Source: Solirubrobacterales bacterium (GTDB taxonomy: Bacteria; Actinomycetota; Thermoleophilia; Solirubrobacterales; Solirubrobacteraceae). From it: DNA of 64,000 nt. Shown here piece after piece: positions 1 to 64,000 of this stretch (within the stretch, counting starts at the first letter, position 1; each line of letters begins with the position of its first letter). The stretch lies in contig JAFAYP010000573.1 in assembly GCA_019240305.1 (NCBI GenBank), positions 34,239-98,238 on the forward strand, in the 5' to 3' direction. Made by a program: the position numbers and the translations under genes. The notes beneath the pieces are model-generated. The model worked only from the letters and a program-made list of their open reading frames with translations, made no database searches and was not told where the DNA came from.

Positions 1-453
1 GCCGTGAGACTGCTCGTGTAGCGACCTGTGACCGTACGAGGCGAGCGCATCCCGGCCGAGTTGTTCGAGGTAGGTGGCGGCTACGAACATGCTTTCTGCC
101 CTCAGCAGGAAATCAGTCCGGGGTTGGCGTGCGCCGCGAACGAGCCGGATCGATTTAGCGAGCCAGGTGTGGGAGGGGCGTCGAGAGAACGCGAATGCCT
201 CAGACCTCTCGCCTTCGGCCGGGAACGCGTAATTGGAAGAGCCGCCCTCCGGACTCATGCCCGCAGCAAGCGCAATCGCCGTGAGCACACTCGATTTCCC
301 GGTTCCGTTTTCTCCGATCAAGTACGTCACCTTCGGATGCAGCTCAACACCGTCGACCAGCGCCGCCACCGCCGGCAGGTCCCACGGATGCCCGGGCGGC
401 TCCGCCACCGGATCGGCAACCAGCATGACGCGTTTGATGAACGCCTCGGCCAC
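1..453 (-). CDS. AAA family ATPase, 5' part (runs off window)
   Basis: This gene is absent from the ORF track because it is open at the window edge. Reading leftward from about 453, the frame has no stop to position 1. It gives a Walker A motif (LIGENGTGKSS), then EGGSSNYAF, a conserved FLLRAESMFVAATYLEQL stretch, and YGHRSLHEQSHG at the edge. This layout is that of the small predicted ATPases of the COG3910 type, which have an ABC-like P-loop and unknown substrate. The start is uncertain: GTG at 453 (protein starting AEAFIKRVM) or ATG at 426. It is host chromosome lying outside the prophage. Confidence 0.75.
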   Translation of the reverse strand, partial: MAEAFIKRVMLVADPVAEPPGHPWDLPAVAALVDGVELHPKVTYLIGENGTGKSSVLTAIALAAGMSPEGGSSNYAFPAEGERSEAFAFSRRPSHTWLAKSIRLVRGARQPRTDFLLRAESMFVAATYLEQLGRDALASYGHRSLHEQSHG

Positions 454-757
454 TCCCTGAAGGTAACCGGCCGCTCGAGCAATCGGCGACTCCGACAGGA
501 GCAAAACGCGGTTCACGCTCGCGTTGATCAAGGGACAGCGGCCGGGGCGGGCGCTCGCATTGCGACGAATCCGCTCATCCGGCGGCCCGCGAGCTGACGA
601 TCGTGTTGCCGCCGCAAACGCCGTCGTCCGGGCGAGCGGCCGTGGCGGCGCCGGAATCAACCCCGTCTGTTCGCATGTTCGAGCGCGCGCCGGTGCCCGT
701 GACCGACGGGCATCGAAGGAGATCAGGAGGTCAAGACCCGGGCACGCGCCGGCGCAC

Positions 758-819
758 GGAGATCGTGTCGCGCGTCCGTGCGCGGACCGGAGATCGTGTC
801 GCGCGTCCGTGCGCGGACA
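758..819. repeat. 31-bp tandem repeat, two copies
   Basis: The unit beginning GGAGATCGTGTCGCGCGTCC occurs twice head to tail with a 31-base period (758-788 and 789-819). The copies differ only at the last base. It lies in non-coding host DNA and has no known role. Confidence 0.85.
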
Positions 820-980
820 GCACACCGCGCGCGACCACAGCTGCCTCTGACGAACGGCATGAGTCACGCGCGTGAAGATCTCGCTTTCGATCTCGCGTCC
901 ATGCTCGACGCGCTCCGGGTCCCCTTTCCAACTGAGATGATCTCCGGGTGTCTCAGCACACTCGAGAAGCTCTGAGCCGA

Positions 981-1037
981 GGACGTTTTGGGACGTTTCG
1001 TGGTGACCCTGACGTGCGGGACGTTTTGGGACGTTTC
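981..1037. repeat. 19-bp direct repeat pair, 38-bp period
   Basis: GGACGTTTTGGGACGTTTC is present at 981-999 and again at 1019-1037. Each copy contains two GACGTTT half-units. The pair sits just downstream of the DUF2442 stop codon. It could be a protein-binding site or a remnant of a mobile element. Confidence 0.8.
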
Positions 1038-1066
1038 CCGCGGACGGGCGGCCGCGGACGGCGGTG

Positions 1067-1348
1067 CTACGAGGCCTTGGTCGCCGCGACCGGGTGTTTG
1101 CGCGCTTCGTCGTAGAGCGGCTCGGGCGCCATGTCGAGGTCGCCGGGCCACGCGATCGTGCCGAACTGTTCTTCGACGTGGACCTGGGCGAAGACGGTCG
1201 GATCCTGGAGGGCCTGAAAGACGCCGCACCAGTCGTTCTCGGCGAAGCTGACGTCGCCGACGACGCCGTCGTCGAAAGTGAGCCGGAGAACGTAGTCGTC
1301 GATCACCTCGACGGAGGTCACCGCGGGGAGTGCGGGAACATTGGCCAT
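1067..1348 (-). CDS. DUF2442 domain protein
   Basis: This 93-aa protein has the DUF2442 pattern: VEVIDDYVLRLTFDDG near the N-terminus, then a block with LQDPTVFAQV, and a TIAWPGDLDMAPEPLY segment. DUF2442 genes are typically paired with DUF4160 genes in toxin-antitoxin-like two-gene units. Here the DUF4160 gene ends 10 bases upstream on the same strand, so the two form an operon. The start is ATG at 1348. The biochemical role is unknown. The pair may belong to the host or to an older element that used the same tRNA site. Confidence 0.8.
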   Translation of the reverse strand: MANVPALPAVTSVEVIDDYVLRLTFDDGVVGDVSFAENDWCGVFQALQDPTVFAQVHVEEQFGTIAWPGDLDMAPEPLYDEARKHPVAATKAS

Positions 1349-1358
1349 GAAGGGCAGG

Positions 1359-1622
1359 TTACGAAAGCGGAGCGATCGGCAGAAGCGGCTCCTGGCATCG
1401 TGCCCGCTCCCAATTCGCGACGAGCTCGTCGCGATGGAGCGCGGCCCATTCGCGGACGAGCGCGAGGTCGTGCCTCGTGAGCCCGCCGGCCAAGAGCTGA
1501 CCGTCGACCGAGATCGATGCGCGCCTGCCGGCGTGCTCCGCGTGGAAATGAGCGATGGGGTGGTCGCGCTCGTTCCAGAACATCGCGATCGTGATTCCGT
1601 GGAACGCGCTGATGCGGGGCAT
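1359..1622 (-). CDS. DUF4160 domain protein
   Basis: The 87-aa protein starts MPRISAFHGITIAMFWNERD, with HPIAHFHAEHAGRRASISVDG following. This is the canonical opening of DUF4160. The ORF track start at 1691 is too long, and the internal ATG at 1622 matches the family start. It sits directly upstream of the DUF2442 gene and is probably co-transcribed with it. DUF4160/DUF2442 pairs are usually treated as a putative toxin-antitoxin-like module, but no activity can be read from the sequence. Confidence 0.8.
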   Translation of the reverse strand: MPRISAFHGITIAMFWNERDHPIAHFHAEHAGRRASISVDGQLLAGGLTRHDLALVREWAALHRDELVANWERARCQEPLLPIAPLS

Positions 1623-1655
1623 CAGGGCGCCGCGTCGGCGGGCACATCCGGACCC

Positions 1656-2214
1656 GCCGTGGCTCGGAGGCCTGAGCCACCAGAGCGGCATCGTCGGGCC
1701 GCGGCACGTAGTGCAGGTAACGCATCGTCGTCTGGACGTCGGCGTGCCCCATCCACTCCGGAAGGCGGTGGATGTCGGTCGTGGCGATCATGCGCGTGCC
1801 AAAGGTGTGGCGCAGGTCGTGGAAGCGCAGCGGACGGAGGCCGGCGCGTCGCAGCGCGACGCCGTAACGGCGGCGCAGCGCGGACCCGTCGAGGTTTTCG
1901 CCCTCCGAGCCTGGGAACACCAGGTCGTCGTCGCCGACGAACCGATCGCGGCGGCCGAGCCCGGCGAGCACTTCGGCGACGTCGGGGGCCATCGGGACGG
2001 ATCGGACCTTGCCGGACTTGGGTGACGTGAGCGTGCCGGCGGAGTAGCTCGCGCGGACACGGACCCCAGAACCCGCGAAGTCGACGTCGTGCCAGCGCAG
2101 CGCGAGCAGCTCGCGGCGCAGGCCGGTGAATGCCGCGGTCACGAAGATCGCGCCGTCCTGCTCCGATCCGGCAGCACGCGCGAGGGCCATGACCTCCTCC
2201 GGCTCCGGGGACAT
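1656..2214 (-). pseudogene. Truncated tyrosine recombinase of an older integrated element
   Basis: The frame begins MSPEPEEVMALARAAGSEQD and carries most of a tyrosine-recombinase catalytic domain: TGLRRELLALRW (catalytic Arg), HDLRHTFGTRM (HxxR), MGHADVQTTMRYLHY (His and Tyr). The N-terminal arm-binding and SAM-like domains are absent, and the frame runs on past the expected C-terminus into the DUF4160 gene. TGLRR-ELL also appears to lack the usual Gly. It lies just outside attL, facing the tRNA 3' end. That fits an integrase relic of an earlier insertion at the same tRNA-Arg. Confidence 0.75.
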
Positions 2215-2257
2215 ATTCGGGACATTTCACCGACCTGGCACACGCCCGGGACCGACG

Positions 2258-2281
2258 AAAGCCCCGTGACGACGGGGCTTT
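2258..2281 (-). terminator. Hairpin terminator beyond the tRNA-Arg 3' end
   Basis: AAAGCCCC and GGGGCTTT form a perfect 8-bp stem around an 8-base loop. It lies immediately outside attL on the chromosomal side. Before integration it would have followed the tRNA-Arg gene directly, so it is probably the tRNA terminator, now displaced about 58 kb from its gene by the prophage. Confidence 0.65.
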
Positions 2282-2283
2282 GT

Positions 2284-2327
2284 AGCGCGCCCGGAGAGAT
2301 TCGAACTCCCGACCTTCGGTTCCGTAG
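2284..2327. repeat. attL: attL core (44-bp tRNA-Arg 3' segment)
   Basis: These 44 bases are identical to 60759-60802. They include the T-arm and part of the anticodon arm of tRNA-Arg (containing TTCGAACTCCCGACCTTCGG). Beyond the identity one mismatch is followed by four further matching bases. The chromosomal terminator lies to the left and phage DNA to the right. Confidence 0.93.
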
Positions 2328-2443
2328 GCCGATTCAGCGCCCGTGGCGTTCGCGTCGGATCGGCTCGGATCGTGTCGGTTTGCAGCAGGTTCCTAGGGCC
2401 GTGGGCGCGGATCGCCTGTAGTGGCGGGATGGTGCTCCCGGCT

Positions 2444-2467
2444 CGTTTGGGTCGCTATTGGGTCGCG
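2444..2467. repeat. Candidate integrase arm-type site (left)
   Basis: This 24-bp segment contains two GGGTCGC units 11 bases apart. It matches 60708-60731 at 23 of 24 bases in the same orientation. In the circular phage the two copies would flank the attP core on either side, the expected placement of arm-type sites for a tyrosine integrase. Confidence 0.6.
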
Positions 2468-2525
2468 CTTCGGGGGACTTTGCGGCCCTGGAAGTTGCAC
2501 GGACTGCGCACCCGTTCCTTCCCTG

Positions 2526-2555
2526 TTGACAGCGGATGACGACGGACCGTAATCT
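2526..2555 (+). promoter_or_regulatory. Sigma70-like promoter near left end
   Basis: TTGACA (2526-2531) and TAATCT (2550-2555) are separated by 18 bases, with a start predicted near 2562. It fires rightward into the small ORF at 2603 and then toward the 3' end of the leftward repressor gene. It may therefore make both a short mRNA and an antisense transcript. Confidence 0.6.
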
Positions 2556-2602
2556 GGCGCTGGGGGCTAACTTGCAACATCGGACATATCGGGTGGGGAC
2601 AA

Positions 2603-2794
2603 GTGGCGATGCGCGAAGGAACGAAGTCCGCCGAGAGCAGCGGGGCGGTCGTGGCCATAGAGGCCGCGTCGACTGAGGAAGTACTCGCAGAGCTGCGGAG
2701 CGACCTGGGGCGCGCTATTGCGCGCCTTCCCGCTTCCTGCGAGTGGCGCTGGGTTGCGCTGCGGATGGAACGGGCGCTAGCTCGGCACGTCTGA
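2603..2794 (+). CDS. Small hypothetical protein
   Basis: A 63-aa ORF starts at GTG 2603 (or ATG 2609), about 45 bases downstream of a good sigma70-like promoter. The C-terminal half looks helical (STEEVLAELRSDLGRAIARL). It resembles no family I know. Its last 80 bases overlap the 3' end of the convergent repressor gene, so it could instead be a chance ORF on a regulatory RNA. The Shine-Dalgarno match is weak. Confidence 0.4.
   Translation: MAMREGTKSAESSGAVVAIEAASTEEVLAELRSDLGRAIARLPASCEWRWVALRMERALARHV
2709..2726. terminator. Hairpin at repressor stop codon
   Basis: GGCGCGC-TATT-GCGCGCC is a perfect 7-bp stem with a 4-base loop that includes the repressor stop codon. There is no U-run, so intrinsic termination is uncertain, but the position at the convergence of two genes suits a transcript end. 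Confidence 0.4.
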
Positions 2795-3149
2795 TGTGAT
2801 CCACGATCGTCTGGATCGCCAGCGGGTCGTCTCTCTTGCCGTCGTGGGCGCCCTTGGCCTCCTCGACGCCCTCGGCTTCCTCGGCCGTGAGCGGTGCGTC
2901 GCCGAGGGCCTGCCACTGCTCTACGGCCTTCGCGACTAGCGCGCGCGGGTCTATGCCGTCGAAGCTGGCGTAGCCGGCGGCGTACGCCTCGAAGTTCTCT
3001 GACGGGAAGGTGATCCCCTTCTCGAATCGTGTGATGCTCGCGTCAGCGACGCCTACGCGGCTGGCAACCCGGGAGGGCTTGAGCCCCTTCCGTTGACTGA
3101 TCTCGACGCAGGCGGCCCGGAAGAATGGTCGGAAGCTTGTGCGATCCAT
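2715..3149 (-). CDS. HTH (XRE-type) prophage repressor
   Basis: The 144-aa protein starts at ATG 3149 (MDRTSFRPFFRAACVE). Residues about 10-55 carry a lambda-repressor-like HTH (EISQRKGLKPSRVASRVGVADASITRFEKG). The C-terminal half is acidic then basic and has no recognisable peptidase catalytic site, so this is not a LexA/CI-type self-cleaving repressor. The longer ORF-track start (3206) would overlap its own promoter. The gene is divergent from the Cro-like gene, and a GACACG-N-CGTGTC palindrome lies in its promoter spacer, implying autoregulation. It is most likely the lysogeny repressor. Confidence 0.8.
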   Translation of the reverse strand: MDRTSFRPFFRAACVEISQRKGLKPSRVASRVGVADASITRFEKGITFPSENFEAYAAGYASFDGIDPRALVAKAVEQWQALGDAPLTAEEAEGVEEAKGAHDGKRDDPLAIQTIVDHIRRAELAPVPSAAQPSATRRKREGAQ

Positions 3150-3159
3150 AGCTGGGCCG

Positions 3160-3188
3160 AGCCTAGACACGTCGTGTCCCGTTGTCAA
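3160..3188 (-). promoter_or_regulatory. Leftward repressor promoter
   Basis: On the minus strand TTGACA (3188-3183), a 17-base spacer and TAGGCT (3165-3160) precede ATG 3149. A start about 7 bases past the -10 leaves almost no 5' leader, so the mRNA is likely leaderless. An operator palindrome fills part of the spacer. Confidence 0.7.
3166..3178. promoter_or_regulatory. Operator O1 (in repressor promoter)
   Basis: GACACGTCGTGTC is a palindrome around a single central base, lying wholly between the -35 and -10 of the repressor promoter. A close copy occupies the opposing promoter. Confidence 0.65.
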
Positions 3189-3246
3189 GACTTGCGCAAC
3201 CTTCACCTAGACAAGCCGCGCAAACGCAGCGTGCCCGCATAGTATC

Positions 3247-3274
3247 TTGACATGGCGTGTCGGCATGGTATGTT
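3247..3274 (+). promoter_or_regulatory. Rightward early promoter (Cro side)
   Basis: TTGACA (3247-3252), a 16-base spacer and TATGTT (3269-3274) are followed by ATG 3282. The predicted start falls at or one base before the ATG, giving a leaderless Cro-like mRNA. This promoter probably drives the whole early operon. Confidence 0.72.
3249..3261. promoter_or_regulatory. Operator O2 (in early promoter)
   Basis: GACATGGCGTGTC matches O1 at 11 of 13 bases, overlaps the -35 and fills the spacer of the rightward promoter. Repressor binding here would block early transcription. Confidence 0.6.
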
Positions 3275-3281
3275 GGTTGCC

Positions 3282-3515
3282 ATGTCGAACCCCAACCGAA
3301 TCCAGGAGCTCCGGGAAGCCGCCGGAATCAGCCGGGTCGAGCTTGCGGCTCGGCTTGGCGTCACGGATCGCACGGTTGCCCGCTGGGAGCGCGGCGACGT
3401 TCAGATCCCCGACGAGCAGAAGCTGGCCCTCGCCGACGTCTTCGAGACGACGGTGACGCACGTGATGGGCTGGGACGAGTCCAACGGCAATGGCGTCGAG
3501 GCGGCTGCGCCATGA
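3282..3515 (+). CDS. Cro-like HTH regulator
   Basis: The 77-aa protein starts at MSNPNRIQELREAAG. It is essentially a single XRE HTH domain (ELAARLGVTDRTVARWERGD) followed by the DVFETTVTHVMGW extension typical of Cro-like proteins. ATG 3282 is chosen because the earlier ATGs lie within the promoter, and the predicted transcription start abuts 3282. It is the first gene of the rightward early operon and overlaps the next start by four bases. It probably competes with the repressor for O1 and O2. Confidence 0.82.
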   Translation: MSNPNRIQELREAAGISRVELAARLGVTDRTVARWERGDVQIPDEQKLALADVFETTVTHVMGWDESNGNGVEAAAP

Positions 3516-3691
3516 GCCGTGCGACGACGCCCCCTGAACAAGACGTCTGCCCGTGGTGCTCCCGCACCGTTTGGCTTGACAACGGCGTGCTCACGATGCA
3601 CGCGGTGCAGGTCGGGCTTGCGGAGTACTGCCCGTGCAGCGGGCTCACGCCTGAGCAGGCGCAGGAGAAGGCCGACGAGGTGAAGTCATGA
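3512..3691 (+). CDS. Small zinc-ribbon-like protein
   Basis: A 59-aa protein starts at ATG 3512, overlapping the Cro-like stop (ATGA). CPWC near residue 13 and CPC near residue 40 form a likely zinc-binding knuckle. Its function is unknown; small Zn-ribbon proteins of this size are common in actinophage early operons. Start and end overlaps on both sides support a real gene. Confidence 0.6.
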   Translation: MSRATTPPEQDVCPWCSRTVWLDNGVLTMHAVQVGLAEYCPCSGLTPEQAQEKADEVKS

Positions 3692-3849
3692 GGGCCGCGA
3701 TCCGTCGCACCTATGAGCTGCTGCGCGACCGTGAGATCGCGATCGCCGAGGCCCGCTGGGCCGAGGCCGAGAAGGCCCGACGCCAGCGCGAGTTCCGCGC
3801 TGAATGCGACGCGCGATACGGACGCAGCAGCAGCGAGGAGCGACGCTGA
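3688..3849 (+). CDS. Small basic helical protein
   Basis: This 53-aa ORF is below the track threshold. ATG 3688 overlaps the previous stop and its TGA (3847-3849) overlaps the ATG of the alpha-galactosidase. Almost the whole chain is a charged Ala/Arg/Glu helix (AEARWAEAEKARRQREFRAE). The function is unknown; support comes from the tight overlaps on both sides. Confidence 0.5.
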   Translation: MRAAIRRTYELLRDREIAIAEARWAEAEKARRQREFRAECDARYGRSSSEERR

Positions 3850-5060
3850 TGCTTGCCGCGACGCCGTACATGGGATGGAGCACGTACTACGGGGGCGGCC
3901 AGCTCAGCGAGCCCGCGATCCTCGCGACCGCCAGCCGTATGCGCGACGACGGCCTCCAGAAGGCCGGCTACAAGCTCGTGTGGCTCGACTGGGGCTGGGC
4001 GGGGGCGCGGCGCAGCAAGGGCCGCATCATCGTCAACCGCTACCAGTGGCCGCACGGCATGAAGTACTTGACCGACCGGCTGCACGCCGAAGGGTTCAAG
4101 GCCGGGATCTACACCGACACCGGACGATCGGGCTGCAACGGCAACGGGATCGGCTCGCTGGGGCACTACCGCGCCGACATGCGCCAGTTCGCCGCCTGGG
4201 GATTCGATGCCGTCAAGGTCGATGACTGCGGCGGCGTGCAGCAGGGCGTCCGGGTCACCTTCGGCCAGCACGCCACCCCCACCGGCGCCACCTGCGCTCA
4301 CCTGGACCGCGGCGACACGCGGGCGCTGCCCGGTCACGCGCACCACACCGGGCCGATCCTGACCCCGTCGACACAGTACCGCCAGGTCGCGCAGGCGATC
4401 CGCGCCTCGGGACGGCCGATGATCCTGTCGGTCGCGAACCTGTGGGATCCCGGGGAGGTCGCCCACAACTACCCGACCTACGCCAACAGCGCCTACAGCA
4501 ACTACACGTGGGCGTCGCGTTTCGCGGCCTCGTGGCGGACCGACACCGACATCGGGTTCGCCGGGTGCATCCGCTGGCCGTGGGTGCTACGCAACTTCCG
4601 GGCCGACACCACGCACCCCGCGGCGGCACGCCCCGGCCACTGGAACGATCCTGACGATCTCGCCGCCGGGGTGGGCCTGAACTTCACCGAGGCGCGCGCG
4701 CAAACGCTCATGTGGTCGATGCTCGCCGCGCCACTGATGCTCGGCGGCAATCCGCTCACGATGAGCGCCCGCGCGCTGCGGATGCTGGAGAACCCGCGAG
4801 TCATCGCGGTAGACCAGGATCCCCGCGGCATCCAGGCCCGTCAGATCAGCCCGTACGTGTGGTCAAAGCCGCTCGTGAATGGTCGCGCGGTCGCGTTCTT
4901 CAACACCACCACCCGGCCACTGGCGCTCTCCACGAGCGCCCACGGGACCGCGTGCAACGTGTGGACGGGCCGGTGTCGCCAGGCACGCCAGACCTTGAGC
5001 GCCCGCGTGGCGCCGAATACCGCGATCGCGTGGACGATCGGAGAGGAGCGGAGTCGATGA
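3849..5060 (+). CDS. GH27 alpha-galactosidase-like glycoside hydrolase
   Basis: The 403-aa protein has the full GH27 (melibiase) layout: TPYMGWSTYY at the N-terminus, GYKLVWLDWGWAG, a VKVDDCGG motif whose D125 aligns with the nucleophile, WRTDTDI with D234 as acid/base, GHWNDPDDLAAG and LAAPLMLGGNPL. GH27 enzymes hydrolyse terminal alpha-D-galactosides and related sugars with retention. ATG 3849 overlaps the preceding stop. There is no signal peptide, so the product should stay cytoplasmic until lysis. It lies in the early operon directly behind the switch, which is unexpected for a phage. It may be a host-derived cargo gene that alters host glycans or catabolism. Confidence 0.85.
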   Translation: MLAATPYMGWSTYYGGGQLSEPAILATASRMRDDGLQKAGYKLVWLDWGWAGARRSKGRIIVNRYQWPHGMKYLTDRLHAEGFKAGIYTDTGRSGCNGNGIGSLGHYRADMRQFAAWGFDAVKVDDCGGVQQGVRVTFGQHATPTGATCAHLDRGDTRALPGHAHHTGPILTPSTQYRQVAQAIRASGRPMILSVANLWDPGEVAHNYPTYANSAYSNYTWASRFAASWRTDTDIGFAGCIRWPWVLRNFRADTTHPAAARPGHWNDPDDLAAGVGLNFTEARAQTLMWSMLAAPLMLGGNPLTMSARALRMLENPRVIAVDQDPRGIQARQISPYVWSKPLVNGRAVAFFNTTTRPLALSTSAHGTACNVWTGRCRQARQTLSARVAPNTAIAWTIGEERSR

Positions 5061-5206
5061 CAGCCATGTTGACGAGGGTGCTTGTCGGGCTTGTGATTTG
5101 CGTCGCGGCGCTGCTTGGGTTCGCGCCGGCCGCTAACGCCGGGACACGCCATCCAGCGCCCCACGTGCGTGTCATCCGACATCAGACGGCGAGCGTCGAC
5201 TCATGA
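5057..5206 (+). CDS. Very small secreted peptide
   Basis: A 49-aa ORF at ATG 5057 overlaps the alpha-galactosidase stop. It begins with a signal peptide (MTAMLTRVLVGLVICVAALL, then GFAPAANA with a likely cleavage after ANA). That leaves a mature peptide of about 20 residues rich in His/Arg. Function unknown. Coupling to the hydrolase suggests co-expression. Confidence 0.5.
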   Translation: MTAMLTRVLVGLVICVAALLGFAPAANAGTRHPAPHVRVIRHQTASVDS

Positions 5207-5355
5207 GCGACATGAGTCGACTCCTGTGGGCGGCTGCCGCGGTCATCGATGTGCAGCGCAAGACGGTGAACGACTGGTTCCGCGCGTGGGAGTGGGCATG
5301 CCGTGGCCTGTCGGCACGGTGCCTTGAACTTGAGGAAGTGAGGCGGAGGTCATGA
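5203..5355 (+). CDS. Small hypothetical protein
   Basis: A 50-aa ORF starts at ATG 5203 overlapping the previous stop and ends overlapping the next ATG (5352). The segment AAVIDVQRKTVNDWFRAWEW could form a short HTH-like unit. No family is recognised. It is retained because of the uninterrupted chain of overlaps. Confidence 0.45.
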   Translation: MSDMSRLLWAAAAVIDVQRKTVNDWFRAWEWACRGLSARCLELEEVRRRS

Positions 5356-5567
5356 GCATCCGCGTCGAACTCAGGGAGGAGGAAGCCAAGGCGCTCACTC
5401 GTAATGCGCAGCTGCTTGCTTCCGCGTGCGAGCTCGTCGCCGCTGGCGACGAGAACCTTCAGCGCGTCCGCGACGAGGGGGCTGCTGTGCCTCCGCTCGT
5501 TAGTGCCGTCATGAAGCTTGAGGCGGCTTTGTTGGTCGACGGCGCGAACCGCGGGGAGGGCTGGTGA
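5352..5567 (+). CDS. Hypothetical early protein
   Basis: A 71-aa, mostly helical, acidic protein (SIRVELREEEAKALTRNAQLL) starts at ATG 5352 and overlaps the upstream stop. No domain recognised. Confidence 0.55.
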   Translation: MSIRVELREEEAKALTRNAQLLASACELVAAGDENLQRVRDEGAAVPPLVSAVMKLEAALLVDGANRGEGW

Positions 5568-5632
5568 GCGCGTACCGCGCTCCCGCTCCCGAGCACGGGC
5601 TTACGAGTCACACAAAGCAGAAAGGACACCCG

Positions 5633-5866
5633 ATGTCAGATACCGACACCGCCAGGGCCGCCCAAGGCAAGGTCGTCATCAGCCTGCCCAAAGAGGTCGG
5701 CCTGGACATCGACACGCTCGGCGACACCCTCGCCGAAGCCATTGAGCAGCAGACCGGCGTCCGGTTCGAGCTCAGTCGCGCTCAGGTGGTCCAGTCGATC
5801 GTCAAGCAGGCGATCGACCGCATGGACGCTGCCTATGACGCCGTGAACACTGAGGGTGAGCAGTGA
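5633..5866 (+). CDS. Hypothetical early protein
   Basis: The 77-aa start at ATG 5633 is chosen over the in-frame 5564 start because AGAAAGG stands 7-9 bases before it. The protein begins MSDTDTARAAQGKVVISLPK and continues with two amphipathic helices (DTLGDTLAEAIEQQTGVRFE; AQVVQSIVKQAIDRMDAAYD). The pattern of a short strand followed by helices would suit a small DNA-binding or recombination accessory protein, but no family is recognised. The next gene (Erf) overlaps its stop. Confidence 0.6.
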   Translation: MSDTDTARAAQGKVVISLPKEVGLDIDTLGDTLAEAIEQQTGVRFELSRAQVVQSIVKQAIDRMDAAYDAVNTEGEQ

Positions 5867-6585
5867 GCGGCCTGAGCGGGCAATACGCGACGGGCGTCTC
5901 CTGGGAACCCAGCGTCTCGGCCCCCAGCCGCCGCTGGCGCTCCCGGGAACTCGGCGAGCTGGCCGCAGCCCTCGCAGCGTTCCAAGGGGAAGTCACCACC
6001 ATCCCAAAGGGCGCCTCCAACCCGTTCTTCAAGAGCCGCTACGCGACGCTCCCCGCCGTGGTCGAGGCCGCCTCGCCGCTGCTTGCCAAGCATGGGCTGA
6101 GCGTCAGCCAGTTCATCAGCCGCGAGCAGGACGGGGACGCGCTCGTTACGTGGCTGCTGCACAAGTCGGGGCAGTACATGGCCGACACGATGCAGCTGCG
6201 CCCGGTCAAGCAGGACCCGCAGGCGCAGGGATCCTCTGTCACCTACGGCCGGCGCTACGCCTACATGAGTGTCCTCGGGCTCGTGGCCGACGAGGACGAC
6301 GACGGCAACGCCGCGTCCCGCAGTAAGGGGAACGGTCTTGCCGCCCCCGCAGAGGCCCCCAGCGAGCCGCAGGACGCGTCAGAAGGGGGCACCACGCTCG
6401 TGTCCGAGGGCACGCTGGTGGAACTCCGCAAGGCGTACAAGGCGGCCGGCGTTGATCGCAAGGGGTACGAGGCCGTGGTCGCCGAGGTGGGCGCCAAGGG
6501 GAAGACAACGGCCGAGCTGACGGAGGATCAGGCCACGTGGGTGGTTATCAAGTTGAGCGAACTCGCCAAGCAGAAGGGGGCGTAG
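5863..6585 (+). CDS. Erf-family ssDNA annealing recombinase
   Basis: This 240-aa protein starts at GTG 5863 (GTGA overlap). It shows the Erf/ERF superfamily core: ELAAALAAFQGEVTTIPKGA, NPFFKSRYATLPAVVEAASPLLAKHG, VTYGRRYAYMSVLGLVADEDDDGN. Erf proteins anneal single strands in phage homologous recombination and genome circularisation. A Glu/Ala-rich linker leads to a small C-terminal helical domain. The PD-(D/E)XK exonuclease 1.1 kb downstream and SSB after it complete a typical exonuclease/annealase/SSB recombination set. Confidence 0.85.
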   Translation: MSGLSGQYATGVSWEPSVSAPSRRWRSRELGELAAALAAFQGEVTTIPKGASNPFFKSRYATLPAVVEAASPLLAKHGLSVSQFISREQDGDALVTWLLHKSGQYMADTMQLRPVKQDPQAQGSSVTYGRRYAYMSVLGLVADEDDDGNAASRSKGNGLAAPAEAPSEPQDASEGGTTLVSEGTLVELRKAYKAAGVDRKGYEAVVAEVGAKGKTTAELTEDQATWVVIKLSELAKQKGA

Positions 6586-7305
6586 ATGGCCGCCATCTAC
6601 TACAAGGCGTGTCGCCCAACCGAGCCGGCGACGGACTTCCATACCGGGACCATCAAGTATGAGGTCGGCATGCGCGCCCGTCCCCACAAGCACGAAGGCG
6701 TGGCGAGCATCTGTGGGCCGGGGGTCCTCCACGCGGCTGACGTGCCCGCCATGACCCTGATCAGCGGAGCCTGGCCGTGTCGCCTGTTTGAGGTCACCGG
6801 CAGGCCTATTGCTGGCTTCGACTCCTGCCATGAGCATAAGGGTGGCTTCGAGCAGTTGACGGTGGTGCGCGAACTCGACGCGCATCTCGCCCTCGGCCCG
6901 AATGGGCGCTACGTGGCCGGGATCATCGAGCGGTCCAAGCGATTGACTCGCGACGAGGCCAAGGCGCTTCGGGACGCAGCGCGGGACGCAGCGCGGGACG
7001 CAGCGTGGGGCGCAGCGCGGGACGCAGCGTGGGGCGCAGCGCGGGACGCAGCGCGGGACGCAGCGTGGGGCGCAGCGCGGGACGCAGCGTGGGGCGCAGC
7101 GTGGGACGCAGCGTGGGGCGCAGCGCGGGACGCAGCGTGGGGCGCAGCGTGGGGCGCAATTGCCCTGCTCATGCGTGACCTCATCACCCCCGAGCAGTTC
7201 GACCTGCTCTACGGCCCTTGGGCCGCGGTCGTCGGCTCGGCCGAGGACATGCTCGCCTACTACGAACAGCACCGCAGGGATACGGGTGGCGAAGATGGCC
7301 GGTAA
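6586..7305 (+). CDS. Phage protein with Ala-rich tetrapeptide repeats
   Basis: The 239-aa protein has a compact N-terminal domain (residues 1-125, opening MAAIYYKACRPTEPATDFHT), a 64-residue run of 16 tetrapeptides of RDAA/WGAA type (about 129-192), and a short C-terminal domain. The N-terminal part resembles the DUF7666-like opening found with many phage and bacterial Ala/Trp/Arg repeat proteins. The repeat should be one long alpha helix with Arg/Trp on a repeating face. Function unknown. The underlying DNA is a 12-bp repeat likely to vary in copy number. Confidence 0.7.
   Translation: MAAIYYKACRPTEPATDFHTGTIKYEVGMRARPHKHEGVASICGPGVLHAADVPAMTLISGAWPCRLFEVTGRPIAGFDSCHEHKGGFEQLTVVRELDAHLALGPNGRYVAGIIERSKRLTRDEAKALRDAARDAARDAAWGAARDAAWGAARDAARDAAWGAARDAAWGAAWDAAWGAARDAAWGAAWGAIALLMRDLITPEQFDLLYGPWAAVVGSAEDMLAYYEQHRRDTGGEDGR
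6970..7161 (+). repeat. 12-bp coding repeat, 16 units
   Basis: Units of the form CGGGACGCAGCG or TGGGGCGCAGCG follow each other without interruption for 192 bases, encoding RDAA or WGAA. One unit encodes WDAA, a hybrid consistent with recombination or slippage between unit types. Confidence 0.9.
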
Positions 7306-7486
7306 GCGCCGCCGCCAGTTCGACGCGGTTGTCCCGCTCCACACTCCGAAAAGGATCCTCGCCCACGTCGCCGACGAGTACGACGACATGGACAACCGGC
7401 GCGTTGCCACAGAGCTGAAACGCCACCTGCGCGGCCAGGCTCGTGCGTTCATGGACGCGGCACGGTACGACGCGGGTGGCAAGTGA
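7295..7486 (+). CDS. Small hypothetical protein
   Basis: A 63-aa protein from ATG 7295 (MAGKRRRQFDAVVPLHTPKR) overlaps the end of the repeat protein. GTG 7286 is an alternative start. It has a basic N-terminus and a helical C-terminus (NRRVATELKRHLRGQARAFM). It could bind nucleic acid, but no family is recognised. Confidence 0.55.
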   Translation: MAGKRRRQFDAVVPLHTPKRILAHVADEYDDMDNRRVATELKRHLRGQARAFMDAARYDAGGK

Positions 7487-7680
7487 GTCTGGCGAGGACG
7501 TGGGCGCGGCGGCGCCTCAACCCCACGATCCGGCAGTCCAGGCGCAACGGCCTCCCCGTCGCGGAACGCAACGCGCGCCAGGGTGGCGGCAAGTTCACGA
7601 GGCCGGCCCCGAAGGTGCGCCGGGTGCGCAGCCGGGCCGCGGCCAGCATCGCGAAGGCGTCACGAAAGGCGAACCGATGA
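7483..7680 (+). CDS. Small highly basic protein
   Basis: This 65-aa ORF starts at GTG 7483 overlapping the upstream stop and ends overlapping the exonuclease ATG (7677). Arg and Lys make up about a third of residues (RTWARRRLNPTIRQSRRNG). A nucleic-acid-binding role is plausible but not demonstrated. Confidence 0.5.
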   Translation: MSLARTWARRRLNPTIRQSRRNGLPVAERNARQGGGKFTRPAPKVRRVRSRAAASIAKASRKANR

Positions 7681-8438
7681 CCGACACCAAGCCTACGGCT
7701 GAGGCCCGCTATCCGGGCATCCATGTGGAGTACTTCGAAGCACCCCGACGCCGGTATGCGGTCAACGGCAGCCCGGCCGTCAGCGTAACAACAGCACTCG
7801 GCATCCTGAACAAGCCCGCGCTACCGCACTGGAGCGCCCGCGTGACCGCTGAGGGCGCGTGGAAGATGGCGCACCGCAAGGGCTACAAGATGCCCGACAC
7901 GTCACGCCAGTTCATCGACGACCTGAAACACCACGGGTATGACCACCGCTCGCAGACGAATGCCGCCGCGGGCCGGGGCGTTGACGTTCACGCCGTGTGG
8001 GAGAACTGGAACTCCCGCAAGGAGATCCCGAACGCCAGCGACTATCCCGAGGATCGTCGGGGCTACATCCGCGCCATGTCGAAGTTCATCATGGAGCACC
8101 AGCCGGCCTGCTCGGAGTCAGAGATCGTCGTCGGGTCCGCGGAGCACGGGTTCGCGGGGCGACTGGACACGGTTGTGGTGATGGGCACGCAGAACGGGCC
8201 CGCGATGATCGACGTGAAGACGTCGAAGGCGGTGTACCCGGAGAGCCACTATCCGCAGCTCGCGGGCTATGAGTTGGCACGCCGCGAGTGCGGCCTGCCG
8301 CCCACGGAGCGCCAGGGGATTCTCCGCGTCGGCACTGACGGCGAGTACGAGGTTCGCTGGTCTGACGCCGAGCCCGAGGATTTCTTGTGCCTGCTTCGCG
8401 CGTGGCGCTCGCAGCAGCGATGGGCCCGGAAGCGATGA
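7677..8438 (+). CDS. PD-(D/E)XK exonuclease
   Basis: The 253-aa protein starts at ATG 7677, with ATGA overlap; the longer ORF-track start is a shadow. It carries the RecB/lambda-exonuclease-like signature: EHGFAGRLDTVVVM (Asp), AMIDVKTSKAVYP (D-x-K), then HYPQLAGYELA (Q-x-x-GY). The N-terminal half contains VSVTTALGILNKPALPHWSA, as seen in phage PDDEXK nucleases. It most likely resects DNA ends and loads the Erf annealase encoded just upstream. Confidence 0.82.
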   Translation: MTDTKPTAEARYPGIHVEYFEAPRRRYAVNGSPAVSVTTALGILNKPALPHWSARVTAEGAWKMAHRKGYKMPDTSRQFIDDLKHHGYDHRSQTNAAAGRGVDVHAVWENWNSRKEIPNASDYPEDRRGYIRAMSKFIMEHQPACSESEIVVGSAEHGFAGRLDTVVVMGTQNGPAMIDVKTSKAVYPESHYPQLAGYELARRECGLPPTERQGILRVGTDGEYEVRWSDAEPEDFLCLLRAWRSQQRWARKR

Positions 8439-8977
8439 CGAATCCCGGGCAAAGCAGCCCGATCGTCCCCCAGGGCCCTCCGAAGCTCTGCCGTGGATGC
8501 GGCACCGTCAAGCCTCGCGCCGCGTTCTACGCCCGCCGCACACAGTGGGGCGTCTACGCGCAGTCGCGCTGCAAGGAGTGCGCTCGGACGCGACCCGAGA
8601 ACGCGTCCTATGGCCGTCGGTATCGAACCCGCGTGTTCGCGGACCCCGAGGCCGCTGCGGTGTATCGCGACAAGCAGCGCGAGCGGGCTAGGCGCCAGCG
8701 CGGCACCCCTCCAGCCCGGTATCGAACCGGAGGCCCTAGCGCCACTGCCGGTGGCCTGCTGCCAGCCGGACCGTTCGCGCAATGGCTCGCCACGCTCGGC
8801 GACGGCCCCACGGCCATCGGCTTGGCGTGCGGCCTTGACCCCCGGCAGGTCGACAAGTACCTGAACGGCTCGCGTGACGTGCTCTTGGACGTGGTTGACC
8901 GCGCGCTGCTGAAGGCACACACGGCGACGACGCTGAACGACCTGTATCCGATCGAAGATGAAGGGAACGACGCATGA
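8435..8977 (+). CDS. Zinc-finger and HTH-like regulatory protein
   Basis: This 180-aa protein overlaps the exonuclease stop. The N-terminus has paired cysteines (KLCRGCGTVKPRAAFYARR, then SRCKECARTRP), a zinc-ribbon arrangement seen in phage HNH-related proteins without the nuclease core. The C-terminal 75 residues (WLATLGDGPTAIGLACGLDP) look like a degenerate XRE-type HTH. A DNA-binding role is inferred. SSB follows with an overlap. Confidence 0.55.
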   Translation: MTNPGQSSPIVPQGPPKLCRGCGTVKPRAAFYARRTQWGVYAQSRCKECARTRPENASYGRRYRTRVFADPEAAAVYRDKQRERARRQRGTPPARYRTGGPSATAGGLLPAGPFAQWLATLGDGPTAIGLACGLDPRQVDKYLNGSRDVLLDVVDRALLKAHTATTLNDLYPIEDEGNDA

Positions 8978-9330
8978 GTGACCTGATCCAAGCGACCGTG
9001 GTCGGTCGCCTCACCCGCGACGCAGAGTTGCGGCAGGCCGGCAGCGGGCAGGTGTGCGGCTTCCGCGTGGCCGCCACGCCCTACAAGTCAGAGGCCATGT
9101 TCCTCGACGTGTCCGTGTGGGGCCGTCGTGGCGAGGCCCTGCAGCCGCATCTGACCAAAGGCCAGCAGGTCGTCGTGGTGGGCGACCTGACGAGGCGCGA
9201 GTTCGAGCACAACGGCGAGCGTCGCGTGTCGCTCGAGCTGAACGCGACAGCGGTTGCTCTCGTGGGCTCGCGCGGCCAGCAGGCACCCGCGAGCGACGAC
9301 AGCGACGATGACAAGGGCCTTCCGTTCTGA
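8974..9330 (+). CDS. ssb: Single-stranded DNA-binding protein
   Basis: The 118-aa OB-fold protein has the SSB hallmarks: ATVVGRLTRDAELRQ, VAATPYKSEAMFLDVSVWGRR, LTKGQQVVVVGDLTRREFE, and an acidic tail ending DSDDDKGLPF, the conserved partner-docking tip. It lacks the long flexible linker of chromosomal SSBs, as usual for phages. It is the last gene of the recombination block. Confidence 0.9.
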   Translation: MSDLIQATVVGRLTRDAELRQAGSGQVCGFRVAATPYKSEAMFLDVSVWGRRGEALQPHLTKGQQVVVVGDLTRREFEHNGERRVSLELNATAVALVGSRGQQAPASDDSDDDKGLPF

Positions 9331-9351
9331 TGGCACTCCCGGTGCTGTCCC

Positions 9352-11310
9352 ATGACTGAGATCCGGCTTCGCCGGGGCACGGCTGCCGCGTGGACTGCCG
9401 CCGCGCCGGTCTTGGATGTGGGCGAATTCGGACTTGAAACCGATACAGGCAGGATCAAGGGCGGCGACGGATCGACCGCGTGGCCAGCACTTCCCTACCA
9501 GATCACGCCGACGACCACGCCAGGGGGCGCCCTGGGCGTGGTATCGGGTTCTACTCGAACCAGCACGTATGGCGCGCCCGTACTGCGCGACTATATCTCC
9601 CTGCTCGATTGGGGCGCTGATCGCACCGGCCTGACCGACTGCACCGCGTATCTTCGCGACGCTGTTGCCGAGGCCCAAGCGATGCAGATCACCAACTACG
9701 GCAACCCACGCGGGGCGACCGTTCACGTCCCGTCGGGCGACTATCTCGTCACCGGGAAGATCAGCGTCCCCAACGGCGTGAGCATCATCGGGGATGGTTG
9801 CCTCTCGACGACATTCGTCATCACTCAGGCGTCCTTCAATGACAACTGCGTCTTTGAGCCCACCGCTATCGACGGGTCGCAGGAGTTCATGGGGCTCGCA
9901 GGCTTCGCGGTATATGGACACAATGCGTACACCACGCCGGATGCCAATCAGGCCAATGCCGGCGCCGCGACGGCGGTAAATACGTCGCCGAGCAACACCT
10001 ATCTAGCGTTCAGCTTGGTCGCGAACTCGATCAGCGGCTACACGTCACTCTCGAACGCTGGCTGGCCGTCCAACGGCACCTTCACGGTGGGAGCACAGCG
10101 CGTCAAGTACCAGTCCCTCAACGGCTGGACCTTCCAGGGATGCATGCTCGTCTCCAAGAACGGCCCTACGATCAACGTTGGGGATGCGATCGCTCCGGTT
10201 GCCACGAACAACGTGTCCGCCGTCCACCTGTTCGGGGTCGCCGCCCCATCGTTTCTTAGGCAGCTGTGGCTGGACGGATTTCCCGGCGAAACGGTTATCA
10301 GCGCGTATCTAAACGGCTGCCAGCTCCAGGACCTGGTCGTCAACCACTCCAACCGCGACTGCTGGCTGCATCAGTCCACGCGGACCGGGAACACCTTCCA
10401 TAACTTGCTGGTCCAGTATTCCAACATGGCCAACACGGGCACGCAGTACGCCGGCCTGCACGTCATGGGGATCTCCACCGCGGCCCAGTTCGCCAATCTG
10501 CTGTCTATCGACACGCTCTATTCCGAGCAATCCAGCTCCAATCAGCTCGGGCTCTGGCTCGACGACGCAGGATCGGTCAACGCGCAGAACGTCAACATGC
10601 AAGGCGGCAGCAGCAACTACACCACGCAAACCTGCGTGCAGATCGACAGCGACCAATCGGCCCCCTTGACCCAGGACGGGAGTCACACTGCGAACATCGG
10701 CCTGCGCAACATCCACGTTGGCCAGATCGGGCGCGTACTCCTCAAGGACAACGTGCGCGGCCGGTCTACTGCCGCGACGACGACGCAGGTAGGGCAGGCA
10801 CTCACGCGCTATGACACCGAGGACAACTCTCCGGGGATCACTCGACCGTGGGCAGCCGGCGAGGTGTACTGGGCAGGGCAGCTTTGCGTGTACAACGGCG
10901 CGATCTACCAGCGCGCCACGGCTGGCGTTGCTGCCTCCACGTGGTCGACCGATGCCAGTGCTTGGACAGTAGTGACAAGTGGGAACCGCGTCAATTCGAT
11001 CACGTCCTCTGCAACTCCGGCGATCAACGTCGGCACCACCGCCGTGTTCGAGATCACCGCTCTGGCAGTGAACATCACGAGCATGACAACCAACCTCACT
11101 GGCACGGCGGTCGATGGTCAGCAGCTCCGGATTCGGATCACGGATAACGGGACCGCGCAAACCATCACCTGGGGCGCGGCGTTTGCCAATTCCGGCGTCG
11201 CTACTCTGCTCGCTACGACCGTTGCCAATAAGACTCACAATATCGGCCTACAGTATGACGGCGTAAGGGCACTGTGGTACTGCCTCGCCGTCGATGCCAC
11301 TGGATACTAG
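9352..11310 (+). CDS. Tail spike/fibre with beta-helix (pectate-lyase-like)
   Basis: The 652-aa protein has three parts. Residues 1-50 match the tail-fibre N-terminal module with the pattern IRLRRGTAAAW followed by GEFGLETDTGRIKGGDG (Mtd-N-like). Residues about 75-480 form a right-handed beta-helix, opening DYISLLDWGADRTGLTDCTA and continuing with GATVHVPSGDYLVTGKISVP, as in Pectate_lyase_3 spikes. The C-terminal part has a WAAGEVYWAGQLCVYNGAIY module resembling carbohydrate-binding domains. It probably binds or degrades a surface polysaccharide. It stands 30 kb from the tail operon, right after ssb. Confidence 0.8.
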   Translation: MTEIRLRRGTAAAWTAAAPVLDVGEFGLETDTGRIKGGDGSTAWPALPYQITPTTTPGGALGVVSGSTRTSTYGAPVLRDYISLLDWGADRTGLTDCTAYLRDAVAEAQAMQITNYGNPRGATVHVPSGDYLVTGKISVPNGVSIIGDGCLSTTFVITQASFNDNCVFEPTAIDGSQEFMGLAGFAVYGHNAYTTPDANQANAGAATAVNTSPSNTYLAFSLVANSISGYTSLSNAGWPSNGTFTVGAQRVKYQSLNGWTFQGCMLVSKNGPTINVGDAIAPVATNNVSAVHLFGVAAPSFLRQLWLDGFPGETVISAYLNGCQLQDLVVNHSNRDCWLHQSTRTGNTFHNLLVQYSNMANTGTQYAGLHVMGISTAAQFANLLSIDTLYSEQSSSNQLGLWLDDAGSVNAQNVNMQGGSSNYTTQTCVQIDSDQSAPLTQDGSHTANIGLRNIHVGQIGRVLLKDNVRGRSTAATTTQVGQALTRYDTEDNSPGITRPWAAGEVYWAGQLCVYNGAIYQRATAGVAASTWSTDASAWTVVTSGNRVNSITSSATPAINVGTTAVFEITALAVNITSMTTNLTGTAVDGQQLRIRITDNGTAQTITWGAAFANSGVATLLATTVANKTHNIGLQYDGVRALWYCLAVDATGY

Positions 11311-11313
11311 GCA

Positions 11314-11961
11314 ATGGCGATCTCACTCGTCGCACACACGCATGCGTCGGCAAGTACGGGGTCGGCGACCACCGTGGGGATCAACACCACGGGCGCATCG
11401 CTGCTTATCGCGATCGTGTCGTGGTACACGGGCGGCGGCAGCGTATCGGTCAGCGACTCGCTCGGGAACGCGTGGACGCTGGGCAGCAGCTATGCCAGCA
11501 GCTCGGATGCGGGCTTGGCGACCTACTACTGTTCGTCGCCTACGGTCGGGTCGGGGCACACGTTCACGGTCGCGTCCGCTGATTCGCCGTCTATCTGCGT
11601 CGCAGCATTCTCGGGCACGCGGGCTGGTGGGACGCCGGACATGCAGGTCGGCTCGACCACGTCCTACCAGACGGGCTCAGGCACGCCGGGGGCCAACGGG
11701 GATCTCGTCATCACCGGCATCCAGAGCACCGATACGTCGGTACCGACTGCGCCGACGAGCTTCACCCTGCTCGATGCGTTCGCGTACGTCAGCGGCGCTG
11801 ACTACGCAATGGGGATGGCGTACTACGTGCAGGCAACCGCAGCGGCGCTCAACCCGTCCTGGGGGGCAGCGAACACCTCGCCGGTGTCACTCATGTTGTC
11901 ATTCCCAAAGGCGACGGCGGCTATCAACACCGGCCAGTTCTTTCCGTTCTTTTCGGGATGA
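11314..11961 (+). CDS. Beta-rich receptor-binding/tail-fibre protein
   Basis: The 215-aa Gly/Ser/Thr-rich protein shows alternating beta strands (SLLIAIVSWYTGGGSVSVSD, GNAWTLGSSY, DLVITGIQSTD) of the kind found in lectin-like appended domains of phage fibres and secreted actinobacterial proteins. Only three bases separate it from the spike gene, so it is probably a second component of the same host-recognition structure. No catalytic residues are apparent. Confidence 0.6.
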   Translation: MAISLVAHTHASASTGSATTVGINTTGASLLIAIVSWYTGGGSVSVSDSLGNAWTLGSSYASSSDAGLATYYCSSPTVGSGHTFTVASADSPSICVAAFSGTRAGGTPDMQVGSTTSYQTGSGTPGANGDLVITGIQSTDTSVPTAPTSFTLLDAFAYVSGADYAMGMAYYVQATAAALNPSWGAANTSPVSLMLSFPKATAAINTGQFFPFFSG

Positions 11962-12041
11962 CATGCCGAGACGAAGGGTGCTGCTGGGGCTGCCTCATGC
12001 AGCGCTGTTACACGTAGGACGACGACAAGGGAGATGCCCTG

Positions 12042-12875
12042 ATGGCACATCATCTCGGTAAGCGGCCAGCGCGGCCGTACACGTCCGACCACACGCCAAT
12101 GGCGGAGCTGCTGCGCGCGGTCCCGTCCGGCTCGATCCCGCCGATCCCGGCGAACTTCGGCCACGGCTACGACTTCGGCGCCACTGGCTGGGGGATGATG
12201 GGCAACGGCCTATGCGACGACGGGTCGATCACCGACACGAGCCTCTACGCCTACGGTGGTGGTGGCGACTGCGTGTGGGCGAAGTTCTCCCACGGCTTCA
12301 TGGAATCAGCGCGCAACGCCGGGCGTCCCATCCCCAAGTTCACCTGCGCCAGCACGCTGAACAACTACTGCGCGTACCTCGGGATCGGCTCCTACGAGAA
12401 CCTGAACGCGAGCAACGATCAGGGCTCCGACATGCAGGAGGCGCTGAAGCGCGCTCAGACGCAGGGCTACACGGACGCGGGCGGAAACGTCTACAAGATC
12501 GGCAAGACGGTTTCGGGCACGCCTGGCAACCTGCAGGAGCTGTGGGCAATCGCCTACCTGTTCGAGCTCGCTGACATCGGCGTGAACCTGCAGCAGGCGC
12601 AGGAGAACGCGTTCCCGGGGCCGTGGACCTATGTCGCTGGCTCGCCGACGATCGGCGGCCACTGCGTGCCGGTGATGGGGAATAACGGCCTCATCACCTG
12701 GGCGGATCGTGTCGGCTTCACGCAGTCCTTCTTTGAGCAGCTGTGCGACGAGTTCTACGGGTACATCGACCCGCTGCGCTACAACCGCGTGACCGGCGAG
12801 ACGCTGGAGGACTACACGGACGCGGACTTGGAGAAGTACGTGGTGCTCGTGGCCCAGCAGAAGGCAGCGCGATGA
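12042..12875 (+). CDS. Papain-fold-like phage protein (putative cysteine hydrolase)
   Basis: The 277-aa protein starts at ATG 12042 after a GGGAG site. It belongs to an actinophage family I recognise by GGGGDCVWAKFSHGF (Cys77 in a DC pair), NDQGSDMQEAL, and GGHCVPVMGNNGLITWADR (His207). The order Cys...His...Asp/Asn-containing strand is compatible with a papain-like catalytic site, though this is inference. Possible roles include peptide or peptidoglycan cleavage in host entry. It follows the spike and fibre genes and precedes the endonuclease VII block. Confidence 0.5.
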   Translation: MAHHLGKRPARPYTSDHTPMAELLRAVPSGSIPPIPANFGHGYDFGATGWGMMGNGLCDDGSITDTSLYAYGGGGDCVWAKFSHGFMESARNAGRPIPKFTCASTLNNYCAYLGIGSYENLNASNDQGSDMQEALKRAQTQGYTDAGGNVYKIGKTVSGTPGNLQELWAIAYLFELADIGVNLQQAQENAFPGPWTYVAGSPTIGGHCVPVMGNNGLITWADRVGFTQSFFEQLCDEFYGYIDPLRYNRVTGETLEDYTDADLEKYVVLVAQQKAAR

Positions 12876-13048
12876 CCGACGGACCTGATCTCGTCGCGAC
12901 CATTGACCAGTGGGCGGCGCTCGCCCGCCAGATCCCCGTGGTGCTCGGCGCCTACTACAAGGCACTTCTACAGGAAGGGTTCAGCCGGGAGGAGGCGTTC
13001 GCGTTGACGCTCGCCTATCAGACGGTCGCCCTTAGCCCGAAAGCGTAG
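12872..13048 (+). CDS. Small hypothetical protein
   Basis: A 58-aa protein starts at ATG 12872, overlapping the upstream stop. It is helical (DQWAALARQIPVVLGAYYKA, then REEAFALTLAYQ). Very short proteins of this pattern often follow the papain-like gene in actinophages. No function assigned. Confidence 0.6.
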   Translation: MTDGPDLVATIDQWAALARQIPVVLGAYYKALLQEGFSREEAFALTLAYQTVALSPKA

Positions 13049-13050
13049 CG

Positions 13051-13458
13051 GTGGCCCGAGGGGCTGTGGGCTGGACATGCAAGCGCGTGAGCAAGGGGGC
13101 GCGCTGTGGGAGCTTCAACCCCCCGCGAGCCAGGAAGTGTCAGGCGTGTGGCAAGCTGCGGCCGGCGCGAAGGCAACCCGCCCACATGGCCGCGCTGAAG
13201 GCGGATTATGCCATCTACGTGAGGCTGAACGGCGGCGACTTCTGCGGCGCGTGTGGGCGCAGTCCATCGGCCACGCGGAAGCTGGACCGCGACCACGCGC
13301 ACACGACGCCACCGGTCGCCAGGGGGCTGCTGTGCGCTCGCTGCAACAGGGCACTCCCGTCCTGGGTAACGCCAGCGTGGCTACGAGCAGCTGCTGACTA
13401 TCTGGAACGTGCAGAACGGAGGCACACGAATGGGGATTCTTATCAGCTCGCAGGTTGA
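13051..13458 (+). CDS. Recombination endonuclease VII-like HNH nuclease
   Basis: This 135-aa protein from GTG 13051 has a Zn-ribbon start (CKRVSKGARCGSFNPP, CQACGKLRP) and then the endonuclease VII core: FCGACGRSPSA, LDRDHAHTTPPVARGLLCARCN. T4 gp49 relatives resolve Holliday junctions and branched DNA before packaging. The HNH-type His and the zinc-binding cysteines are all present. The next gene starts inside its 3' end. Confidence 0.82.
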   Translation: MARGAVGWTCKRVSKGARCGSFNPPRARKCQACGKLRPARRQPAHMAALKADYAIYVRLNGGDFCGACGRSPSATRKLDRDHAHTTPPVARGLLCARCNRALPSWVTPAWLRAAADYLERAERRHTNGDSYQLAG

Positions 13459-13714
13459 AGTGGCCTGCGGAACGCCCGGATGTCGGGACCGACGTGGCTA
13501 CGGGCTGTTCGCCAGCTTCTGCAACCCGTGCGCCGATCGGCTCGCGAAGCTGCGTGACGAGATCGAGCAGGAGGTCGCCGCGGCGAACCCCAAGACTCGT
13601 AGCAGGGGAGGGTCGCCGATGTGCTGCTCGCCGTACTGTTACGGCCCACGTCGGCCGCCGGCCTTGTTCTGCGAGGACTGCCAGGATGCTGGATACGTCG
13701 AAGAGGCAGCGTGA
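13430..13714 (+). CDS. Cys-rich zinc-binding small protein
   Basis: ATG 13430 is preceded by GGAGG seven bases upstream, deciding the start over 13409. The 94-aa product has three cysteine clusters (CGTPGCRDRRGYG, FCNPCADRL, CEDCQDAGY), likely binding zinc. It overlaps the endonuclease VII gene by 29 bases in another frame. Function unknown. Confidence 0.6.
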   Translation: MGILISSQVEVACGTPGCRDRRGYGLFASFCNPCADRLAKLRDEIEQEVAAANPKTRSRGGSPMCCSPYCYGPRRPPALFCEDCQDAGYVEEAA

Positions 13715-13717
13715 CCG

Positions 13718-14521
13718 TTGCTCGGTCGAGCCGTGACCTTCGACTTCAGCGGACCACCCCCAGCAGCCGACTACCTAGTCGACGGCCTCCTCGAGCGCGG
13801 AACGATCACCGTGCTCTCGGCCGACTCCGGAGCCGGGAAGTCACTGATCGCCGCCAGCATGGCCGTAGCGATGATGCAAAGCCGTCCGTGGCTAGGACGC
13901 AGGACCACCGGCAAGCGCGTCATGTTCATCGACGAGGAGAACTTCTACCGGGTGATCTTCGGACGCCTGCTAGCGCTCGGCATGACCAACGAGGACCGGC
14001 AGAATCTCCTCTACTTTCTGCGTCTCGGCGTTGCGCTGGGATCGGGCGATTGGATGGAACGCGTCCGCGAGGAGATGGACGACTTTCACCCCGACCTGCT
14101 GGTGGTCGACACGGCAGCTGCGGCGACAAACGTCGAGCTCAATGACAACAGTGCCGTGGCGCGCCTGTACGCCACGTCGCTGCGTCCCCTAGTGGATGAT
14201 GCTGGGATGCTGCTCTTGCACCACGAGCGTAAGCCGCAGGGCAGCTATCAGCGACATGCCGGCCACGCGATGATGGGAGCTCGACAGTGGGCAGGCCAGG
14301 CGGACTCGCACCTGGCGCTCGAGCGGCTAGGTGACGTTGCCGTGGAGGCACTATCGGACGGCAGGATGCTGCGGCGCTACCCGTTGAAGATGGAGATGCC
14401 GAAGAACCGGGATGGGCGGAGCGTGAACGAGAAGATCGCGATCGTGTCTGAGCACAATCCGGGTTCGACGCAGCCGACGTGGCTGCGGGTGGACAGGGTT
14501 GGACGCGGTGACCTTACATGA
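13718..14521 (+). CDS. RecA-like AAA ATPase (RepA/DnaB-type helicase or loader)
   Basis: The protein (267 aa from TTG 13718, or 262 from GTG 13733, MTFDFSGPPP) has a Walker A in LSADSGAGKSLIAAS, a Walker B-like HPDLLVVDTAAA, and MLLLHHERKP followed by AMMGARQWAGQAD, the AAA_25/RepA pattern of hexameric helicase-like ATPases. It probably works with the primase at 54.9 kb in replication. Neither start has a strong ribosome-binding site. Confidence 0.75.
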   Translation: MLGRAVTFDFSGPPPAADYLVDGLLERGTITVLSADSGAGKSLIAASMAVAMMQSRPWLGRRTTGKRVMFIDEENFYRVIFGRLLALGMTNEDRQNLLYFLRLGVALGSGDWMERVREEMDDFHPDLLVVDTAAAATNVELNDNSAVARLYATSLRPLVDDAGMLLLHHERKPQGSYQRHAGHAMMGARQWAGQADSHLALERLGDVAVEALSDGRMLRRYPLKMEMPKNRDGRSVNEKIAIVSEHNPGSTQPTWLRVDRVGRGDLT

Positions 14522-14537
14522 AATTATGCACACGCCT

Positions 14538-14567
14538 TGACTTTTGATGACTGAAATCGCTACAATC
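14538..14567 (+). promoter_or_regulatory. Sigma70-like promoter
   Basis: TTGACT (14538-14543), an 18-base spacer and TACAAT (14562-14567) lie just beyond the ATPase gene in a locally AT-richer stretch. A leader of about 160 bases separates it from the gene at 14733. The ORF at 14544 overlaps this promoter and is not considered real. Confidence 0.65.
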
Positions 14568-14732
14568 TATCCGCTAGGTTCTCTACGGGCCTTCAGATTC
14601 CAGCCGGCCTTGCGCTTCGCCGCAGGAAGCTTGAGCCGTCAGGCGCTCATAAGACCAGCGGCCCTGACAGCTTGCGCCGCAGCGTCGCTACGCAGATCAC
14701 GCCCTACCTATGTCCAGGGACGTGGTTGCTGA

Positions 14733-15446
14733 ATGCCAGTTCCGGTGCCCGATCTCGCCGTGGCCGAAATTGCCTGCAAGCGAGCCCTAGCCAAGCTCGT
14801 CACGCTCAGCGACAAGAGCGCTGTCCAGATCCGAGCCGAAGGCATGCTCGAACACGAGACCACAACCGACCGGCTGCGCACCAGGGACCGACAGCCCATG
14901 CCCGTCAAAGGTGGTCGGGGTGCTGGCAGCCAGCTGCCCAGCGGCGTCGACACGAAGGCGACCACGCGTGGCGACCACGCGCCGTCCAAGCAGTCCTCGC
15001 TGTACTTCCATTACCGGTGGCGCATGCACAAGGCGCTCGTGTCCGAAGATGCCGGCCTGGCACTGTCGCTGGCTGGCGCCGCGACCCAAGACTACGAGGA
15101 GCACGTCGGCAAGCGCCGGCCGCTTCGCTGGGCGTCGCACGACGACGCCGTGAACTACCTGCTGACACACTACGTCGGCGTACCCTCTGCCACCGCGGCC
15201 GTGGACATGCGCACACCATCCGAGTCGTTTCGGAACGCTCAGCGCTGGGTTCAAGCCCAGCGCACGAGAAACGGCCATGATCCCGAGCTGGGCGAGCGGA
15301 GAGCAATGGACAGCCGGACACGGAGGATTGTGGAGATGGCAGCTGCGGGAATCAAGCAGCGCCTGATAGCCGACGAGGTCGGACTGTCGCAGGCGCAGGT
15401 CAGCCGCATCCTGTCGGGCGCGAGCATACATACCCAAGCGCCTTGA
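14733..15446 (+). CDS. HTH protein of unknown role
   Basis: The 237-aa protein's last 50 residues form a resolvase/Trp-repressor-like HTH (VEMAAAGIKQRLIADEVG, then LSQAQVSRILSG). The central part (SSLYFHYRWRMHKALVSEDA) is not recognised. It is expressed from its own promoter at 14538, suggesting a middle/late regulator, but a phage-specific replication protein is also possible. Confidence 0.6.
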   Translation: MPVPVPDLAVAEIACKRALAKLVTLSDKSAVQIRAEGMLEHETTTDRLRTRDRQPMPVKGGRGAGSQLPSGVDTKATTRGDHAPSKQSSLYFHYRWRMHKALVSEDAGLALSLAGAATQDYEEHVGKRRPLRWASHDDAVNYLLTHYVGVPSATAAVDMRTPSESFRNAQRWVQAQRTRNGHDPELGERRAMDSRTRRIVEMAAAGIKQRLIADEVGLSQAQVSRILSGASIHTQAP

Positions 15447-15471
15447 ATTCAATGTGCATAAGCGGTAAGGT
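15443..15471 (+). promoter_or_regulatory. Possible promoter
   Basis: TTGAAT (15443-15448), a 17-base spacer and TAAGGT (15466-15471) overlap the end of the HTH gene in a short AT-richer patch. It would make a roughly 150-base leader to GTG 15626. This is a moderate consensus match only. Confidence 0.45.
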
Positions 15472-15625
15472 GTGTTTCGGTGGATGATTGCGCACTGCGC
15501 CATCGCTCGCCGAGAGGGCGACGACCCAATACCGCAGCGGACCATTCGGTCAGGCACAGGGCGTCAGCAGCGATCAGAGGCGGGGGATCGCTCACAACCA
15601 CAGGTCACAGCACGGGAGGGCAACC

Positions 15626-15994
15626 GTGGAGACTGATCCAAGGCTTGAAGCAGACGCCTACGTCAGGCACGACGAGCGCATGTACCGAGTGGTGGGACCC
15701 GAGATTGACGACCGCGGGTGCATCACTGGGCGCTACGAGCTCGAAAGCGCCAAGGGCGAATGGTCTGCCTACGGGCACGGGCGTGGAACCTGGGTCTACC
15801 CCAGGTGCTACCTGACGGCCATTCGGGTCACCTGGGAGTGCCAGCTCGTGAGAGCATCCAACGGGATCTCACACCTAGACGAGGCGATGCGAGCACACCT
15901 CCACGACAACGGGCTGCACATGCCGGCCACCATCCAAGCCGGGATGCAAGCACCCCTAGCGATAGAGCGCACCCTGCGGCGTCAAGTTCGCTAG
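15626..15994 (+). CDS. Hypothetical protein
   Basis: The start GTG 15626 is set by GGGAGGG at 15614-15620; the upstream part of the track ORF (15488-15625) is probably leader. The 122-aa protein (VETDPRLEADAYVRHDERMY) looks mixed alpha/beta, with a small beta-sheet region WSAYGHGRGTWVYPRCYLTA. No family recognised. It is the last gene before the presumed packaging start. Confidence 0.55.
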   Translation: METDPRLEADAYVRHDERMYRVVGPEIDDRGCITGRYELESAKGEWSAYGHGRGTWVYPRCYLTAIRVTWECQLVRASNGISHLDEAMRAHLHDNGLHMPATIQAGMQAPLAIERTLRRQVR

Positions 15995-16260
15995 GGGTAG
16001 GAGGGCTCGGGCATGGTGCCAGGAGGGCGACGGCGGGGCTCACACAACCCCCGGGGGGGGTAAGAAATCCCTTTCGGGTAAGGCGAGGACCCCAGTCGAA
16101 CTTTCGCGCACGTTGGCCCATATGGCGATTTGCGCAATCGCTGGGTTGCGTTGCGTGGCGATCGGCCGACGGGCAACCAGAAGGTTGCAAATAGTTCAGC
16201 GAAGGCCGCGCGAGCATCCGCAACCGATGCGTTGCGCAGGCGTGACGAGGGAGGGCCGCG
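15995..16260. other. Non-coding region before HNH/terminase; candidate cos region
   Basis: No convincing ORF lies here. It contains an unusual CCCCCGGGGGGGG run (16048-16060) within ACAACCCCCGGGGG, followed by AAATCCCTTTCGGGTA. HNH-TerS-TerL-portal is the gene order associated with cos packaging, and cos is commonly just upstream of this block. No overhang can be read directly. Confidence 0.35.
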
Positions 16261-16752
16261 ATGCGCAAGACTCACGTCTACGTTCGCCGAACGCACGTCT
16301 ACGTCTGCGTTGATTGCGGCGGGACCTTTGAGCATGTTCGTGTCACGAAGGCACGGAAGCGGTGCCCCGGGTGCGCGCCGGGTGGCATGCGTCCTGCGAC
16401 ACGGCCGTGCGTTGCCTGCAGCAACCCCGCTGCATCGTCTAGGCACTGGTACTGCAATGTGTGCAGCGCCAAGGCACGCCTTCGTCGTCGTGGCCGTCCT
16501 CGCCAACCGCACGTGCTCAGCACGGCCGAGCGGGGATACGGGCGGGAGCACGCGAAGCTTCGCAGGCAGTGGCTGGCGACCGTGAGGGCGGGGGGCGTCC
16601 GGTGCTGGAGGTGCGGCTCTCCCATCCTTCCGATGGAGCCGTGGGACCTGGGGCACAACGACTTCGACAGGACCGCCCACGCCGGGCCTGAGCACCGCTC
16701 CTGCAACAGGGGAGCGCCTTGGAGGAGGCAGCATGCCCGACCAGCGCGCTGA
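16261..16752 (+). CDS. HNH endonuclease (packaging-associated)
   Basis: The 163-aa protein has two N-terminal zinc knuckles (CVDCGG...CPGC; CVACSN...CNVC), then the HNH core RGYGREHAKLRRQWLATVRA, CWRCGSPILPMEPWDLGHND, GPEHRSCNRG. HNH proteins encoded beside the terminase assist TerL cleavage at cos in phages such as HK97. It precedes TerS, whose start overlaps its 3' end. It is paralogous to the second HNH at 19.7 kb. Confidence 0.85.
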   Translation: MRKTHVYVRRTHVYVCVDCGGTFEHVRVTKARKRCPGCAPGGMRPATRPCVACSNPAASSRHWYCNVCSAKARLRRRGRPRQPHVLSTAERGYGREHAKLRRQWLATVRAGGVRCWRCGSPILPMEPWDLGHNDFDRTAHAGPEHRSCNRGAPWRRQHARPAR

Positions 16753-17104
16753 GGCCCTTGCGATGCGTGACGCGGGCCGAGACATTGACGATATCGCTGC
16801 CCACTTTGAGGTAAACAAGGCGACGGTCTATCGCTGGATCAACGCCGCGAAGGATGGGCCGGGTCCCACAGAGCGCTCCGCGCGCGCCCTGATCGCCACT
16901 TGGGGCGAGCTCGACGAAACCCGCTCCTTGGTTGCCGAGACGATGCTGACCTACGCCGTCACGGCCGACAAGGGCCGCAGGGCGACCGTGGGCGTGATGG
17001 CCTCGGCCGGCGTGGCCGCCGCGAAGGAGCTGGACGCGATGACGCAGCGCCTCGGGCAGAGTTCGGGCTTTGAAGAGCTGACCCGCGCGCTGCTGGAAGC
17101 GTGA
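16733..17104 (+). CDS. terS: Terminase small subunit
   Basis: The 123-aa protein has an N-terminal HTH (AEALAMRDAGRDIDDIAAHF, then EVNKATVYRWIN) followed by helices for oligomerisation. Its position between HNH and TerL with overlapping ends, its size and its HTH all fit TerS, which recognises the packaging site. The start ATG overlaps the HNH gene by 20 bases. Confidence 0.8.
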   Translation: MPDQRAEALAMRDAGRDIDDIAAHFEVNKATVYRWINAAKDGPGPTERSARALIATWGELDETRSLVAETMLTYAVTADKGRRATVGVMASAGVAAAKELDAMTQRLGQSSGFEELTRALLEA

Positions 17105-18519
17105 CCGGAGCGCCACGATGGGCGACGTCGAGGACCCCATCGCGCCGGACGCTCGGAGGGGCCGCCCACAGGATCAGCAAGCTGCTCGGGCAGCCTTTCA
17201 TGCCCTGGCAGCGCGAGGTTGCCGACGTGGCGCTTGAGCTAGACGACAGCGGGCGTCTCGTGTACCGCGACGTGGGGCTGATAACGCCCCGGCAGTCGGG
17301 CAAGAGCACACTGATCCTCTCGCTGATCTTGACGCGCTGCATCGTGGCCGCGAACCAGCATGTCGTCTACTGCGCGCAGAGCGCGCTTGATGCCCGCAAG
17401 CAGTGGGTCAATAACTGGTCCCCTGTGGTCGAGGGATCGGCGATCGGCTCATCGGTGCGTGTCCGCCTAGCGCCGGGCGACGAGGGCTGGTGGTTCCCGA
17501 ACGGCTCTCACCAGAGCATCGCGGCGAGCACGGTGAAGGCTGGTCACGGGCAGGTGGTCGACACCGCGATCGTGGACGAGGCGTTCGCCTACCAGGACGA
17601 TCGCATTGAGCAGGCGCTACGGCCCGCGACGATGACCCGGAACCGCCCTGGCATGCTCGGGGCGCAGTTCTGGATCGTCTCTACCGTGGGGGTGCCGTCG
17701 TTCAGCACCTACCTGCTGGCGAAGACTGAGCGAGGCCGTGCCGCTGTCGACGAGGGCTTGACGGAGGGCACCTGCTACTTCGAGTATTCGGCGCCGCAGG
17801 ATGCCGACCCGGGGGACCCTGCGACGTGGCGGGCGTGCATGCCGGCGCTGGGGTACACGGTGGACGAGGACACGATCCGGGCGGCGTTTGAGTCGATGAC
17901 CCGGAGCGAGTTCCGTCGCGCGTTCCTCAACCAGTGGGTGACGGCACTCGGCGACCCGATCGTGCCGATCGACCACTGGAACCTGCTCGCCCGGCCGGAG
18001 GCTCCTAGGCCGCCCTGGGTGGTCCTGGGGCTGGACATTGACCGTCAGGACGCCCATGCCGCGCTTGTGGCCGTCGGCGAGATTGACGATGGGCCGCAGG
18101 GTGGCCCGAAGGGGCTACAGGGCGGCGTGCTTGAGGCCGGCGATCGGACGGACTGGCTTCTGCCGGCCCTTGCGGACCAGGTGGCCCGGTTTGATCGTCC
18201 CCATGTCGTCGTGGACGAGCGCGCATGTCGACACATGCTGCCCGAGATTGAGCGCATCGCCGGCTTTGACCGGGTGATCGCGCTGAAGACGAGCGAAGTG
18301 CCTCCTGCGTGCGCGTTCTGGCTGCGACTGATTCAGCAGCAGCGTGCTTGGCATCGCGGCGAGCCCGAGCTGACCGCTGCACTGGTTGGCGCTGGGCAGC
18401 GGCGCCTCGGTGACGGGTGGGCTTGGAGTCGGGCGCAGTCCGGAGTGGATATCAGCCCCTTGGTGGCGTTCACCTTGGCGTGCTCGTTCTGGCTGGGAGC
18501 GTGGGGTGACGAGACGTAG
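17101..18519 (+). CDS. terL: Terminase large subunit
   Basis: The 472-aa protein starts at GTG 17101 overlapping the TerS stop. The ATPase domain has Walker A TPRQSGKST (K68) and Walker B TAIVDEAF (D159/E160). The nuclease domain begins VVLGLDIDRQDAHAAL, whose Asp is the expected first metal ligand, and later VVVDERACRHMLPEIE. It is the packaging motor and cos nuclease. Length is typical for TerL of actinobacterial siphoviruses. Confidence 0.92.
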   Translation: MTGAPRWATSRTPSRRTLGGAAHRISKLLGQPFMPWQREVADVALELDDSGRLVYRDVGLITPRQSGKSTLILSLILTRCIVAANQHVVYCAQSALDARKQWVNNWSPVVEGSAIGSSVRVRLAPGDEGWWFPNGSHQSIAASTVKAGHGQVVDTAIVDEAFAYQDDRIEQALRPATMTRNRPGMLGAQFWIVSTVGVPSFSTYLLAKTERGRAAVDEGLTEGTCYFEYSAPQDADPGDPATWRACMPALGYTVDEDTIRAAFESMTRSEFRRAFLNQWVTALGDPIVPIDHWNLLARPEAPRPPWVVLGLDIDRQDAHAALVAVGEIDDGPQGGPKGLQGGVLEAGDRTDWLLPALADQVARFDRPHVVVDERACRHMLPEIERIAGFDRVIALKTSEVPPACAFWLRLIQQQRAWHRGEPELTAALVGAGQRRLGDGWAWSRAQSGVDISPLVAFTLACSFWLGAWGDET

Positions 18520-18548
18520 GACTTGCAACCACGAGCACGGGAGGAACC

Positions 18549-18899
18549 GTGATCCGAGAGCATCTTGACCAGCTCATCTCCGAGCTGGGCGAGCACATGG
18601 AGAAGACCGAGCGGCTGCGTGGCGAGCTGAGGAAGCACGTCGCAAGAGCTGAGCAGCAGCTATTGGAGCGCGTGGGCCGCGAGGCCGAGCTGCGCAATCA
18701 GATCGAGGACCACGAGGCGAACCTGCGCGCCGACGGCCACGTGGTGGCTCCTCACGCGCCGCATGTTGACGCTGGCCAGCCAGCCGCCGCCATTGAGGCG
18801 GCCACGGCCGTGAAGGGTTCGACGGCGTTCAAGCCCGATTCGAGCAGGATGGGTCCCGAGAAGGGTCCGAGCCCGGGCCCGAAGCCGTCCCGGCCGTAG
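18549..18899 (+). CDS. Coiled-coil phage protein
   Basis: GTG 18549 follows GGGAGGAA. The 116-aa protein is a charged coiled coil for residues 1-60 (LISELGEHMEKTERLRGELR), then a low-complexity Pro/Gly/Lys tail (MGPEKGPSPGPKPSRP). Function unknown. Its position after TerL suggests a packaging or head-assembly accessory. Confidence 0.55.
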   Translation: MIREHLDQLISELGEHMEKTERLRGELRKHVARAEQQLLERVGREAELRNQIEDHEANLRADGHVVAPHAPHVDAGQPAAAIEAATAVKGSTAFKPDSSRMGPEKGPSPGPKPSRP

Positions 18900-18908
18900 C
18901 CGCCCGAC

Positions 18909-19289
18909 GTGGATCTCTCCAGCGGGTTTGACATCCCGAACCCGTACGGGCTGCTGGCGTCGGACTTCGGCTTCGACGTCGCCGGATACCGGGCGGCCCT
19001 GGGGTTCCTGGGCGACCTGGCGAGCGGCACTGAGCATGACCGCGCGCTGGCGGCCAACGGGGGCTCGCTGGCCCTGCTGACGGGGTGGAAGGGTTCGCCC
19101 AAGTTCCGTCGCGTGTACGCGAAGTGCCTTGAGGCGGCCCGAACGAACACGGAGAGGCCGATCGTGCGGCAGATCCCTGTCGTTCCGGTGCTGCCGCCCT
19201 CGGGCCAGCAGCGGTTCATTCCCGTTGAGGAGGTGCCGCGGAACGCTGGGCCCTTCACGAGTACCCCAGCGCCCACTGTGGGGCTGTGA
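18909..19289 (+). CDS. Hypothetical phage protein
   Basis: A 126-aa protein from GTG 18909 (MDLSSGFDIPNPYGLLASDF) with a helical middle and a Pro-rich tail. No family recognised. The next gene starts at its stop. Confidence 0.5.
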   Translation: MDLSSGFDIPNPYGLLASDFGFDVAGYRAALGFLGDLASGTEHDRALAANGGSLALLTGWKGSPKFRRVYAKCLEAARTNTERPIVRQIPVVPVLPPSGQQRFIPVEEVPRNAGPFTSTPAPTVGL

Positions 19290-19492
19290 TGAATCTGCCG
19301 CCCTCGTTCCGCCATCAGGCTCGGTCGGCCGCTCCGGCGTCGCCGACGTCGATCCTTGACGATATCGAGCGGGCGCACGAGGCCGAGTACGCCGACCTGC
19401 TCAGGTATGCGGCTATTCGCGCTCGCGCGTTTGCTCCGCGGCCCGAGGAGCGGCCGGGATGGTGGGCAGCGTTCAAACGGTGGCGCCGGTGA
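19289..19492 (+). CDS. Small hypothetical protein
   Basis: A 67-aa protein from ATG 19289, overlapping the upstream stop by one base; GTG 19286 is an alternative. It has a helix around SILDDIERAHEAEYADLLRY and a Trp-rich basic end (GWWAAFKRWRR). Function unknown. Confidence 0.45.
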   Translation: MNLPPSFRHQARSAAPASPTSILDDIERAHEAEYADLLRYAAIRARAFAPRPEERPGWWAAFKRWRR

Positions 19493-19665
19493 GCACCGAG
19501 GCCGAGCGCGAGCTTGTCAAGGCCGGGGATGCGCTGGCGGGCATGCTCGGGGTGGCTGTCGCGGCGATGGACTCGCGCGAGCTGTTCTCGCCGATCGAAT
19601 CGGATCTGGTGCGCTCTGAGATTCTGCGGTGGCATCACGTGAAGGCGACCACGTCGGACGAGTGA
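19489..19665 (+). CDS. Small hypothetical protein
   Basis: A 58-aa protein from GTG 19489 (GTGA overlap with the previous stop), containing ELVKAGDALAGMLGVAVAAM. It ends overlapping the second HNH start. Function unknown. Confidence 0.45.
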   Translation: MSTEAERELVKAGDALAGMLGVAVAAMDSRELFSPIESDLVRSEILRWHHVKATTSDE

Positions 19666-19937
19666 GAGCTCGCCCACGCCGCGGCGTGCAGCGCAAGACC
19701 GGGGACCGGGGCTACGGTGGCGAGCACCAGCGTCTCCGCAAGCGGTGGATCCCGATCGTGGCCGCGGGCGGTGTCATGTGCGCCCGCTGCAAACGGCCGA
19801 TCTGGCCCGGCGAGCCTTGGGACCTCGATCACACGCAGGATCGGACGGGCTACCTCGGCCCCAGCCATGCGCGTTGTAACCGCGCCACTGCTGGCCGGCG
19901 CCCTCGTCGTGTCCGCCGAATCTCAAGAGGGTGGTGA
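19662..19937 (+). CDS. Second HNH endonuclease
   Basis: The 91-aa protein from GTG 19662 is a minimal HNH domain: RGYGGEHQRLRKRWIPIVAA, GGVMCARCKRPIWPGEPWDL, DHTQDRTGYLGPSHARCNRA. It shares the same motif order and many identities with the 163-aa HNH at 16.3 kb but lacks the N-terminal zinc knuckles. It lies between TerL and portal. It could be a second packaging factor or a duplicated, free-standing nuclease. Confidence 0.82.
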   Translation: MRARPRRGVQRKTGDRGYGGEHQRLRKRWIPIVAAGGVMCARCKRPIWPGEPWDLDHTQDRTGYLGPSHARCNRATAGRRPRRVRRISRGW

Positions 19938-19940
19938 GCC

Positions 19941-20156
19941 GTGAAGGTAGGAGACATCCTCGAGTGGCTTGCCGGCGCTGCCTTCACGGCGGCTGCCTTT
20001 CTCGCCACCGGCCGCCCTTGGCCCGCTCTCGTGGTTGCGGGGGCTTGTCTCATGTACGAGGCGCAGTGCTGGGCGGGGCATGATTTCGCGCCCGTGCGCC
20101 CCGGCTGGCTGCGGTGGCCTTCTCGGCTGCGCCGTCGCGGGCGGGAGGAGTCTTGA
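19941..20156 (+). CDS. Small membrane protein
   Basis: The 71-aa protein from GTG 19941 has one or two hydrophobic segments (WLAGAAFTAAAFLATG, WPALVVAGACLMYEA) and a basic C-terminus. Its role is unknown. Its stop overlaps the TTG start of the portal gene. Confidence 0.5.
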   Translation: MKVGDILEWLAGAAFTAAAFLATGRPWPALVVAGACLMYEAQCWAGHDFAPVRPGWLRWPSRLRRRGREES

Positions 20157-21523
20157 CGCTCGCGCGACTTCGGGAGGCCCGGGCTGGCGCTGCCGTTGAG
20201 CAGCGCAACCTCGCGGGCATGAACTATGGCAACGGCTACGCGTACGCGGACCCTCACGCCATCCCGCCGCACGGCTGGAACAATATGGCGCGGGCTGGTG
20301 TGCTTGTCACCCCGCACACGCTTCTGCAGGTTGACGTGGTTTACACGGCGCTGCGGATCATCTCGAACAACATCATCAAGATGGGCAACCTCCGGGCGTA
20401 CGCGGAGGGCTATTCGCAGGACAACGTGGTCTATCGCCAGTTCCTGCGCCAACAGCCGGCGATCCTGACGAACACGTTCGGTGGGGGGAACCTCGGTGGC
20501 ATCGGCGGGTCGATGATGCAGTGCACCGGCATCGACCGGACGATCTGGTCGATGGCGCTGTTCGGCGAGGCGTTCTGGTACATCCTCGATCGCGATCGCC
20601 TTGAGCGTCCACGGACGATAGAGGTGCTGCACCCCGCGTTCATGGAAGTGAAGATTGACGATGGCCAAGTGCAGTACCTCTACGGCAGCAGCAATAACCG
20701 TCAGGTACTGGACTTGTGGAACGTGGTTCACGTTCCGATGAAGTCGCTGCCGGGCGCGCGCCGAGCGCTCAACCCGACCGACTACGCGGGGGTTGCCGGC
20801 GCGCTAGCGATGGCCGCCTACGAGTTCGGCTCGACCTGGTTCAGCCAGGGCGCGTCCCCGTCGTTCATCCTGTCGACCGACCAGAAGCTCGGCAAGGACG
20901 AGATCGACCGGATCGCCCAGAAGTTCCTTATCGAGCATAGTGGCCTGTCGCAAGCGCACCTTCCACTCGTGCTGGACTCGGGCGTGAAGGCCACGAAGGC
21001 CTTGAACACGCCCGACGAGGCGCAGTACCTGCAAACGCTTGAGTATGCCCGCCAGGTGATCGGCGCGTGGTTCGGTATCCCGCAGTCGCGGATGCCGAAC
21101 GCGCTCCAGCGCCAGTCGCCAATGCCTCCGCATGCCCGGCAGGAGGAGGCGATCGGCTTCCAGCTGGACACCCTGTCGGGGTACATCGTGCCGCTTGAGG
21201 AAGTGTATTCGGCGTTGCTGCCGGCTGGACAGTTCGCCTGCTTCGATGAGCAGCAGTTGTCGAAGCCGGACGCGCAGTTCCAGGCGATCAAGATCCAGGC
21301 GCTGCGGATGACGCAGGCGGCGTCGATCAACGATGTCCGTACCCGGGAGCTCGGGTGGGCGCCCGTGGATGGCGGTGACGATGTGATCGCGCCGTTCGCT
21401 TCGAACGTGGCGCCTGGCCAGACGGGTTCGCAGGCTCCGCAGTCCTCGTCCGGCTCGCCTGTGGATGAGGCTGACGACGATCCGCCTGCGGCGCAGGCGA
21501 GAGGCGCTGGATTGGGAACTTGA
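20153..21523 (+). CDS. Portal protein (HK97 type)
   Basis: TTG 20153 is the likely start: GGGAGGAG stands just before it and it overlaps the upstream stop (TTGA). The 456-aa protein has portal features: VDVVYTALRIISNNIIKMG, FWYILDRDRLERPRTIEVLH, an IIH-like DLWNVVHVPMKSLPG, STWFSQGASPSFILSTDQKL and VIGAWFGIPQSRMP. Portals form the dodecameric DNA gate at one capsid vertex. The order TerL-portal-protease-capsid is canonical. Confidence 0.9.
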   Translation: MTLARLREARAGAAVEQRNLAGMNYGNGYAYADPHAIPPHGWNNMARAGVLVTPHTLLQVDVVYTALRIISNNIIKMGNLRAYAEGYSQDNVVYRQFLRQQPAILTNTFGGGNLGGIGGSMMQCTGIDRTIWSMALFGEAFWYILDRDRLERPRTIEVLHPAFMEVKIDDGQVQYLYGSSNNRQVLDLWNVVHVPMKSLPGARRALNPTDYAGVAGALAMAAYEFGSTWFSQGASPSFILSTDQKLGKDEIDRIAQKFLIEHSGLSQAHLPLVLDSGVKATKALNTPDEAQYLQTLEYARQVIGAWFGIPQSRMPNALQRQSPMPPHARQEEAIGFQLDTLSGYIVPLEEVYSALLPAGQFACFDEQQLSKPDAQFQAIKIQALRMTQAASINDVRTRELGWAPVDGGDDVIAPFASNVAPGQTGSQAPQSSSGSPVDEADDDPPAAQARGAGLGT

Positions 21524-21565
21524 GCGCGACGACGAGAAGTCGTTGCTGCTCGCCTTGACGTAGAG

Positions 21566-23158
21566 TTGACCGAGGAGGTCACGATCCGTACCCAGACACA
21601 GGACGTGGCCGAGAACGTCGAGCCGCGCAAGGACTACACGCAGGCCGAGCGGGACAAGGCCGCCAAGGAGGGCGCGGCCCTCAGCGACGGCAGCTTCCCG
21701 ATCTACAGCCAGGCGGACGCCGAGAACGCTTGGAGGCTGCGTAACAACGGCGACCACGCCGAGGCATCCGTGGTCGCGCATATCAAGAAGCGCGTCAAGG
21801 CGCTCGGGCTGAAGATGCCCAGTGACGACGACTCGCGAGCGCAGGCGAAGGACTGCTCGACGTGCGATGGCACCGGGAAGATCATGGACGGCAACCGCAA
21901 GTGCCCGGATTGCAACGGCACTGGTTCGCTTGCGAACGACGGCTCGGCTCCCGAGCAGCGGACGCCGCTGAGGGCTCGGAAGCCTGGGCGCAAGGAGCGC
22001 CACCGGGCCGTCCCGCTCATACCCGAGGTCCGGCATTACAACGCCACTGACCTTGAGGTTCGCAGCGTCCGGGACTCCGACGAGATCATCATCACCGGCT
22101 CCGCCATCGTGTACGACTCCCCGTACGTCGTCCGGGACATCTTCGGCGAGTTCGAGGAGCGCATGATGCCCGGATGCGTCGCCGACCTGCTCAATCGCGG
22201 GGTGGACTGCCGGCTGCTGCTCAACCACGAGGGGCTGGCGATGGCGCGCACCACCGCGCGGACGCTCACCCTTGCCGACACGCCCCGGTCGCTGAACATT
22301 GAGGCTCGACTGGACGCCCGGCAGCATCTCGCGAACGACTTCGCGATCGCCGTCGAGCGGGGCGACATGAACCAGATGTCCGTCGGCATGGTCGTCAGCC
22401 TTGACGAGTGGGGCGACAACGGGACGCTTGAAACCCGGGACGTGTACAAGCTGGACAACCTGCTGGACGTGAGCGGGGTGACTTACCCGTGCTCGCCAAG
22501 CACGAATCTCGCGGTTGCGCAGCGCATGGCGATGGAGATGCCCGTCGAGTCGCGAGCGCGCGTCCGGCGCCTGTACGCGGACGTTCGTGCGGGCAAGGTG
22601 CTCTCGGACACGAATCAGGGCAAGATCGTGGAGGCCGCGAAGGCGATCCATACCGTCCTTTCGGCATCGGGCTTCGATCCTTCGAGCCTGATCGAGGCCG
22701 ACGACAGTGCCGAGCCGGACGCGGCTGGCACGTTGAACGAGGATGCCTCGGTCGGGGGTGACGTCGAAAATGGCGAGGGTTCGTCCACGGACGCGGCTGA
22801 CGGCTCGGGTGACCTGAGCGGCAGCCTTCGTCAAGAGGATCCGGGCGAGAAGATCCGCGACGACGAGCCGGTGGCGGCTGAGCGTCGCGACGATCCCACT
22901 CCCGAGGATCATGGCATCGCTTGGGGGCTGAAGGACCTCAAGGCCCAGATCGCCCAAGTGAAGGCGAGACAGCTCGCCGATCCGGACAACGCGACCGACC
23001 CGGACGACAAGGCCGTGATGGAAGCCATCAGCGCCGCCGAGGCGGCGATCGACAAGGCCATCGTCGCGCAGTCGAAGGATGGTCACGCCGACAGTCGGTC
23101 CAAGACTTTGACCGCGCTTCGCATCCGTGCGGAGGCGCACAAGCTGCGGGTCCTGTAG
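21566..23158 (+). CDS. Prohead maturation protease with N-terminal DUF6582/zinc-finger extension and acidic scaffold tail
   Basis: The 530-aa protein is unusually long. Residues 22-82 resemble DUF6582 (RKDYTQAERDKAAKEGAALS ... NAWRLRNN). Residues 97-120 form a DnaJ-like zinc motif (CSTCDGTG, CPDCNGTG). Residues about 155-330 are the U35/HK97 prohead protease with LLLNHEGLAMART (H221) and QMSVGMVVS (S272). The acidic, low-complexity remainder ending in a helical segment is likely a built-in scaffold. The protease cleaves scaffold and capsid delta domains during head maturation. The TTG 21566 start is not strongly supported. Confidence 0.85.
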   Translation: MTEEVTIRTQTQDVAENVEPRKDYTQAERDKAAKEGAALSDGSFPIYSQADAENAWRLRNNGDHAEASVVAHIKKRVKALGLKMPSDDDSRAQAKDCSTCDGTGKIMDGNRKCPDCNGTGSLANDGSAPEQRTPLRARKPGRKERHRAVPLIPEVRHYNATDLEVRSVRDSDEIIITGSAIVYDSPYVVRDIFGEFEERMMPGCVADLLNRGVDCRLLLNHEGLAMARTTARTLTLADTPRSLNIEARLDARQHLANDFAIAVERGDMNQMSVGMVVSLDEWGDNGTLETRDVYKLDNLLDVSGVTYPCSPSTNLAVAQRMAMEMPVESRARVRRLYADVRAGKVLSDTNQGKIVEAAKAIHTVLSASGFDPSSLIEADDSAEPDAAGTLNEDASVGGDVENGEGSSTDAADGSGDLSGSLRQEDPGEKIRDDEPVAAERRDDPTPEDHGIAWGLKDLKAQIAQVKARQLADPDNATDPDDKAVMEAISAAEAAIDKAIVAQSKDGHADSRSKTLTALRIRAEAHKLRVL

Positions 23159-23170
23159 GGCCCGACAAAT

Positions 23171-23222
23171 CCCCGCGAAGCGGGGTGCCTCGCAGTACTT
23201 ACGTACGAAGAGGCGAAGCCTC
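23171..23222. other. Two GAA-loop hairpins between protease and capsid genes
   Basis: CCCCGC-GAA-GCGGGG (23171-23185) and GAGGC-GAA-GCCTC (23210-23222) are adjacent hairpins with the same loop. CTCGCAGTAC occurs at 23189 and 23220. They sit in a 180-base non-coding gap immediately before the most highly expressed gene and may process or attenuate the transcript. Confidence 0.5.
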
Positions 23223-23337
23223 GCAGTACCGCATTCACGAGGTCCGGGAGTTCGCTCAGGCCAAGGCGAACAGTACCGCTCGCGGATGGTCCGGGAGGCG
23301 TGGTGTTCACATACACCACAATGAAAGGAGTGGGTTC

Positions 23338-24882
23338 TTGAACCCGCTGAAGGCGCTCCTGGCGAAGCGCGATAGCGCCGGCCAGGAACTCGAGGGCATC
23401 CTCCGCGACCCGGAAACGGGCGAGGAGCGCGAGTCCCTCAGCGACGAGCAGGAGTCCCGGAGCACCGAGCTCCTAGGCGAGATCAAGGAGCTGGACTCCG
23501 AGATCGAGAGGGTCAGCGCCGAGGTCCGCAATCAGAAGATGATTGTCGAGGCTCGGAAGCTGGTGACGGGTGGCGTGGCTGCGGACGTGAGCGTCGAGGA
23601 CGAGCCGATGGTCTATGGGCCGGGCTCGCCGAACTCGTTCTACGCGGACTTCATCACCCTGGATCGGCGCACTGCGATCGATCCGCGGTATCGCGGTGCG
23701 CAGGAGCGCATGCTGAAGTGGTCCGATCAGGTGGAGCGTGAGATCGCCTCGGCGACCGCGTTCGGCAAGGACGCGGAGCGGCAGCTTCGCGAGATCTACC
23801 GGGACTCGTCTGTTGAGTTCACGCACAACGTGATGGCGGAGGTTCGCCAGCGCGGGAAGCTGGCTCGGGAGCTGAAGGACGGCGTCGAGTCGCGTGCGGT
23901 AACGACTGGCGGTGGCGCTACCGCGTCGGCGGCGGGTGGTGGTGCGGCGTCGTTCGTGACGCCGATCTTCGCTACCCCGTACATCCCGTACCGTGAGTAC
24001 GGCCGGGCGTTCGCGGACCAGTGCTTCAAGGCTCCGCTGCCTGACTACGGCATGGCAATCTACAAGCCGCAGGTGACCGGGCCGGCTGGCGTGGCTCAGT
24101 TCACTGAGGCCGGGGTTGTTACCGAGGTTGATCCGAGCGCCGGGTACGCGGTGGCGACGCTGGCGATCTTCGCTGGCGAGGTCACGCTGTCCCAGGTGGT
24201 GCTCGATCGCATGGCGCCGGACTACCGGTTCGATGTCATGTGCGAGGATCAGCTCAAGCGCGACTACGATCCCAAGTTCGACAAGTACGTTCTCGCGCAG
24301 GCGTTGGCGAATGCCACGTCGCAGGCGTGGACGGGCAACGGTGGCGTGTTCACGCTGACCCCGCCGTCGGGCAGCCTGCCCGGCTCGGGTGGCTTCTATG
24401 GCCAGGTCAGCAAGGCGAAGGCCGCGATGCGCAAGTTGATCGGCACCGTTCTGAACCCGACGCACCTGTTCCTCGATCCGGCGCGCTACGAGTTCATCGC
24501 TGCGTGGTCGGATGCGCAGGGCCGGCCGGTTGTCGTGCCGGACTACGCGGGACCGTTCAACGCGCTGGCGAACAGCGGGAACGGTGACGCTGGCATTGAG
24601 GGCTACACGGGCACCCGGTTCAACGGGCTTCCGGTGTTCACCGATGCCAACCTGCCGACCACGGGCGGCACGTTGAACTACGATCAGGCGCTCATCGGGT
24701 GCCTGGCCGAGGTTGAGGTCTACGAGGGTAACGCGATCAACCGCGTTCTTCCGCAGACGCTTGCTACGAATCTCGAGACGATTCTGCAGCGCTACTCGTA
24801 CGCGACCGTTCTGGTCAACTACAACGGCGCGGTCACCTCGATCAATGGTTCGGGCATGTCGGCGATCAACTACGTCGACTAG
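23338..24882 (+). CDS. Major capsid protein (HK97 fold)
   Basis: TTG 23338 is chosen because AAAGGAG precedes it by seven bases; the long track ORF upstream is a shadow. The 514-aa protein begins with a coiled delta/scaffold domain (residues 1-80, EESLSDEQESRSTELLGEIK). The HK97-fold body then includes FVTPIFATPYIPYREYGRAF, GEVTLSQVVLDRMAPDYRFD, a PTHLFLDPARYEFI segment and NGLPVFTDANLPTTGG. The protease directly upstream presumably removes the delta domain. Confidence 0.9.
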   Translation: MNPLKALLAKRDSAGQELEGILRDPETGEERESLSDEQESRSTELLGEIKELDSEIERVSAEVRNQKMIVEARKLVTGGVAADVSVEDEPMVYGPGSPNSFYADFITLDRRTAIDPRYRGAQERMLKWSDQVEREIASATAFGKDAERQLREIYRDSSVEFTHNVMAEVRQRGKLARELKDGVESRAVTTGGGATASAAGGGAASFVTPIFATPYIPYREYGRAFADQCFKAPLPDYGMAIYKPQVTGPAGVAQFTEAGVVTEVDPSAGYAVATLAIFAGEVTLSQVVLDRMAPDYRFDVMCEDQLKRDYDPKFDKYVLAQALANATSQAWTGNGGVFTLTPPSGSLPGSGGFYGQVSKAKAAMRKLIGTVLNPTHLFLDPARYEFIAAWSDAQGRPVVVPDYAGPFNALANSGNGDAGIEGYTGTRFNGLPVFTDANLPTTGGTLNYDQALIGCLAEVEVYEGNAINRVLPQTLATNLETILQRYSYATVLVNYNGAVTSINGSGMSAINYVD

Positions 24883-24895
24883 CAGTAGGTAGGCT

Positions 24896-24923
24896 TATCC
24901 CCGGCTTGGCGGTCGAGGGGATA
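24896..24923. other. Hairpin downstream of capsid gene
   Basis: TATCCCC and GGGGATA form a perfect 7-bp stem around a 14-base loop, 13 bases after the capsid stop and abutting the tRNA-like element. It could be a 3' stabilising or terminator structure for the capsid message. Confidence 0.5.
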
Positions 24924-24994
24924 GTGCGCGCGCCGCTGGGGCGGCGAGGTCGGCTACGGCCTTGGGCTTGGGTTCGATTCCCGCCCGTGCGCTT
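24923..24994 (+). ncRNA. tRNA-like cloverleaf element
   Basis: AGTGCGC (24923-24929) pairs fully with GTGCGCT (24987-24993) as a 7-bp acceptor stem. Inside are a 4-bp D-like arm (GCCG/CGGC with a GGGG-containing loop), a 5-bp arm AGGTC/GGCCT with a six-base loop, and a T-like arm ending GGGTTCGATTCCC, matching the B-box consensus. It is not a normal tRNA: the anticodon loop is one base short, no clear U33 is seen, and the T stem has a TT bulge. It may be a decayed tRNA or a tRNA mimic. Confidence 0.35.
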
Positions 24995-25434
24995 TGCGTG
25001 ATCCATTGGTGTGCCGGTTCGTTCCTGCGCGCTGGCATGATGAGTACGCGTACGGCGAAGAGCTCTCCCGAGTGTGGGGCGAGGACTGCGTGATCGTGAA
25101 CGTTGAGCACGACATGGAGTATTCCGATCGGCTCGCGCGCGAACTCGTGGCCTGCGACCATCCGCTCTGCACTCACGCTTACCGCATGCATCTGCCGCGG
25201 GAGTGCTGGGCGCACGGCGCGGTGGCGAACGCGGCCACGTTGACGGTGGCGTGGGGTAGCGAGGGCGAGGAGTGGGCCGAGTTCTCGGGCGTGGGCTTCT
25301 GCAAGATCGTGCCTTCGGCACGCGTCGCCCCGCTTGAACGCTGTCCGTGGTGGGAGGTTGAGGGGACCGTGAACGCGACAGTCCGCGGGCCTTGGCATGT
25401 GCATTGGCCCGCGGTGGAGCACTATCACCGATGA
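24994..25434 (+). CDS. EHDM-family protein (glycosylation-associated)
   Basis: The 146-aa protein has NVEHDMEYSDRLARELVACD, then CTHAYRMHL, WAEFSGVGFCKI and a His/Trp-rich end (WHVHWPAVEHYH). The IxEHDM segment is shared with the protein at 30.6 kb, and both are encoded beside glycosyltransferases. The EHD could serve as a metal/nucleotide-binding acid cluster as in GT-A folds, but that is inference. The start is uncertain (TTG 24994 or GTG 25009), and the former overlaps the tRNA-like element by one base. Confidence 0.55.
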   Translation: MRDPLVCRFVPARWHDEYAYGEELSRVWGEDCVIVNVEHDMEYSDRLARELVACDHPLCTHAYRMHLPRECWAHGAVANAATLTVAWGSEGEEWAEFSGVGFCKIVPSARVAPLERCPWWEVEGTVNATVRGPWHVHWPAVEHYHR

Positions 25435-25616
25435 GCGACATTTACGATCGGATGGACCCGAAGGTGGGCGCCGTCCAGCGGGAGTTCAATCGCAAGCGCC
25501 TAGCGCAGCTCAAGGCCGAGGGCCTGGAGCGCCAGCGTCGCCTGCGGCTCGTCGCGGCACTGCATTGTCACCCGGGGCCCGGTGAGTCGGGGTGGTCGGA
25601 TCGGCGCCGCACGTGA
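25431..25616 (+). CDS. Small basic protein
   Basis: A 61-aa protein from ATG 25431, overlapping the previous stop, is a basic helix (FNRKRLAQLKAEGLERQRRL). It links two sugar-related genes through overlapping starts and stops. Function unknown. Confidence 0.5.
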   Translation: MSDIYDRMDPKVGAVQREFNRKRLAQLKAEGLERQRRLRLVAALHCHPGPGESGWSDRRRT

Positions 25617-26311
25617 TCTCGCTGCTCGTTCCGACGCGTGGGCGCCCTCACAATATCCGTAGGTTCGCGGAGAGCGTCGAGGCGACCGCATCTGCCCTAG
25701 TGGAGGTCGTGTGGTGCGTGGACGATGACGACGTCGAGTCCTTTGACGCAGTGATCCAGTGCAACGAGTGCGCCGAGATGACGAGCCATTGGCTGCTCGT
25801 GGCCCCGCGCGTAATCCCGTGCAAGCGCTGGAACGATGCGTGGCGTGCCGCCAATGGGAGCATCTTCGGCATGTTCGGCGACGACTGCGTGTTCCGGGCG
25901 TCGGGCTGGGACGAGATGGTCGAGCATGCGTTCGCTCGGTACCCGGACGGTATCGCGCTCGTGTACGGCCCCGACGGCTTTCGCAACCAGGCGCACGCGA
26001 GCCACCCCTTCCTCTCCCGCCAGTGGACGGATGCCCTGGGCGGCGCGACCGTCGAGTTCTTTAGTCAGGACTGGAACGACACGTGGATGAACTACCTCGG
26101 CGACGCGGTGGGGCGGCGCCACTACATCCCGGAACTCAGGATCCAGCACCTGCACCCCGACGATCCGAGCTTGGGGGTGCCGGAGGACGATACCTACCGG
26201 CAGAACCGAGAGCGGTGCGTCCGCGACCGAAATGCGGAGCGCTACGCGAGCACTGAGATGCAGCAACTGCGCGAGCAGGACGTGGCAAGGCTGCGGGCGG
26301 TCATGCGGTGA
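25613..26311 (+). CDS. Glycosyltransferase, GT2-like
   Basis: GTG 25613, overlapping the upstream TGA, is preferred over 25592. The 232-aa protein opens VISLLVPTRGRPHNIRRFAE, the classic GT-A start, followed by VVWCVDDDDVESFD (acidic cluster), FGMFGDDCVFRASGWDEMVE (DxD-like metal site) and a C-terminal TWMNYLGDAVGRR region. It probably transfers a nucleotide-activated sugar to a phage structural protein or other acceptor. The epimerase gene overlaps its stop. Confidence 0.8.
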   Translation: MISLLVPTRGRPHNIRRFAESVEATASALVEVVWCVDDDDVESFDAVIQCNECAEMTSHWLLVAPRVIPCKRWNDAWRAANGSIFGMFGDDCVFRASGWDEMVEHAFARYPDGIALVYGPDGFRNQAHASHPFLSRQWTDALGGATVEFFSQDWNDTWMNYLGDAVGRRHYIPELRIQHLHPDDPSLGVPEDDTYRQNRERCVRDRNAERYASTEMQQLREQDVARLRAVMR

Positions 26312-27261
26312 TTCTCGTCTGCGGCGCGGGCGGCTTCATCGGGGGCCACCTGGTGGAGCGGCTGCTGGCCGACGGCAAGGAGGTCCGCGCGGTTGACATC
26401 AAGCCGTGGGCTGCGTGGTGGCAGACGTATGCCGATGCTCAAAGCGTGTCGCTCTGTGACCTTCGGGATCCGATGGCATTCGTCGGCTCTGTGCGCGGGA
26501 TCGATGCGGTCTACAACCTTGCGTGCGATATGGGCGGCATGGGCTACATCGCGGCCCATAGGGCCGATTGCATGCTGTCCGTGTCGATCAACACGAACCT
26601 GCTGCAGCGGGCTTGGCGCTGGGGCGTCGACCGCTACTTCTACAGCAGTAGCGCGTGCGTCTATCCCGCCTATCGTCAGGCCCAGCCGGGCGCGGAGGGG
26701 CTGAAGGAGGCAGATGCTTACCCGGCCGATTGCGAGGACGGGTACGGCTGGGAGAAGCTGTTCTCCGAGCGACTGTGCCGTCACTTCGCGGAGGACTATG
26801 GGCTGGCGACGCGCGTCGCGCGCCTGCACAACTGTTACGGCCCGATGGGAACCTGGGCCGGCGGACGCGAGAAGGCCCCGGCCGCGATCTGCCGCAAGAT
26901 CGCCCAAGCGCAGCGCTCCGGCCATCACGAGATCGAGATCTGGGGCGACGGCGAGCAGACGCGCTCCTTCATGCACGTTGACGACTGCGTGGAGGGCATC
27001 CTGCGCATCATGCGCTCGTCCATGTCCGAGCCGATCAACCTCGGCAGCTCGGAACTCGTTTCGATCAATCAACTCGTGGATGCCGTCGAGGCGATCGCCG
27101 GGATCAAGGTTCGCCGTCGCTACGTGGATGGCCCCGAGGGCGTCCGTGGGCGGGCTAGTGACAACACGCTGATCCGATCGACCCTAGGCTGGGAGCCCTC
27201 GATCACGCTGGCAGAGGGGCTTCAGGGGACTTACCGCTGGATCTATGATCAGCTCGATTGA
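26308..27261 (+). CDS. NAD-dependent sugar epimerase, GDP-mannose 3,5-epimerase-like
   Basis: The 317-aa extended SDR protein has ILVCGAGGFIGGHLVERLLA (Rossmann GxxGxxG), YNLACDMGGMGYIAAH, YFYSSSACVYPAY (Ser/Thr) and DGYGWEKLFSER (YxxxK). The DMGGMG stretch and the WGDGEQTRSFMHVDDC block are hallmarks of GDP-mannose 3,5-epimerases, which convert GDP-mannose to GDP-L-galactose/L-gulose. It starts at GTG 26308 overlapping the GT2 stop. It probably supplies an activated sugar to the neighbouring glycosyltransferases. Confidence 0.82.
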   Translation: MILVCGAGGFIGGHLVERLLADGKEVRAVDIKPWAAWWQTYADAQSVSLCDLRDPMAFVGSVRGIDAVYNLACDMGGMGYIAAHRADCMLSVSINTNLLQRAWRWGVDRYFYSSSACVYPAYRQAQPGAEGLKEADAYPADCEDGYGWEKLFSERLCRHFAEDYGLATRVARLHNCYGPMGTWAGGREKAPAAICRKIAQAQRSGHHEIEIWGDGEQTRSFMHVDDCVEGILRIMRSSMSEPINLGSSELVSINQLVDAVEAIAGIKVRRRYVDGPEGVRGRASDNTLIRSTLGWEPSITLAEGLQGTYRWIYDQLD

Positions 27262-27919
27262 CCCGCCCGTGTTCATCACGGTGCGGGATCGTGTCGTGGA
27301 CCTGTGCCGACTGGTCGCGTGGCTTGAGCGCGCCGGGCACCAGCGGATCGTCCTGCTGGACAACGCGAGCACGTACGAGCCCGTCGTGGAGTACCTGCGC
27401 TCGACGCCGCACGATGTCGTCTGCTTGGGGAAGAACTTGGGCTCGCGGGCGCTCTGGCACGCCGGGCTGGCCCCACGCGACGAGTGGTTCGTGCTGACGG
27501 ACCCCGACGTGGTTCCCTTGGACGACTGCCCGCACGATGCGGTTCGGTACCTGCACGATCTCCTGCTGCGCTACGGCGGCCCGAAGGCGGCGCTCGGCCT
27601 GTACTTGGGCGACGTACCCGGGGATCTCGGGTGCCTTCCGTGGGAGCGGCAGCTGCTGGATCCGTGGCCTGGCGACAGCTGGCGCGGCAGGCTTGCCCCG
27701 GGGGTGTTCGACTCGCTGTCGGACACGACGTTCGCCCTGTACCCGCCCGGAGGCGCGTTCGGATATCACGCGCTGCGCACGGGGTGGCCGTACCAGGCGC
27801 GGCACATGCCGTGGTACGAGCCAGCTACGGACGAGGAGCGCGCCGAGCGCGCCTACTACCTGGCACACGCCAAGGGCGGCTGCGAGGGCTCAAGCTACAA
27901 AGACGGGCTGCAGGCCTAG
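27245..27919 (+). CDS. Glycosyltransferase, GT-A type
   Basis: The 224-aa protein shows a GT-A core: PPVFITVRDRVVDLCRLVAW, RIVLLDNASTYEPVVEYL, NLGSRALWHAGLAPRDEWFV, then LTDPDVVPLDDCP (DxD). A Tyr/Trp-rich C-terminal region (GWPYQARHMPWYEP) probably binds acceptor. It overlaps the end of the epimerase by 17 bases. It is likely the second transferase of the cassette. Confidence 0.78.
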   Translation: MISSIDPPVFITVRDRVVDLCRLVAWLERAGHQRIVLLDNASTYEPVVEYLRSTPHDVVCLGKNLGSRALWHAGLAPRDEWFVLTDPDVVPLDDCPHDAVRYLHDLLLRYGGPKAALGLYLGDVPGDLGCLPWERQLLDPWPGDSWRGRLAPGVFDSLSDTTFALYPPGGAFGYHALRTGWPYQARHMPWYEPATDEERAERAYYLAHAKGGCEGSSYKDGLQA

Positions 27920-27928
27920 GGGGTGCCG

Positions 27929-28123
27929 ATGCGACTTCAGTACTTGTGGCGCTGCGCCAAGTGTGGCGAAACGCTGTGGAGTATCGGGCGCCCTGCGCCC
28001 TGTCGCCACAGGTCGGCCGTGTATCAGACCACGACCTCGCGGCCGGCCAGCAGGGCCGTGCGGCGTCGAGGCGCGGAGCTTGTCGAAACGACGGCTGCGC
28101 CCGAGATGGAGGTCCGCCGATGA
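27929..28123 (+). CDS. Small zinc-knuckle protein
   Basis: ATG 27929 is chosen with AGGGGG at 27918-27923; GTG 27923 is possible. The 64-aa protein has CAKCGETLW and a later Cys-His, then a basic Arg-rich tail. Function unknown. Confidence 0.5.
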   Translation: MRLQYLWRCAKCGETLWSIGRPAPCRHRSAVYQTTTSRPASRAVRRRGAELVETTAAPEMEVRR

Positions 28124-28458
28124 GCTTCAGTCAGACGATTATCACGCACCAGTGGGCCAACGCGGATCTGACGCCCGCTAGCGGCTCTATCACCTGCGCG
28201 CTCACCAAGAGGATCACGAACGGTGGTGTCAGCATCGTGCCGGCATCCGAGGTCAGCGTGAACCTCAACGGCAGTGGCGCGATCAGTCAGGCGCTGACCT
28301 CGAATGCCGACCCGGGGACGACGCCCACGGACTCGCAGTGGCGCATCGACGTGCGCGTGGCCGGCGCCACCGAGGAGTCGTATCTCATCACGGTGCCCCC
28401 AGGGCCGGGGACGGTCGACCTCGGGACGCTGCTGCCGGGCGCGGAGCAGATCCAATGA
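28120..28458 (+). CDS. Beta-rich phage structural protein
   Basis: The 112-aa protein (SFSQTIITHQWANADLTPAS) is predicted all-beta, with an extended repetitive strand pattern and a Gly/Pro C-terminus. It resembles N-terminal domains of tail or decoration proteins, including the 40.5-kb gene product that also opens with SFSQ. It may be a head decoration or fibre-attachment protein. Confidence 0.5.
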   Translation: MSFSQTIITHQWANADLTPASGSITCALTKRITNGGVSIVPASEVSVNLNGSGAISQALTSNADPGTTPTDSQWRIDVRVAGATEESYLITVPPGPGTVDLGTLLPGAEQIQ

Positions 28459-28835
28459 GCGCGCGACACCATCGCCACGACACGAGCCCGTTCGGGTCGG
28501 ACCGGTTCGGCTGCGCGGCTGAGCGGTTCGCCCGGCTCTTCGGCACGCCGCGGTTCATTGTGGCGCAGACGGGCGTCGTCATCGCGTGGATCGCGGTCAA
28601 CGGGGCGGCGGTCGCGCTGCGATTCGACCCGTATCCGTTCATCCTGCTCAACCTGCTGTTCAGCACGCAGGCGGCCTACGCGGCGCCGCTGATCCTGCTG
28701 GCGCAGACGCGTCAAGCGGATCGCGAGAGGCTGACGGCGGAAGCGGACGCGCGCCACCGGGAAGAGATCGCCGAGCGGCACTCGGAGATGCTGCGAGAGC
28801 TCCGTGCCCTCGTGGCCGAGGAGGGGCACCAGTGA
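28455..28835 (+). CDS. DUF1003 membrane protein
   Basis: The 126-aa protein has the DUF1003 signature: two hydrophobic segments (FIVAQTGVVIAWIAVN; YPFILLNLLFSTQAAYAAPL) and ILLAQTRQADRERLTAEADA. DUF1003 proteins are usually chromosomal inner-membrane proteins of unknown role. ATG 28455 and the stop both overlap their neighbours, so the gene is fully embedded in the head-completion operon. A host-derived gene with a membrane role such as exclusion is plausible. Confidence 0.8.
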   Translation: MSARHHRHDTSPFGSDRFGCAAERFARLFGTPRFIVAQTGVVIAWIAVNGAAVALRFDPYPFILLNLLFSTQAAYAAPLILLAQTRQADRERLTAEADARHREEIAERHSEMLRELRALVAEEGHQ

Positions 28836-29485
28836 GCTTCAACAGCAACGCCCTGTCGACGCAGTGGGGATCGTTCCTGGATTTGCAGAACGATCTCAAG
28901 CCCTTTTTGAATGTGCCGAGCTCTGACACGAGCCGCGATGTCGTCCTGCAGGACCTGATCGACGGCATCTCAGAGTGGGTCCAGCTCGAGGCCGGCCGGC
29001 CGCTCGCGAAGACGCGGTTCGAGTTCAAGTTCGACGGCAACTCGGGCTGGAAGGGCTCGTATCTCATGCTGCCGTACGTCCCGGTGCTCGAGGTTATCTC
29101 CGTCACCGAGTATTGGGGCTACTCCGGCCCGCACGTTCTGACGGAGCAGACGCCGACGAGCCAGGTCGACGGCTGGCAGTGCGAGTATCGCACCGGCCGC
29201 TTGACGCGCGTGTTCCAAGGCTTGATCCCCAAGCCGTGGTTCCCCGGCTCGGGGAACGTCATCGTGGAGTGGGATGCGGGATTCAACCCGGTCCCCAAGA
29301 GCGTCCAGCTCGCCACGAAGGAGGCCATCAAGTGGTATTGGGACAACACGCAGCAGCACTCGCGCAGCCGCCCGTCGGGCCAGGACGAGTGGAATAGGCC
29401 CGACCCGTCGCAGTTCTGGGGTTCTGTGATGCCGGCGATGATGCGCCCGCTGCTTGAGCAGTACGCGCAGGTAGGCATGGGGTGA
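28832..29485 (+). CDS. Head-tail connector/adaptor protein
   Basis: The 217-aa protein from GTG 28832 has DLIDGISEWVQLEAGRPLAK, PVLEVISVTEYWGYS and a C-terminal helix-rich EWDAGFNPVPKSVQLATKEA, as in gp6/gp15-type head-completion adaptors that sit under the portal. Its position before the tail terminator-like gene supports this. Confidence 0.7.
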   Translation: MSFNSNALSTQWGSFLDLQNDLKPFLNVPSSDTSRDVVLQDLIDGISEWVQLEAGRPLAKTRFEFKFDGNSGWKGSYLMLPYVPVLEVISVTEYWGYSGPHVLTEQTPTSQVDGWQCEYRTGRLTRVFQGLIPKPWFPGSGNVIVEWDAGFNPVPKSVQLATKEAIKWYWDNTQQHSRSRPSGQDEWNRPDPSQFWGSVMPAMMRPLLEQYAQVGMG

Positions 29486-30003
29486 GTCGCCTTGTCAGCA
29501 CGGTCCCGGGGGCGTTCGCGGCGTTCTACTCGCTGCTCGCCGCGGCGGGACAGGCGCAGAACCCTCCGATCTCCGTGTTCGCCCAAGCGCTCCAGCAGGA
29601 CGAGCCGAACTCGTACGTGCTGCTCGGCGGCTCCCCGGACGGGCAGCCGGGTATCCGGAACCACTCCTTCGAGCCTGCCTCTCTGGGGTCGCTGAACCAG
29701 TATGAGACGTTCGAGCTTTGGGGCTACGCCACGGCGTACCTCGGCAGCTTCGATCCGGCGTCGGCGCTGGCAGATACGTGGAGCCTGTATCAGGACGTCG
29801 TGATGGCGACGTTCGTCAACTACAGCGGTGGCAACGGGAGCCTCGGTGGCCCGGGCAGCGCGATCTTGGGCGCTTCGGCGCCGGCAACGCTGGAGCGGAT
29901 GCTTCCGGAGTGCGCTGACTACACGGGCGTGCCGACCGGGAGTGGCTTCGCTGGGGTCGTGGAGTTCTGCTACTCGTTCAAGTCCCGGATCACGGTTGCC
30001 TGA
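29482..30003 (+). CDS. Tail terminator/neck-like protein
   Basis: The 173-aa protein from GTG 29482 (GTGA overlap) opens VPGAFAAFYSLLAAAGQAQN and ends with a beta-rich FAGVVEFCYSFKSRITVA. Size, order (after the adaptor, before the tube) and the amphipathic C-terminal strand suit a tail terminator or neck protein. Assignment rests mainly on position. Confidence 0.55.
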   Translation: MSRLVSTVPGAFAAFYSLLAAAGQAQNPPISVFAQALQQDEPNSYVLLGGSPDGQPGIRNHSFEPASLGSLNQYETFELWGYATAYLGSFDPASALADTWSLYQDVVMATFVNYSGGNGSLGGPGSAILGASAPATLERMLPECADYTGVPTGSGFAGVVEFCYSFKSRITVA

Positions 30004-30565
30004 CGTCCGGGCGTTCTACCACGCGTGGCTGGACGGGGCGTGGGAGCGGCCGCACTTCGAGTTCGGGCAGGCTTGCGCCCAGAGCGGCTTCCCGGCCGAG
30101 GTCGTGGTGAACTGGTCCCGGGCGACGTCCGAAGCGCCGACGATCAACCTCGTTCGCGACTACGCGCTTGAGAACGATGGGGTGGTGCTCTACGCCCACA
30201 CGAAGGGCGCCGCGACCGTCGAGCCCTTTCGTGACCGTTGGCGTCGTTCCATGACAGCCCGCGTGGTGGCTCGCTGGCGCGAAAACCTAGCCCTCCTCGA
30301 GGACCACGACGCCGTGGGGTGCCACTGGCTGACCGAGGCCGAGTATCCCGGCATGTTCGGGACGATGACCGTGCCGGCGGATGGCTCGGGCTTCTTCGGG
30401 GGGAACTTCTGGATGGCGCGCTGCGACTACCTGCGAACCCTCCCGCCGTGCAAGGACGCGCCGCGGTGGCAGGCCGAGCAGTGGATCGGGATCAACCATC
30501 CTCGCGTGGTCGACCTGCTGCCGGGCTGGCCGCATGACAACAGGTGGCCCGAGCTGTGCGGGTGA
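29996..30565 (+). CDS. Glycosyltransferase-like protein
   Basis: TTG 29996 overlaps the preceding gene; the longer track start is a shadow. The 189-aa protein contains RAFYHAWLDGAWERPHFEFG, GVVLYAHTKGAA, DRWRRSMTARVVARWRENLA, DAVGCHWLTEAEYPGMFG and GFFGGNFWMARCDYLRTLPP. This family recurs in bacterial and phage glycosylation loci and looks like a compact glycosyltransferase. It is separated from the first sugar genes by connector genes, so the cassette is interleaved. Confidence 0.68.
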   Translation: MPDVRAFYHAWLDGAWERPHFEFGQACAQSGFPAEVVVNWSRATSEAPTINLVRDYALENDGVVLYAHTKGAATVEPFRDRWRRSMTARVVARWRENLALLEDHDAVGCHWLTEAEYPGMFGTMTVPADGSGFFGGNFWMARCDYLRTLPPCKDAPRWQAEQWIGINHPRVVDLLPGWPHDNRWPELCG

Positions 30566-31053
30566 TAATGCCCGTGGCCGGCGACGTCGATGATCGCGTG
30601 CGGGACGCCTTGGAGGCCACGGGCTGGCCGGTGTACGGCGTTGACGTTTCGATCTCGCCGCGAGCCTACTTCGATCTGCTGTTCGAGTACTGGGCGGATG
30701 GCGCAACCTTCACTGTGATCGAGCATGACATGGTGGTGCATGCGACCGCGCTCGAGGAGCTGGACGCCTGCCCGTACGAGTGGTGCGCCTTCCCGTACCG
30801 GTACGGCACGCATGAGCGCCACTACGGCCTTGGCTGCGCCAAGTTCGGCGAAGAGCTGATCGCCCGCAACCCGGATGCGATGCGCCGCGTGGGGACGATG
30901 CGGGACATGAACCACCCCGCTCGGCACTGGTGCAGGCTCGACGCGTGGTTGCAGGGCGTCGTGCTGCCCGGCAGTGGGGAGCACATGCACCGTCATGAGA
31001 GGTCGGTGCGTCATCTTGGCTGCGGCAATAGTCACGGCTGCATTCCCTCCTGA
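30562..31053 (+). CDS. EHDM-family protein, second copy
   Basis: GTG 30562 overlaps the upstream TGA and is preferred over 30544. The 163-aa protein has TFTVIEHDMVVHATALEELD, CPYEWCAFPYRYG, GLGCAKFGEEL and a His-rich end. It shares the EHDM core and the following Cys/Tyr spacing with the protein at 25.0 kb. Both flank glycosyltransferases, so a shared role in sugar transfer or modification is inferred. Confidence 0.55.
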   Translation: MIMPVAGDVDDRVRDALEATGWPVYGVDVSISPRAYFDLLFEYWADGATFTVIEHDMVVHATALEELDACPYEWCAFPYRYGTHERHYGLGCAKFGEELIARNPDAMRRVGTMRDMNHPARHWCRLDAWLQGVVLPGSGEHMHRHERSVRHLGCGNSHGCIPS

Positions 31054-31065
31054 AAGGAGCCCCAC

Positions 31066-31398
31066 GTGGGGACACGGTTGTACAACGGCGGCACGCAGCC
31101 GCTCGTCCCGGCTGGGCGCTGGGGCGATGGAGTCATAATGCCGGGCGAGTGGATCGAAGTGGATGATCCGGGCTCGTACGGGCCTCCCTGGCGGCGCGAC
31201 GATGAGGTCGAAGGGGAATCCTCGCCCAGGGCCCCGGAGGCCGCCCACGGCCCGGAGGTGGCCCGCGAGCCCCCCCCTGGCCTGGGTCCCGACGTGCGCG
31301 TGCTGGACAACGGAGATGTAGTGAGTCAGGCCGGCCAGGTGGTCGGGCATATCGACACTCAAGCGCCGGCAGCGTCGGCCGAAGGAGGTACCGCCTAA
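31066..31398 (+). CDS. Hypothetical tail-region protein
   Basis: GTG 31066 follows AAAGGAG. The 110-aa protein opens with a compact beta domain (GTRLYNGGTQPLVPAGRWGD, then IMPGEWIEV) and continues in a Pro/Glu-rich linker. It abuts the tube gene. Similar short proteins before the tail tube act in head-tail joining, but no family is certain. Confidence 0.5.
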   Translation: MGTRLYNGGTQPLVPAGRWGDGVIMPGEWIEVDDPGSYGPPWRRDDEVEGESSPRAPEAAHGPEVAREPPPGLGPDVRVLDNGDVVSQAGQVVGHIDTQAPAASAEGGTA

Positions 31399-32415
31399 AT
31401 GGCCGGGATCGCAGGAGGGTTGGGCGGTGCAGTAGGCATCGCCGCCGAGTCTACGTACGGGACGTTCGTGTCCCCCACCAGGGCCCTTGAGGTTCGCTCC
31501 GCGAAGCTTCAGGAGGTTCCGCACATCGCGCAGGGCACCGGGCTTGCCTACGGGCGCACGGTCGACCTCGGCTCCCGTCGTGTCCCGATGTGGTACGACG
31601 CCAAGGGCGACGTCAATATGGAGTTCCTGAACTCCGGGATGGCGCTGCTGCTCAAGAACATCATGGGGTCGAACGCGTCGCTGACGCAGGTCGGCAGCAC
31701 GCCCGCCTACCAGATCGCGTGCAACTACGGGGTGCCGGACGGTCAGAACTACATGACCCTCCAGAACCTCGTGCCGGACACGGGCGGGAACATCCACTGC
31801 GAGACGTTCCACGGGTGCAAGATCACCAAGGCTACGTTCTCGATCGACCTGCAGAACCCGCTGATGCTGGACCTGTCGATCGACTCGCAGTACAAGGAGG
31901 AGGCAAGCGCCGCCTTCACCCCGTCCTACACGGCAAGCACTGCCATCTTCACCGCGTTCGGCATGCAGTTCAAGGCCGGGGCGCGTGGCTCTGAGGTGTT
32001 CGTGGACGGGGTGCGTAAGTTCTCGTTCAGCATCGAGCGCATCCTGAAGGTCGATCGCATCTATGTCGGCGGCAGCTACAAGGACGAGCCGACCACCAGC
32101 GGCGTGACGAAGATCACGGGTAGCATGGATGTCGACCTTCTGCCGACGAACAAGGCGGTGCTGTGGGATCTGATGCACACTCAGCTGCCGGTCCCGTCGA
32201 TCGTCGCGCAGTTCACCGGCCCGCAGATCGGAACGTCGGGCCAGTACAACATGCTGACCCTGAACCCGTGCGAGTGCTTCATCGACTCGGGCGGCACGCC
32301 GGAGCTCGCGGGGCCTGACATCGTGACCGCCACGCTGGCGTTCAGTGTTCTCACCGACCCGTCGAACGACAGCCCGCTGTCGGCGACGCTCGTCACCGCA
32401 GACTCGACGCTGTAG
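31399..32415 (+). CDS. Major tail tube protein
   Basis: The 338-aa protein begins AGIAGGLGGAVGIAAESTYG, TFVSPTRALEV, which is typical of actinophage tail tube proteins, and contains the paired-sheet elements CETFHGCKITKATFSIDLQN, PLMLDLSIDSQYKEE and FSFSIERILKVDRIY. It should polymerise around the tape measure. The chaperone gene starts on the base after its stop. Confidence 0.85.
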   Translation: MAGIAGGLGGAVGIAAESTYGTFVSPTRALEVRSAKLQEVPHIAQGTGLAYGRTVDLGSRRVPMWYDAKGDVNMEFLNSGMALLLKNIMGSNASLTQVGSTPAYQIACNYGVPDGQNYMTLQNLVPDTGGNIHCETFHGCKITKATFSIDLQNPLMLDLSIDSQYKEEASAAFTPSYTASTAIFTAFGMQFKAGARGSEVFVDGVRKFSFSIERILKVDRIYVGGSYKDEPTTSGVTKITGSMDVDLLPTNKAVLWDLMHTQLPVPSIVAQFTGPQIGTSGQYNMLTLNPCECFIDSGGTPELAGPDIVTATLAFSVLTDPSNDSPLSATLVTADSTL

Positions 32416-32778
32416 ATGGCAGCCAAGGACACGGATCTCTGGCGGATCACGTACGAGGGCGAGAAGTACACTCTCGCGCGCACGGACATCACCGTTGGGG
32501 TTCTGCGCCAGATGAAGAGCTGGTTCGGGCCCGCGTACGGCAAGTACCTGTCGTTTGTTCAGCTCCTGATCGAGGGTGACGCTGACGCGTGGGCGTGCGC
32601 GATCTGGATCGTGCTGCGTGCCTCGGGGCGGAACATCCGCACCCCGCAGAACCTCGACTTCGCGGTCAGCGAGGTTATGGCGGCGGACGATGATGACGAC
32701 GAGCTCGATCCCGAGCCCGTGCTCCCGGAGGCGGGGCCTACGCCGGACTCTTCCGGCAGCGACGCAACCCCCGCCTAG
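32416..32778 (+). CDS. Tail assembly chaperone G-like (0-frame)
   Basis: The 120-aa protein (LWRITYEGEKYTLARTDITV) has the compact helical body and acidic tail (AADDDDDELDPEPV) of actinophage tail assembly chaperones that sit directly after the tube gene. The gene ends at TAG 32778 while an uninterrupted frame in the -1 phase continues to 32957. Confidence 0.78.
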   Translation: MAAKDTDLWRITYEGEKYTLARTDITVGVLRQMKSWFGPAYGKYLSFVQLLIEGDADAWACAIWIVLRASGRNIRTPQNLDFAVSEVMAADDDDDELDPEPVLPEAGPTPDSSGSDATPA

Positions 32779-32957
32779 ATCAGGACATCGACGAGCTTCG
32801 CAATACCTACCTGTTCGACCTCGCGGACATCTGCGGGCTGTCGGCCAGGGAGGTGGACGAGTGCTCGTTCATCGACTTTCTGATCTACCTGCAGGGGATC
32901 GACCATCGCCGGGAGATGCGGGTGCAGGCGCAGGAGGCCGGCATCTGGATCCCATAG
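32416..32957 (+). CDS. Tail assembly chaperone GT, -1 frameshift product
   Basis: The -1 frame is open from just after 32696 to TAG 32957 and encodes DQDIDELRNTYLFDLADICG, LSAREVDECSFIDFLIYLQG, a helical domain typical of the T half of tail chaperones. It has no start codon with a ribosome-binding site. The CCCCC run at 32768-32772, just before the G stop codon, is the most likely slip point. Conserved -1 or +1 slippage at this exact gene is well established in siphoviruses. Confidence 0.65.
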
Positions 32958-32972
32958 CCGACGGGAGGGCCG

Positions 32973-33428
32973 GTGGCATCTAACGTCAGCCCGACCGGCT
33001 CTCCCATTGTCGCGGACACGGCGGGGTTGTCGCGGCTCGCCCGGAACCTCCGGGCGGCGAGTCCGGAGGCGTGGAAGGCGTGCCGGCTGGCGATGCGCGC
33101 CGCGGCCGCTCCCGTGATGTCCGAGGCCCAAGCCCGCGCGGGATGGTCGACGCGCATTCCGGGCTCAATGCGTATCAGGCCGCGCGCTGGCACCGTAAAG
33201 ATCGTCGCGGGGGGCCCGGCGGCACCGGACGCCGCCCCGTACGAGCACCACGGGCTGCCAGGCAAGTTCCGGCACCCCCTGTTCGGCAATCGGGACTACT
33301 GGTACGACCAGACGGCACGGCCGTTCCTCGGGCCGGCCGCGGAGGCGGCGAAGGGCGAGGTCTCGGAGAAGCTGCTGGCAGCGGTGACAGAGGCCGTCAT
33401 GAGAGCGATCGAGGGGGGGCAGGCGTAA
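32973..33428 (+). CDS. HK97 gp10-like tail-completion protein
   Basis: The 151-aa protein from GTG 32973 (GGGAGG upstream) has GLSRLARNLRAASPEAWKAC and the C-terminal YEHHGLPGKFRHPLFGNRDY, WYDQTARPFLGPAAEAA signature of the gp10-like family. These proteins join tube and head or act in tail completion. It lies unusually after the chaperone. Confidence 0.72.
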   Translation: MASNVSPTGSPIVADTAGLSRLARNLRAASPEAWKACRLAMRAAAAPVMSEAQARAGWSTRIPGSMRIRPRAGTVKIVAGGPAAPDAAPYEHHGLPGKFRHPLFGNRDYWYDQTARPFLGPAAEAAKGEVSEKLLAAVTEAVMRAIEGGQA

Positions 33429-33433
33429 GAACC

Positions 33434-34018
33434 TTGCAACTGGTGGGTCAACGCTTTGGACGGCTGGTGGTATGTGCGCGAGAGGGCACAATTGGACACC
33501 ACTCTGCGTGGCTGTGTCGCTGCGACTGTGGAGCGACCAAGGTTGCTCCTGGGGTTGAGCTGAAGTCCGGTAAGGTGAAGTCGTGCGGCTGTTGGAAGCG
33601 GGATGTGGGTCGGTCGCGCGCGACCCACGGCCACTCTAGGGGTGGGCGCATGACGCCCACGTATCACGCGTGGGTGGGCATGATTCAGCGGTGCACGAAT
33701 CCGCGTAACGCGGATTACCCGTATTGGGGTGGTCGTGGCATCTCAGTATGCGACGAGTGGACCGCAGGGTTCGCGGCCTTCCTTGCGGACATGGGTGCCG
33801 CGCCTGCGGGTACCTCTCTGGATCGCATCGACGTAGACGGGAACTACGAGCCGGGCAATTGCCGATGGGCGACTCCTGTAGAGCAGTCAAACAGCCGGCG
33901 TCGCTCAATTCGAATCTCGCCTGGACTGTTGGCCGAAATAGACGCCGCGCGCGGGAACATGACGCGCAGCAAGTGGCTGGAGATGGCCGCTCGCGCTGCG
34001 CTGAGAGGTGGTGAGTAG
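33434..34018 (+). CDS. Homing-endonuclease-like zinc/HNH protein with RHH tail
   Basis: The 194-aa protein (TTG 33434, or GTG 33443) opens GQRFGRLVVCARE with a zinc ribbon (CRCDCGATK ... CGCWKRD). The conserved block TPTYHAWVGMIQRCTNPRNA, YWGGRGISVCDEWTAGFAAF, SLDRIDVDGNYEPGNCRWAT is shared with many free-standing phage HNH/AP2-type endonuclease-like proteins. The last 35 residues (ISPGLLAEIDAARGNMTRSK) look like a ribbon-helix-helix. It interrupts the usual chaperone-to-tape-measure order, consistent with a mobile insertion. Confidence 0.72.
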   Translation: MQLVGQRFGRLVVCAREGTIGHHSAWLCRCDCGATKVAPGVELKSGKVKSCGCWKRDVGRSRATHGHSRGGRMTPTYHAWVGMIQRCTNPRNADYPYWGGRGISVCDEWTAGFAAFLADMGAAPAGTSLDRIDVDGNYEPGNCRWATPVEQSNSRRRSIRISPGLLAEIDAARGNMTRSKWLEMAARAALRGGE

Positions 34019-37000
34019 ATGGCCGGGAAGAGCACCCTCGTAGAAGTTGCCTTCATCGGAAATACTCGCGACCTTGAAGCGAGTCTCGTTCGTTCCGGCG
34101 TGGTCGCCGAGGACGCGTCGAAGAAGATCCAGGGCTCGGCTGCGGACGCTGGCCGTGCCGCGGCGAAGCAGGCCGAGGAGATGGGCGCTTCTGCCGCCGA
34201 CCAGGAGTCGGCCGCTGGTCGTGCCGCCGCGGCGTTCGTGGAGATGGCGTCGCAGATCACCAAGGCCCAGCGCGCCGCGGGGGATGCTGCCGCTGGGGCG
34301 GCCCGGCAGATGGGCGAGAGCGTCGACCAGCAGAAGGCCGCTTACGTCAAGGCGGTTGCTGCCCAGCGGGAGTATGAGCAGTCCACGCGGGCGAGCACGG
34401 ATGCTCAGAAGGCGGCTGCGGACGCGTCGGCTGAGCTTGCCGAGAAGATCCAACTGTCTGCGCAGGCGGCGGCACGCTCGGCTGCCGAGCAGGCTGCCGC
34501 GGTGGGCGCCAGTGCCGATGACCAGGCGGCTGCGGCGGCTCGGGCTGCTGCGGCGTTCACGGAGCAGTCTGCGGCTATGTCGCGCGCCCAGAGGGCCGCT
34601 GGTGAGGCGGCCGCGGAGGCGGCGCAGCAGGTGGGCGCTAGCGTGGACGCGCAGAAGGCTGCCTACGATCGTGCCGTAAGCGTCCAGGGCGAGTATGAGG
34701 CGGCGATGCGCAAGGCCGCCGATGAGGCGAAGGCGGCGGCGGACGCTGAGGCTGCCGCGGTGAAGGCTTCCGCCGACGAGCAGGAGGCCGCCCAGAAGCG
34801 GGCTGCGGATGCCGCGAGGGCTTCGGCTGACGAGCAGGCGGCGTCTGCGGAGCGGGCGAAGGCCGCGGCCACGGGGTTGAGCGAGAAGTTCGCTGGGGCG
34901 TTTGGGATGAAGCCGTCGACGGCTGGGATGGCTGCGTTTGCTGCTGCCGCCTATGAGGGCGTGAAGGGCGCGACGAGCTTGCAGAAGTCAATGGAGATGC
35001 TGCACACGCAGGCGGGCGTGGCGCAGTCTTCGATCGGCACTCTGACCTCGGGCGTGCTGCACATGGCTGGCGCGGTGGGCCAGAGCCCGGAGCAGCTATC
35101 CGCGGGCTTGTATCACGTGGCCTCGCAGCTCAACGCGACCCTTCCGCCCGCGCAGCGCGTGTCCACCGAGCTCGGGATCCTCAGGACGGCCGCCGAGGGC
35201 GCGAAGGTCGGCAACGCGAACCTCGAGGACGTGACGAACGCGCTCGGGGCCGCGATCGTCTCAAACATTCAGGGCGTTCAGAACTACTCGAAGGCGATGG
35301 GTTCGATGAACGCCATCGTCGGCGCGGGCGACATGAAGATGCAGGATCTCGCGGAGGCGTTCGGCACTGGCGTGCTCGCCCAGGCGCATCTTGCTGGCGT
35401 GTCGATCCAGTCGCTCGGTGGTGCGCTGGCGACCTTGGGGGACAACTTCATTCGGGGTGCTCACGCGGGCACGCTGATGGCTTCGACGCTGCGGATCATG
35501 AAGGCGCCCTCGGAGGCGGGCGCGGAGGCGCTGGCGTCGATCGGCTTGAAGGCCGGCAGTCTTGCTCAGGCGCTGCGCTCGGGCGGGATCGTCGGGGCGA
35601 TCGAGGATCTGAAAACTCACCTTCAGGACTCGGGTGCGACCGCGAACGAGACGGGTCTGATCTTGACGCGCGCGTTCGGGGGCAGGCAGTCCGCGGGCGT
35701 GCAGATCCTCCTTGACGAGCTTGACCGTCTGAGGAGTAAGACGTTGCAGGTCGGCCAGGGTGCGAACACTTTCCAGGGCGACTGGCAGTCGGCGACGCAT
35801 AACTTGTCGACGCAGCTTGAGCAGTTGAAGGCGACGACGCAGGCGCTGGCGGACGCGTTCGGGTCCTATCTGATCCCGAAGCTTGAGGCGGTGGGTACGG
35901 CGATCCAGAGCGTGATCGCGTGGATGCAGAAGCACCAGGCGGTCGCGAAGACGCTGGCGGCGGTGATCGAGGGTGTGCTGGGCGTGGCGGTGGCAACGTT
36001 CGCGTACACGCGGGCGGTGGCGTTCGTCGGGGCTACTAAGGCGATGGCCGCTGGCATCGGTTCGCTGGCAGCGAGGGTGCTCTCGTCGGTGGGCATCATG
36101 GACGGCGGCTTTGCGAAGGTCGGCCCGGGCGCCGCGGCGATGGAAGCGGAGGTCACTGCCGCCGAGGATGGGATGGTCGCGGCAACTGACACTGCGGCGA
36201 CCGCGATGGATGTCGCGATCGGCTCCACGGGATTGGGGCTGATTCTGATCGGCCTCGGGGTTGCCGCCACCGAGCTTGCGACGCACTGGTCGTCGGTGTG
36301 GTCGGGAATTCAGAGTGCTGCCGGCACGGCGGTGGAGGGCATTGAGGAGATCATCAATGGCCTGATCTCCGACTTGAACCAGGCGATCGGTGCGATCGAC
36401 TCGGCGCTCAGTGGGCTTATCAGCACGTTCAACTCAACGATCGGGCAGATCACCGGCAGCATCGGTGGCGCGAGCATTCCGAACATTCCGTCTCTCTCGG
36501 TGAGCAACCCGTTCACCGGCGGGGCTGGCGGGGGCGGTGGGGGCGGTGGCATTCTTGATGGCGTGGGCGCCGCTGTCGGGGGGGTGGTCAGTGGTGCTAC
36601 TGGTGCTGCTAGGACTGCTTCGGGGTATACGCAGATGCCGACCCCGGGGGGCGGGAGCGTGTCGGTTCCGAACTCTTCGCTGGCGAAGTATCTCGGCGGG
36701 TCCGGCGGGGGCGGTGGCAGCGGCTCGACAGGCGGCAGTGGGGGGAGTAGCGCCCCTCATGGCTCATCGGGCAGTGTGTCAGGGTGGAGCTCGTCCGAGA
36801 ACTCCGTGGCCAATCAGATCATGGCCGCTGCAATGTCGCAGGGGCTGACGAAGGCGGGAGCGGCCGCGCTCGTCGGTAACGCGTTTCAGGAATCGTCGCT
36901 GAACCCGAACATGGACGTTGGCGCGGCCGGAGTGGGGCTGTGGTCCGCCGCCGAGCCCGGCGCGGGCTCGAGCGCTCGGTCGTGGGATGCGGCGCACGGT

Positions 37001-40000
37001 TCGAGCGTGCAGTCCCAGGTGCAGTGGGTGCTCGGGCAGCTGTCTCCGTCGCTGATGGCGCAGTTGAAGTCCGCGACCGACCCTCAGCAGGCCGCGGAGG
37101 AGTTCGAGCAGTCCTTCGAGCATGCCGGGATTCCGGACATGAGCAACCGGACAGGTGCTGCTCAGCAGGCGTTCTCGAGCCTTTCCGGTGGCGGTGGTGG
37201 TGTGCGCTCGACGGCTGCTGCCACGGCTACGATCCCCGCGGCGGTGGCGACCATGCTCTCGACCGCGCAGGCGCTCGTCGGGGCACCGTACAACCATGCC
37301 GGCGAGCACTACACCGGCTGGGAGCCGATCGAGCAGCTCAAGAAGATCGGCGTCGACTGCTCGGGCTTCGTGTCCGCGGTGCTGCACTCCGGCGGCCTCT
37401 TGTCCTCCCCGCAGAGCACACAGGGGCTGTGGGACGCTCCGGGGATGCAGCCCGGCAAGGGCCAGTACGTGACGATTTATGACCGTCACACCGGCCCCGA
37501 GGATCAAGAGCACGTCATCATGTCGATCCTCGGGCACTTCTTCGAATCGGGCGGCCAGTCCGGCAGCACCGTGGCTGGTGGGGGCGTGCATCCGATGTCG
37601 GCCGCGGACGTGCAGTCCGAACTCGCGGGCGGCGGGTTCCAGGCCTACCATCCGACGATTCCGAACGGCAGGATGGTGACCGTCGGTGGTGTCGCCTCCG
37701 CGGGCGAGCAAGGGTACGTCAGCTATGAGCAGGCCCTAGAGAAGGCGATGCAGGCCGCCCTGCAGGCGCTGACCAACCAGGGCAACTCCATGCTCAAGAC
37801 GTTCAACGATGCGATTCAGAACGGCACCGTCAAGACGCTCGAGAACACGCTCGGGGTCAGCACCGCCGGCAGCATCTCCACGCAGCTGAACACGGTGATC
37901 GGGCGCTACGGCGCCACGGCAACAGTCCCCCAGTTGACCTCCCAGACCGGCCCGGCGAACTGGAGTGCGTGGGAGGAGGGGCTGACCAAGACGCTCTCTG
38001 AGGTTCACGGCAAGACGCTGAGCAAGCTCGCGAAGGACATCGGCGACAAGCACGGCGCGGCGCTCTCCACGCTCGTTGAGCAGCTGACGCAGATCCACGG
38101 CGCGGCGTTCACTAAGCTGGAGAACAAGCTGCTGCCCGAGGTCAAGACCCGGGTGCACGGCAAGGAGGTCGAGGAGCGCCCAACGAAGGGCCCGCTCGCC
38201 TCCCTGTTCAAGTCCCTGCAGGGCGGCCCGTCGCACTACGACTCGATCGAGCAGGTGCTGGAGTCAAGCATCAGCGGCGTCCCGCAGTGGCAGGCGCAGC
38301 TCGGCGTGGACCTGAGCGAGATCCACGGGCGCGGCATGAGCACGCTCGACAAGGACCTCGGCGTCAAGCAAGGGGCGAGCGCCAGCGCGCTCGTGAAGGT
38401 CCTCGCGGGCGAGCACGGCAAGGGACTGGCCAAGCTCGTCAGCGAGCTCGACAAGACCCGCAACGGGAACCTGGCGCAGCTCGCCAAGGACGTGAAGGGC
38501 GGCCCGGCGCTCAACCCGCAGCAGGGCAAGTTCGACAGCCTCGTAGCCGAGCTTGAGGCCACGCACGTGAAGGCTCTGCAGCAACTGGCGGCCGGCATCA
38601 TCGCTGCCCACGAGCAGGCGATGAACGCGCTCGCCGAGGAGCTGTACGCGGCGCAGCTGACGAAGGACGCCGAGTCGCTGACCATGCAGGCGACCCAGCT
38701 GAAGGATCAGACTCAGCAGGCCCAGAACTATGGGCAGGCGATGCTGACGGTCGCCCAGGCGCAGACGCAGCTGATGGCCGACACCGATGCGGACACGCTG
38801 ACGATCGCCAAGGACCAGGCGCAGGCCGTCTCTAACGCCACGCAGGCCCAGACCCAGGCCGCGACGAATGCCGAGCAGGCGCTGTCTGACGCCACGCAGG
38901 CGCAGACGACGTACGTGAAGGACATGACGCAGGTGGTGCAGGATCAGGTGTCGGGCATGGCGACCGCGGTCAAGGATCAGACCACGCTGATGTCTGACGC
39001 GTCCACCGCGGCCGTGGATGCGATCAACAGTGCGGCGCAGGTGCAGGCGGACACGCTGCAGGAGCGCGGCAAGTTCGGCCTTGATCTCGTGGTCCAGCAA
39101 CTGCAGGTCCAGCTGGACGTGCTCAAGCAGGGGTTCGACCAGCAGGTCAACCTTGCTCAGCAGCAGCTCGACTCGCTGCAGACCCAGGCTGATGCTGCGG
39201 AGAACGCGGCGCAGGTGAATCTTGACCAGGTGACGGTCCAGCAGGATCAGTTGACCGCGCAGGCGCAGGGGAACCTCAACACGGTCACTCTGCAGTCGAG
39301 CGCGCAGGTAGCGGCCGCCCAGGCTCACTTGGATGCGGTCACGGTGGCACGGGATCAGGCGAACATGAAGGCTCAGGTTCATCAGGATCAGGTGACGGTC
39401 GCTCAGGATCAGCGGATCGCGACCGCGCAGGCTCACGTGGACGCGACTACCTTGTCGGAGGACATCAAGGTCCAGACGGCGCAGACGAAGGTTGACCTGT
39501 CGGCGAACGCTCCGAAGTCCGAGCAGGACATCTACAGCGCCCAGTTGGCGTACGCGCAGGCGGCGGCCACGGAGGCGATCAATAAGGCTCAGGCGGCGTT
39601 CACGAACGTGTCGGTTGGCGCGAACGCGGCGATCCAGGCGGCCACGAGCGCGTTCACGGCCACGCAGGATGCGTCGAACGCGGCGATTCAGGCAGCGAGC
39701 GCGGCGTACCAGTCGGCGCAGGATCAGGCCGCGGCGCAGGTGCAGCAGGCTAACGCGGCTTACACGAACGCTCAGAACACGTCCGCGGCGGCGATTCAGG
39801 CCGCGCAGACGCAGTTGACGGCGATCACGGGCCAATACGATTTTGACTTGGCGCAGGCGTCGCAGGGCCTGACGAGCATTCAGTCGACTGCGGCGCAGCA
39901 GGAGGCGGCGTTGCAGGGCAAGATCAGCGTGACGCAGGCTGCCGCGCAGACACAGTATGCGGGCGAGGGCCTCGTGGTGAATATCACGGGGGTGCCGACC

Positions 40001-40063
40001 ACGGACGCGGGCGCGATCGCCTCGGAGGTTGGCTGGGCGCTGCGCACGGTCGTGCCGTACTAG
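34019..40063 (+). CDS. Tape measure protein with tail-lysozyme and NlpC/P60 domains
   Basis: This 2014-aa protein is the tail ruler. Residues 1-290 are Ala/Gln/Glu coiled coil. Residues 290-900 hold a phage-tape core with hydrophobic segments (LGVAVATFAYTRAVAF; TGLGLILIGLGVAATELA). Residues about 930-1055 match a phage-tail lysozyme domain (VGNAFQESSLNPN, E958). Residues 1075-1190 are NlpC/P60-like, with Cys1114 in VDCSGFVSA and H1165 in EDQEHVIMS. Residues 1250-1990 are heptad-like repeats ending in very long Ala/Gln coils. It sets tail length and probably breaches peptidoglycan on entry. Confidence 0.93.
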   Translation: MAGKSTLVEVAFIGNTRDLEASLVRSGVVAEDASKKIQGSAADAGRAAAKQAEEMGASAADQESAAGRAAAAFVEMASQITKAQRAAGDAAAGAARQMGESVDQQKAAYVKAVAAQREYEQSTRASTDAQKAAADASAELAEKIQLSAQAAARSAAEQAAAVGASADDQAAAAARAAAAFTEQSAAMSRAQRAAGEAAAEAAQQVGASVDAQKAAYDRAVSVQGEYEAAMRKAADEAKAAADAEAAAVKASADEQEAAQKRAADAARASADEQAASAERAKAAATGLSEKFAGAFGMKPSTAGMAAFAAAAYEGVKGATSLQKSMEMLHTQAGVAQSSIGTLTSGVLHMAGAVGQSPEQLSAGLYHVASQLNATLPPAQRVSTELGILRTAAEGAKVGNANLEDVTNALGAAIVSNIQGVQNYSKAMGSMNAIVGAGDMKMQDLAEAFGTGVLAQAHLAGVSIQSLGGALATLGDNFIRGAHAGTLMASTLRIMKAPSEAGAEALASIGLKAGSLAQALRSGGIVGAIEDLKTHLQDSGATANETGLILTRAFGGRQSAGVQILLDELDRLRSKTLQVGQGANTFQGDWQSATHNLSTQLEQLKATTQALADAFGSYLIPKLEAVGTAIQSVIAWMQKHQAVAKTLAAVIEGVLGVAVATFAYTRAVAFVGATKAMAAGIGSLAARVLSSVGIMDGGFAKVGPGAAAMEAEVTAAEDGMVAATDTAATAMDVAIGSTGLGLILIGLGVAATELATHWSSVWSGIQSAAGTAVEGIEEIINGLISDLNQAIGAIDSALSGLISTFNSTIGQITGSIGGASIPNIPSLSVSNPFTGGAGGGGGGGGILDGVGAAVGGVVSGATGAARTASGYTQMPTPGGGSVSVPNSSLAKYLGGSGGGGGSGSTGGSGGSSAPHGSSGSVSGWSSSENSVANQIMAAAMSQGLTKAGAAALVGNAFQESSLNPNMDVGAAGVGLWSAAEPGAGSSARSWDAAHGSSVQSQVQWVLGQLSPSLMAQLKSATDPQQAAEEFEQSFEHAGIPDMSNRTGAAQQAFSSLSGGGGGVRSTAAATATIPAAVATMLSTAQALVGAPYNHAGEHYTGWEPIEQLKKIGVDCSGFVSAVLHSGGLLSSPQSTQGLWDAPGMQPGKGQYVTIYDRHTGPEDQEHVIMSILGHFFESGGQSGSTVAGGGVHPMSAADVQSELAGGGFQAYHPTIPNGRMVTVGGVASAGEQGYVSYEQALEKAMQAALQALTNQGNSMLKTFNDAIQNGTVKTLENTLGVSTAGSISTQLNTVIGRYGATATVPQLTSQTGPANWSAWEEGLTKTLSEVHGKTLSKLAKDIGDKHGAALSTLVEQLTQIHGAAFTKLENKLLPEVKTRVHGKEVEERPTKGPLASLFKSLQGGPSHYDSIEQVLESSISGVPQWQAQLGVDLSEIHGRGMSTLDKDLGVKQGASASALVKVLAGEHGKGLAKLVSELDKTRNGNLAQLAKDVKGGPALNPQQGKFDSLVAELEATHVKALQQLAAGIIAAHEQAMNALAEELYAAQLTKDAESLTMQATQLKDQTQQAQNYGQAMLTVAQAQTQLMADTDADTLTIAKDQAQAVSNATQAQTQAATNAEQALSDATQAQTTYVKDMTQVVQDQVSGMATAVKDQTTLMSDASTAAVDAINSAAQVQADTLQERGKFGLDLVVQQLQVQLDVLKQGFDQQVNLAQQQLDSLQTQADAAENAAQVNLDQVTVQQDQLTAQAQGNLNTVTLQSSAQVAAAQAHLDAVTVARDQANMKAQVHQDQVTVAQDQRIATAQAHVDATTLSEDIKVQTAQTKVDLSANAPKSEQDIYSAQLAYAQAAATEAINKAQAAFTNVSVGANAAIQAATSAFTATQDASNAAIQAASAAYQSAQDQAAAQVQQANAAYTNAQNTSAAAIQAAQTQLTAITGQYDFDLAQASQGLTSIQSTAAQQEAALQGKISVTQAAAQTQYAGEGLVVNITGVPTTDAGAIASEVGWALRTVVPY

Positions 40064-40077
40064 GCGAGGAGGGATAG

Positions 40078-40449
40078 GTGCAGGCGTACTCATCCACGCT
40101 TGAGCTGGACCGTGCCGTGATGAAGCAGAACGACACGTTCCCGCCGATGGTGGTCCTGCTTGAGGACTCGAACGGGCCGATCGACCTGACGGGCGCACAG
40201 TCGGTCACGCTGGTTCTGAAGGGCAATCAGACGAGCACGCTGGTCACGGGCCCGTGCACGACCGAGAACATGCATGCTGGCGCGGCGCAGTACGCGTGGG
40301 GGGCCTCGGACACCGATACGCCCGACACCTATCAGGTTGAGGTCGAGATCCTGTGGGGAACGGGGAGTCGGCAGACCGTCCCGAACGCCTACGCGTCTAA
40401 TCCGGTTCTGGCGATCGTCCAGCAGTTGAACCCGGGCGCCGACCAGTAG
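40078..40449 (+). CDS. Baseplate/fibre adaptor (BppU-like)
   Basis: GTG 40078 follows GAGGAGGGA. The 123-aa protein has an N-terminal beta sandwich with NDTFPPMVVLLEDSNGPIDL, TGAQSVTLVLKG and DTYQVEVEILWGTG, the pattern of BppU N-terminal domains that attach receptor-binding proteins to the tail tip. Confidence 0.65.
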   Translation: MQAYSSTLELDRAVMKQNDTFPPMVVLLEDSNGPIDLTGAQSVTLVLKGNQTSTLVTGPCTTENMHAGAAQYAWGASDTDTPDTYQVEVEILWGTGSRQTVPNAYASNPVLAIVQQLNPGADQ

Positions 40450-40461
40450 GCGGGGGGAGCA

Positions 40462-41007
40462 TTGTCCTTTAGCCAGGTCGTCGTCAGCGGCGTCGTCACC
40501 CTCTCGAATAGCGAGCCGGCCAGTGGCGCGTCAGTGGTGTTCACGCTGAACACTCCGATGTCCGACCGGGCGCAGATTGTGGTGCCGCAGCAACTGGCCG
40601 CGCGCTGTGCTTCGAATGGCGCGTTCTCTATCACCCTGAACGCTAACGACGATCCGACTACGACGCCGGCTGGCACGTACTACAACGTTGAGGGCGTGTA
40701 CGAAACCGAGACGCTGTTTAGCTTCGCGGTGTCGGTCCCGTCGGCGGACGCGGGGTCTGGCGTCAACTTGTTCTCGTTGGCGCAACTGGTGAACCCGGAG
40801 GCGCTGATTTCCATACCCCTGATCTTCGGGTTCCCGGCCGCGCAGAGCGTGTGGACGGCCACGCACGACCTTGAGCGGCTGCCCGCTGCCGTGTCCGTGT
40901 ACGACACGACCGGCGAGCTGCGGCCGCTGGCGCAAGTGGAGAACAGCATCACGCAGACCGTAGTCACGTTCGCGGCTCCCCTGGCCGGAACTCTTCTGAT
41001 CAGCTAA
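40462..41007 (+). CDS. Tail/baseplate protein with beta domains
   Basis: TTG 40462 has a GGGGGAG site. The 181-aa protein has an N-terminal Ig-like carboxypeptidase-regulatory-type half (SFSQVVVSGVVTLSNSEPAS) and a C-terminal phage domain, VWTATHDLERLPAAVSVYDT followed by TVVTFAAPLAGTLLIS. The latter recurs at the ends of tail fibre proteins. It is likely a structural part of the tip. Confidence 0.6.
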   Translation: MSFSQVVVSGVVTLSNSEPASGASVVFTLNTPMSDRAQIVVPQQLAARCASNGAFSITLNANDDPTTTPAGTYYNVEGVYETETLFSFAVSVPSADAGSGVNLFSLAQLVNPEALISIPLIFGFPAAQSVWTATHDLERLPAAVSVYDTTGELRPLAQVENSITQTVVTFAAPLAGTLLIS

Positions 41008-41027
41008 AACGCGAAAGGCCCCCGATC

Positions 41028-41852
41028 ATGCCCAAGGTTGACTACAATCTCGATTTCTCGGCTGGCGGCCGGGCGATCAACCTGCCCGCCCCGAGTAATC
41101 CCGGGGATGCCGTCACGAAAGCGTATGCGGACGCGATCAGCGCGGGCCTGCAGGTCAAGGGTGCGGTGGTCGCGCAGGCCACTGCGAACCTGTCGCTGAG
41201 CGCACCGGGCGCCACGATCGGTGGCGTGACCATGAGCTCGGGCGAGCGGGTGCTGCTCACCGGGCAGACGACCGGCTCCCAGAACGGCATCTGGGTGTGG
41301 AATGGCGCGTCGAGCGCGCTGACCCGGCCGGCCGACTTCGCGTCGGGATCGACGCAGCCCGGCGGTGTGTCGGTGTGGGTGGAGTCCGTCAGTCAGCTGT
41401 GGACGCTGATCCTGACCAGCGGCGCTACGGTCACTGTCGATACGACCACTGAGGCGTGGTCACAGTCGAACGCCACCAACACCTATACGGCGGGCAACGG
41501 CCTGACGTTGACCTCTGGACAGTTCGCCCTGGGTACCCCGGTGACGGTCGCCAACGGCGGTACGGGTGCTGGCACTGCCCCTGCTGCTCGCACGTCGCTG
41601 GGCGTGGCCGGGAAGTATGTCACCGACATCGGCGACGGTTCCACAACGTCCTTCTCGGTCAACCACGGTCTTGGCACTTCTGATGTCGCGGGCGTGTCGG
41701 TTGTCGATCGGGGTACCGGCGCGATGGAGATCGCGGACTGGGCGGTCGTGGACACTAACCACGTAAGCATCACGTTCGGAACCGCTCCGAGCGCCGTTTC
41801 GGGCACGTACCTGTCCGGCGGCGTCGGCAAGCACGTCGTCGTCAGCGCCTAA
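41028..41852 (+). CDS. Tail fibre protein
   Basis: The 274-aa protein opens PKVDYNLDFSAGGRAINLPA then NPGDAVTKAYADAISAG, a standard fibre N-terminus with trimerising character. A middle module reads SGERVLLTGQTTGSQNGIWV. It ends with the same kind of SFSVNHGLGTSDVAGVSVVD terminal domain as its neighbour. It presumably forms part of the host-recognition complex. Confidence 0.75.
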   Translation: MPKVDYNLDFSAGGRAINLPAPSNPGDAVTKAYADAISAGLQVKGAVVAQATANLSLSAPGATIGGVTMSSGERVLLTGQTTGSQNGIWVWNGASSALTRPADFASGSTQPGGVSVWVESVSQLWTLILTSGATVTVDTTTEAWSQSNATNTYTAGNGLTLTSGQFALGTPVTVANGGTGAGTAPAARTSLGVAGKYVTDIGDGSTTSFSVNHGLGTSDVAGVSVVDRGTGAMEIADWAVVDTNHVSITFGTAPSAVSGTYLSGGVGKHVVVSA

Positions 41853-41853
41853 G

Positions 41854-44484
41854 ATGTCGCCGAAGGTCGACTCGGTTCTCATTGCGAGCGCGGGTGTCCG
41901 CGTTCCCGGCGTGGCGTCTCAAGCGCTCCTCGGAACCGACTCGTCGGGCAACCTCATCGCAGGGTCGGCAGCGGCAGCGAATGACATCGCCGTCAACGCG
42001 ATTCCGTCAGGACCGTCGGTTCCCACCGGCGGCTGGTCGGTCGTGTTCGCAGACGGGTTCAGCACGGCCGAGGTGTTCGGTGCCTCCAGCGGGATGTGGG
42101 GCGCTAACCGCGACTATGATTCCGGTACCGCCAACACCAACCGGCCAAGCTTTGACCCGACCTACGGCGTGACGGTCTTCAATGGCTCGCAGGTCAGCCA
42201 GCAGGCCGACGGGGCGCATTTCACGGCGACCTATAACTCGACCGGCTACGGAACCAACGGCAACGGGACGACGATCAACTACCAGTCCGGATGCCTGAGC
42301 TCGCAGCCCACGAACCCCGTAGGTGGCGCTACCGGCTTTCCGATCCAGGGCTTCGGGTTCAAGCAGACGACCGGGGTCATCTTCGCCGTCGAGGCGGTTA
42401 TCAAGTTCCCAGCGTTCTTTGAGGGCATGGACTTCGGCTGGTGGGCGACCGACCCCCAGGGCCAGAACGAACAGGACTTCGGCGAGTTCTGCAACTACCT
42501 GCTGAACGATCCGGGCCAGTGGTGCACCATCGCCGCTTGGATCAACCACAACACGAGCACCGAGAACCAAGCTCAGGCCTACAACCAGACGTGGCAGACC
42601 GACGGCAACTTCCATCGCTACTGCCAAGTTATCGACGGTACTGCCAACACGGTCAAGACCTACGTCGACGGCGTTCACCTCTCTGCGCTTGACTACTCGT
42701 GGCTCTCGGCGTGGCCGAATGTCTACCTGAACCTCCTGCTCAGTCTGGACCTGCGCGCCGCGTACACGTCTCAGGGCCCGACGTTCACCGGCTCAGAGAC
42801 GGTGGTTGTGCGCTCGATCGCCTGTTATCAGGACACTCCGCATGCCGGTACGGGCATTTTGGGCGGTGGCTTGGCTCCGGGCACGATCCTAGTCGGGCCG
42901 CCGGGGACCGCCGTGCCATTGATTGACGGCGGAACGCCTGCGAGCAATGGTAATGGTGCGATCGTGGGGGGACTCGCCGGCGTGACCGTCTCGGGCGCAC
43001 CCGCTAGCGGCCAGGTGCTGACCGCGACCAGCGCTACTGCTGCCGACTGGCAGGCGAACAGTGGAGGGCCGCCCTCAGGGACCGCTGGCGGGGATCTCTC
43101 GGGAACCTACCCGAATCCCTCTGTCGCGAAGATCACCGGCATCGCCGTCAGCGGCACCCCTTCCGCGAACCAAGTTCTGACTGCCAGTAGCGCAACGGCA
43201 GCCAGTTGGCAGGCCTCTGCCGGGGGTGCTCCGTCTGGTACCGCCGGTGGTGACCTCAGCGGTACCTATCCGAACCCGTCGGTCGCGAAAATCGCCGGGG
43301 TTACTATCAGCGGAACCCCTGCCGCGAACAAGATCCTGGTAGCCACGAGCGCCACGGCGGCCTCCTGGCAGGCCCAGTCTGGCGGCGGATCAACCATCGA
43401 CGGGGTGACCGTATCGGGGACGCCTTCCAGTGGGCAGGCGATTGTCGCGACAAGCGCCACGACCGCGACCTGGCAGTCAACCTCCTCCTCGAGCAGCGCC
43501 GTTCCTCCGGGCTGGCACAACGTCATGGCCTACGGGGCCACGGGCAACGGTTCGACAGACGACACGAGCGCGATCCAGTCAGCAGTCACTGCTTGCGTCA
43601 ATGGCGGCGGGGGCGTGATCTACTTCCCGGCGACATCGAACTACTACAACGTCGGCAACATCACCTTCCCCGAATACGCGAACGCGAACATCACGTTCAA
43701 GGGTGCCGGGAGTCGCAACAGCATCCTTTACCTCAAGGGGGGCGCGTCGGGGTTTGTGATCGCGCCGGCCTATAGCAACGTGACGTTCGTGGAAGGCACG
43801 ATCGAGGACCTGGGATTCGAGGGTGCGCTGGATACCAGCACCGCAGGCCGCGGGGCGATTGACCTGACCGCGTGCCAGGGCTGGAATATCAACCGGTGCC
43901 TGATCGGGTGGTTCAACGCCTACGGGATCAGGATCATGTGCGGTGCCGATGGGGGCGCGGGCGGCTACGACTCGATCTATCACACGATCACGAATTGCCG
44001 CTTCGAGAATCAGTATCTCGCTACGCCCGGCATTACGTTCATGACGAATCCCGCGAGCGGGGACAACTACGCGTCCTATGGTCAAGGATACACGACCATC
44101 AGCGGGAATACGTTCATCAGCGCGAACAACGGGACGAACAGTTCGACGGGCATCAGCGGCATGGCTTCTGTGGTGCACATCGTCGGCAACTTCTTCCAGG
44201 CCTGCCAGAACCCGATCAACTTGGGTGGCCAGATGAACAAGTTCATCAGCAACGAGTGCGAGGTTACGGCAGGCAGTATGCAGATGATCGTTCCTGCCAA
44301 TGGCCCTGGTGCGGGCTCAACCACGGGGTTCGCCAGCTTCGGCAGCGTGTTCGCATTCAACTCCTATGCGACATACGGGAACGCGGGCCAGTTCACGTTC
44401 AGCGATGGCGGAAACTCGTACCGCATCGCGGACGGCGGCGGGGCCTACCAGTCCGGCTCGCTCTACACGTATCCGACTCTCTAG
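41854..44484 (+). CDS. Modular tail spike: GH16-like lyase domain, repeats, beta-helix
   Basis: The 876-aa protein has three modules. Residues about 55-330 resemble GH16 beta-glucanases: VVFADGFSTAEVFG, IFAVEAVIKFPAFFEGMDFG, and NEQDFGEFCNY, an ExDxxE catalytic motif (E206, D208, E211). Residues about 370-545 are four repeats with GVxVSGxP and SATAASWQ, and GGDLSGTYPNPSVAKI. Residues about 550-876 form a beta-helix opening NVMAYGATGNGSTDDTSAIQ. It likely degrades host-surface glucan or capsule. N-terminal fibre attachment is by residues 1-50. Confidence 0.82.
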   Translation: MSPKVDSVLIASAGVRVPGVASQALLGTDSSGNLIAGSAAAANDIAVNAIPSGPSVPTGGWSVVFADGFSTAEVFGASSGMWGANRDYDSGTANTNRPSFDPTYGVTVFNGSQVSQQADGAHFTATYNSTGYGTNGNGTTINYQSGCLSSQPTNPVGGATGFPIQGFGFKQTTGVIFAVEAVIKFPAFFEGMDFGWWATDPQGQNEQDFGEFCNYLLNDPGQWCTIAAWINHNTSTENQAQAYNQTWQTDGNFHRYCQVIDGTANTVKTYVDGVHLSALDYSWLSAWPNVYLNLLLSLDLRAAYTSQGPTFTGSETVVVRSIACYQDTPHAGTGILGGGLAPGTILVGPPGTAVPLIDGGTPASNGNGAIVGGLAGVTVSGAPASGQVLTATSATAADWQANSGGPPSGTAGGDLSGTYPNPSVAKITGIAVSGTPSANQVLTASSATAASWQASAGGAPSGTAGGDLSGTYPNPSVAKIAGVTISGTPAANKILVATSATAASWQAQSGGGSTIDGVTVSGTPSSGQAIVATSATTATWQSTSSSSSAVPPGWHNVMAYGATGNGSTDDTSAIQSAVTACVNGGGGVIYFPATSNYYNVGNITFPEYANANITFKGAGSRNSILYLKGGASGFVIAPAYSNVTFVEGTIEDLGFEGALDTSTAGRGAIDLTACQGWNINRCLIGWFNAYGIRIMCGADGGAGGYDSIYHTITNCRFENQYLATPGITFMTNPASGDNYASYGQGYTTISGNTFISANNGTNSSTGISGMASVVHIVGNFFQACQNPINLGGQMNKFISNECEVTAGSMQMIVPANGPGAGSTTGFASFGSVFAFNSYATYGNAGQFTFSDGGNSYRIADGGGAYQSGSLYTYPTL
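42974..43480 (+). repeat. Coding repeats within spike linker (four units)
   Basis: Four diverged units of about 40-47 codons encode GVTVSGAPASGQVLTATSAT-like strands, the central two followed by the GGDLSGTYPNPSVAKI motif common in phage fibre linkers. Confidence 0.75.
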
Positions 44485-44517
44485 CTCGGGCCTGGGCCAC
44501 TAGGAAAGGGGGCGCCG

Positions 44518-45444
44518 GTGCCGTTCCCATCGCTGGGCGCGACGGTCCCCACGCTTGCGCCCTTCCAGTTCTCGTTCCTGGGGTACACGTTCGGCGGCCT
44601 TGCCGACCCGATGCAGATCCAGAAGATCGAAGGGCTCGATGTCGGCAGCGTCCGCTCCGGTGACGCTGGGAGAGCCCGCGACGCTGGCCGGTTCGTCGGC
44701 CTTGACCTGCTCGACGGGCGTGACATCACGATCACGGCCGATGTCCTGCTCACGCTCGCGAACTGGCAGCGCTTGGCCGCCGTCATCCTTCCCGGCGGGA
44801 TCGTTGAGTCTCCGCTGTGGTTCGGGCTCCCCGGCTGGGGGACGATGGCGTGCATGGCGCGCGTCCGGAAGCACAGCGCGCCGATCGACATTCAGTCGGC
44901 GCTCAGCACGCTCACGAACATCACGATCCAGTTCTCGGCAAGCGACCCGCGTCTCTACCTAGCGCCGACTCTCGGGCCCTCGGTGGGCTTGCCGAATCCG
45001 ACGGCTGGCTTCTCGTTCCCGCTGCGCTTCAACCTTGGCTTCGGAGGCGGCGCCTCTTCCGTAGGCGTACTCCAGGCGGTCAACACTGGGAATATCGAAT
45101 CCCGCCCGCTGCTGCTGGTCACGGGCCCGTGCACGACGCCGACGATTCAGAACCAGTCGGCGCCTGGAGCTCCCTATGTCTCGTTCGCCGTGACGATGGC
45201 CGCTGGGGACACGATGCTGATCGACACCGACATGCACACGGCGACCTACTACGTGGCAGGAACGACCATCGGCGCTCCTCGAGCCGCATTCCTGCAGCCA
45301 GGGTCCTCGTGGTGGACGCTGCTGCCCGCGGGTGTCGCGAACAGTGTTCCAGGGGGCGTCAACACGATCGCTTTCTCAAGCCAGGACCAGACACAGGTTG
45401 CCGGGACTCTCCAGGTGCAGTACGCCTCCGCTTGGATCCTGTAG
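44518..45444 (+). CDS. Distal tail (Dit-like) protein
   Basis: GTG 44518 follows AAAGGGGG. The 308-aa protein has PFQFSFLGYTFGGLADPMQI, LLDGRDITITADVLL and an FLQPGSSWWTLLPAGVANSV end, the layout of siphovirus distal tail proteins that cap the tube and anchor the baseplate. A second beta domain (RPLLLVTGPCTTPTI) follows. The Tal-like gene starts three bases on. Confidence 0.78.
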   Translation: MPFPSLGATVPTLAPFQFSFLGYTFGGLADPMQIQKIEGLDVGSVRSGDAGRARDAGRFVGLDLLDGRDITITADVLLTLANWQRLAAVILPGGIVESPLWFGLPGWGTMACMARVRKHSAPIDIQSALSTLTNITIQFSASDPRLYLAPTLGPSVGLPNPTAGFSFPLRFNLGFGGGASSVGVLQAVNTGNIESRPLLLVTGPCTTPTIQNQSAPGAPYVSFAVTMAAGDTMLIDTDMHTATYYVAGTTIGAPRAAFLQPGSSWWTLLPAGVANSVPGGVNTIAFSSQDQTQVAGTLQVQYASAWIL

Positions 45445-45447
45445 CGC

Positions 45448-46722
45448 ATGTCGGGCTTCACTCTTTACAGCTTCGACCTGTTGACGGCGGCCTATCTCGG
45501 GTCCACGCCAGTCCGGTCGCTGACCTTCGGATCGCAGGTCAATAGTCCCCAGCAGGCGTCGTTCACGATCGACCTGATGGACTCTCGCGTCCAGGCTACC
45601 GATCCAATCCAGAACACGCAGCCGAACCGCACGCTCGTGGTGGTCGACTACCTCGGCGCCCTGGTGTGGGGCGGCATCGTGATGACGCGCCGGCCGTCGC
45701 GCTCGGCATCGGGCAACCAGACGACGAACACGATGACCGTGCAGGCCACGGAACCGTGGGCGTGGTTTCAGCAGCGCGTCCAGGCGACCGACTACAGCGC
45801 GCCACCGTACTCCGGGATCAACCCGGGCGGAATGGGGCTCTGGACTGCTGCGGTATGGGACGCGGGCCTGATCGGCTGTCAGATCGTCGTGGACGCTCTC
45901 GGGTACTCGCAGGGCTCGGTGAACCCGTACGCGAACATTCTCGCGGGGCTGAACGTGCTCTACAACGGGGCGATCCCCTCGGGGTCGAATCCGCAGGCGG
46001 GGAGCGTGGACTGGATCAACGTGACGTTTCCGTTCACGTCCTGCCAGACCGTCGACACGATCTTCAGCCAGCTCGGCCAGCTCGGACTGGACGTCGGCTT
46101 TGACTACGGCGTGGACCTCGCCTACTCCCAGGGTCCCGGGTCCCCGCCAGTGGGCACCGTGAACATCGACTACCCCTACCGCGGCCGTACGGCGGCGCAG
46201 AGCAACCTGTACATCGACGCGAGTCTTGCGCGGAGCTACGAGTTCCCTGAGGATGGGACGCAGACCGCTAATCAGGTCTACGAGATCGGTGGCTCGGGCG
46301 CGATCGTGGTTGACACGAACCCTGCGCCGCTGGATCAGGGCTATCCGCTGTGGGAGCGCACGATGTCGCGCGCAAACGCGCAGTCGGCGAACCTGATGCA
46401 GATGCTCGGCCAGGTTGCGGTATCTGATTCGGCGATGTACTCGTACGCGCTGGTGTCCCCGTCGATCACGCTCGGACTGTTCGATCCGAACATCGGCCTG
46501 ACGAGCGGCGGCTTTCCGTTCACGGTGGGCGATGGCGCGCAGCTGTTCATGCCAGCGCTAGCGGCGGACGGGACGACGTTCGATCCTCGGTTTCCCGCGG
46601 GATTGGATCAGGCGTGGCGCATTACAGGCTGGACGGCCACGGTGAATGACGATGGAGATAGCACCCTTGAGCTCGGCTTGGCGCAGCCGCCGTACGTGGT
46701 CGCTATCGCCCCTGCGGTGTAG
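45448..46722 (+). CDS. Tail tip protein (Tal/gp37-like)
   Basis: The 424-aa protein (SGFTLYSFDLLTAAYLGSTP) has the features of ReqiPepy6 gp37-type tail proteins: QASFTIDLMDSRVQATDPIQ, NRTLVVVDYLGALVWGGIVM and a C-terminal LDQAWRITGWTATVNDDGDS. Placed right after Dit, it should form the tail tip hub. Confidence 0.75.
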   Translation: MSGFTLYSFDLLTAAYLGSTPVRSLTFGSQVNSPQQASFTIDLMDSRVQATDPIQNTQPNRTLVVVDYLGALVWGGIVMTRRPSRSASGNQTTNTMTVQATEPWAWFQQRVQATDYSAPPYSGINPGGMGLWTAAVWDAGLIGCQIVVDALGYSQGSVNPYANILAGLNVLYNGAIPSGSNPQAGSVDWINVTFPFTSCQTVDTIFSQLGQLGLDVGFDYGVDLAYSQGPGSPPVGTVNIDYPYRGRTAAQSNLYIDASLARSYEFPEDGTQTANQVYEIGGSGAIVVDTNPAPLDQGYPLWERTMSRANAQSANLMQMLGQVAVSDSAMYSYALVSPSITLGLFDPNIGLTSGGFPFTVGDGAQLFMPALAADGTTFDPRFPAGLDQAWRITGWTATVNDDGDSTLELGLAQPPYVVAIAPAV

Positions 46723-46730
46723 GAGGCGCG

Positions 46731-47006
46731 GTGCCGAACTATCCACAGCCTGCTGACCAGTGGCTGGGCAACCTGTTTACGCAGATCCGGCAGATGCTGG
46801 GCGCGCTGTCCTCGGGGGGGACGAGCTATGTGGTGGATCCGACGATCGCGAACCCGTCGGCGAGCACCCCGAACTGTCGGCTCATTCTCGGCAACGTGAC
46901 GGTGGACAACTTCGGGAACCCGACTGGCCTGCCAGCGTCGAGCAGTCGCAGTAAGTGGGGGCTCGCGGTCTACAACCCAGCAACGAATACTTGGAGCCAG
47001 GCTTGA
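46731..47006 (+). CDS. Small tail-tip protein
   Basis: GTG 46731 has GGAGG upstream. The 91-aa protein (PNYPQPADQWLGNLFTQIRQ) resembles short baseplate accessory proteins. Its end (WGLAVYNPATNTWSQA) is beta. The next gene overlaps its stop with a TTGA junction. Confidence 0.55.
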   Translation: MPNYPQPADQWLGNLFTQIRQMLGALSSGGTSYVVDPTIANPSASTPNCRLILGNVTVDNFGNPTGLPASSSRSKWGLAVYNPATNTWSQA

Positions 47007-47347
47007 GTGCGTTCACGCTGATTTTCAGTGGCCCCGCGTCGAGTGCCGGGCAGGCGCAGAATGCGATGGTCCGCGCTGGATTTCCGGCGCTCGATGGTGC
47101 GGCCGGGACGGATGCGCATGGCATGCCGGACATGATTGACGGCTCGGAGCCGCCGACGCCGCAGGCGTTCTTGGCTGTGATGGGCGATGACTTGGACGGG
47201 GCGCAGGCGACAGCCACGGCGTACGGCTGGCTGCTGCGGGCGTGTCGTCCGGCTGATGCTGGCGACGTGGCTGACGACGGGAGTGACGTGGACGCGCGGC
47301 TGGCTACGATCGAGAGGCGCCTCGCCGCCCTTGAGGGGGCACGATGA
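47003..47347 (+). CDS. Small tail-associated protein
   Basis: TTG 47003 overlaps the upstream stop (TTGA). The 114-aa protein starts SAFTLIFSGPASSAGQAQNA, a ferredoxin-like strand-helix pattern, and ends in a short coil (VDARLATIERRLAALEGA). No established family name. Confidence 0.55.
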   Translation: MSAFTLIFSGPASSAGQAQNAMVRAGFPALDGAAGTDAHGMPDMIDGSEPPTPQAFLAVMGDDLDGAQATATAYGWLLRACRPADAGDVADDGSDVDARLATIERRLAALEGAR

Positions 47348-48336
47348 CGGTCGAGACGCCAGCCTTCGCGGCACAGAGCGGCAGCTATGGCGCGGAGCAG
47401 ACCCGTCGCGCTATCGCTTCCCTGCTTGCCCGGGGCAGCAGCGTTGGCAGCATCACGGGTGGCCTTGTCAACTCTGCCGACATGCAGATCACTGCCGGCG
47501 GGGGCATGAGCGTCAACGTCGGGACTGGCGAGGCGTGGGTGCCGGGCACTTCGGGCTCGACGCAGGGCGGCTACTACTGCCGCGTGTCGTCCTCAACGAA
47601 CCTGCTTCTCGCGGCGTCCAACCCGTCGAATCCGCGGATCGACTCCGTGACGGCAACGGTGACGGACGCGGCCTACGGGCAGTCCAGCACGGCCTTCGCG
47701 GTGCAGATGAACACGGGTACACCTACGTCGGGGGCGAGCCTGACGAACCTGTCGGGCGCGCCGGCTACGCCCACGTCGTCGCTGGTGATCGGGTACGTAC
47801 TGGTGCCGGCCAATGCGTCGAGCATCGTGACCGGCGACATTCTGCAGTCTGCGCCACGGATACTGCCAAGCACGGCGCTGGCGAGCAAGGGCGTCCTGGC
47901 CAGCCTGCCAAGCCCTGGGGTGTTCGGGCGCACGTTCTATGCGACGGATGTCTCGCGCTTCTACTTTGATACCGGAACCGCCTGGGAAATGGCGCTCGCT
48001 GCTGGTCCTTGGACGATGCTGACCTTGGGAACGGCCGTCGTGGCCGCCACCCCGCCTAGGGTTCGGCTGGAGGGGGACATAGTGAAGTTCAGCGGCACTG
48101 TCTATAACAGCGGCGGGGTGGGGACGGGCGCTACCGTCGTGGGCGGCATTCCGTCGGCCCTCGCGCCGCCTCAATCCATTCTTCTTGACGCGGTCGTGGC
48201 TAGCGGCGGCGCTGCGGGAACGATCCAGCTGGAGATCGTCAGCGGCGGCACGTCGATCATCGTCGACGGGACGGGTCCTGCGTGGCCGAGCGGCGACTAC
48301 TTGTCCCTTGAGGGCAAGAGCTATCCGCTGACCTAG
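47344..48336 (+). CDS. Baseplate/receptor-binding protein
   Basis: The 330-aa protein opens with a helical segment (SGSYGAEQTRRAIASLLARG) typical of upper-baseplate attachment domains. It then has beta-rich middle parts (MSVNVGTGEAWVPGTSGSTQ; NPRIDSVTATVTDAAYG) and ends with a beta sandwich. The pattern recurs in actinophage receptor-binding proteins. It is the last rightward tail gene. Confidence 0.68.
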   Translation: MTVETPAFAAQSGSYGAEQTRRAIASLLARGSSVGSITGGLVNSADMQITAGGGMSVNVGTGEAWVPGTSGSTQGGYYCRVSSSTNLLLAASNPSNPRIDSVTATVTDAAYGQSSTAFAVQMNTGTPTSGASLTNLSGAPATPTSSLVIGYVLVPANASSIVTGDILQSAPRILPSTALASKGVLASLPSPGVFGRTFYATDVSRFYFDTGTAWEMALAAGPWTMLTLGTAVVAATPPRVRLEGDIVKFSGTVYNSGGVGTGATVVGGIPSALAPPQSILLDAVVASGGAAGTIQLEIVSGGTSIIVDGTGPAWPSGDYLSLEGKSYPLT

Positions 48337-48380
48337 GGAGTTTGAACTGGCCTCCTAGGGGGGGCCGCACGGAAGGAGCC

Positions 48381-48905
48381 ATGACCTTGGCCGCCCGGCC
48401 TATCAGCATCATTCTTGGCGTGGTTGCCTGCTGCTCTGTGGTCGCAGCCTTGGCTACGGCGGCCACTACGGCCACCAAGCCGGCGCCGCGCTGCGCTAGC
48501 GCGCACCAGAACGTCGCCGCCGTCAGCCTCTCGCGGACACGACGCGCCCTTGTCTGTCTCGTCAACCTGCAACGCGCCGCTAATCATCTGCCACCGCTTA
48601 TCGAAAGCCGGCAGCTCGACTGGGCGGCGCAACAGTGGACCACCTACATGGCTGTCCACCACGACTTTGGGCATAGCGCGGACTGGTCGCAGCGCATCTG
48701 GAACGATGGCTATCACTGGTCTTTCGCTGGCGAGAACATCGCCAGCGGATTCCACAATGCTGCCGCTGCGGTCAACGCTTGGATGCAGAGTCCCGGGCAC
48801 CGCGCGAACATCTTGGACCCGAACTACCGAAACATCGGGTCGGGCGTAAGTGCGGCGGCGGGTGGTACGTGGACCCAGGATTTCGGGGCGCGGCTCAGTC
48901 CCTAA
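48381..48905 (+). CDS. Secreted CAP-domain (SCP/PR1, YkwD-like) protein
   Basis: ATG 48381 has GGAAGGAGCC before it. The 174-aa protein has a signal peptide (about residues 1-30, ISIILGVVACCSVVAALATA), then a complete CAP domain: ALVCLVNLQRAANHLPPLIE, HHDFGHSADW, YHWSFAGENIASGF, AWMQSPGHRANILDPNYRNI, WTQDFG. The His and Glu of the CAP cavity are present. CAP proteins of bacteria are secreted and of largely unknown activity. Following the tail operon and facing a leftward cassette, it looks like a lysogenic-conversion or cell-wall-related cargo gene. Confidence 0.85.
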   Translation: MTLAARPISIILGVVACCSVVAALATAATTATKPAPRCASAHQNVAAVSLSRTRRALVCLVNLQRAANHLPPLIESRQLDWAAQQWTTYMAVHHDFGHSADWSQRIWNDGYHWSFAGENIASGFHNAAAAVNAWMQSPGHRANILDPNYRNIGSGVSAAAGGTWTQDFGARLSP

Positions 48906-49147
48906 AGGCCCTTCTTGAAGGTGATCGTGACCTGCGGCTGCGAGCCGAACGACTTCGTGGCCGACTGCCCCTGGACCGTCCATCCCTGTTCGACATAGCG
49001 TCGGATCGTGCTGTTGGCGAATGCGGCCTTGGTGGTTTCGACGCGGATGCTGCCCCGGGGCGCGGCACGGAGCTTGCGCCTCTCGGACCTCAGGGCGATG
49101 GTGCCGACGAGCATGACGAACGCGACGGCAAGAATGAACGTGGTCAT
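48902..49147 (-). CDS. Small membrane protein of leftward cassette
   Basis: The 81-aa protein starts at ATG 49147 with AGAAAGG upstream on the minus strand. It has an N-terminal transmembrane segment (FILAVAFVMLVGTIALRSER) and a soluble part with EQGWTVQGQSATKSFGSQPQ. The GW-V--Q pattern resembles small phage/plasmid membrane proteins of unknown role. It is translationally coupled to the RHH gene and ends tail to tail with the CAP gene in a shared CTAA. Confidence 0.65.
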   Translation of the reverse strand: MTTFILAVAFVMLVGTIALRSERRKLRAAPRGSIRVETTKAAFANSTIRRYVEQGWTVQGQSATKSFGSQPQVTITFKKGL

Positions 49148-49290
49148 GGCTGCCTTTCTGCTGCCTGGTGGGGGCCTTCTAGGCGCTGCTCAACCGCTCG
49201 CCTGATCCAGACGGTTCGGGGCACGTCGCCGCGGGCCTGATCGATTGCTTCAAGCAGTTCCTCGGGGAGCGGAAGATTGATGCTCTTCAT
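49144..49290 (-). CDS. Ribbon-helix-helix (CopG-like) regulator
   Basis: This 48-aa gene is missing from the ORF track because of its length. ATG 49290 (minus) gives MKSINLPLPEELLEAIDQAR, GDVPRTVWIRRAVEQRLEG, a textbook RHH fold (strand, helix, helix). Its stop overlaps the start of the membrane protein gene (ATGA). The promoter upstream is nearly leaderless and contains an inverted repeat, suggesting autoregulation. Confidence 0.78.
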   Translation of the reverse strand: MKSINLPLPEELLEAIDQARGDVPRTVWIRRAVEQRLEGPHQAAERQP

Positions 49291-49301
49291 GGGGGGGCAT
49301 G

Positions 49302-49330
49302 AATGTACATCGGCGTACATGTGGTGTCAA
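49302..49330 (-). promoter_or_regulatory. Promoter of leftward RHH cassette
   Basis: On the minus strand TTGACA (49330-49325), a 17-base spacer and TACATT (49307-49302) precede ATG 49290 by 11 bases. It is one of the best consensus promoters in the window. It would be active from the prophage independently of late phage transcription. Confidence 0.78.
49303..49320. promoter_or_regulatory. Inverted-repeat operator in RHH promoter
   Basis: ATGTAC-N6-GTACAT overlaps the -10 and the spacer of the leftward promoter. It is a plausible binding site for the RHH protein it controls. Confidence 0.6.
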
Positions 49331-49358
49331 GGGGCTGGGCAAAAACGTGGAGAACGAA

Positions 49359-49685
49359 TTGACTGACGATCAGAATGAGGGCTTCGATAGCGGTAGTCGC
49401 GACCGCGCCACCGTGGCGCTCGTCTCAGAGCAGGTCAAGGGCGTTGAGCGTCTAGTCGACGCCGGCTTCGCCAATATGCAGCGCCAGCTTGACCAGGTTT
49501 CGAGCCTCCCCGTCGCCGTGGCCGAGCTCAAGGCCCAGAACGTGGACCAGGAGAAGCGCATCAAGCGCATCGAGGACGACGATAAGGGCAATAGCGAGTG
49601 GCGCCGGACGCATCTACCCGCGCTTGCAGTCTCCGTAGGCCTGCTCGGCGCGGCCATCGTGACGCTGATGGCGCAGCTTCACTGA
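49359..49685 (+). CDS. XhlA-like/holin-associated membrane protein
   Basis: The start is taken as TTG 49359 with GGAG seven bases before; GTG 49347 is possible, whereas ATG 49299 would place the start inside the opposing promoter. The 108-aa protein has a coiled coil (SLPVAVAELKAQNVDQEKRI) and a single C-terminal transmembrane helix (LPALAVSVGLLGAAIVTLMA), the XhlA/haemolysin-type layout seen beside holins. Confidence 0.65.
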   Translation: MTDDQNEGFDSGSRDRATVALVSEQVKGVERLVDAGFANMQRQLDQVSSLPVAVAELKAQNVDQEKRIKRIEDDDKGNSEWRRTHLPALAVSVGLLGAAIVTLMAQLH

Positions 49686-49693
49686 AGGGAACC

Positions 49694-50026
49694 ATGATTC
49701 AACGCTTTCGGCGCGTCGCGCGCCGGTACTCGTTCAGTGTTCTAGCGCTCTTGGTGGCGGGGAGCCTTGTGCTCTGCGCATATGCCATCCGAGATATCAG
49801 CTTCAACCGGACGCAGACGATCAGGCGGGACTGCGAGGACCAGAACGCTCGCAACCGGAATACGGTCGGCGAACTCGATCTCCTCTCCGCTCGCAACATG
49901 CGACGGGCCACGGCCGTGGAACGACGGCAAGTCGTTGCGAGCAGGTCTTTCGCGATCCTGCTGATCGACAAGCTGGCACCCGTGCAGGACTGCCAGTCGC
50001 TGGTCAAGCTGGACACCACTCACTAG
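49694..50026 (+). CDS. Single-pass membrane protein of lysis cassette
   Basis: ATG 49694 follows AAGGGAA. The 110-aa protein has one N-terminal membrane helix (FSVLALLVAGSLVLCAYAIR) followed by a helical ectodomain with two cysteines (RRDCEDQNARNRNTVGELDL). It resembles its neighbour at 50047 in layout. A role in lysis (spanin-like or holin partner) is suggested only by position. Confidence 0.58.
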   Translation: MIQRFRRVARRYSFSVLALLVAGSLVLCAYAIRDISFNRTQTIRRDCEDQNARNRNTVGELDLLSARNMRRATAVERRQVVASRSFAILLIDKLAPVQDCQSLVKLDTTH

Positions 50027-50046
50027 GCGAAGGACGGGACCAACAT

Positions 50047-50430
50047 ATGCTTATCCGCCAGCGCCTCGCGGCGATGACGAGCCCCCGGTGCAGCACGATG
50101 GTGCTGGCGCTCACGGCATGCGTTGCCGTGCTCGCAACGCTGACCACGCTCCAGTCCTATAACGGTCGCGTGGACCTTGTGCGCAGCCAGCGGGAGGCGT
50201 GCGCGCGGGGGCAGGCAAACACGCGCGCGAGCGCCGAGGCGTGGTACGCGCTGTATGTCAGGACCGGCGATCCGGTGGCGCTTGCGGCTGCCCGCACCCT
50301 GAACTCGCACACGGATCGTGCGCATTCTGTGACGTGGCCGCTCGGTAGCGGTCGGCTGCCGTTGGGTGCCGGAACTCTTGCGTGCTCGCGGGCGTACCCC
50401 GAGCCGACGCTGTACCCCTTCGGCCGATAG
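50047..50430 (+). CDS. Second single-pass membrane protein of lysis cassette
   Basis: The 127-aa protein has a membrane helix (STMVLALTACVAVLATLTTL) followed by RVDLVRSQREACARGQANTR, the same R-x-x-C-x-R/x-N pattern as the previous protein, so the two are probably distant paralogues. Such pairs are common in actinophage lysis regions. Function unproven. Confidence 0.58.
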   Translation: MLIRQRLAAMTSPRCSTMVLALTACVAVLATLTTLQSYNGRVDLVRSQREACARGQANTRASAEAWYALYVRTGDPVALAAARTLNSHTDRAHSVTWPLGSGRLPLGAGTLACSRAYPEPTLYPFGR

Positions 50431-50458
50431 CCGAAGCCCCCTACCCATAGAAGGAGCT

Positions 50459-50908
50459 ATGTCCATTAGTCATCTGCGCATCGCGCAGGCCGGCGTCGTG
50501 GCACTGCTGACCACGATCATCGGTCAGGTTGTCGCCTTCGTGCCCGCGTTCGCGCCCGACAAGCAGATCCTTGTCAGCGCCGCCTCGACGGTGATTGCTG
50601 CCGTCTTCCTGGTCGCCAACGCGATCCACGCTCTCATCGCGACGAAGGTGTCCGGCAAGGACCTTGAGGGTGACGTGGTGTCCCTCGCCAAGGCTGAGGT
50701 CGACAAGCTGGATGTCAACGCTCTCGTCCACGATGCGGTCGCGGGCGAGAACATCGAGCAGCTGGTCAAGGACGAGCTGAACAGGATCCTGGTCGTGGCT
50801 GGCCTTGCAACCAAGGTGGGGGCCGTGCCTCCTGCCCCTACTCCTGCCGTGGCGGTGCCTCCGGCGCCCGCGCCGGTCCATCCCTTCGTGACCCCTCCGT
50901 CGGCGTAG
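50459..50908 (+). CDS. Holin-like protein
   Basis: ATG 50459 follows GAAGGAG. The 149-aa protein has two membrane helices (AQAGVVALLTTIIGQVVAFV; ILVSAASTVIAAVFLVANAI), a charged amphipathic stretch (DVVSLAKAEVDKLDVNALVH) and a Pro/Ala-rich tail. Two helices plus position directly before the endolysin support a holin. Confidence 0.7.
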   Translation: MSISHLRIAQAGVVALLTTIIGQVVAFVPAFAPDKQILVSAASTVIAAVFLVANAIHALIATKVSGKDLEGDVVSLAKAEVDKLDVNALVHDAVAGENIEQLVKDELNRILVVAGLATKVGAVPPAPTPAVAVPPAPAPVHPFVTPPSA

Positions 50909-51688
50909 ATGGGCCACATCACTCAGTACGACTCGATCGAGCCGGACACGATCCCGGCCGATGCGGAAGCGGTCGCGGGGTACGTCGGGGGCTTCTGGCC
51001 CGACTACTCCGAACTCTGCGCTCTGTTTCCGAACGCGCGCCACAAGAGCGTGTGCGTCAACGCGTTCGAGGACGGGGACATCCTCGACATTGAGAACGGG
51101 GACGCGGTTCCCGTCGAGTATCCGGGGTGGCATCGTCGCCAGAAGGCGCGCGGACTCGCGCTCCCGGGAGCCTATGCGGACGAGTCGGAGATGCCTAGCG
51201 TGATCGCCGCGGCGAGCGATGCCGGTATCGCGGAATCCGAGTACGTGCGCTGGGTTGCATGGCTTGGCATCGCCGTGATCCCGGAGGGCATGCATGCTCG
51301 GCAGTACACGTTCTCCGCCTTGGGTCGCAATCTCGACGCCAGCGTGTGCGAGGAGGGGTTCTGGGCGCCGAGCCCGTCGCCCCCGGCCAGGAACGCGGTC
51401 CACTACAGCTGGTTCGCCACCGGCCCGTTCAAGATCGGCAAGTACAAGTTCGATGAGCGCGCGGTGGTCAAGATGTATGACAAGTACCGTGCGATGCAGA
51501 CGTCGAGGCTGCATCCATATCGGGCGCTCTTGGCGGTCTTGCGCCGTCGCTTGGGGAAGCTCGCGGGGCGCGTCTACGCCGTCGCGCATGAGCAGCCCGT
51601 GAAGGGCAGGCCGTCTTGGGGCGTGGATAGGCGGGGCTGGCGATACCAGCAGCTGATTCATCGCAGCCAGGGCCAGCGGTTCGCGTAG
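50909..51688 (+). CDS. Endolysin candidate with glycoside-hydrolase-like TIM barrel
   Basis: The 259-aa protein begins at the base after the holin stop. Residues 1-165 (HITQYDSIEPDTIPADAEAV, then VAGYVGGFWPDYSELCALFP, LDIENGDAVPVEYPGWHRRQ, LPGAYADESEMPSVIAAASD) resemble a GH25/DUF1906-like barrel found in actinobacterial and actinophage lysins; the acidic DIENGD segment could hold catalytic carboxylates. The C-terminal basic region may bind the wall. Endolysin assignment is by fold resemblance plus gene order. Confidence 0.65.
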   Translation: MGHITQYDSIEPDTIPADAEAVAGYVGGFWPDYSELCALFPNARHKSVCVNAFEDGDILDIENGDAVPVEYPGWHRRQKARGLALPGAYADESEMPSVIAAASDAGIAESEYVRWVAWLGIAVIPEGMHARQYTFSALGRNLDASVCEEGFWAPSPSPPARNAVHYSWFATGPFKIGKYKFDERAVVKMYDKYRAMQTSRLHPYRALLAVLRRRLGKLAGRVYAVAHEQPVKGRPSWGVDRRGWRYQQLIHRSQGQRFA

Positions 51689-51738
51689 CGAGGCCGGTTC
51701 GTCTAGGCGCCCCAGCGGGGCAATCGAAAGGGAGACGC

Positions 51739-52650
51739 ATGGCCGAGCTGCCTCGTAACGGCACGTTGCTCGAACTCGCAGAGAAGTATCAGACCAACCA
51801 GGCGCTCGCCGACCATCTTGGCGTGCCCCGGACCACCCTCCGGGATCATATCTACCGGCTGGGCATGCAGGAGGCCGTGAACGCGGTTCGCCGGCTGCCA
51901 GAGGTTGCGCAGCCCGACGAGATCCCAGTGGTCCGACGGGACTACTCCCACCAGGAGAAGCATTACCTCTACCCGCTGGGGGATCTTCACGTTGGGGCGA
52001 AGATGCACAACGAGAAGATGTGGAGCCAGTGGCTCGCCTACCTTGAGGATCGCGAGGAGACGAGCCTTCTGCTGACGGGCGACCTGTTGAACTCGGCGAT
52101 CGTCGGCAGCAAGTCGGACGTGTACGAGGAGCTGATGACCGTCGGCGACGCGAAGCGCCTCGTTCGCAAGCAGCTCTCCGTGCTTGCGAAGGAACGTCGC
52201 ATCGACGGCGCGGTCCCCGGCAACCATGAGGACCGAATCACTCGGGCCACCGGGGACTGCCCCATCCGGGACATCTGCGACGAGTTGAGCGTCCCGTACA
52301 TTCGGGCGGCGGCGCTGTTGATCTACACGGTCGGGGATCAGCAGTACGAGGTGTTTCTGCGTCACGGCACGGGCAGCGGCCAGGCGTTGACCGCGCTGAC
52401 GAGGACGCAGCAGGTCATCCGAGCGGACGTGTACATCCACGGGCACATTCACAATCAGGCCGCTCGCGTGGGGGACATGTTCGAGGCGAACGCGGGCCGG
52501 GTGAGCCGGCGGAAGTTCATCGCCTTGACGTCGGGGAGCTTCCTCGCGTATGAGAACTATGCGGCGGTGCGGGGCTACGCGCCGGGACATATGGGTTCGC
52601 CTCGCATCTTCCTGTCGGGGCGGCGGCACGACTTCCACGTCAGCCTGTGA
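51739..52650 (+). CDS. Calcineurin-like metallophosphoesterase with HTH
   Basis: ATG 51739 follows AAAGGGAG. The 303-aa protein has an N-terminal HTH (LLELAEKYQTNQALADHLG, VPRTTLRDHIYRLG). The phosphoesterase motifs then follow in order: YPLGDLHVGAK, LLLTGDLLNSA, GAVPGNHEDR, a later RHGTGSG and YIHGHIHNQ. The metal-binding D, H and N residues are all present. It could be a nuclease or phosphatase acting on phage DNA. The helicase-methylase fusion gene overlaps its stop. Confidence 0.83.
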   Translation: MAELPRNGTLLELAEKYQTNQALADHLGVPRTTLRDHIYRLGMQEAVNAVRRLPEVAQPDEIPVVRRDYSHQEKHYLYPLGDLHVGAKMHNEKMWSQWLAYLEDREETSLLLTGDLLNSAIVGSKSDVYEELMTVGDAKRLVRKQLSVLAKERRIDGAVPGNHEDRITRATGDCPIRDICDELSVPYIRAAALLIYTVGDQQYEVFLRHGTGSGQALTALTRTQQVIRADVYIHGHIHNQAARVGDMFEANAGRVSRRKFIALTSGSFLAYENYAAVRGYAPGHMGSPRIFLSGRRHDFHVSL

Positions 52651-54932
52651 GCGTAGGCGTTCCGGACGCAACGTCCGAGGGTCGCGATAAGCGTCGGCGC
52701 GTGCCATACGCCGAGTTCATCCGGCTCAAGCAGCTTGCCGACCCGCCGACGGGCTTCGACGCTCTCAGCGTGGGCGACTTCCTGTTCGATTGGCAGCAGG
52801 AGGTCGTGCGCTGGGCGCTTCAGCGCGGCCGGGCTGCGATCTTTGCCGATTGCGGCCTAGGCAAGACGCCGATCCAGCTGGAGTGGGCGCATCGCGTCTG
52901 CGAGCACTACGGCTCCGCAGCCAAGGTTCTGATTCTCGCGCCCTTGGCCGTCTCGGCGCAGACGTCGCGCGAGGGCGAGAAGTTCGGCCTCGGGGTCACG
53001 GTCTGTCGCGAGTCGGTCGACGTGCGCGACGGGATCAATGTCACGAACTACGAGCGTCTTGAGCGATTCAACCCGCGGGACTTCGACGGGATCGTGCTCG
53101 ACGAGTCGAGCATCCTGAAGTCCTACGATGGGAAGGTCCGCGGCCAGATCCAGGAGTTTGCGCGCCGAATCCCGTTCCGTCTCGCCTGCACGGCCACGCC
53201 CGCGCCGAACGATCACGCCGAGCTCGCGAACCACGCCGAGTTCCTGGGCGTGATGTCCGGCCGCGAGATGCTGGCCCTGTTCTTCAAGCAGGACGGCAAC
53301 ACAACGCACAAGTGGCGACTGAAGGGCCACGCCGAGTCGGAGTTCTGGAGGTGGCTGGCAACGTGGGCTGTGGCGCTGCGCTCGCCAGCCGACCTTGGAT
53401 ACGACGATGCGCAGTTCCGGCTCCCGAAGCTGAACATGCACAGCATCGTCGTCCCGTCCCCCCACGCTGGTGTCGGCTTGTTCAACGCGGAGGCGCAGAC
53501 GCTTCAAGAGCGCCAGCAGGCTCGCAAGCTGTCGATCCGCGAGCGAGTCGATGCCATCGCGGCCTACGTGAACACTGACGACGAACAGTGGCTCGTGTGG
53601 TGCAACCTCAATGCCGAGTCCGACGCTCTCGTCCGAGCGATCCCCGGCGCCGTCGAGGTCAAGGGTGCGGATAGCGCCGAGCACAAAGAGATGGCGATGC
53701 TGGACTTCTCCAGCGGGGACATCCGCGTGCTGGTTACGAAGCCGACGATCGCCGGGTTTGGGATGAACTGGCAGCAGTGCAAGAACGTCGCCTTCGTGGG
53801 GCTGTCGGACAGCTATGAGCAGTTCTACCAAGCGGTCCGTCGCTCGTGGCGGTTCGGGCAGCGCCGGCCGGTTGATTGCTACGTGGTGACCGCCGAGGCT
53901 GAGGGTGCTGTCGTTCGGAACATTGAGCGCAAGGAGCGCCAGGCGGCGCAGATGATGGAGAGCATCGTGGAGCACACTCAGGGCCTGAGTCTCGGGCGGT
54001 CGGATCGTCATGTTGTCGCCCACGAAACCGAGTCGCGCGAGGGCGCGGGGTGGACGCTGCATCTCGGCGATTGCGTTGACCGGCTCGCCGACGTGCAGGA
54101 CGCCAGCGTGGGGCTGTCGATCTTCAGCCCGCCCTTCCCGGGCATGTACGCCTACACGAACACTCCGCACGACATGGGCAACGTGGCGTCCCAGGAGGAG
54201 ATGGTCGAGCAGTTCGCCTACCTCGTGCCTGAGCTCCTGCGCGTGATGATGCCGGGACGCACCGTGGGAATACACCTGACGCAGGGCGTGGCGTTCAAGG
54301 GCACGGACGGCCACGTCGGGATCAAGGACTTCCGCGGCGCGGTGATCCGCACAATGGAACGAGGCGGCTTCATCTACTACGGCGAGGTCTGCATCGACAA
54401 GGATCCGCAGCTCAAGGCGATCCGGACGAAGGACAGCGGACTGCTGTTCAAGTCCTTGGCGACCGACGCCGCGAAGATGCACATGGCATTGGCCGACTAC
54501 GTGCTCCAGTTCCGCAAGCCGGGCGACAACCCCGAGCCGATCCGTGCCGGCGTATCCGAGAAGTACCGCAATCCCGACGGCTGGATCACGGCCGATGAAT
54601 GGATCGAGTGGGCCTCCCCAGTCTGGCAGCGCCGCCGCCCGGAGTTCCCGAACGGGATCCAGGAGACGAACGTGCTCAACGTTCGCGTGGCGAGCGAGGA
54701 GAAGGACGAGCGCCACCTCTGCCCACTGCAGCTTGACGTGATCGAGCGGTGCGTCAAGCTGTGGAGCAACCCCGGAGACCTTGTGCTCAGCCCGTTCGCC
54801 GGCATCGGCTCGGAGGGGCATGTGGCGCTGAAGCTGCGGCGGCGATTCGTCGGGGTTGAGCTGAAGCGCAGCTACTACGAGACAGCGTGCCGCAACTTGG
54901 AGGCGTCCGAGCAGCAGCTTGAACTCGTGTGA
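52647..54932 (+). CDS. SNF2-type helicase fused to a DNA methyltransferase
   Basis: The 761-aa protein has two halves. Residues about 40-450 are an SF2/SNF2 ATPase: IFADCGLGKTPIQLEW (motif I), VLDESSILKS (DExx), LACTATPAPNDHAEL (motif III), and QFYQAVRRSWRFGQRRPVDC (motif VI). Residues about 475-755 are an amino-methyltransferase of N6/N4 type: SIFSPPFPGMYAY (SPPF) before VLSPFAGIGSEGHVALKLRR (FxGxG), i.e. a beta-class order. It presumably translocates and methylates DNA, for anti-restriction or phage DNA marking. GTG 52647 overlaps the upstream stop. Confidence 0.85.
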   Translation: MSVGVPDATSEGRDKRRRVPYAEFIRLKQLADPPTGFDALSVGDFLFDWQQEVVRWALQRGRAAIFADCGLGKTPIQLEWAHRVCEHYGSAAKVLILAPLAVSAQTSREGEKFGLGVTVCRESVDVRDGINVTNYERLERFNPRDFDGIVLDESSILKSYDGKVRGQIQEFARRIPFRLACTATPAPNDHAELANHAEFLGVMSGREMLALFFKQDGNTTHKWRLKGHAESEFWRWLATWAVALRSPADLGYDDAQFRLPKLNMHSIVVPSPHAGVGLFNAEAQTLQERQQARKLSIRERVDAIAAYVNTDDEQWLVWCNLNAESDALVRAIPGAVEVKGADSAEHKEMAMLDFSSGDIRVLVTKPTIAGFGMNWQQCKNVAFVGLSDSYEQFYQAVRRSWRFGQRRPVDCYVVTAEAEGAVVRNIERKERQAAQMMESIVEHTQGLSLGRSDRHVVAHETESREGAGWTLHLGDCVDRLADVQDASVGLSIFSPPFPGMYAYTNTPHDMGNVASQEEMVEQFAYLVPELLRVMMPGRTVGIHLTQGVAFKGTDGHVGIKDFRGAVIRTMERGGFIYYGEVCIDKDPQLKAIRTKDSGLLFKSLATDAAKMHMALADYVLQFRKPGDNPEPIRAGVSEKYRNPDGWITADEWIEWASPVWQRRRPEFPNGIQETNVLNVRVASEEKDERHLCPLQLDVIERCVKLWSNPGDLVLSPFAGIGSEGHVALKLRRRFVGVELKRSYYETACRNLEASEQQLELV

Positions 54933-55744
54933 TCCCCGCCGAGCTGCGCGACCGCCGGCAGTGGGTTGCGTGGCGCAGTGAGGTGCGCGTCGGCCGCCCT
55001 ACCAAGGTGCCGGTCGACCCGCACACCGGGGGACGCGCCTCGAGCGTCGACCCCGCGACCTGGGCGACCTACCGTGAGGCGCTGGCGTGCGTGGAGGCGG
55101 ACGGGATCGGCTTCGTGTTCAGCGCCGACGACCCGTACGTGGGCGTCGACATGGACAATTGCGTGAGCCGAAGCGGGCAGATTCACCCGGGCGCCTACCG
55201 GGTCGTGAAGCTGCTCTCCGGGTACGTCGAGTTCAGCCCGTCCGGGCACGGGATGCACGTGATCGTCCGCGGCTCCCTGGGGCGTGGTCGACATACCCTC
55301 GCAACGCCGTGGCGGGATGAGCTCGCGATCTACGATCGCGGCCGCTTCTTCACCATGACTGATGAGGGTCGCGGCGAGCCGAGGGAGGCGCAGGACGCAT
55401 TGAGCGAGCTGATCGCCTTCTACTTCCCCGAGCCCGACGATAAGCCCCCTGTCGCGCACCGTCAGCCCCTCTGCGACGATGACGCGGGGGTGGTGGACCG
55501 AATCATGGGGGACGCCCGGACGGCAGCCCTGTGGGCCGGAGACACGTCCCTGCATGGTGGCGATCACTCGGCCGCGGACATGGCGCTGTGCGCGCACCTT
55601 GCGTACTTCACCGGGAACGACGCGGCGAGGATCGATGCCCTGTTCAGACGCAGTGCCCTGTTCCGGGACAAGTGGGATGAGCCGAGGGGGGATGGGACCT
55701 ATGGGTCGATCACCATCGAACGGGCGCTGCGTGGCCGCTCGTAA
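54929..55744 (+). CDS. AEP-type primase / primase-polymerase
   Basis: The 271-aa protein from GTG 54929 (GTGA overlap) has the phage primase N-terminal pattern RRQWVAWRSEVRVGRPTKVP, GIGFVFSADDPYVGVDMDNC (acidic metal ligands), and VEFSPSGHGMHVIVRGSLG. The C-terminal helical bundle (LWAGDTSLHGGDHSAADMAL, then IDALFRRSALFRDKWDE) matches the bundle found with NrS-1-type polymerases. It probably primes phage replication with the RecA-like ATPase at 13.7 kb. Confidence 0.75.
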   Translation: MIPAELRDRRQWVAWRSEVRVGRPTKVPVDPHTGGRASSVDPATWATYREALACVEADGIGFVFSADDPYVGVDMDNCVSRSGQIHPGAYRVVKLLSGYVEFSPSGHGMHVIVRGSLGRGRHTLATPWRDELAIYDRGRFFTMTDEGRGEPREAQDALSELIAFYFPEPDDKPPVAHRQPLCDDDAGVVDRIMGDARTAALWAGDTSLHGGDHSAADMALCAHLAYFTGNDAARIDALFRRSALFRDKWDEPRGDGTYGSITIERALRGRS

Positions 55745-56168
55745 CGTCGGCCGCGTCTACCTGTGCGGGCGCATGACGAATACCCCGGGCTTCTCGTTCC
55801 ACGTGTTTGACGCCGTCGCGGGGGAGCTTCGGGAGCGCGGGATCGAGGTGGTGACTCCCTCTGAGCTCGACTCGCCCAGCTCGCGCCAGGCAGCGCGGGC
55901 GTCGGAGGGCGGCGACGCTGACGCGTACTATGCGGCCACCGGGGAGAGCCGGGGCGTCCTGATGGGCCGCGATGTTCGGATCGTGATCGACGACGTGGAC
56001 TGCGTGGTCGTGATCCCCGGCTGGCGCAAGTCCCGCGGCGCGCGCCTTGAAACGTTCGCGGCATGGCTGCACGACAGGCCGGTCTTGTACTACCCGACCT
56101 TGCGTCGGGTGCCGTTCGCGGCACTGCTGTCGGCTTGGGTGGGAAGGAGTGGCCGGTGGGAATCGTGA
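55731..56168 (+). CDS. DUF4406 nucleotide-metabolism protein
   Basis: GTG 55731 overlaps the primase end. The 145-aa protein shows RVYLCGRMTNTPGFSFHVFD, VVTPSELDSPSSRQA, and VVIPGWRKSRGARLETFAAW, the DUF4406 pattern, related in fold to nucleoside 2-deoxyribosyltransferases. Phage members sit with nucleotide-pool genes, as here. Confidence 0.78.
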   Translation: MAARNVGRVYLCGRMTNTPGFSFHVFDAVAGELRERGIEVVTPSELDSPSSRQAARASEGGDADAYYAATGESRGVLMGRDVRIVIDDVDCVVVIPGWRKSRGARLETFAAWLHDRPVLYYPTLRRVPFAALLSAWVGRSGRWES

Positions 56169-56596
56169 CCTCTGGGCAGACGAATGGGCTGGGGCGCTGT
56201 GAGGCGTGCCCGTCGGCCGCCGGCACCCCGCACGCTCCTGACTGCCCTAGGGATGGAGGGTTCGTGATTAGGGACTCGGGTGTCCGCGAGGACTACCCGT
56301 CGGGGATGCGCCGCGACACGCAGGAGGGTAAGACGAACTATCTGCTGGCGCTCGACGGCCCCATGTTCAGGCGCTACGCGGAGCACATGTCGAAGGGGGC
56401 TGTCAAATACGGCCCGCGGAACTGGCAGCTCGCTGATTCGGAGGAAGAGCTCGAGCGCTTCAGGCAGAGTGCTTTCCGGCACATGATCCAGTGGCTTGAT
56501 GGGGATCGGACCGAGGATCACGCGATGGCGGTTGTCTTCAACCTGAATGCCGCGTCCTACGTCGAGGACCGCCTTGCTCGGAAGGGTGGCGCTTGA
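56156..56596 (+). CDS. dATP/dGTP pyrophosphohydrolase-like protein (DUF5664 type)
   Basis: GTG 56156 has GAAGGAG before it and overlaps the previous gene by 13 bases. A short Cys-containing N-terminus (CEACPSAAGTPHAPDC) precedes the conserved domain IRDSGVREDYPSGMRRDTQE, GAVKYGPRNWQ and RTEDHAMAVVFNLNAASYVE. This domain is annotated as dATP/dGTP diphosphohydrolase N-terminal or MazG-like. It would balance dNTP pools. The N-terminal cysteines look like an added zinc ribbon. Confidence 0.75.
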   Translation: MGIVTSGQTNGLGRCEACPSAAGTPHAPDCPRDGGFVIRDSGVREDYPSGMRRDTQEGKTNYLLALDGPMFRRYAEHMSKGAVKYGPRNWQLADSEEELERFRQSAFRHMIQWLDGDRTEDHAMAVVFNLNAASYVEDRLARKGGA

Positions 56597-57474
56597 CGCT
56601 GACGGTCGGCTCGCTGTTCGCTGGCATCGGAGGCTTCGATCTCGGGCTTGAGCGCGCAGGCATGCGTACCGCCTGGTTCTGCTCGCAGAACCAGTTCTGC
56701 CAGCGCGTGCTCGCCAAGCACTGGCCGGGGGTGCCCTGCTACCCCGACGTTCAAGAAGTGACTGCTGGGGCCGTCGAGCCGGTCGATGTTCTCTGTGGCG
56801 GTTTTCCCTGTCAGGACATCAGTTTGGCTGGGAAGGGAGCTGGACTTGCGGGAGCGCGCTCGGGTCTTTGGTCAGAGTTCGCCCGTCTCATTGGGGAGCT
56901 TGAGCCGCGATGGGTCATCGTGGAGAACGTCTCAGCTCTCCTTGGACGGGGACTCTCAGTTGTTCTCGCAGACCTTTCCGCGCTCGGGTATGACGCGGAG
57001 TGGGACTGCATACCAGCTTGCGCCGTTGGCGCCCCTCACCGCCGCGACCGGGTCTGGGTCGTTGCCTACCCCAACGGCGAAGGCGAGCATGCTCGCGCCG
57101 TCGATGCAGAAGTGGGCGTCGCACCGGAACCTGTGGCCGACCCCGACAGCACGGGACCACAAGGACACGGGCGATTTGAGCAACGTCCCAGAGAACGGCC
57201 TGCTGCCGCGGATAGTGCAACGGGTGGAGCGGGAGAGACTTCCGACGCCCACCGGTTCCGTCGGAACCGGTGGGCCGGGCATAAGCCCGAAGCGCACGGG
57301 TGGGGAGAACCTGCGGACGCGGGTTGGTGGACAGTTGAACCCGACGTGGGTCGAGTGGCTAATGGGGTTCCCGCTCGGGTGGACAGACTTAGGAGCCTCG
57401 GCAACGCCCTCGTCCCGCAGATCGCGGAGTGGATCGGCAGACGCATCCTCGCTTGGGAAGCCGGCAACGCGTGA
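56593..57474 (+). CDS. DNA cytosine-C5 methyltransferase
   Basis: The 293-aa protein has motif I LTVGSLFAGIGGFDLGLERA, catalytic motif IV GGFPCQDIS (Cys73), motif VI WVIVENVSALL, motif VIII GAPHRRDRVWVVA and motif IX/X VDRLRSLGNALVPQIAEWIG. The target-recognition region between VIII and IX is short (about 90 residues). It would methylate cytosine in a short sequence, probably protecting phage DNA from host restriction. A second, fully open frame overlaps its 3' two-thirds. Confidence 0.9.
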   Translation: MTLTVGSLFAGIGGFDLGLERAGMRTAWFCSQNQFCQRVLAKHWPGVPCYPDVQEVTAGAVEPVDVLCGGFPCQDISLAGKGAGLAGARSGLWSEFARLIGELEPRWVIVENVSALLGRGLSVVLADLSALGYDAEWDCIPACAVGAPHRRDRVWVVAYPNGEGEHARAVDAEVGVAPEPVADPDSTGPQGHGRFEQRPRERPAAADSATGGAGETSDAHRFRRNRWAGHKPEAHGWGEPADAGWWTVEPDVGRVANGVPARVDRLRSLGNALVPQIAEWIGRRILAWEAGNA

Positions 57475-57626
57475 CCGAACCCCCGAGCGTTGACGACTAC
57501 TTCCAAGCCGCCCACCAGCTCGCCCGGCTCGTTCGTGCCGCCTTCGACAAGCCGGGCAGCGTGAAGCGACCCGAGCTGCTGCGAGCGCTCGAACGCTTCG
57601 AGCAGATCGATAAGGAGGCCAGGTGA
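57471..57626 (+). CDS. Small hypothetical protein
   Basis: A 51-aa protein from GTG 57471, overlapping the methyltransferase stop, is helical (DDYFQAAHQLARLVRAAFDK). Function unknown; the chain of GTGA junctions supports expression. Confidence 0.5.
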   Translation: MTEPPSVDDYFQAAHQLARLVRAAFDKPGSVKRPELLRALERFEQIDKEAR

Positions 57627-58069
57627 ACCTCAGGGAGCGCGCGCACTTCGCGTGGCTGGACCGACAGATCGCAGACGAGGACGCGCTGCGTCGCGGGACC
57701 GAGGGCGCGCTGCGGGACCTCGTCTGCGATGCCTGCGAGATCGAGTGCACGAGCATGTCCCCGTACTTGGCACCCCCCGAGGCGCGCTTCGATGTCGACG
57801 GCTTGGAGTTCAAGGTTGTGGTGGACGAGAAGACGCGGCGCGCGGGGGACGGCCGAACCTGGACCGACACGGTGATTACGGTCATGGTGAGGCTCACGAG
57901 CGCCTATGTCGCCGTGAGGGATCTTGCTGACTTGGGGCGACTGATTGCCGCTGAGGCTCCTGCCCCGACGGTCGCCGGGGAGCCCAAGGCGCCCGCTCCT
58001 GCGAACGGCGACCCGACCCATCCGACGCGTCGCGTGTCGGTCAATTACGGCCTCGGAGGGAACCCATGA
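57623..58069 (+). CDS. Hypothetical protein
   Basis: The 148-aa protein from GTG 57623 has a helical start with three cysteines (LVCDACEIECTSMSPYLAPP), a beta sheet (ARFDVDGLEFKVVVDEKTRR) and a Pro-rich tail. No family recognised. Confidence 0.5.
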   Translation: MNLRERAHFAWLDRQIADEDALRRGTEGALRDLVCDACEIECTSMSPYLAPPEARFDVDGLEFKVVVDEKTRRAGDGRTWTDTVITVMVRLTSAYVAVRDLADLGRLIAAEAPAPTVAGEPKAPAPANGDPTHPTRRVSVNYGLGGNP

Positions 58070-58245
58070 TTGCCGATGCTTCCGCCGTCGCGTTCTTGGT
58101 GGCGCTGGTGATGATCGCGGGCGGCCTTGCTGCAGCGCCCGCGCAGAGGGACGGCACGCGGTCGGTCAAGGGCCCGGGGATCAGCGTGGCGATTCTCGCT
58201 CTCGTGGTCGCTGGCGTGGTGCTGAGCGTCCACGCGCTGCTGTGA
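58066..58245 (+). CDS. Small two-helix membrane protein
   Basis: This 59-aa gene is absent from the track. ATG 58066 has GGAGGG upstream and overlaps the previous stop. Two hydrophobic helices (AVAFLVALVMIAGGLAAAPA; ISVAILALVVAGVVLSVHAL) flank a short basic loop. It is small enough for a holin, but its early-region position argues for another membrane role. Confidence 0.6.
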   Translation: MIADASAVAFLVALVMIAGGLAAAPAQRDGTRSVKGPGISVAILALVVAGVVLSVHALL

Positions 58246-58772
58246 GTGGGGGCCTGCGGGTCGTTCAGGTCACCAAGGACGAGGCAAACGCCTGGGTTGG
58301 GCAGTACCATCGACACAGCGCGCCCGTTGTGCAGCACGTCTTTTCGCTCGGCGCCCTAGCGGGCGAGGAGTTCGTCGGCGTAGCCATCGTTGAGCGGCCC
58401 AAGGCACGCGGCAACCAAGACGGCTGGACGCTGGAAGTCACCCGCGTTTGCACGCTCGGGCACCGGAACGCCTGCTCGTTTCTCTACGGCACGTGTTGGC
58501 GATCCATGAAGGCGATGGGCTGGCTTCGTGGCGTGACCTACACGAAGGACAACGAGACAGGCGCGAGTGTCCGCGCTGCGGGCTGGGTCGCGTGCGGCAG
58601 CACAAGGGCACGCACATGGGACACGCCAAGCCGTCCGCGCAAGGCCCCGAAGTACGGGGTTGCCGGTCGGATACGTTGGGAGATCCGTGCTGCCGCCTGG
58701 CACGAGGGCCTAGATCCACGGCCGAGAATTGCCGTCGGAGCGACGAACCTTGGGCAAGGGGCGCTCCTGTGA
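58242..58772 (+). CDS. XF1762-like protein (GNAT-related)
   Basis: GTG 58242 overlaps the upstream stop. The 176-aa protein has LRVVQVTKDEANAWVGQYHR, VGVAIVERPKARGNQDGWTL, EVTRVCTLGHRNACSFLYGT and TYTKDNETGASVRAAGW, the pattern of the XF1762 family common in phages and related to acetyltransferases. Substrate unknown. The truncated upstream part of the track ORF is a shadow. Confidence 0.75.
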   Translation: MSGGLRVVQVTKDEANAWVGQYHRHSAPVVQHVFSLGALAGEEFVGVAIVERPKARGNQDGWTLEVTRVCTLGHRNACSFLYGTCWRSMKAMGWLRGVTYTKDNETGASVRAAGWVACGSTRARTWDTPSRPRKAPKYGVAGRIRWEIRAAAWHEGLDPRPRIAVGATNLGQGALL

Positions 58773-58987
58773 CACGACTGCTCGCCGTCCGCGAGGTCGC
58801 CGAGGCCCTAGCTGTGTCTCGGTCCACGGTGCTGCGCTGGACCCGTGAGGGTGTGCTGCCGGGCTTCCGGCTGCCCTCGGGAGCGCTGCGCTACCGGGAG
58901 GACGATCTAGCGGCGTGGATCGAGAGGCGGGCGACGCCGAGCGAGGAGATTGCTAACCGTCTTCACGCGACGCCACCCGAGCGGTAG
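58769..58987 (+). CDS. xis: Excisionase / MerR-type HTH protein
   Basis: GTG 58769 overlaps the previous stop. The 72-aa protein is a helix-turn-helix_17 unit: LLAVREVAEALAVSRSTVLR, WTREGVLPGFRLPSGALRYR, DDLAAWIERR. Size and closeness to the integrase favour an excisionase that controls recombination direction. A 13-bp repeat at its 3' end recurs 47 bases on. Confidence 0.75.
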   Translation: MTRLLAVREVAEALAVSRSTVLRWTREGVLPGFRLPSGALRYREDDLAAWIERRATPSEEIANRLHATPPER

Positions 58988-59010
58988 AGTAGGGCACGCT
59001 AACCGTCTTC
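58951..59010. repeat. 13-bp direct repeats around xis 3' end
   Basis: GCTAACCGTCTTC is present at 58951-58963 and 58998-59010. It could be a binding site for the excisionase-like protein or a regulatory element for the integrase operon. Confidence 0.6.
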
Positions 59011-59028
59011 TACCGTGAGGAGAACTAC

Positions 59029-59226
59029 GTGTCGTCCGACGATCTCTCGGATGCCCTAGGGCACATCGAATCTGCGCTGTCTGTTGTATCGCGCTATGCA
59101 AACGAGCTAGCTTTCGTCCCCGGGAAACGATCCGAGGTCGTGTCCATAGAAGAGCATCTGCGAAGGGCGGCAGTCCTCCTCTCGGCGGAACGAAACCAGC
59201 TTCGGGGCGACGAGCGACGCCAATAG
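59029..59226 (+). CDS. Small hypothetical protein before integrase
   Basis: GTG 59029 has GAGGAG upstream. The 65-aa helical protein (SDDLSDALGHIESALSVVSR) ends one base before the integrase start. Function unknown; co-translation with the integrase is likely. Confidence 0.55.
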   Translation: MSSDDLSDALGHIESALSVVSRYANELAFVPGKRSEVVSIEEHLRRAAVLLSAERNQLRGDERRQ

Positions 59227-59227
59227 G

Positions 59228-60289
59228 ATGCCGGCTACGCAGCGCGGTCAGGTCGACCGCATCGCCGCCGGGAAGTGGCGCCTTCGCTGGTACGACCTCG
59301 ACGGCAAGCGCCACGCCAAGCAGCCGTTCTCGTCCAAGTCCGCCGCGTGGAAGCACTTCCGCGAGCACGTCGAGCCGCTGCTAACCGGAGGAACGCCCCC
59401 GCGGCCCGAGCTGACGTTGAGCGAGTTCATCGCGCTCTACCTCGACCGCCACGCTGCGGACGTTCGCCCAAGGACGATCGCTACGCTGCGGGAACGACTC
59501 GGCCACGCGGAGCGACGGTTCGGCGCGCTCCCTCTCCACGAGCTGGAGGGCATGACGGACGAGATCGTGGCGTGGCGTACCCGACAGCCAGCACGGATCG
59601 CTCACGGGCGCATGAGCGCCCTGCGGCAGTGTCTCGCCGCCGCGGTCCGCTGGGGCTACATGACGCGCAACCCGGCCGTTCTCGCGGGGCGTAACCGTCG
59701 CCCCGCTCCGCGCACCATCCGCGCGTTCTCGATGGGCGAGCTTGAGGCGATCAGCGTCGAGCTTTCCCCGCAGTACCGGTCGGTCCCGTTGTTCGCTGCT
59801 GCTACTGGCCTCCGTCCGGAGGAGTGGCAGGCGCTCGAACGCCGGGACATTGATCGCGCCGCTGGCGTTCTGGGCGTCCGGCGCACCATCTCATCAGGCA
59901 AGGTTGTCGAGCTCGGGAAGACTTCCCGTTCTCGGCGACAGGTGCCGCTGTCCCCTCGGGCCTTGGCTGCGCTTGACGCGCTGCCTGCTCGGCTGGGCAC
60001 GCCCCTGCTGTGGCCGTCCCCTACGGGCGGCCTCCTTTGCTTGGATAACTGGCGGTCGCGTGAGTGGTCGCCTGCGGTCGAGGCGGCCGGGGTTCGTCGG
60101 CCGGCGCGGATCTACGATCTGCGCTCCACGTTCGCGTCGAATGCCCTGGCTGCTGGCGTGAGCGCGTTTGAGCTGGCGCGGATCATGGGAACGAGCGTGG
60201 CGATGATCGAGCTGCACTACGGCTCCCTGTTGGATGGGGCGGCGGCGGGGATCGCGGCGCGGCTGGGCGCCTTTGAGGCGACGAGCTAG
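59228..60289 (+). CDS. int: Tyrosine integrase
   Basis: The 353-aa protein has an N-terminal arm-binding region (AAGKWRLRWYDLDGKRHAKQ), a SAM-like core-binding domain (LTLSEFIALYLDRHAADVRP) and a catalytic domain with R196 in TGLRPEEW, a Lys in KTSRSRRQVPLS, R299 in YDLRSTFASN and nucleophile Y331 in HYGSLL. The canonical first His of HxxR is Tyr, as in several actinophage integrases. It lies 470 bases from attR and its stop shares a CTAG with the convergent secreted-protein gene. Confidence 0.92.
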   Translation: MPATQRGQVDRIAAGKWRLRWYDLDGKRHAKQPFSSKSAAWKHFREHVEPLLTGGTPPRPELTLSEFIALYLDRHAADVRPRTIATLRERLGHAERRFGALPLHELEGMTDEIVAWRTRQPARIAHGRMSALRQCLAAAVRWGYMTRNPAVLAGRNRRPAPRTIRAFSMGELEAISVELSPQYRSVPLFAAATGLRPEEWQALERRDIDRAAGVLGVRRTISSGKVVELGKTSRSRRQVPLSPRALAALDALPARLGTPLLWPSPTGGLLCLDNWRSREWSPAVEAAGVRRPARIYDLRSTFASNALAAGVSAFELARIMGTSVAMIELHYGSLLDGAAAGIAARLGAFEATS

Positions 60290-60657
60290 CGGCAGTTCAG
60301 CAGGTCTGCCTGGACCTTCACGGGGACCCCGCTGAAACCGCCGTTGCGGCACGAGGCCTCGTTGCCTTGCGCGAGGCTGCGCCAGCGACCACGAGTGAAG
60401 TGCAGATAGGCCGCGTCGCCAGCTTGCTCTTGTGAACACGCGCCCGTGTCGCGCGTGGTGACGACGAGGGCCCACAGACCAAGGCCACGCAGGTTCGTCG
60501 TCCAGACGCCGTTGCACTGAGGCGACAGGCCCGGTCCGAGTGCCTTGAGTATGGATGCCTTCGTGGTGCCGCTTGCGGGCTGCCGCGCAAGGGCCGGCGA
60601 TGCGACGCCAAGCAGGATCGCGAGCGCTGCGAGGGGAGTAGCAATCCAGCGTGTCAT
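60286..60657 (-). CDS. Secreted protein beside attR
   Basis: The 123-aa protein starts at ATG 60657 on the minus strand; the track ORF to 61590 is an artefact. A signal peptide (MTRWIATPLAALAILLGVAS, then PALA) precedes a mature domain with four to five cysteines (SPQCNGVWTTN, GACSQEQAGDAAYLHF, SCRNGGFSG, LLNCR), suggesting disulphides and a small exported fold. It has its own promoter. Located between integrase and attR, it is a classic position for a lysogenic-conversion cargo gene. Confidence 0.7.
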   Translation of the reverse strand: MTRWIATPLAALAILLGVASPALARQPASGTTKASILKALGPGLSPQCNGVWTTNLRGLGLWALVVTTRDTGACSQEQAGDAAYLHFTRGRWRSLAQGNEASCRNGGFSGVPVKVQADLLNCR

Positions 60658-60667
60658 CGGGCCGGAA

Positions 60668-60696
60668 ACGCTACTGACTCGGCTGGGATCGCGCAA
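60668..60696 (-). promoter_or_regulatory. Promoter of secreted-protein gene
   Basis: On the minus strand TTGCGC (60696-60691), a 17-base spacer and TAGCGT (60673-60668) end 10 bases before ATG 60657. The transcript would be nearly leaderless. Confidence 0.5.
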
Positions 60697-60707
60697 GCGC
60701 AGGAGAG

Positions 60708-60731
60708 CGTTTGGGTCGCTAGTGGGTCGCG
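60708..60731. repeat. Candidate integrase arm-type site (right)
   Basis: A 24-bp copy (23 of 24 identical) of 2444-2467, containing two GGGTCGC units. It lies 27 bases from the attR core; in attP the two copies flank the core. Confidence 0.6.
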
Positions 60732-60758
60732 GCCGAGGCGCCGAGCCCCCATATCTCC

Positions 60759-60834
<76 letters not shown>

Positions 60835-60909
60835 GTGGCGGCCGATTCTACCCCGCGGGTTTCGTGCTCGGAGCGGAGGGTAGACCACGGCCGAGGCGAG
60901 GGAGGTGCG

Positions 60910-62367
60910 ATGGACGTCGGGACGGTGACGGGCTCTAACGTGGGCGCCCCGAACGGGCGCGCGAGCGTCGCCGCGCGGCTGGACCGGATCCCGCCGTGCC
61001 GGATGCACGTGCGCATCAGCATCGCCGCGGGCCTGGCGAACTTCTTCGACCTCTACGACGTGTTCCTCGGCGGGGTGCTCGCCGCGGTGCTCGCCACCAA
61101 GTGGCACCTGACGACGGACGGCAAGGCGCTCGTCATCGGCTCGGGCTTCGGCGGGATGTTCGTCGGAGCGGTCTTCCTCAGCCGCCTCGCCGATCGGTTC
61201 GGTCGCCGCAAGATGTTCATCGTCAACCTCGTCTGCTACTCGATCTTCTCGCTGGCGGCCGCGTTCTCGCCGAACCTCACCTGGCTGGCGATCCTGCGGT
61301 TCCTCGGCGGATTCGGGCTCGGCGCCGAGCTGTCGCTGTCGGACGCCTATCTGACCGAGTTGCTGCCACGCGCGATCCGCGGTCGCTACATCTCCGCCGC
61401 GTACACGCTCGGCTTCATCGGTGTGCCGTTGGCGGCGTTCGTGGGCGCCGAGTTCGTGGCCAAGCACACGCTGCTGATCGACGGCTGGCGATGGCTGCTC
61501 GTGCTCGGCTCGCTCGGCGCGGTGCTCGTGCTGGCGATCCGCCGCCGGCTGCCCGAGTCGCCGCGCTGGTACGAGATGCAGGGTCAGCACGCGCAGGCCG
61601 ACCGGGTGACCACCGAGCTCGAAGCGGAGGCCGAGGCCCAGCTCGGGCTCGAGCGGCTGCCCACGCCCGAGCCGATCGCCTCGCCGCCGCCGACGACCTC
61701 AAACCTGCGCGCGATCTTCGAGCCGCCCTACGCCCGGCGCAGCGCGATGCTGTGGTTCTTCCAGTTCTTCCAGACCGTGGGCTACTACGGCTTCGGCACG
61801 CTCGCGCCGCTGGTGCTCGCCGCCAAGGGCTTTCACATCGTCTCGACGCTCGGCTTCACGGCGATCATCTACATGGGCTACCCGCTGGGCTCCGCCGGCT
61901 CGGTGCCGATCATCGAGCGTTTCGAGCGCAAGCACCTGATCACCGCCTCGGCTCTCATCATGGCCGGGCTCGGGGTGGTGTTCGGCTTCGCTCGGGTCCC
62001 CTGGCTGATCGTCACCGCGGGCTTCCTGCTGACGGCGACCAGCAATGTGTTCTCCAACGCGTTTCACATCTACCAGGCGGAGATCTTCCCCACCCGGATC
62101 CGAGCCACCGCCGTCGGGACCGCGTACTCGCTCAGCCGCCTCAGCGGGGCCATCCTGCCGTTCATCAGCGTCTCGGTGCTCGACCACCTCGGCGCCTCGA
62201 CGGTGTTCATCGGCTCGGCGGTCATCATGGCGCTGATCGCGACCGACATCGCCGTCCTCGGGCCGCGCAGCACCGGGCTCAACCTCGAGGACGCCTCCGA
62301 CGACCACGAGGCGCCGGCGTCGGCCCGGACCTCCGCCTTGTCCGCGGGAGTCGGCGAGCCCGCCTGA
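60910..62367 (+). CDS. MFS transporter
   Basis: ATG 60910 follows GGGAGGT. The 485-aa protein is a major-facilitator transporter with about 12 helices, the signature FLSRLADRFGRRKMFIVNLV (DRxGRR between helices 2 and 3), FGLGAELSLSDAYLTELLP, and LPESPRWYEMQGQHAQ after helix 6. It resembles the sugar/aromatic-acid proton symporter groups. Substrate cannot be read. This is host chromosome outside attR. Confidence 0.88.
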   Translation: MDVGTVTGSNVGAPNGRASVAARLDRIPPCRMHVRISIAAGLANFFDLYDVFLGGVLAAVLATKWHLTTDGKALVIGSGFGGMFVGAVFLSRLADRFGRRKMFIVNLVCYSIFSLAAAFSPNLTWLAILRFLGGFGLGAELSLSDAYLTELLPRAIRGRYISAAYTLGFIGVPLAAFVGAEFVAKHTLLIDGWRWLLVLGSLGAVLVLAIRRRLPESPRWYEMQGQHAQADRVTTELEAEAEAQLGLERLPTPEPIASPPPTTSNLRAIFEPPYARRSAMLWFFQFFQTVGYYGFGTLAPLVLAAKGFHIVSTLGFTAIIYMGYPLGSAGSVPIIERFERKHLITASALIMAGLGVVFGFARVPWLIVTAGFLLTATSNVFSNAFHIYQAEIFPTRIRATAVGTAYSLSRLSGAILPFISVSVLDHLGASTVFIGSAVIMALIATDIAVLGPRSTGLNLEDASDDHEAPASARTSALSAGVGEPA

Positions 62368-64000
62368 TCAGGCCAGCGCCGCGGCGACCGGGCCGGTGCA
62401 GGCGACCCCGCGCACGCCGCGCAGCGCGCTGGCGAGGATGATCTCACGCGCGCCGTCGAGCTCGGCGAGCGCGATCGGCCGGATACCGACCGGAACGCCG
62501 GCCGCCCGAGCGGCCGCGAGCGCCCGCGTTCGGGTGACGCTCGGCAGGATCCGTCCGTCGAGCGGCGGCGCCACCAGCGTCCCGGTGCGGTCGACGATCA
62601 GCACGGCGGCATTGTCGGCCTCGAGCACAAGCCCGTCGAGGTCGACGAGCAGCGCATGCGCGGGCGCGACCGCCGCACTGAGGGCGTCGAGCCAGCGGCG
62701 GTCCAGCCACTTGTGCGCGCCGAGGCCGCCGGGGACGGTCACCGCAGCCAGCGACTCGGGAGCCGGCGAGGCGATGGGCGGCCCGGCCTGCACCTCGACG
62801 CGGCCGTGCGCGCCGGCGAGCAGGCGCAGCCGGCCCGCGCCCGCCGCGGCGGCGATCGTGCGGTCGCGCAGCCCCAGCGGCAGCCGGCGCCCGTACAGCG
62901 CGCGCATCGAGTCGCGCAGGCGCTCGAGGTGCTCGTCGAGAAGGACCGGCTGGTCGGCGTCGACCCGGATCGTCTCGAGCAGGCCGCCGGCGCCGTCGGG
63001 ACGAGGCGACGGGCGAGGAGACAGCCGCCGCGGGATCGGAACCGCCCCGGCCGTGCCGGTCCCGGCCGTGCCGGTCTCGGCCATGCCGTCCCCGGCCGTG
63101 CCGCCCGCACCCGCCACCGACGCGCCGATCGCCTCGAGCAGCGGGCGGGCCTTGACGAGCGCCTCGGCAGCCTCCTCGGCGGGGTCGGAATCGGCGACGA
63201 TCCCGCCGCCGACGTCGAGCCAGATCTCCTCCCCGCGGACCTCGAAGGTCCGGATGACGACGCTGAGCTCGAGGCCGGCGACCGGGGAAGCGAACCCGAT
63301 CGCGCCGGTGAACACCTCGCGCGGCGAGCTCTCGAGCTCGTCGATGACGCCGACGGCGGCGATCTTCGGCGCCCCGGTCACCGACCCGGGCGGAAACGCG
63401 GCCGCGAGCAGGTCGGCGTCGCTGGCTCCGGCGCGCATCCGGGCGCGGACCTCGGAGACGAGGTGCCACACCCCGGGGTGGGCCTCGACGCCGGCGAGCT
63501 GGCCGACGCGCACGGTGCCGGTGCGCGCGACGCGGCCGAGGTCGTTGCGCACGAGGTCGACGATCATCACGTTCTCGGCGTGGTCCTTTTCGCTGCGCGC
63601 GAGCTCCGCATGGGTCGCCCGCGCGCGATCGGGGTCGGCGTCGCGGCGCCGCGTGCCCTTGATCGGGCGGCTGGTGACGAGATCGCCCCGGCGCACGAGG
63701 AACGTTTCGGGGGACAGGCTCGCCACGGCGCCCCAGCTGCCCTCGAGGAAGGCGGCGCGCTCGGGGGCGAGCGCCGCAACTCCGCGGGCGAACAGGTCGA
63801 CCGGCGAGCCGCTCAGTCGCGAGGACAGCCGGAGCGCGACGTTGGCCTGGTAGAGGTCGCCGGCGACGATGCGACGGCGGGCCGCGGCGACGGCGCGCGC
63901 GTGACCATCGGGGGACGGGGTGGCGCGCCAGGGCGCGGTCGCCACCGGCCGCGGCCCGGCCCCGCCGCCACCGGCCCCGCCGCCGCCGGCCCCGCCGCCG
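62368..64000 (-). CDS. pabBC: PabB-PabC fusion (aminodeoxychorismate synthase/lyase), 5' truncated by window
   Basis: The frame stays open to the window edge, so the N-terminus is missing. The PabB part shows GDLYQANVALRLSSRL, ERAAFLEGSWGAVASLSPET, SRPIKGTRRRD, SEKDHAENVMIVDLVRNDLG and FPPGSVTGAPKIAAVGVIDE. After a low-complexity Gly/Ala/Thr linker (about 63040-63115) comes a class IV aminotransferase/lyase domain (LLETIRVDADQPVLLDEHLE; PLP Lys in HKWLDRRW). Together they make p-aminobenzoate from chorismate for folate. It is convergent with the MFS gene, with the stop next to the MFS stop. Confidence 0.9.
   Translation of the reverse strand, partial: GGGAGGGGAGGGGAGPRPVATAPWRATPSPDGHARAVAAARRRIVAGDLYQANVALRLSSRLSGSPVDLFARGVAALAPERAAFLEGSWGAVASLSPETFLVRRGDLVTSRPIKGTRRRDADPDRARATHAELARSEKDHAENVMIVDLVRNDLGRVARTGTVRVGQLAGVEAHPGVWHLVSEVRARMRAGASDADLLAAAFPPGSVTGAPKIAAVGVIDELESSPREVFTGAIGFASPVAGLELSVVIRTFEVRGEEIWLDVGGGIVADSDPAEEAAEALVKARPLLEAIGASVAGAGGTAGDGMAETGTAGTGTAGAVPIPRRLSPRPSPRPDGAGGLLETIRVDADQPVLLDEHLERLRDSMRALYGRRLPLGLRDRTIAAAAGAGRLRLLAGAHGRVEVQAGPPIASPAPESLAAVTVPGGLGAHKWLDRRWLDALSAAVAPAHALLVDLDGLVLEADNAAVLIVDRTGTLVAPPLDGRILPSVTRTRALAAARAAGVPVGIRPIALAELDGAREIILASALRGVRGVACTGPVAAALA

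Follow-up and report, generated by a model that had tools for sequence, protein, structure and literature searches.

Two DNA methyltransferases encoded in one arm of a prophage are the principal subjects of this analysis. The first, a SNF2-type ATPase joined in a single chain to a beta-class N4/N6 DNA methyltransferase, is real and is a further member of a known phage "helicase/methylase" family (phrog_16). With moderate confidence, it is explained as a phage self-modification enzyme directed against host restriction, with the neighboring phosphoesterase incidental. The second, a C5 cytosine methyltransferase, receives strong support from comparative sequence evidence as a double-coding gene: a split enzyme, known in kind, specified by two overlapping frames. 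This split enzyme is the most interesting item of the neighborhood; it is both widespread and mis-annotated in phages.

Both genes reside in a 58.5-kb siphovirus prophage within the window (the whole stretch of DNA analyzed, 64,000 nucleotides; Table 1). The prophage is bracketed by 49-bp direct repeats (att), which correspond to the 3' part of a tRNA-Arg gene, and its gene set includes integrase, terminase, portal, capsid, tape measure, Erf annealase, exonuclease, and SSB. The source genome comprises 633 contigs and is 73% complete. Two IMG/VR contigs are identical to the prophage, or one base apart, across the shared stretches, and so do not provide independent evidence.

Three modification functions are encoded between 52.6 and 58.8 kb: the SNF2-methyltransferase, the two-frame C5 methyltransferase, and an XF1762/Mom-like protein, which scores 167.1 bits against NCBIfam NF045478 (curated cut-off, 50). 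The latter two genes lie inside the 4 kb downstream of the fusion.

Table 1. Features of the prophage arm and its boundaries (window coordinates)
Feature	Coordinates	Strand	Remarks
attL	2284..2332		49-bp direct repeat of tRNA-Arg 3' part; 48/49 match to 60759-60807
Metallophosphoesterase	51739..52650	+	303 aa; predicted N-terminal HTH-like helices; phrog_7339, Metallophos_2, fold, alignment
SNF2-type ATPase + beta-class N4/N6 DNA methyltransferase, one chain	52647..54932	+	761 aa; start possibly 52701
Primase-like protein with NrS-1 polymerase helix-bundle domain	54929..55744	+	271 aa; 4-nt overlap with fusion
DUF4406 / nucleoside 2-deoxyribosyltransferase-like	55701..56168	+	
dATP/dGTP diphosphohydrolase N-terminal-like protein	56264..56596	+	Longer start 56063 possible
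C5 cytosine methyltransferase, alpha (main) frame	56593..57474	+	FPCQ (IV), ENV (VI), HRRDR (VIII), motif X
Beta (+1) frame overlapping C5 gene, motif IX	56884..57493	+	Onset from synonymous constraint
XF1762-family / Mom-like DNA modification protein	58242..58772	+	NCBIfam NF045478; phrog_1384
Tyrosine integrase	59228..60289	+	
attR	60759..60807		At tRNA-Arg (60760-60834, minus)

A second reading frame in the C5 methyltransferase gene

The alpha frame of the C5 gene follows the pattern of an M.EcoHK31I-type main chain: the early motifs, motif VIII, and motif X (GNALVP, 57400-57417) are present, and motif IX is absent. Motif IX (WLMGFP, 57356-57373) is found in the overlapping beta frame. The beta ORF opens at an ATG at 56786, and synonymous constraint starts at about 56884-56893.

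Searches with the beta frame (tblastn, IMG/VR) returned hundreds of relatives, situated at +1 to a methyltransferase frame in 158 of 158 loci. In 70 homologues picked by the main frame alone, +1 stops numbered 1.54, where synonymous shuffling predicts 4.26; for +2 stops, the observed number (8.07) agrees with the shuffled expectation (7.98). Four-fold-site changes that create +1 stops are likewise depleted (31 observed, 231 expected). Among 141 phage homologues, 130 have a +1 frame that runs without interruption, and none has such a +2 frame; the +1 frame is kept open even where GC content is 44-52%, in several phages and one plasmid. Together, the synonymous shuffling, the four-fold sites, and the 44-52% GC cases rule out chance openness in GC-rich DNA.

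Four-fold divergence in the alpha frame stays near 0.6 through codon 95, is 0.26-0.34 from codon 101, drops to 0.07 at codons 131-135 and to 0.00 at codons 251-260, and then rises again; synonymous divergence is zero where motif IX is encoded. Control SNF2 genes remain flat near 0.7. Recombination as the source of the low synonymous divergence is ruled out, because no slowdown is seen at first and second codon positions.

The beta frame ends with the sequence LNPxWVEWLMGFPxGWTDL. An enzyme from a Candidatus Megaera plasmid carries a sequence of this type in frame, 22 residues before its motif X (GNAVVP), and the beta-frame sequence is accordingly read as motif IX. Among the 141 homologues, the main frame contains motif X in 135 and an LMGFP-type motif IX in none; a candidate motif IX-like sequence occurs in the +1 frame in 126. 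The beta-frame product shows no hhalign similarity to the alpha-frame product, so it is not a homologue of the latter.

How the beta frame is entered may involve a +1 frameshift. No conserved start codon is found near the onset of constraint, and a near-universal ATG, 23-24 codons past the ENV motif, lies 3' of that onset.

Lee et al. are said to have described, in 1995, the small gene of M.EcoHK31I nested inside the large one in another frame. The large subunit of that enzyme contains motifs I-VIII and X, and the small one motif IX (PMC3404938). At the sequence level the phage C5 gene is laid out alike, but it differs in being phage-borne and in that no restriction enzyme is seen.

The C5 enzyme is very probably composed of two subunits, of which the one carrying motif IX is hidden in the +1 frame, and the large phage family to which it belongs would normally be double-coding, though annotated by one frame or the other (phrog_363, phrog_1008). 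PHROGs places the +1 product separately, as the "DNA methyltransferase" phrog_1008, and in Komagataeibacter phage phiKX1 the +1 frame alone is annotated. Among the papers searched, none dealt with overlapping frames in C5 methylases of phages. If this reading is correct, the members of a large phage family of cytosine methylases appear to depend on two proteins from the same DNA, and annotation, cloning, or methylome prediction from one frame would yield an inactive C5 enzyme. The family also offers a large natural sample of deep protein-coding overlap.

The SNF2-methyltransferase fusion and its family

The fusion ORF is present exactly as the initial annotation described it, and its identification as a single-chain helicase plus N6/N4 methyltransferase is borne out. 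Domain matches are to Helicase_C, SNF2 (slightly under cut-off), and N6_N4_Mtase, and a single profile, phrog_16, spans both halves (residues 46-757, E=8.2e-67). About 45 residues precede the helicase. The SNF2-type ATPase comes first and the methyltransferase is C-terminal; within the latter, SPPF (motif IV) precedes FAGIG (motif I), which is the beta order. A structure model of moderate confidence (mean pLDDT 74) matches SNF2 remodellers and the methyltransferase TTHA0409. SPPF is an N4-cytosine signature, as in M.PvuII, and prediction from this motif alone makes N4-cytosine a more likely target base than N6-adenine.

The overlap between fusion and phosphoesterase that had been proposed depends on the start codon: it is 4 nt from the GTG at 52647 and vanishes with the GTG at 52701. 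Most relatives align from residue 19-21 on, and a few from residue 1-8.

A phage-wide tblastn search with the fusion matched 440 phage records, 304 of them over at least 80% of its length and all at less than 60% identity. Some of these relatives already are annotated as "DNA helicase/methylase". The phrog_16 proteins of this name share domain order, motifs, and size with the fusion; examples come from mycobacteriophages Gorge and Cerasum, Arthrobacter phage Hestia, and Pseudomonas and Synechococcus phage relatives. The prophage copy is fused, whereas many relatives consist of two overlapping genes. Helicase and methyltransferase are constantly coupled: among the loci collected, 14 have the pair fused and 52 have it as two genes that adjoin or overlap. 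The earlier idea of a set compacted for a phage is not supported, since such split and fused forms are widespread in phages and published work already describes phage SWI2/SNF2 ATPases coupled to methylases (PMC5512222).

Motifs are near-invariant among 53 relatives: GxGKT (45/47), DES (50/50), TATP, QA.RR..R.GQ, and SPPF. Neighboring genes chiefly encode primases, polymerases, and DnaB-type helicases. Mycobacteriophages Ramsey and Spikelee carry helicase, methylase, and C5 methyltransferase in the same order as the prophage, and further relatives occur on bacterial-genome contigs, mostly from Clostridia, and on a few plasmids. One relative (L008:4539-5900) has about 450 additional N-terminal residues without a Pfam match.

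Self-modification, replication, or defense

We infer the methylated base, translocation, and anti-restriction effect as follows. The fusion would be produced together with the replication genes; its SNF2 motor would travel on double-stranded phage DNA while the beta-class methyltransferase at the C-terminus modifies an amino group, that of cytosine N4 being likelier than that of adenine N6; and host restriction enzymes would be unable to cut the DNA so methylated. The modification genes of the arm probably camouflage phage DNA from bacterial restriction enzymes.

This anti-restriction reading, one of those raised initially, is the best supported: the methyltransferase motifs are intact, there is no nuclease partner, and the arm holds a second and a third modification gene, which favor self-modification over defense. 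No nuclease domain was found in the fusion chain (Pfam/PHROG), in contrast to Type ISP restriction enzymes (LlaBIII-like), in which the nuclease is part of the helicase-methyltransferase chain. An HNH protein was considered as a hidden restriction subunit and rejected: 54 of 55 loci of fusion relatives have no such partner within 3 kb, and one does. The fusion being a widespread phage modification enzyme, a plain methylome would reveal its action.

A related methylase-helicase dyad, DarB of phage P1, has an anti-restriction role (PMC5512222). DarB and other dyads of polyvalent proteins likewise couple a phage-encoded SWI2/SNF2 ATPase to a DNA methyltransferase. The architecture differs, however: DarB is a giant virion protein in which the methylase is EcoKI/TaqI-like and precedes the helicase on its N-terminal side, and which also contains LPD36, whereas the fusion is a chain of 761 aa with a C-terminal methyltransferase of the beta class.

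An alternative, to which we assign a distinctly lower probability, is that the fusion serves replication or gene expression. Methylation would then mark origins or promoters rather than protect against restriction, and the motor would strip host proteins or RNA polymerase off DNA. The replication-gene neighbors fit a replication or transcription role too, the fusion overlaps the primase-like gene by 4 nt, and the best structural matches are chromatin remodellers, CSB, and RapA. Against this, the methyltransferase half is kept, catalytically complete, throughout the family, and two further modification genes share the arm. The arm also contains, between the two methyltransferases, a nucleotide-metabolism pair (DUF4406/deoxyribosyltransferase-like and diphosphohydrolase-like, 55701-56596), which could serve base modification.

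The phosphoesterase

The immediate upstream neighbor of the fusion is a calcineurin-type phosphoesterase whose ORF likewise is exactly as first described. This protein belongs to phrog_7339 (E=1.5e-31, with calcineurin-like metal-ligand motifs) and matches Pfam Metallophos_2 barely above the cut-off. Its metal ligands are complete, and D82, H84, G114-D115, N162-H163, H209, H236, and H238 are invariant in a 51-sequence alignment. The AlphaFold model (mean pLDDT 89.6) finds its best PDB fold match in DP1, the small subunit of archaeal PolD (E=3.2e-8), whose fold is that of a 3'-5' exonuclease, and there is a weak NCBIfam DP1 match as well. The fold match and the complete ligand set resemble those of PolD DP1 and Mre11-type exonucleases, although the TM-score is just about 0.5, the identity is 13%, and the N-terminus is HTH-like. 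The protein probably is a DNA 3'-5' exonuclease or phosphodiesterase.

The "HTH-metallophosphoesterase" of the initial annotation thus holds for its second half. For the HTH, no family match was found; helices are predicted at residues 20-27 and 31-41 with modest confidence (pLDDT about 63-80), which makes an N-terminal HTH plausible, if weakly predicted. Most viral relatives have an N-terminus too short to include this region.

Among 60 genomes related to the host, none encodes the phosphoesterase, so it arrived with the phage. Its relatives in IMG/VR (loci L069-L143) recurrently neighbor genes for the terminase large subunit and portal, which suggests a family role tied to packaging or DNA ends.

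The proposed coupling of phosphoesterase and fusion finds no support. Several points would favor a joint module, such as a restriction-modification-like pair in which the phosphoesterase supplies the nuclease: the two are adjacent on the same strand with a possible 4-nt overlap, the phosphoesterase belongs to a DNA-exonuclease-like family with PolD DP1 as best fold match, and a Geobacillus phage has a related phosphoesterase whose gene overlaps that of a small methyltransferase, so phosphoesterases and methyltransferases may be weakly linked. A motif search, however, placed no phosphoesterase next to the helicase-methyltransferase pair, or within 1 kb of it, in any of 66 other loci; in three of them one lies at least 1.4 kb away. 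Conversely, none of the 78 phosphoesterase loci outside the prophage's own phage has a SNF2 gene nearby, three show a weak methyltransferase match, and most lie near terminase or portal genes. The pairing is confined to the prophage's phage and its identical metagenome copies, and phages with the SNF2-methyltransferase but without the phosphoesterase already are the rule. A shared module is accordingly improbable; the link is not supported, and the phosphoesterase is a separate gene, adjacent to the fusion by chance.

Least probable of all is that the prophage set forms a DISARM-like defense system against other phages. Helicase, methyltransferase, and C5 methyltransferase do look like DISARM pieces, as noted initially, and the C5 enzyme matches DrmMII, albeit weakly and among many stronger type II matches, but PADLOC found no DrmA, DrmB, or DrmC and no other clear defense system (generic methyltransferase models only) among the larger non-structural prophage proteins, and a nuclease partner is lacking. 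A search of the host genome for the MZB family gave two matches, both on other contigs, and these are uninformative because the MZB domain occurs in other helicases too. The C5 gene is "next to" the fusion, as first described, in a wide sense: three genes separate the two, and the C5 gene starts 1.66 kb downstream.

Other features of the prophage

A RepA-like AAA ATPase (13718-14521) and the NrS-1-type primase part (54929-55744) are encoded 40 kb apart, and each matches just part of longer primase/helicase families. An alpha-galactosidase gene (melibiase, GH27-like; 3849-5060) in the prophage's left arm has no PHROGs match. Two genes lie between the head and tail genes, at 26308-27919: one encodes an NAD-dependent sugar epimerase/dehydratase, and the other is a 224-aa ORF that has no match but begins like a glycosyltransferase; virion glycosylation is a possible function for these sugar genes.
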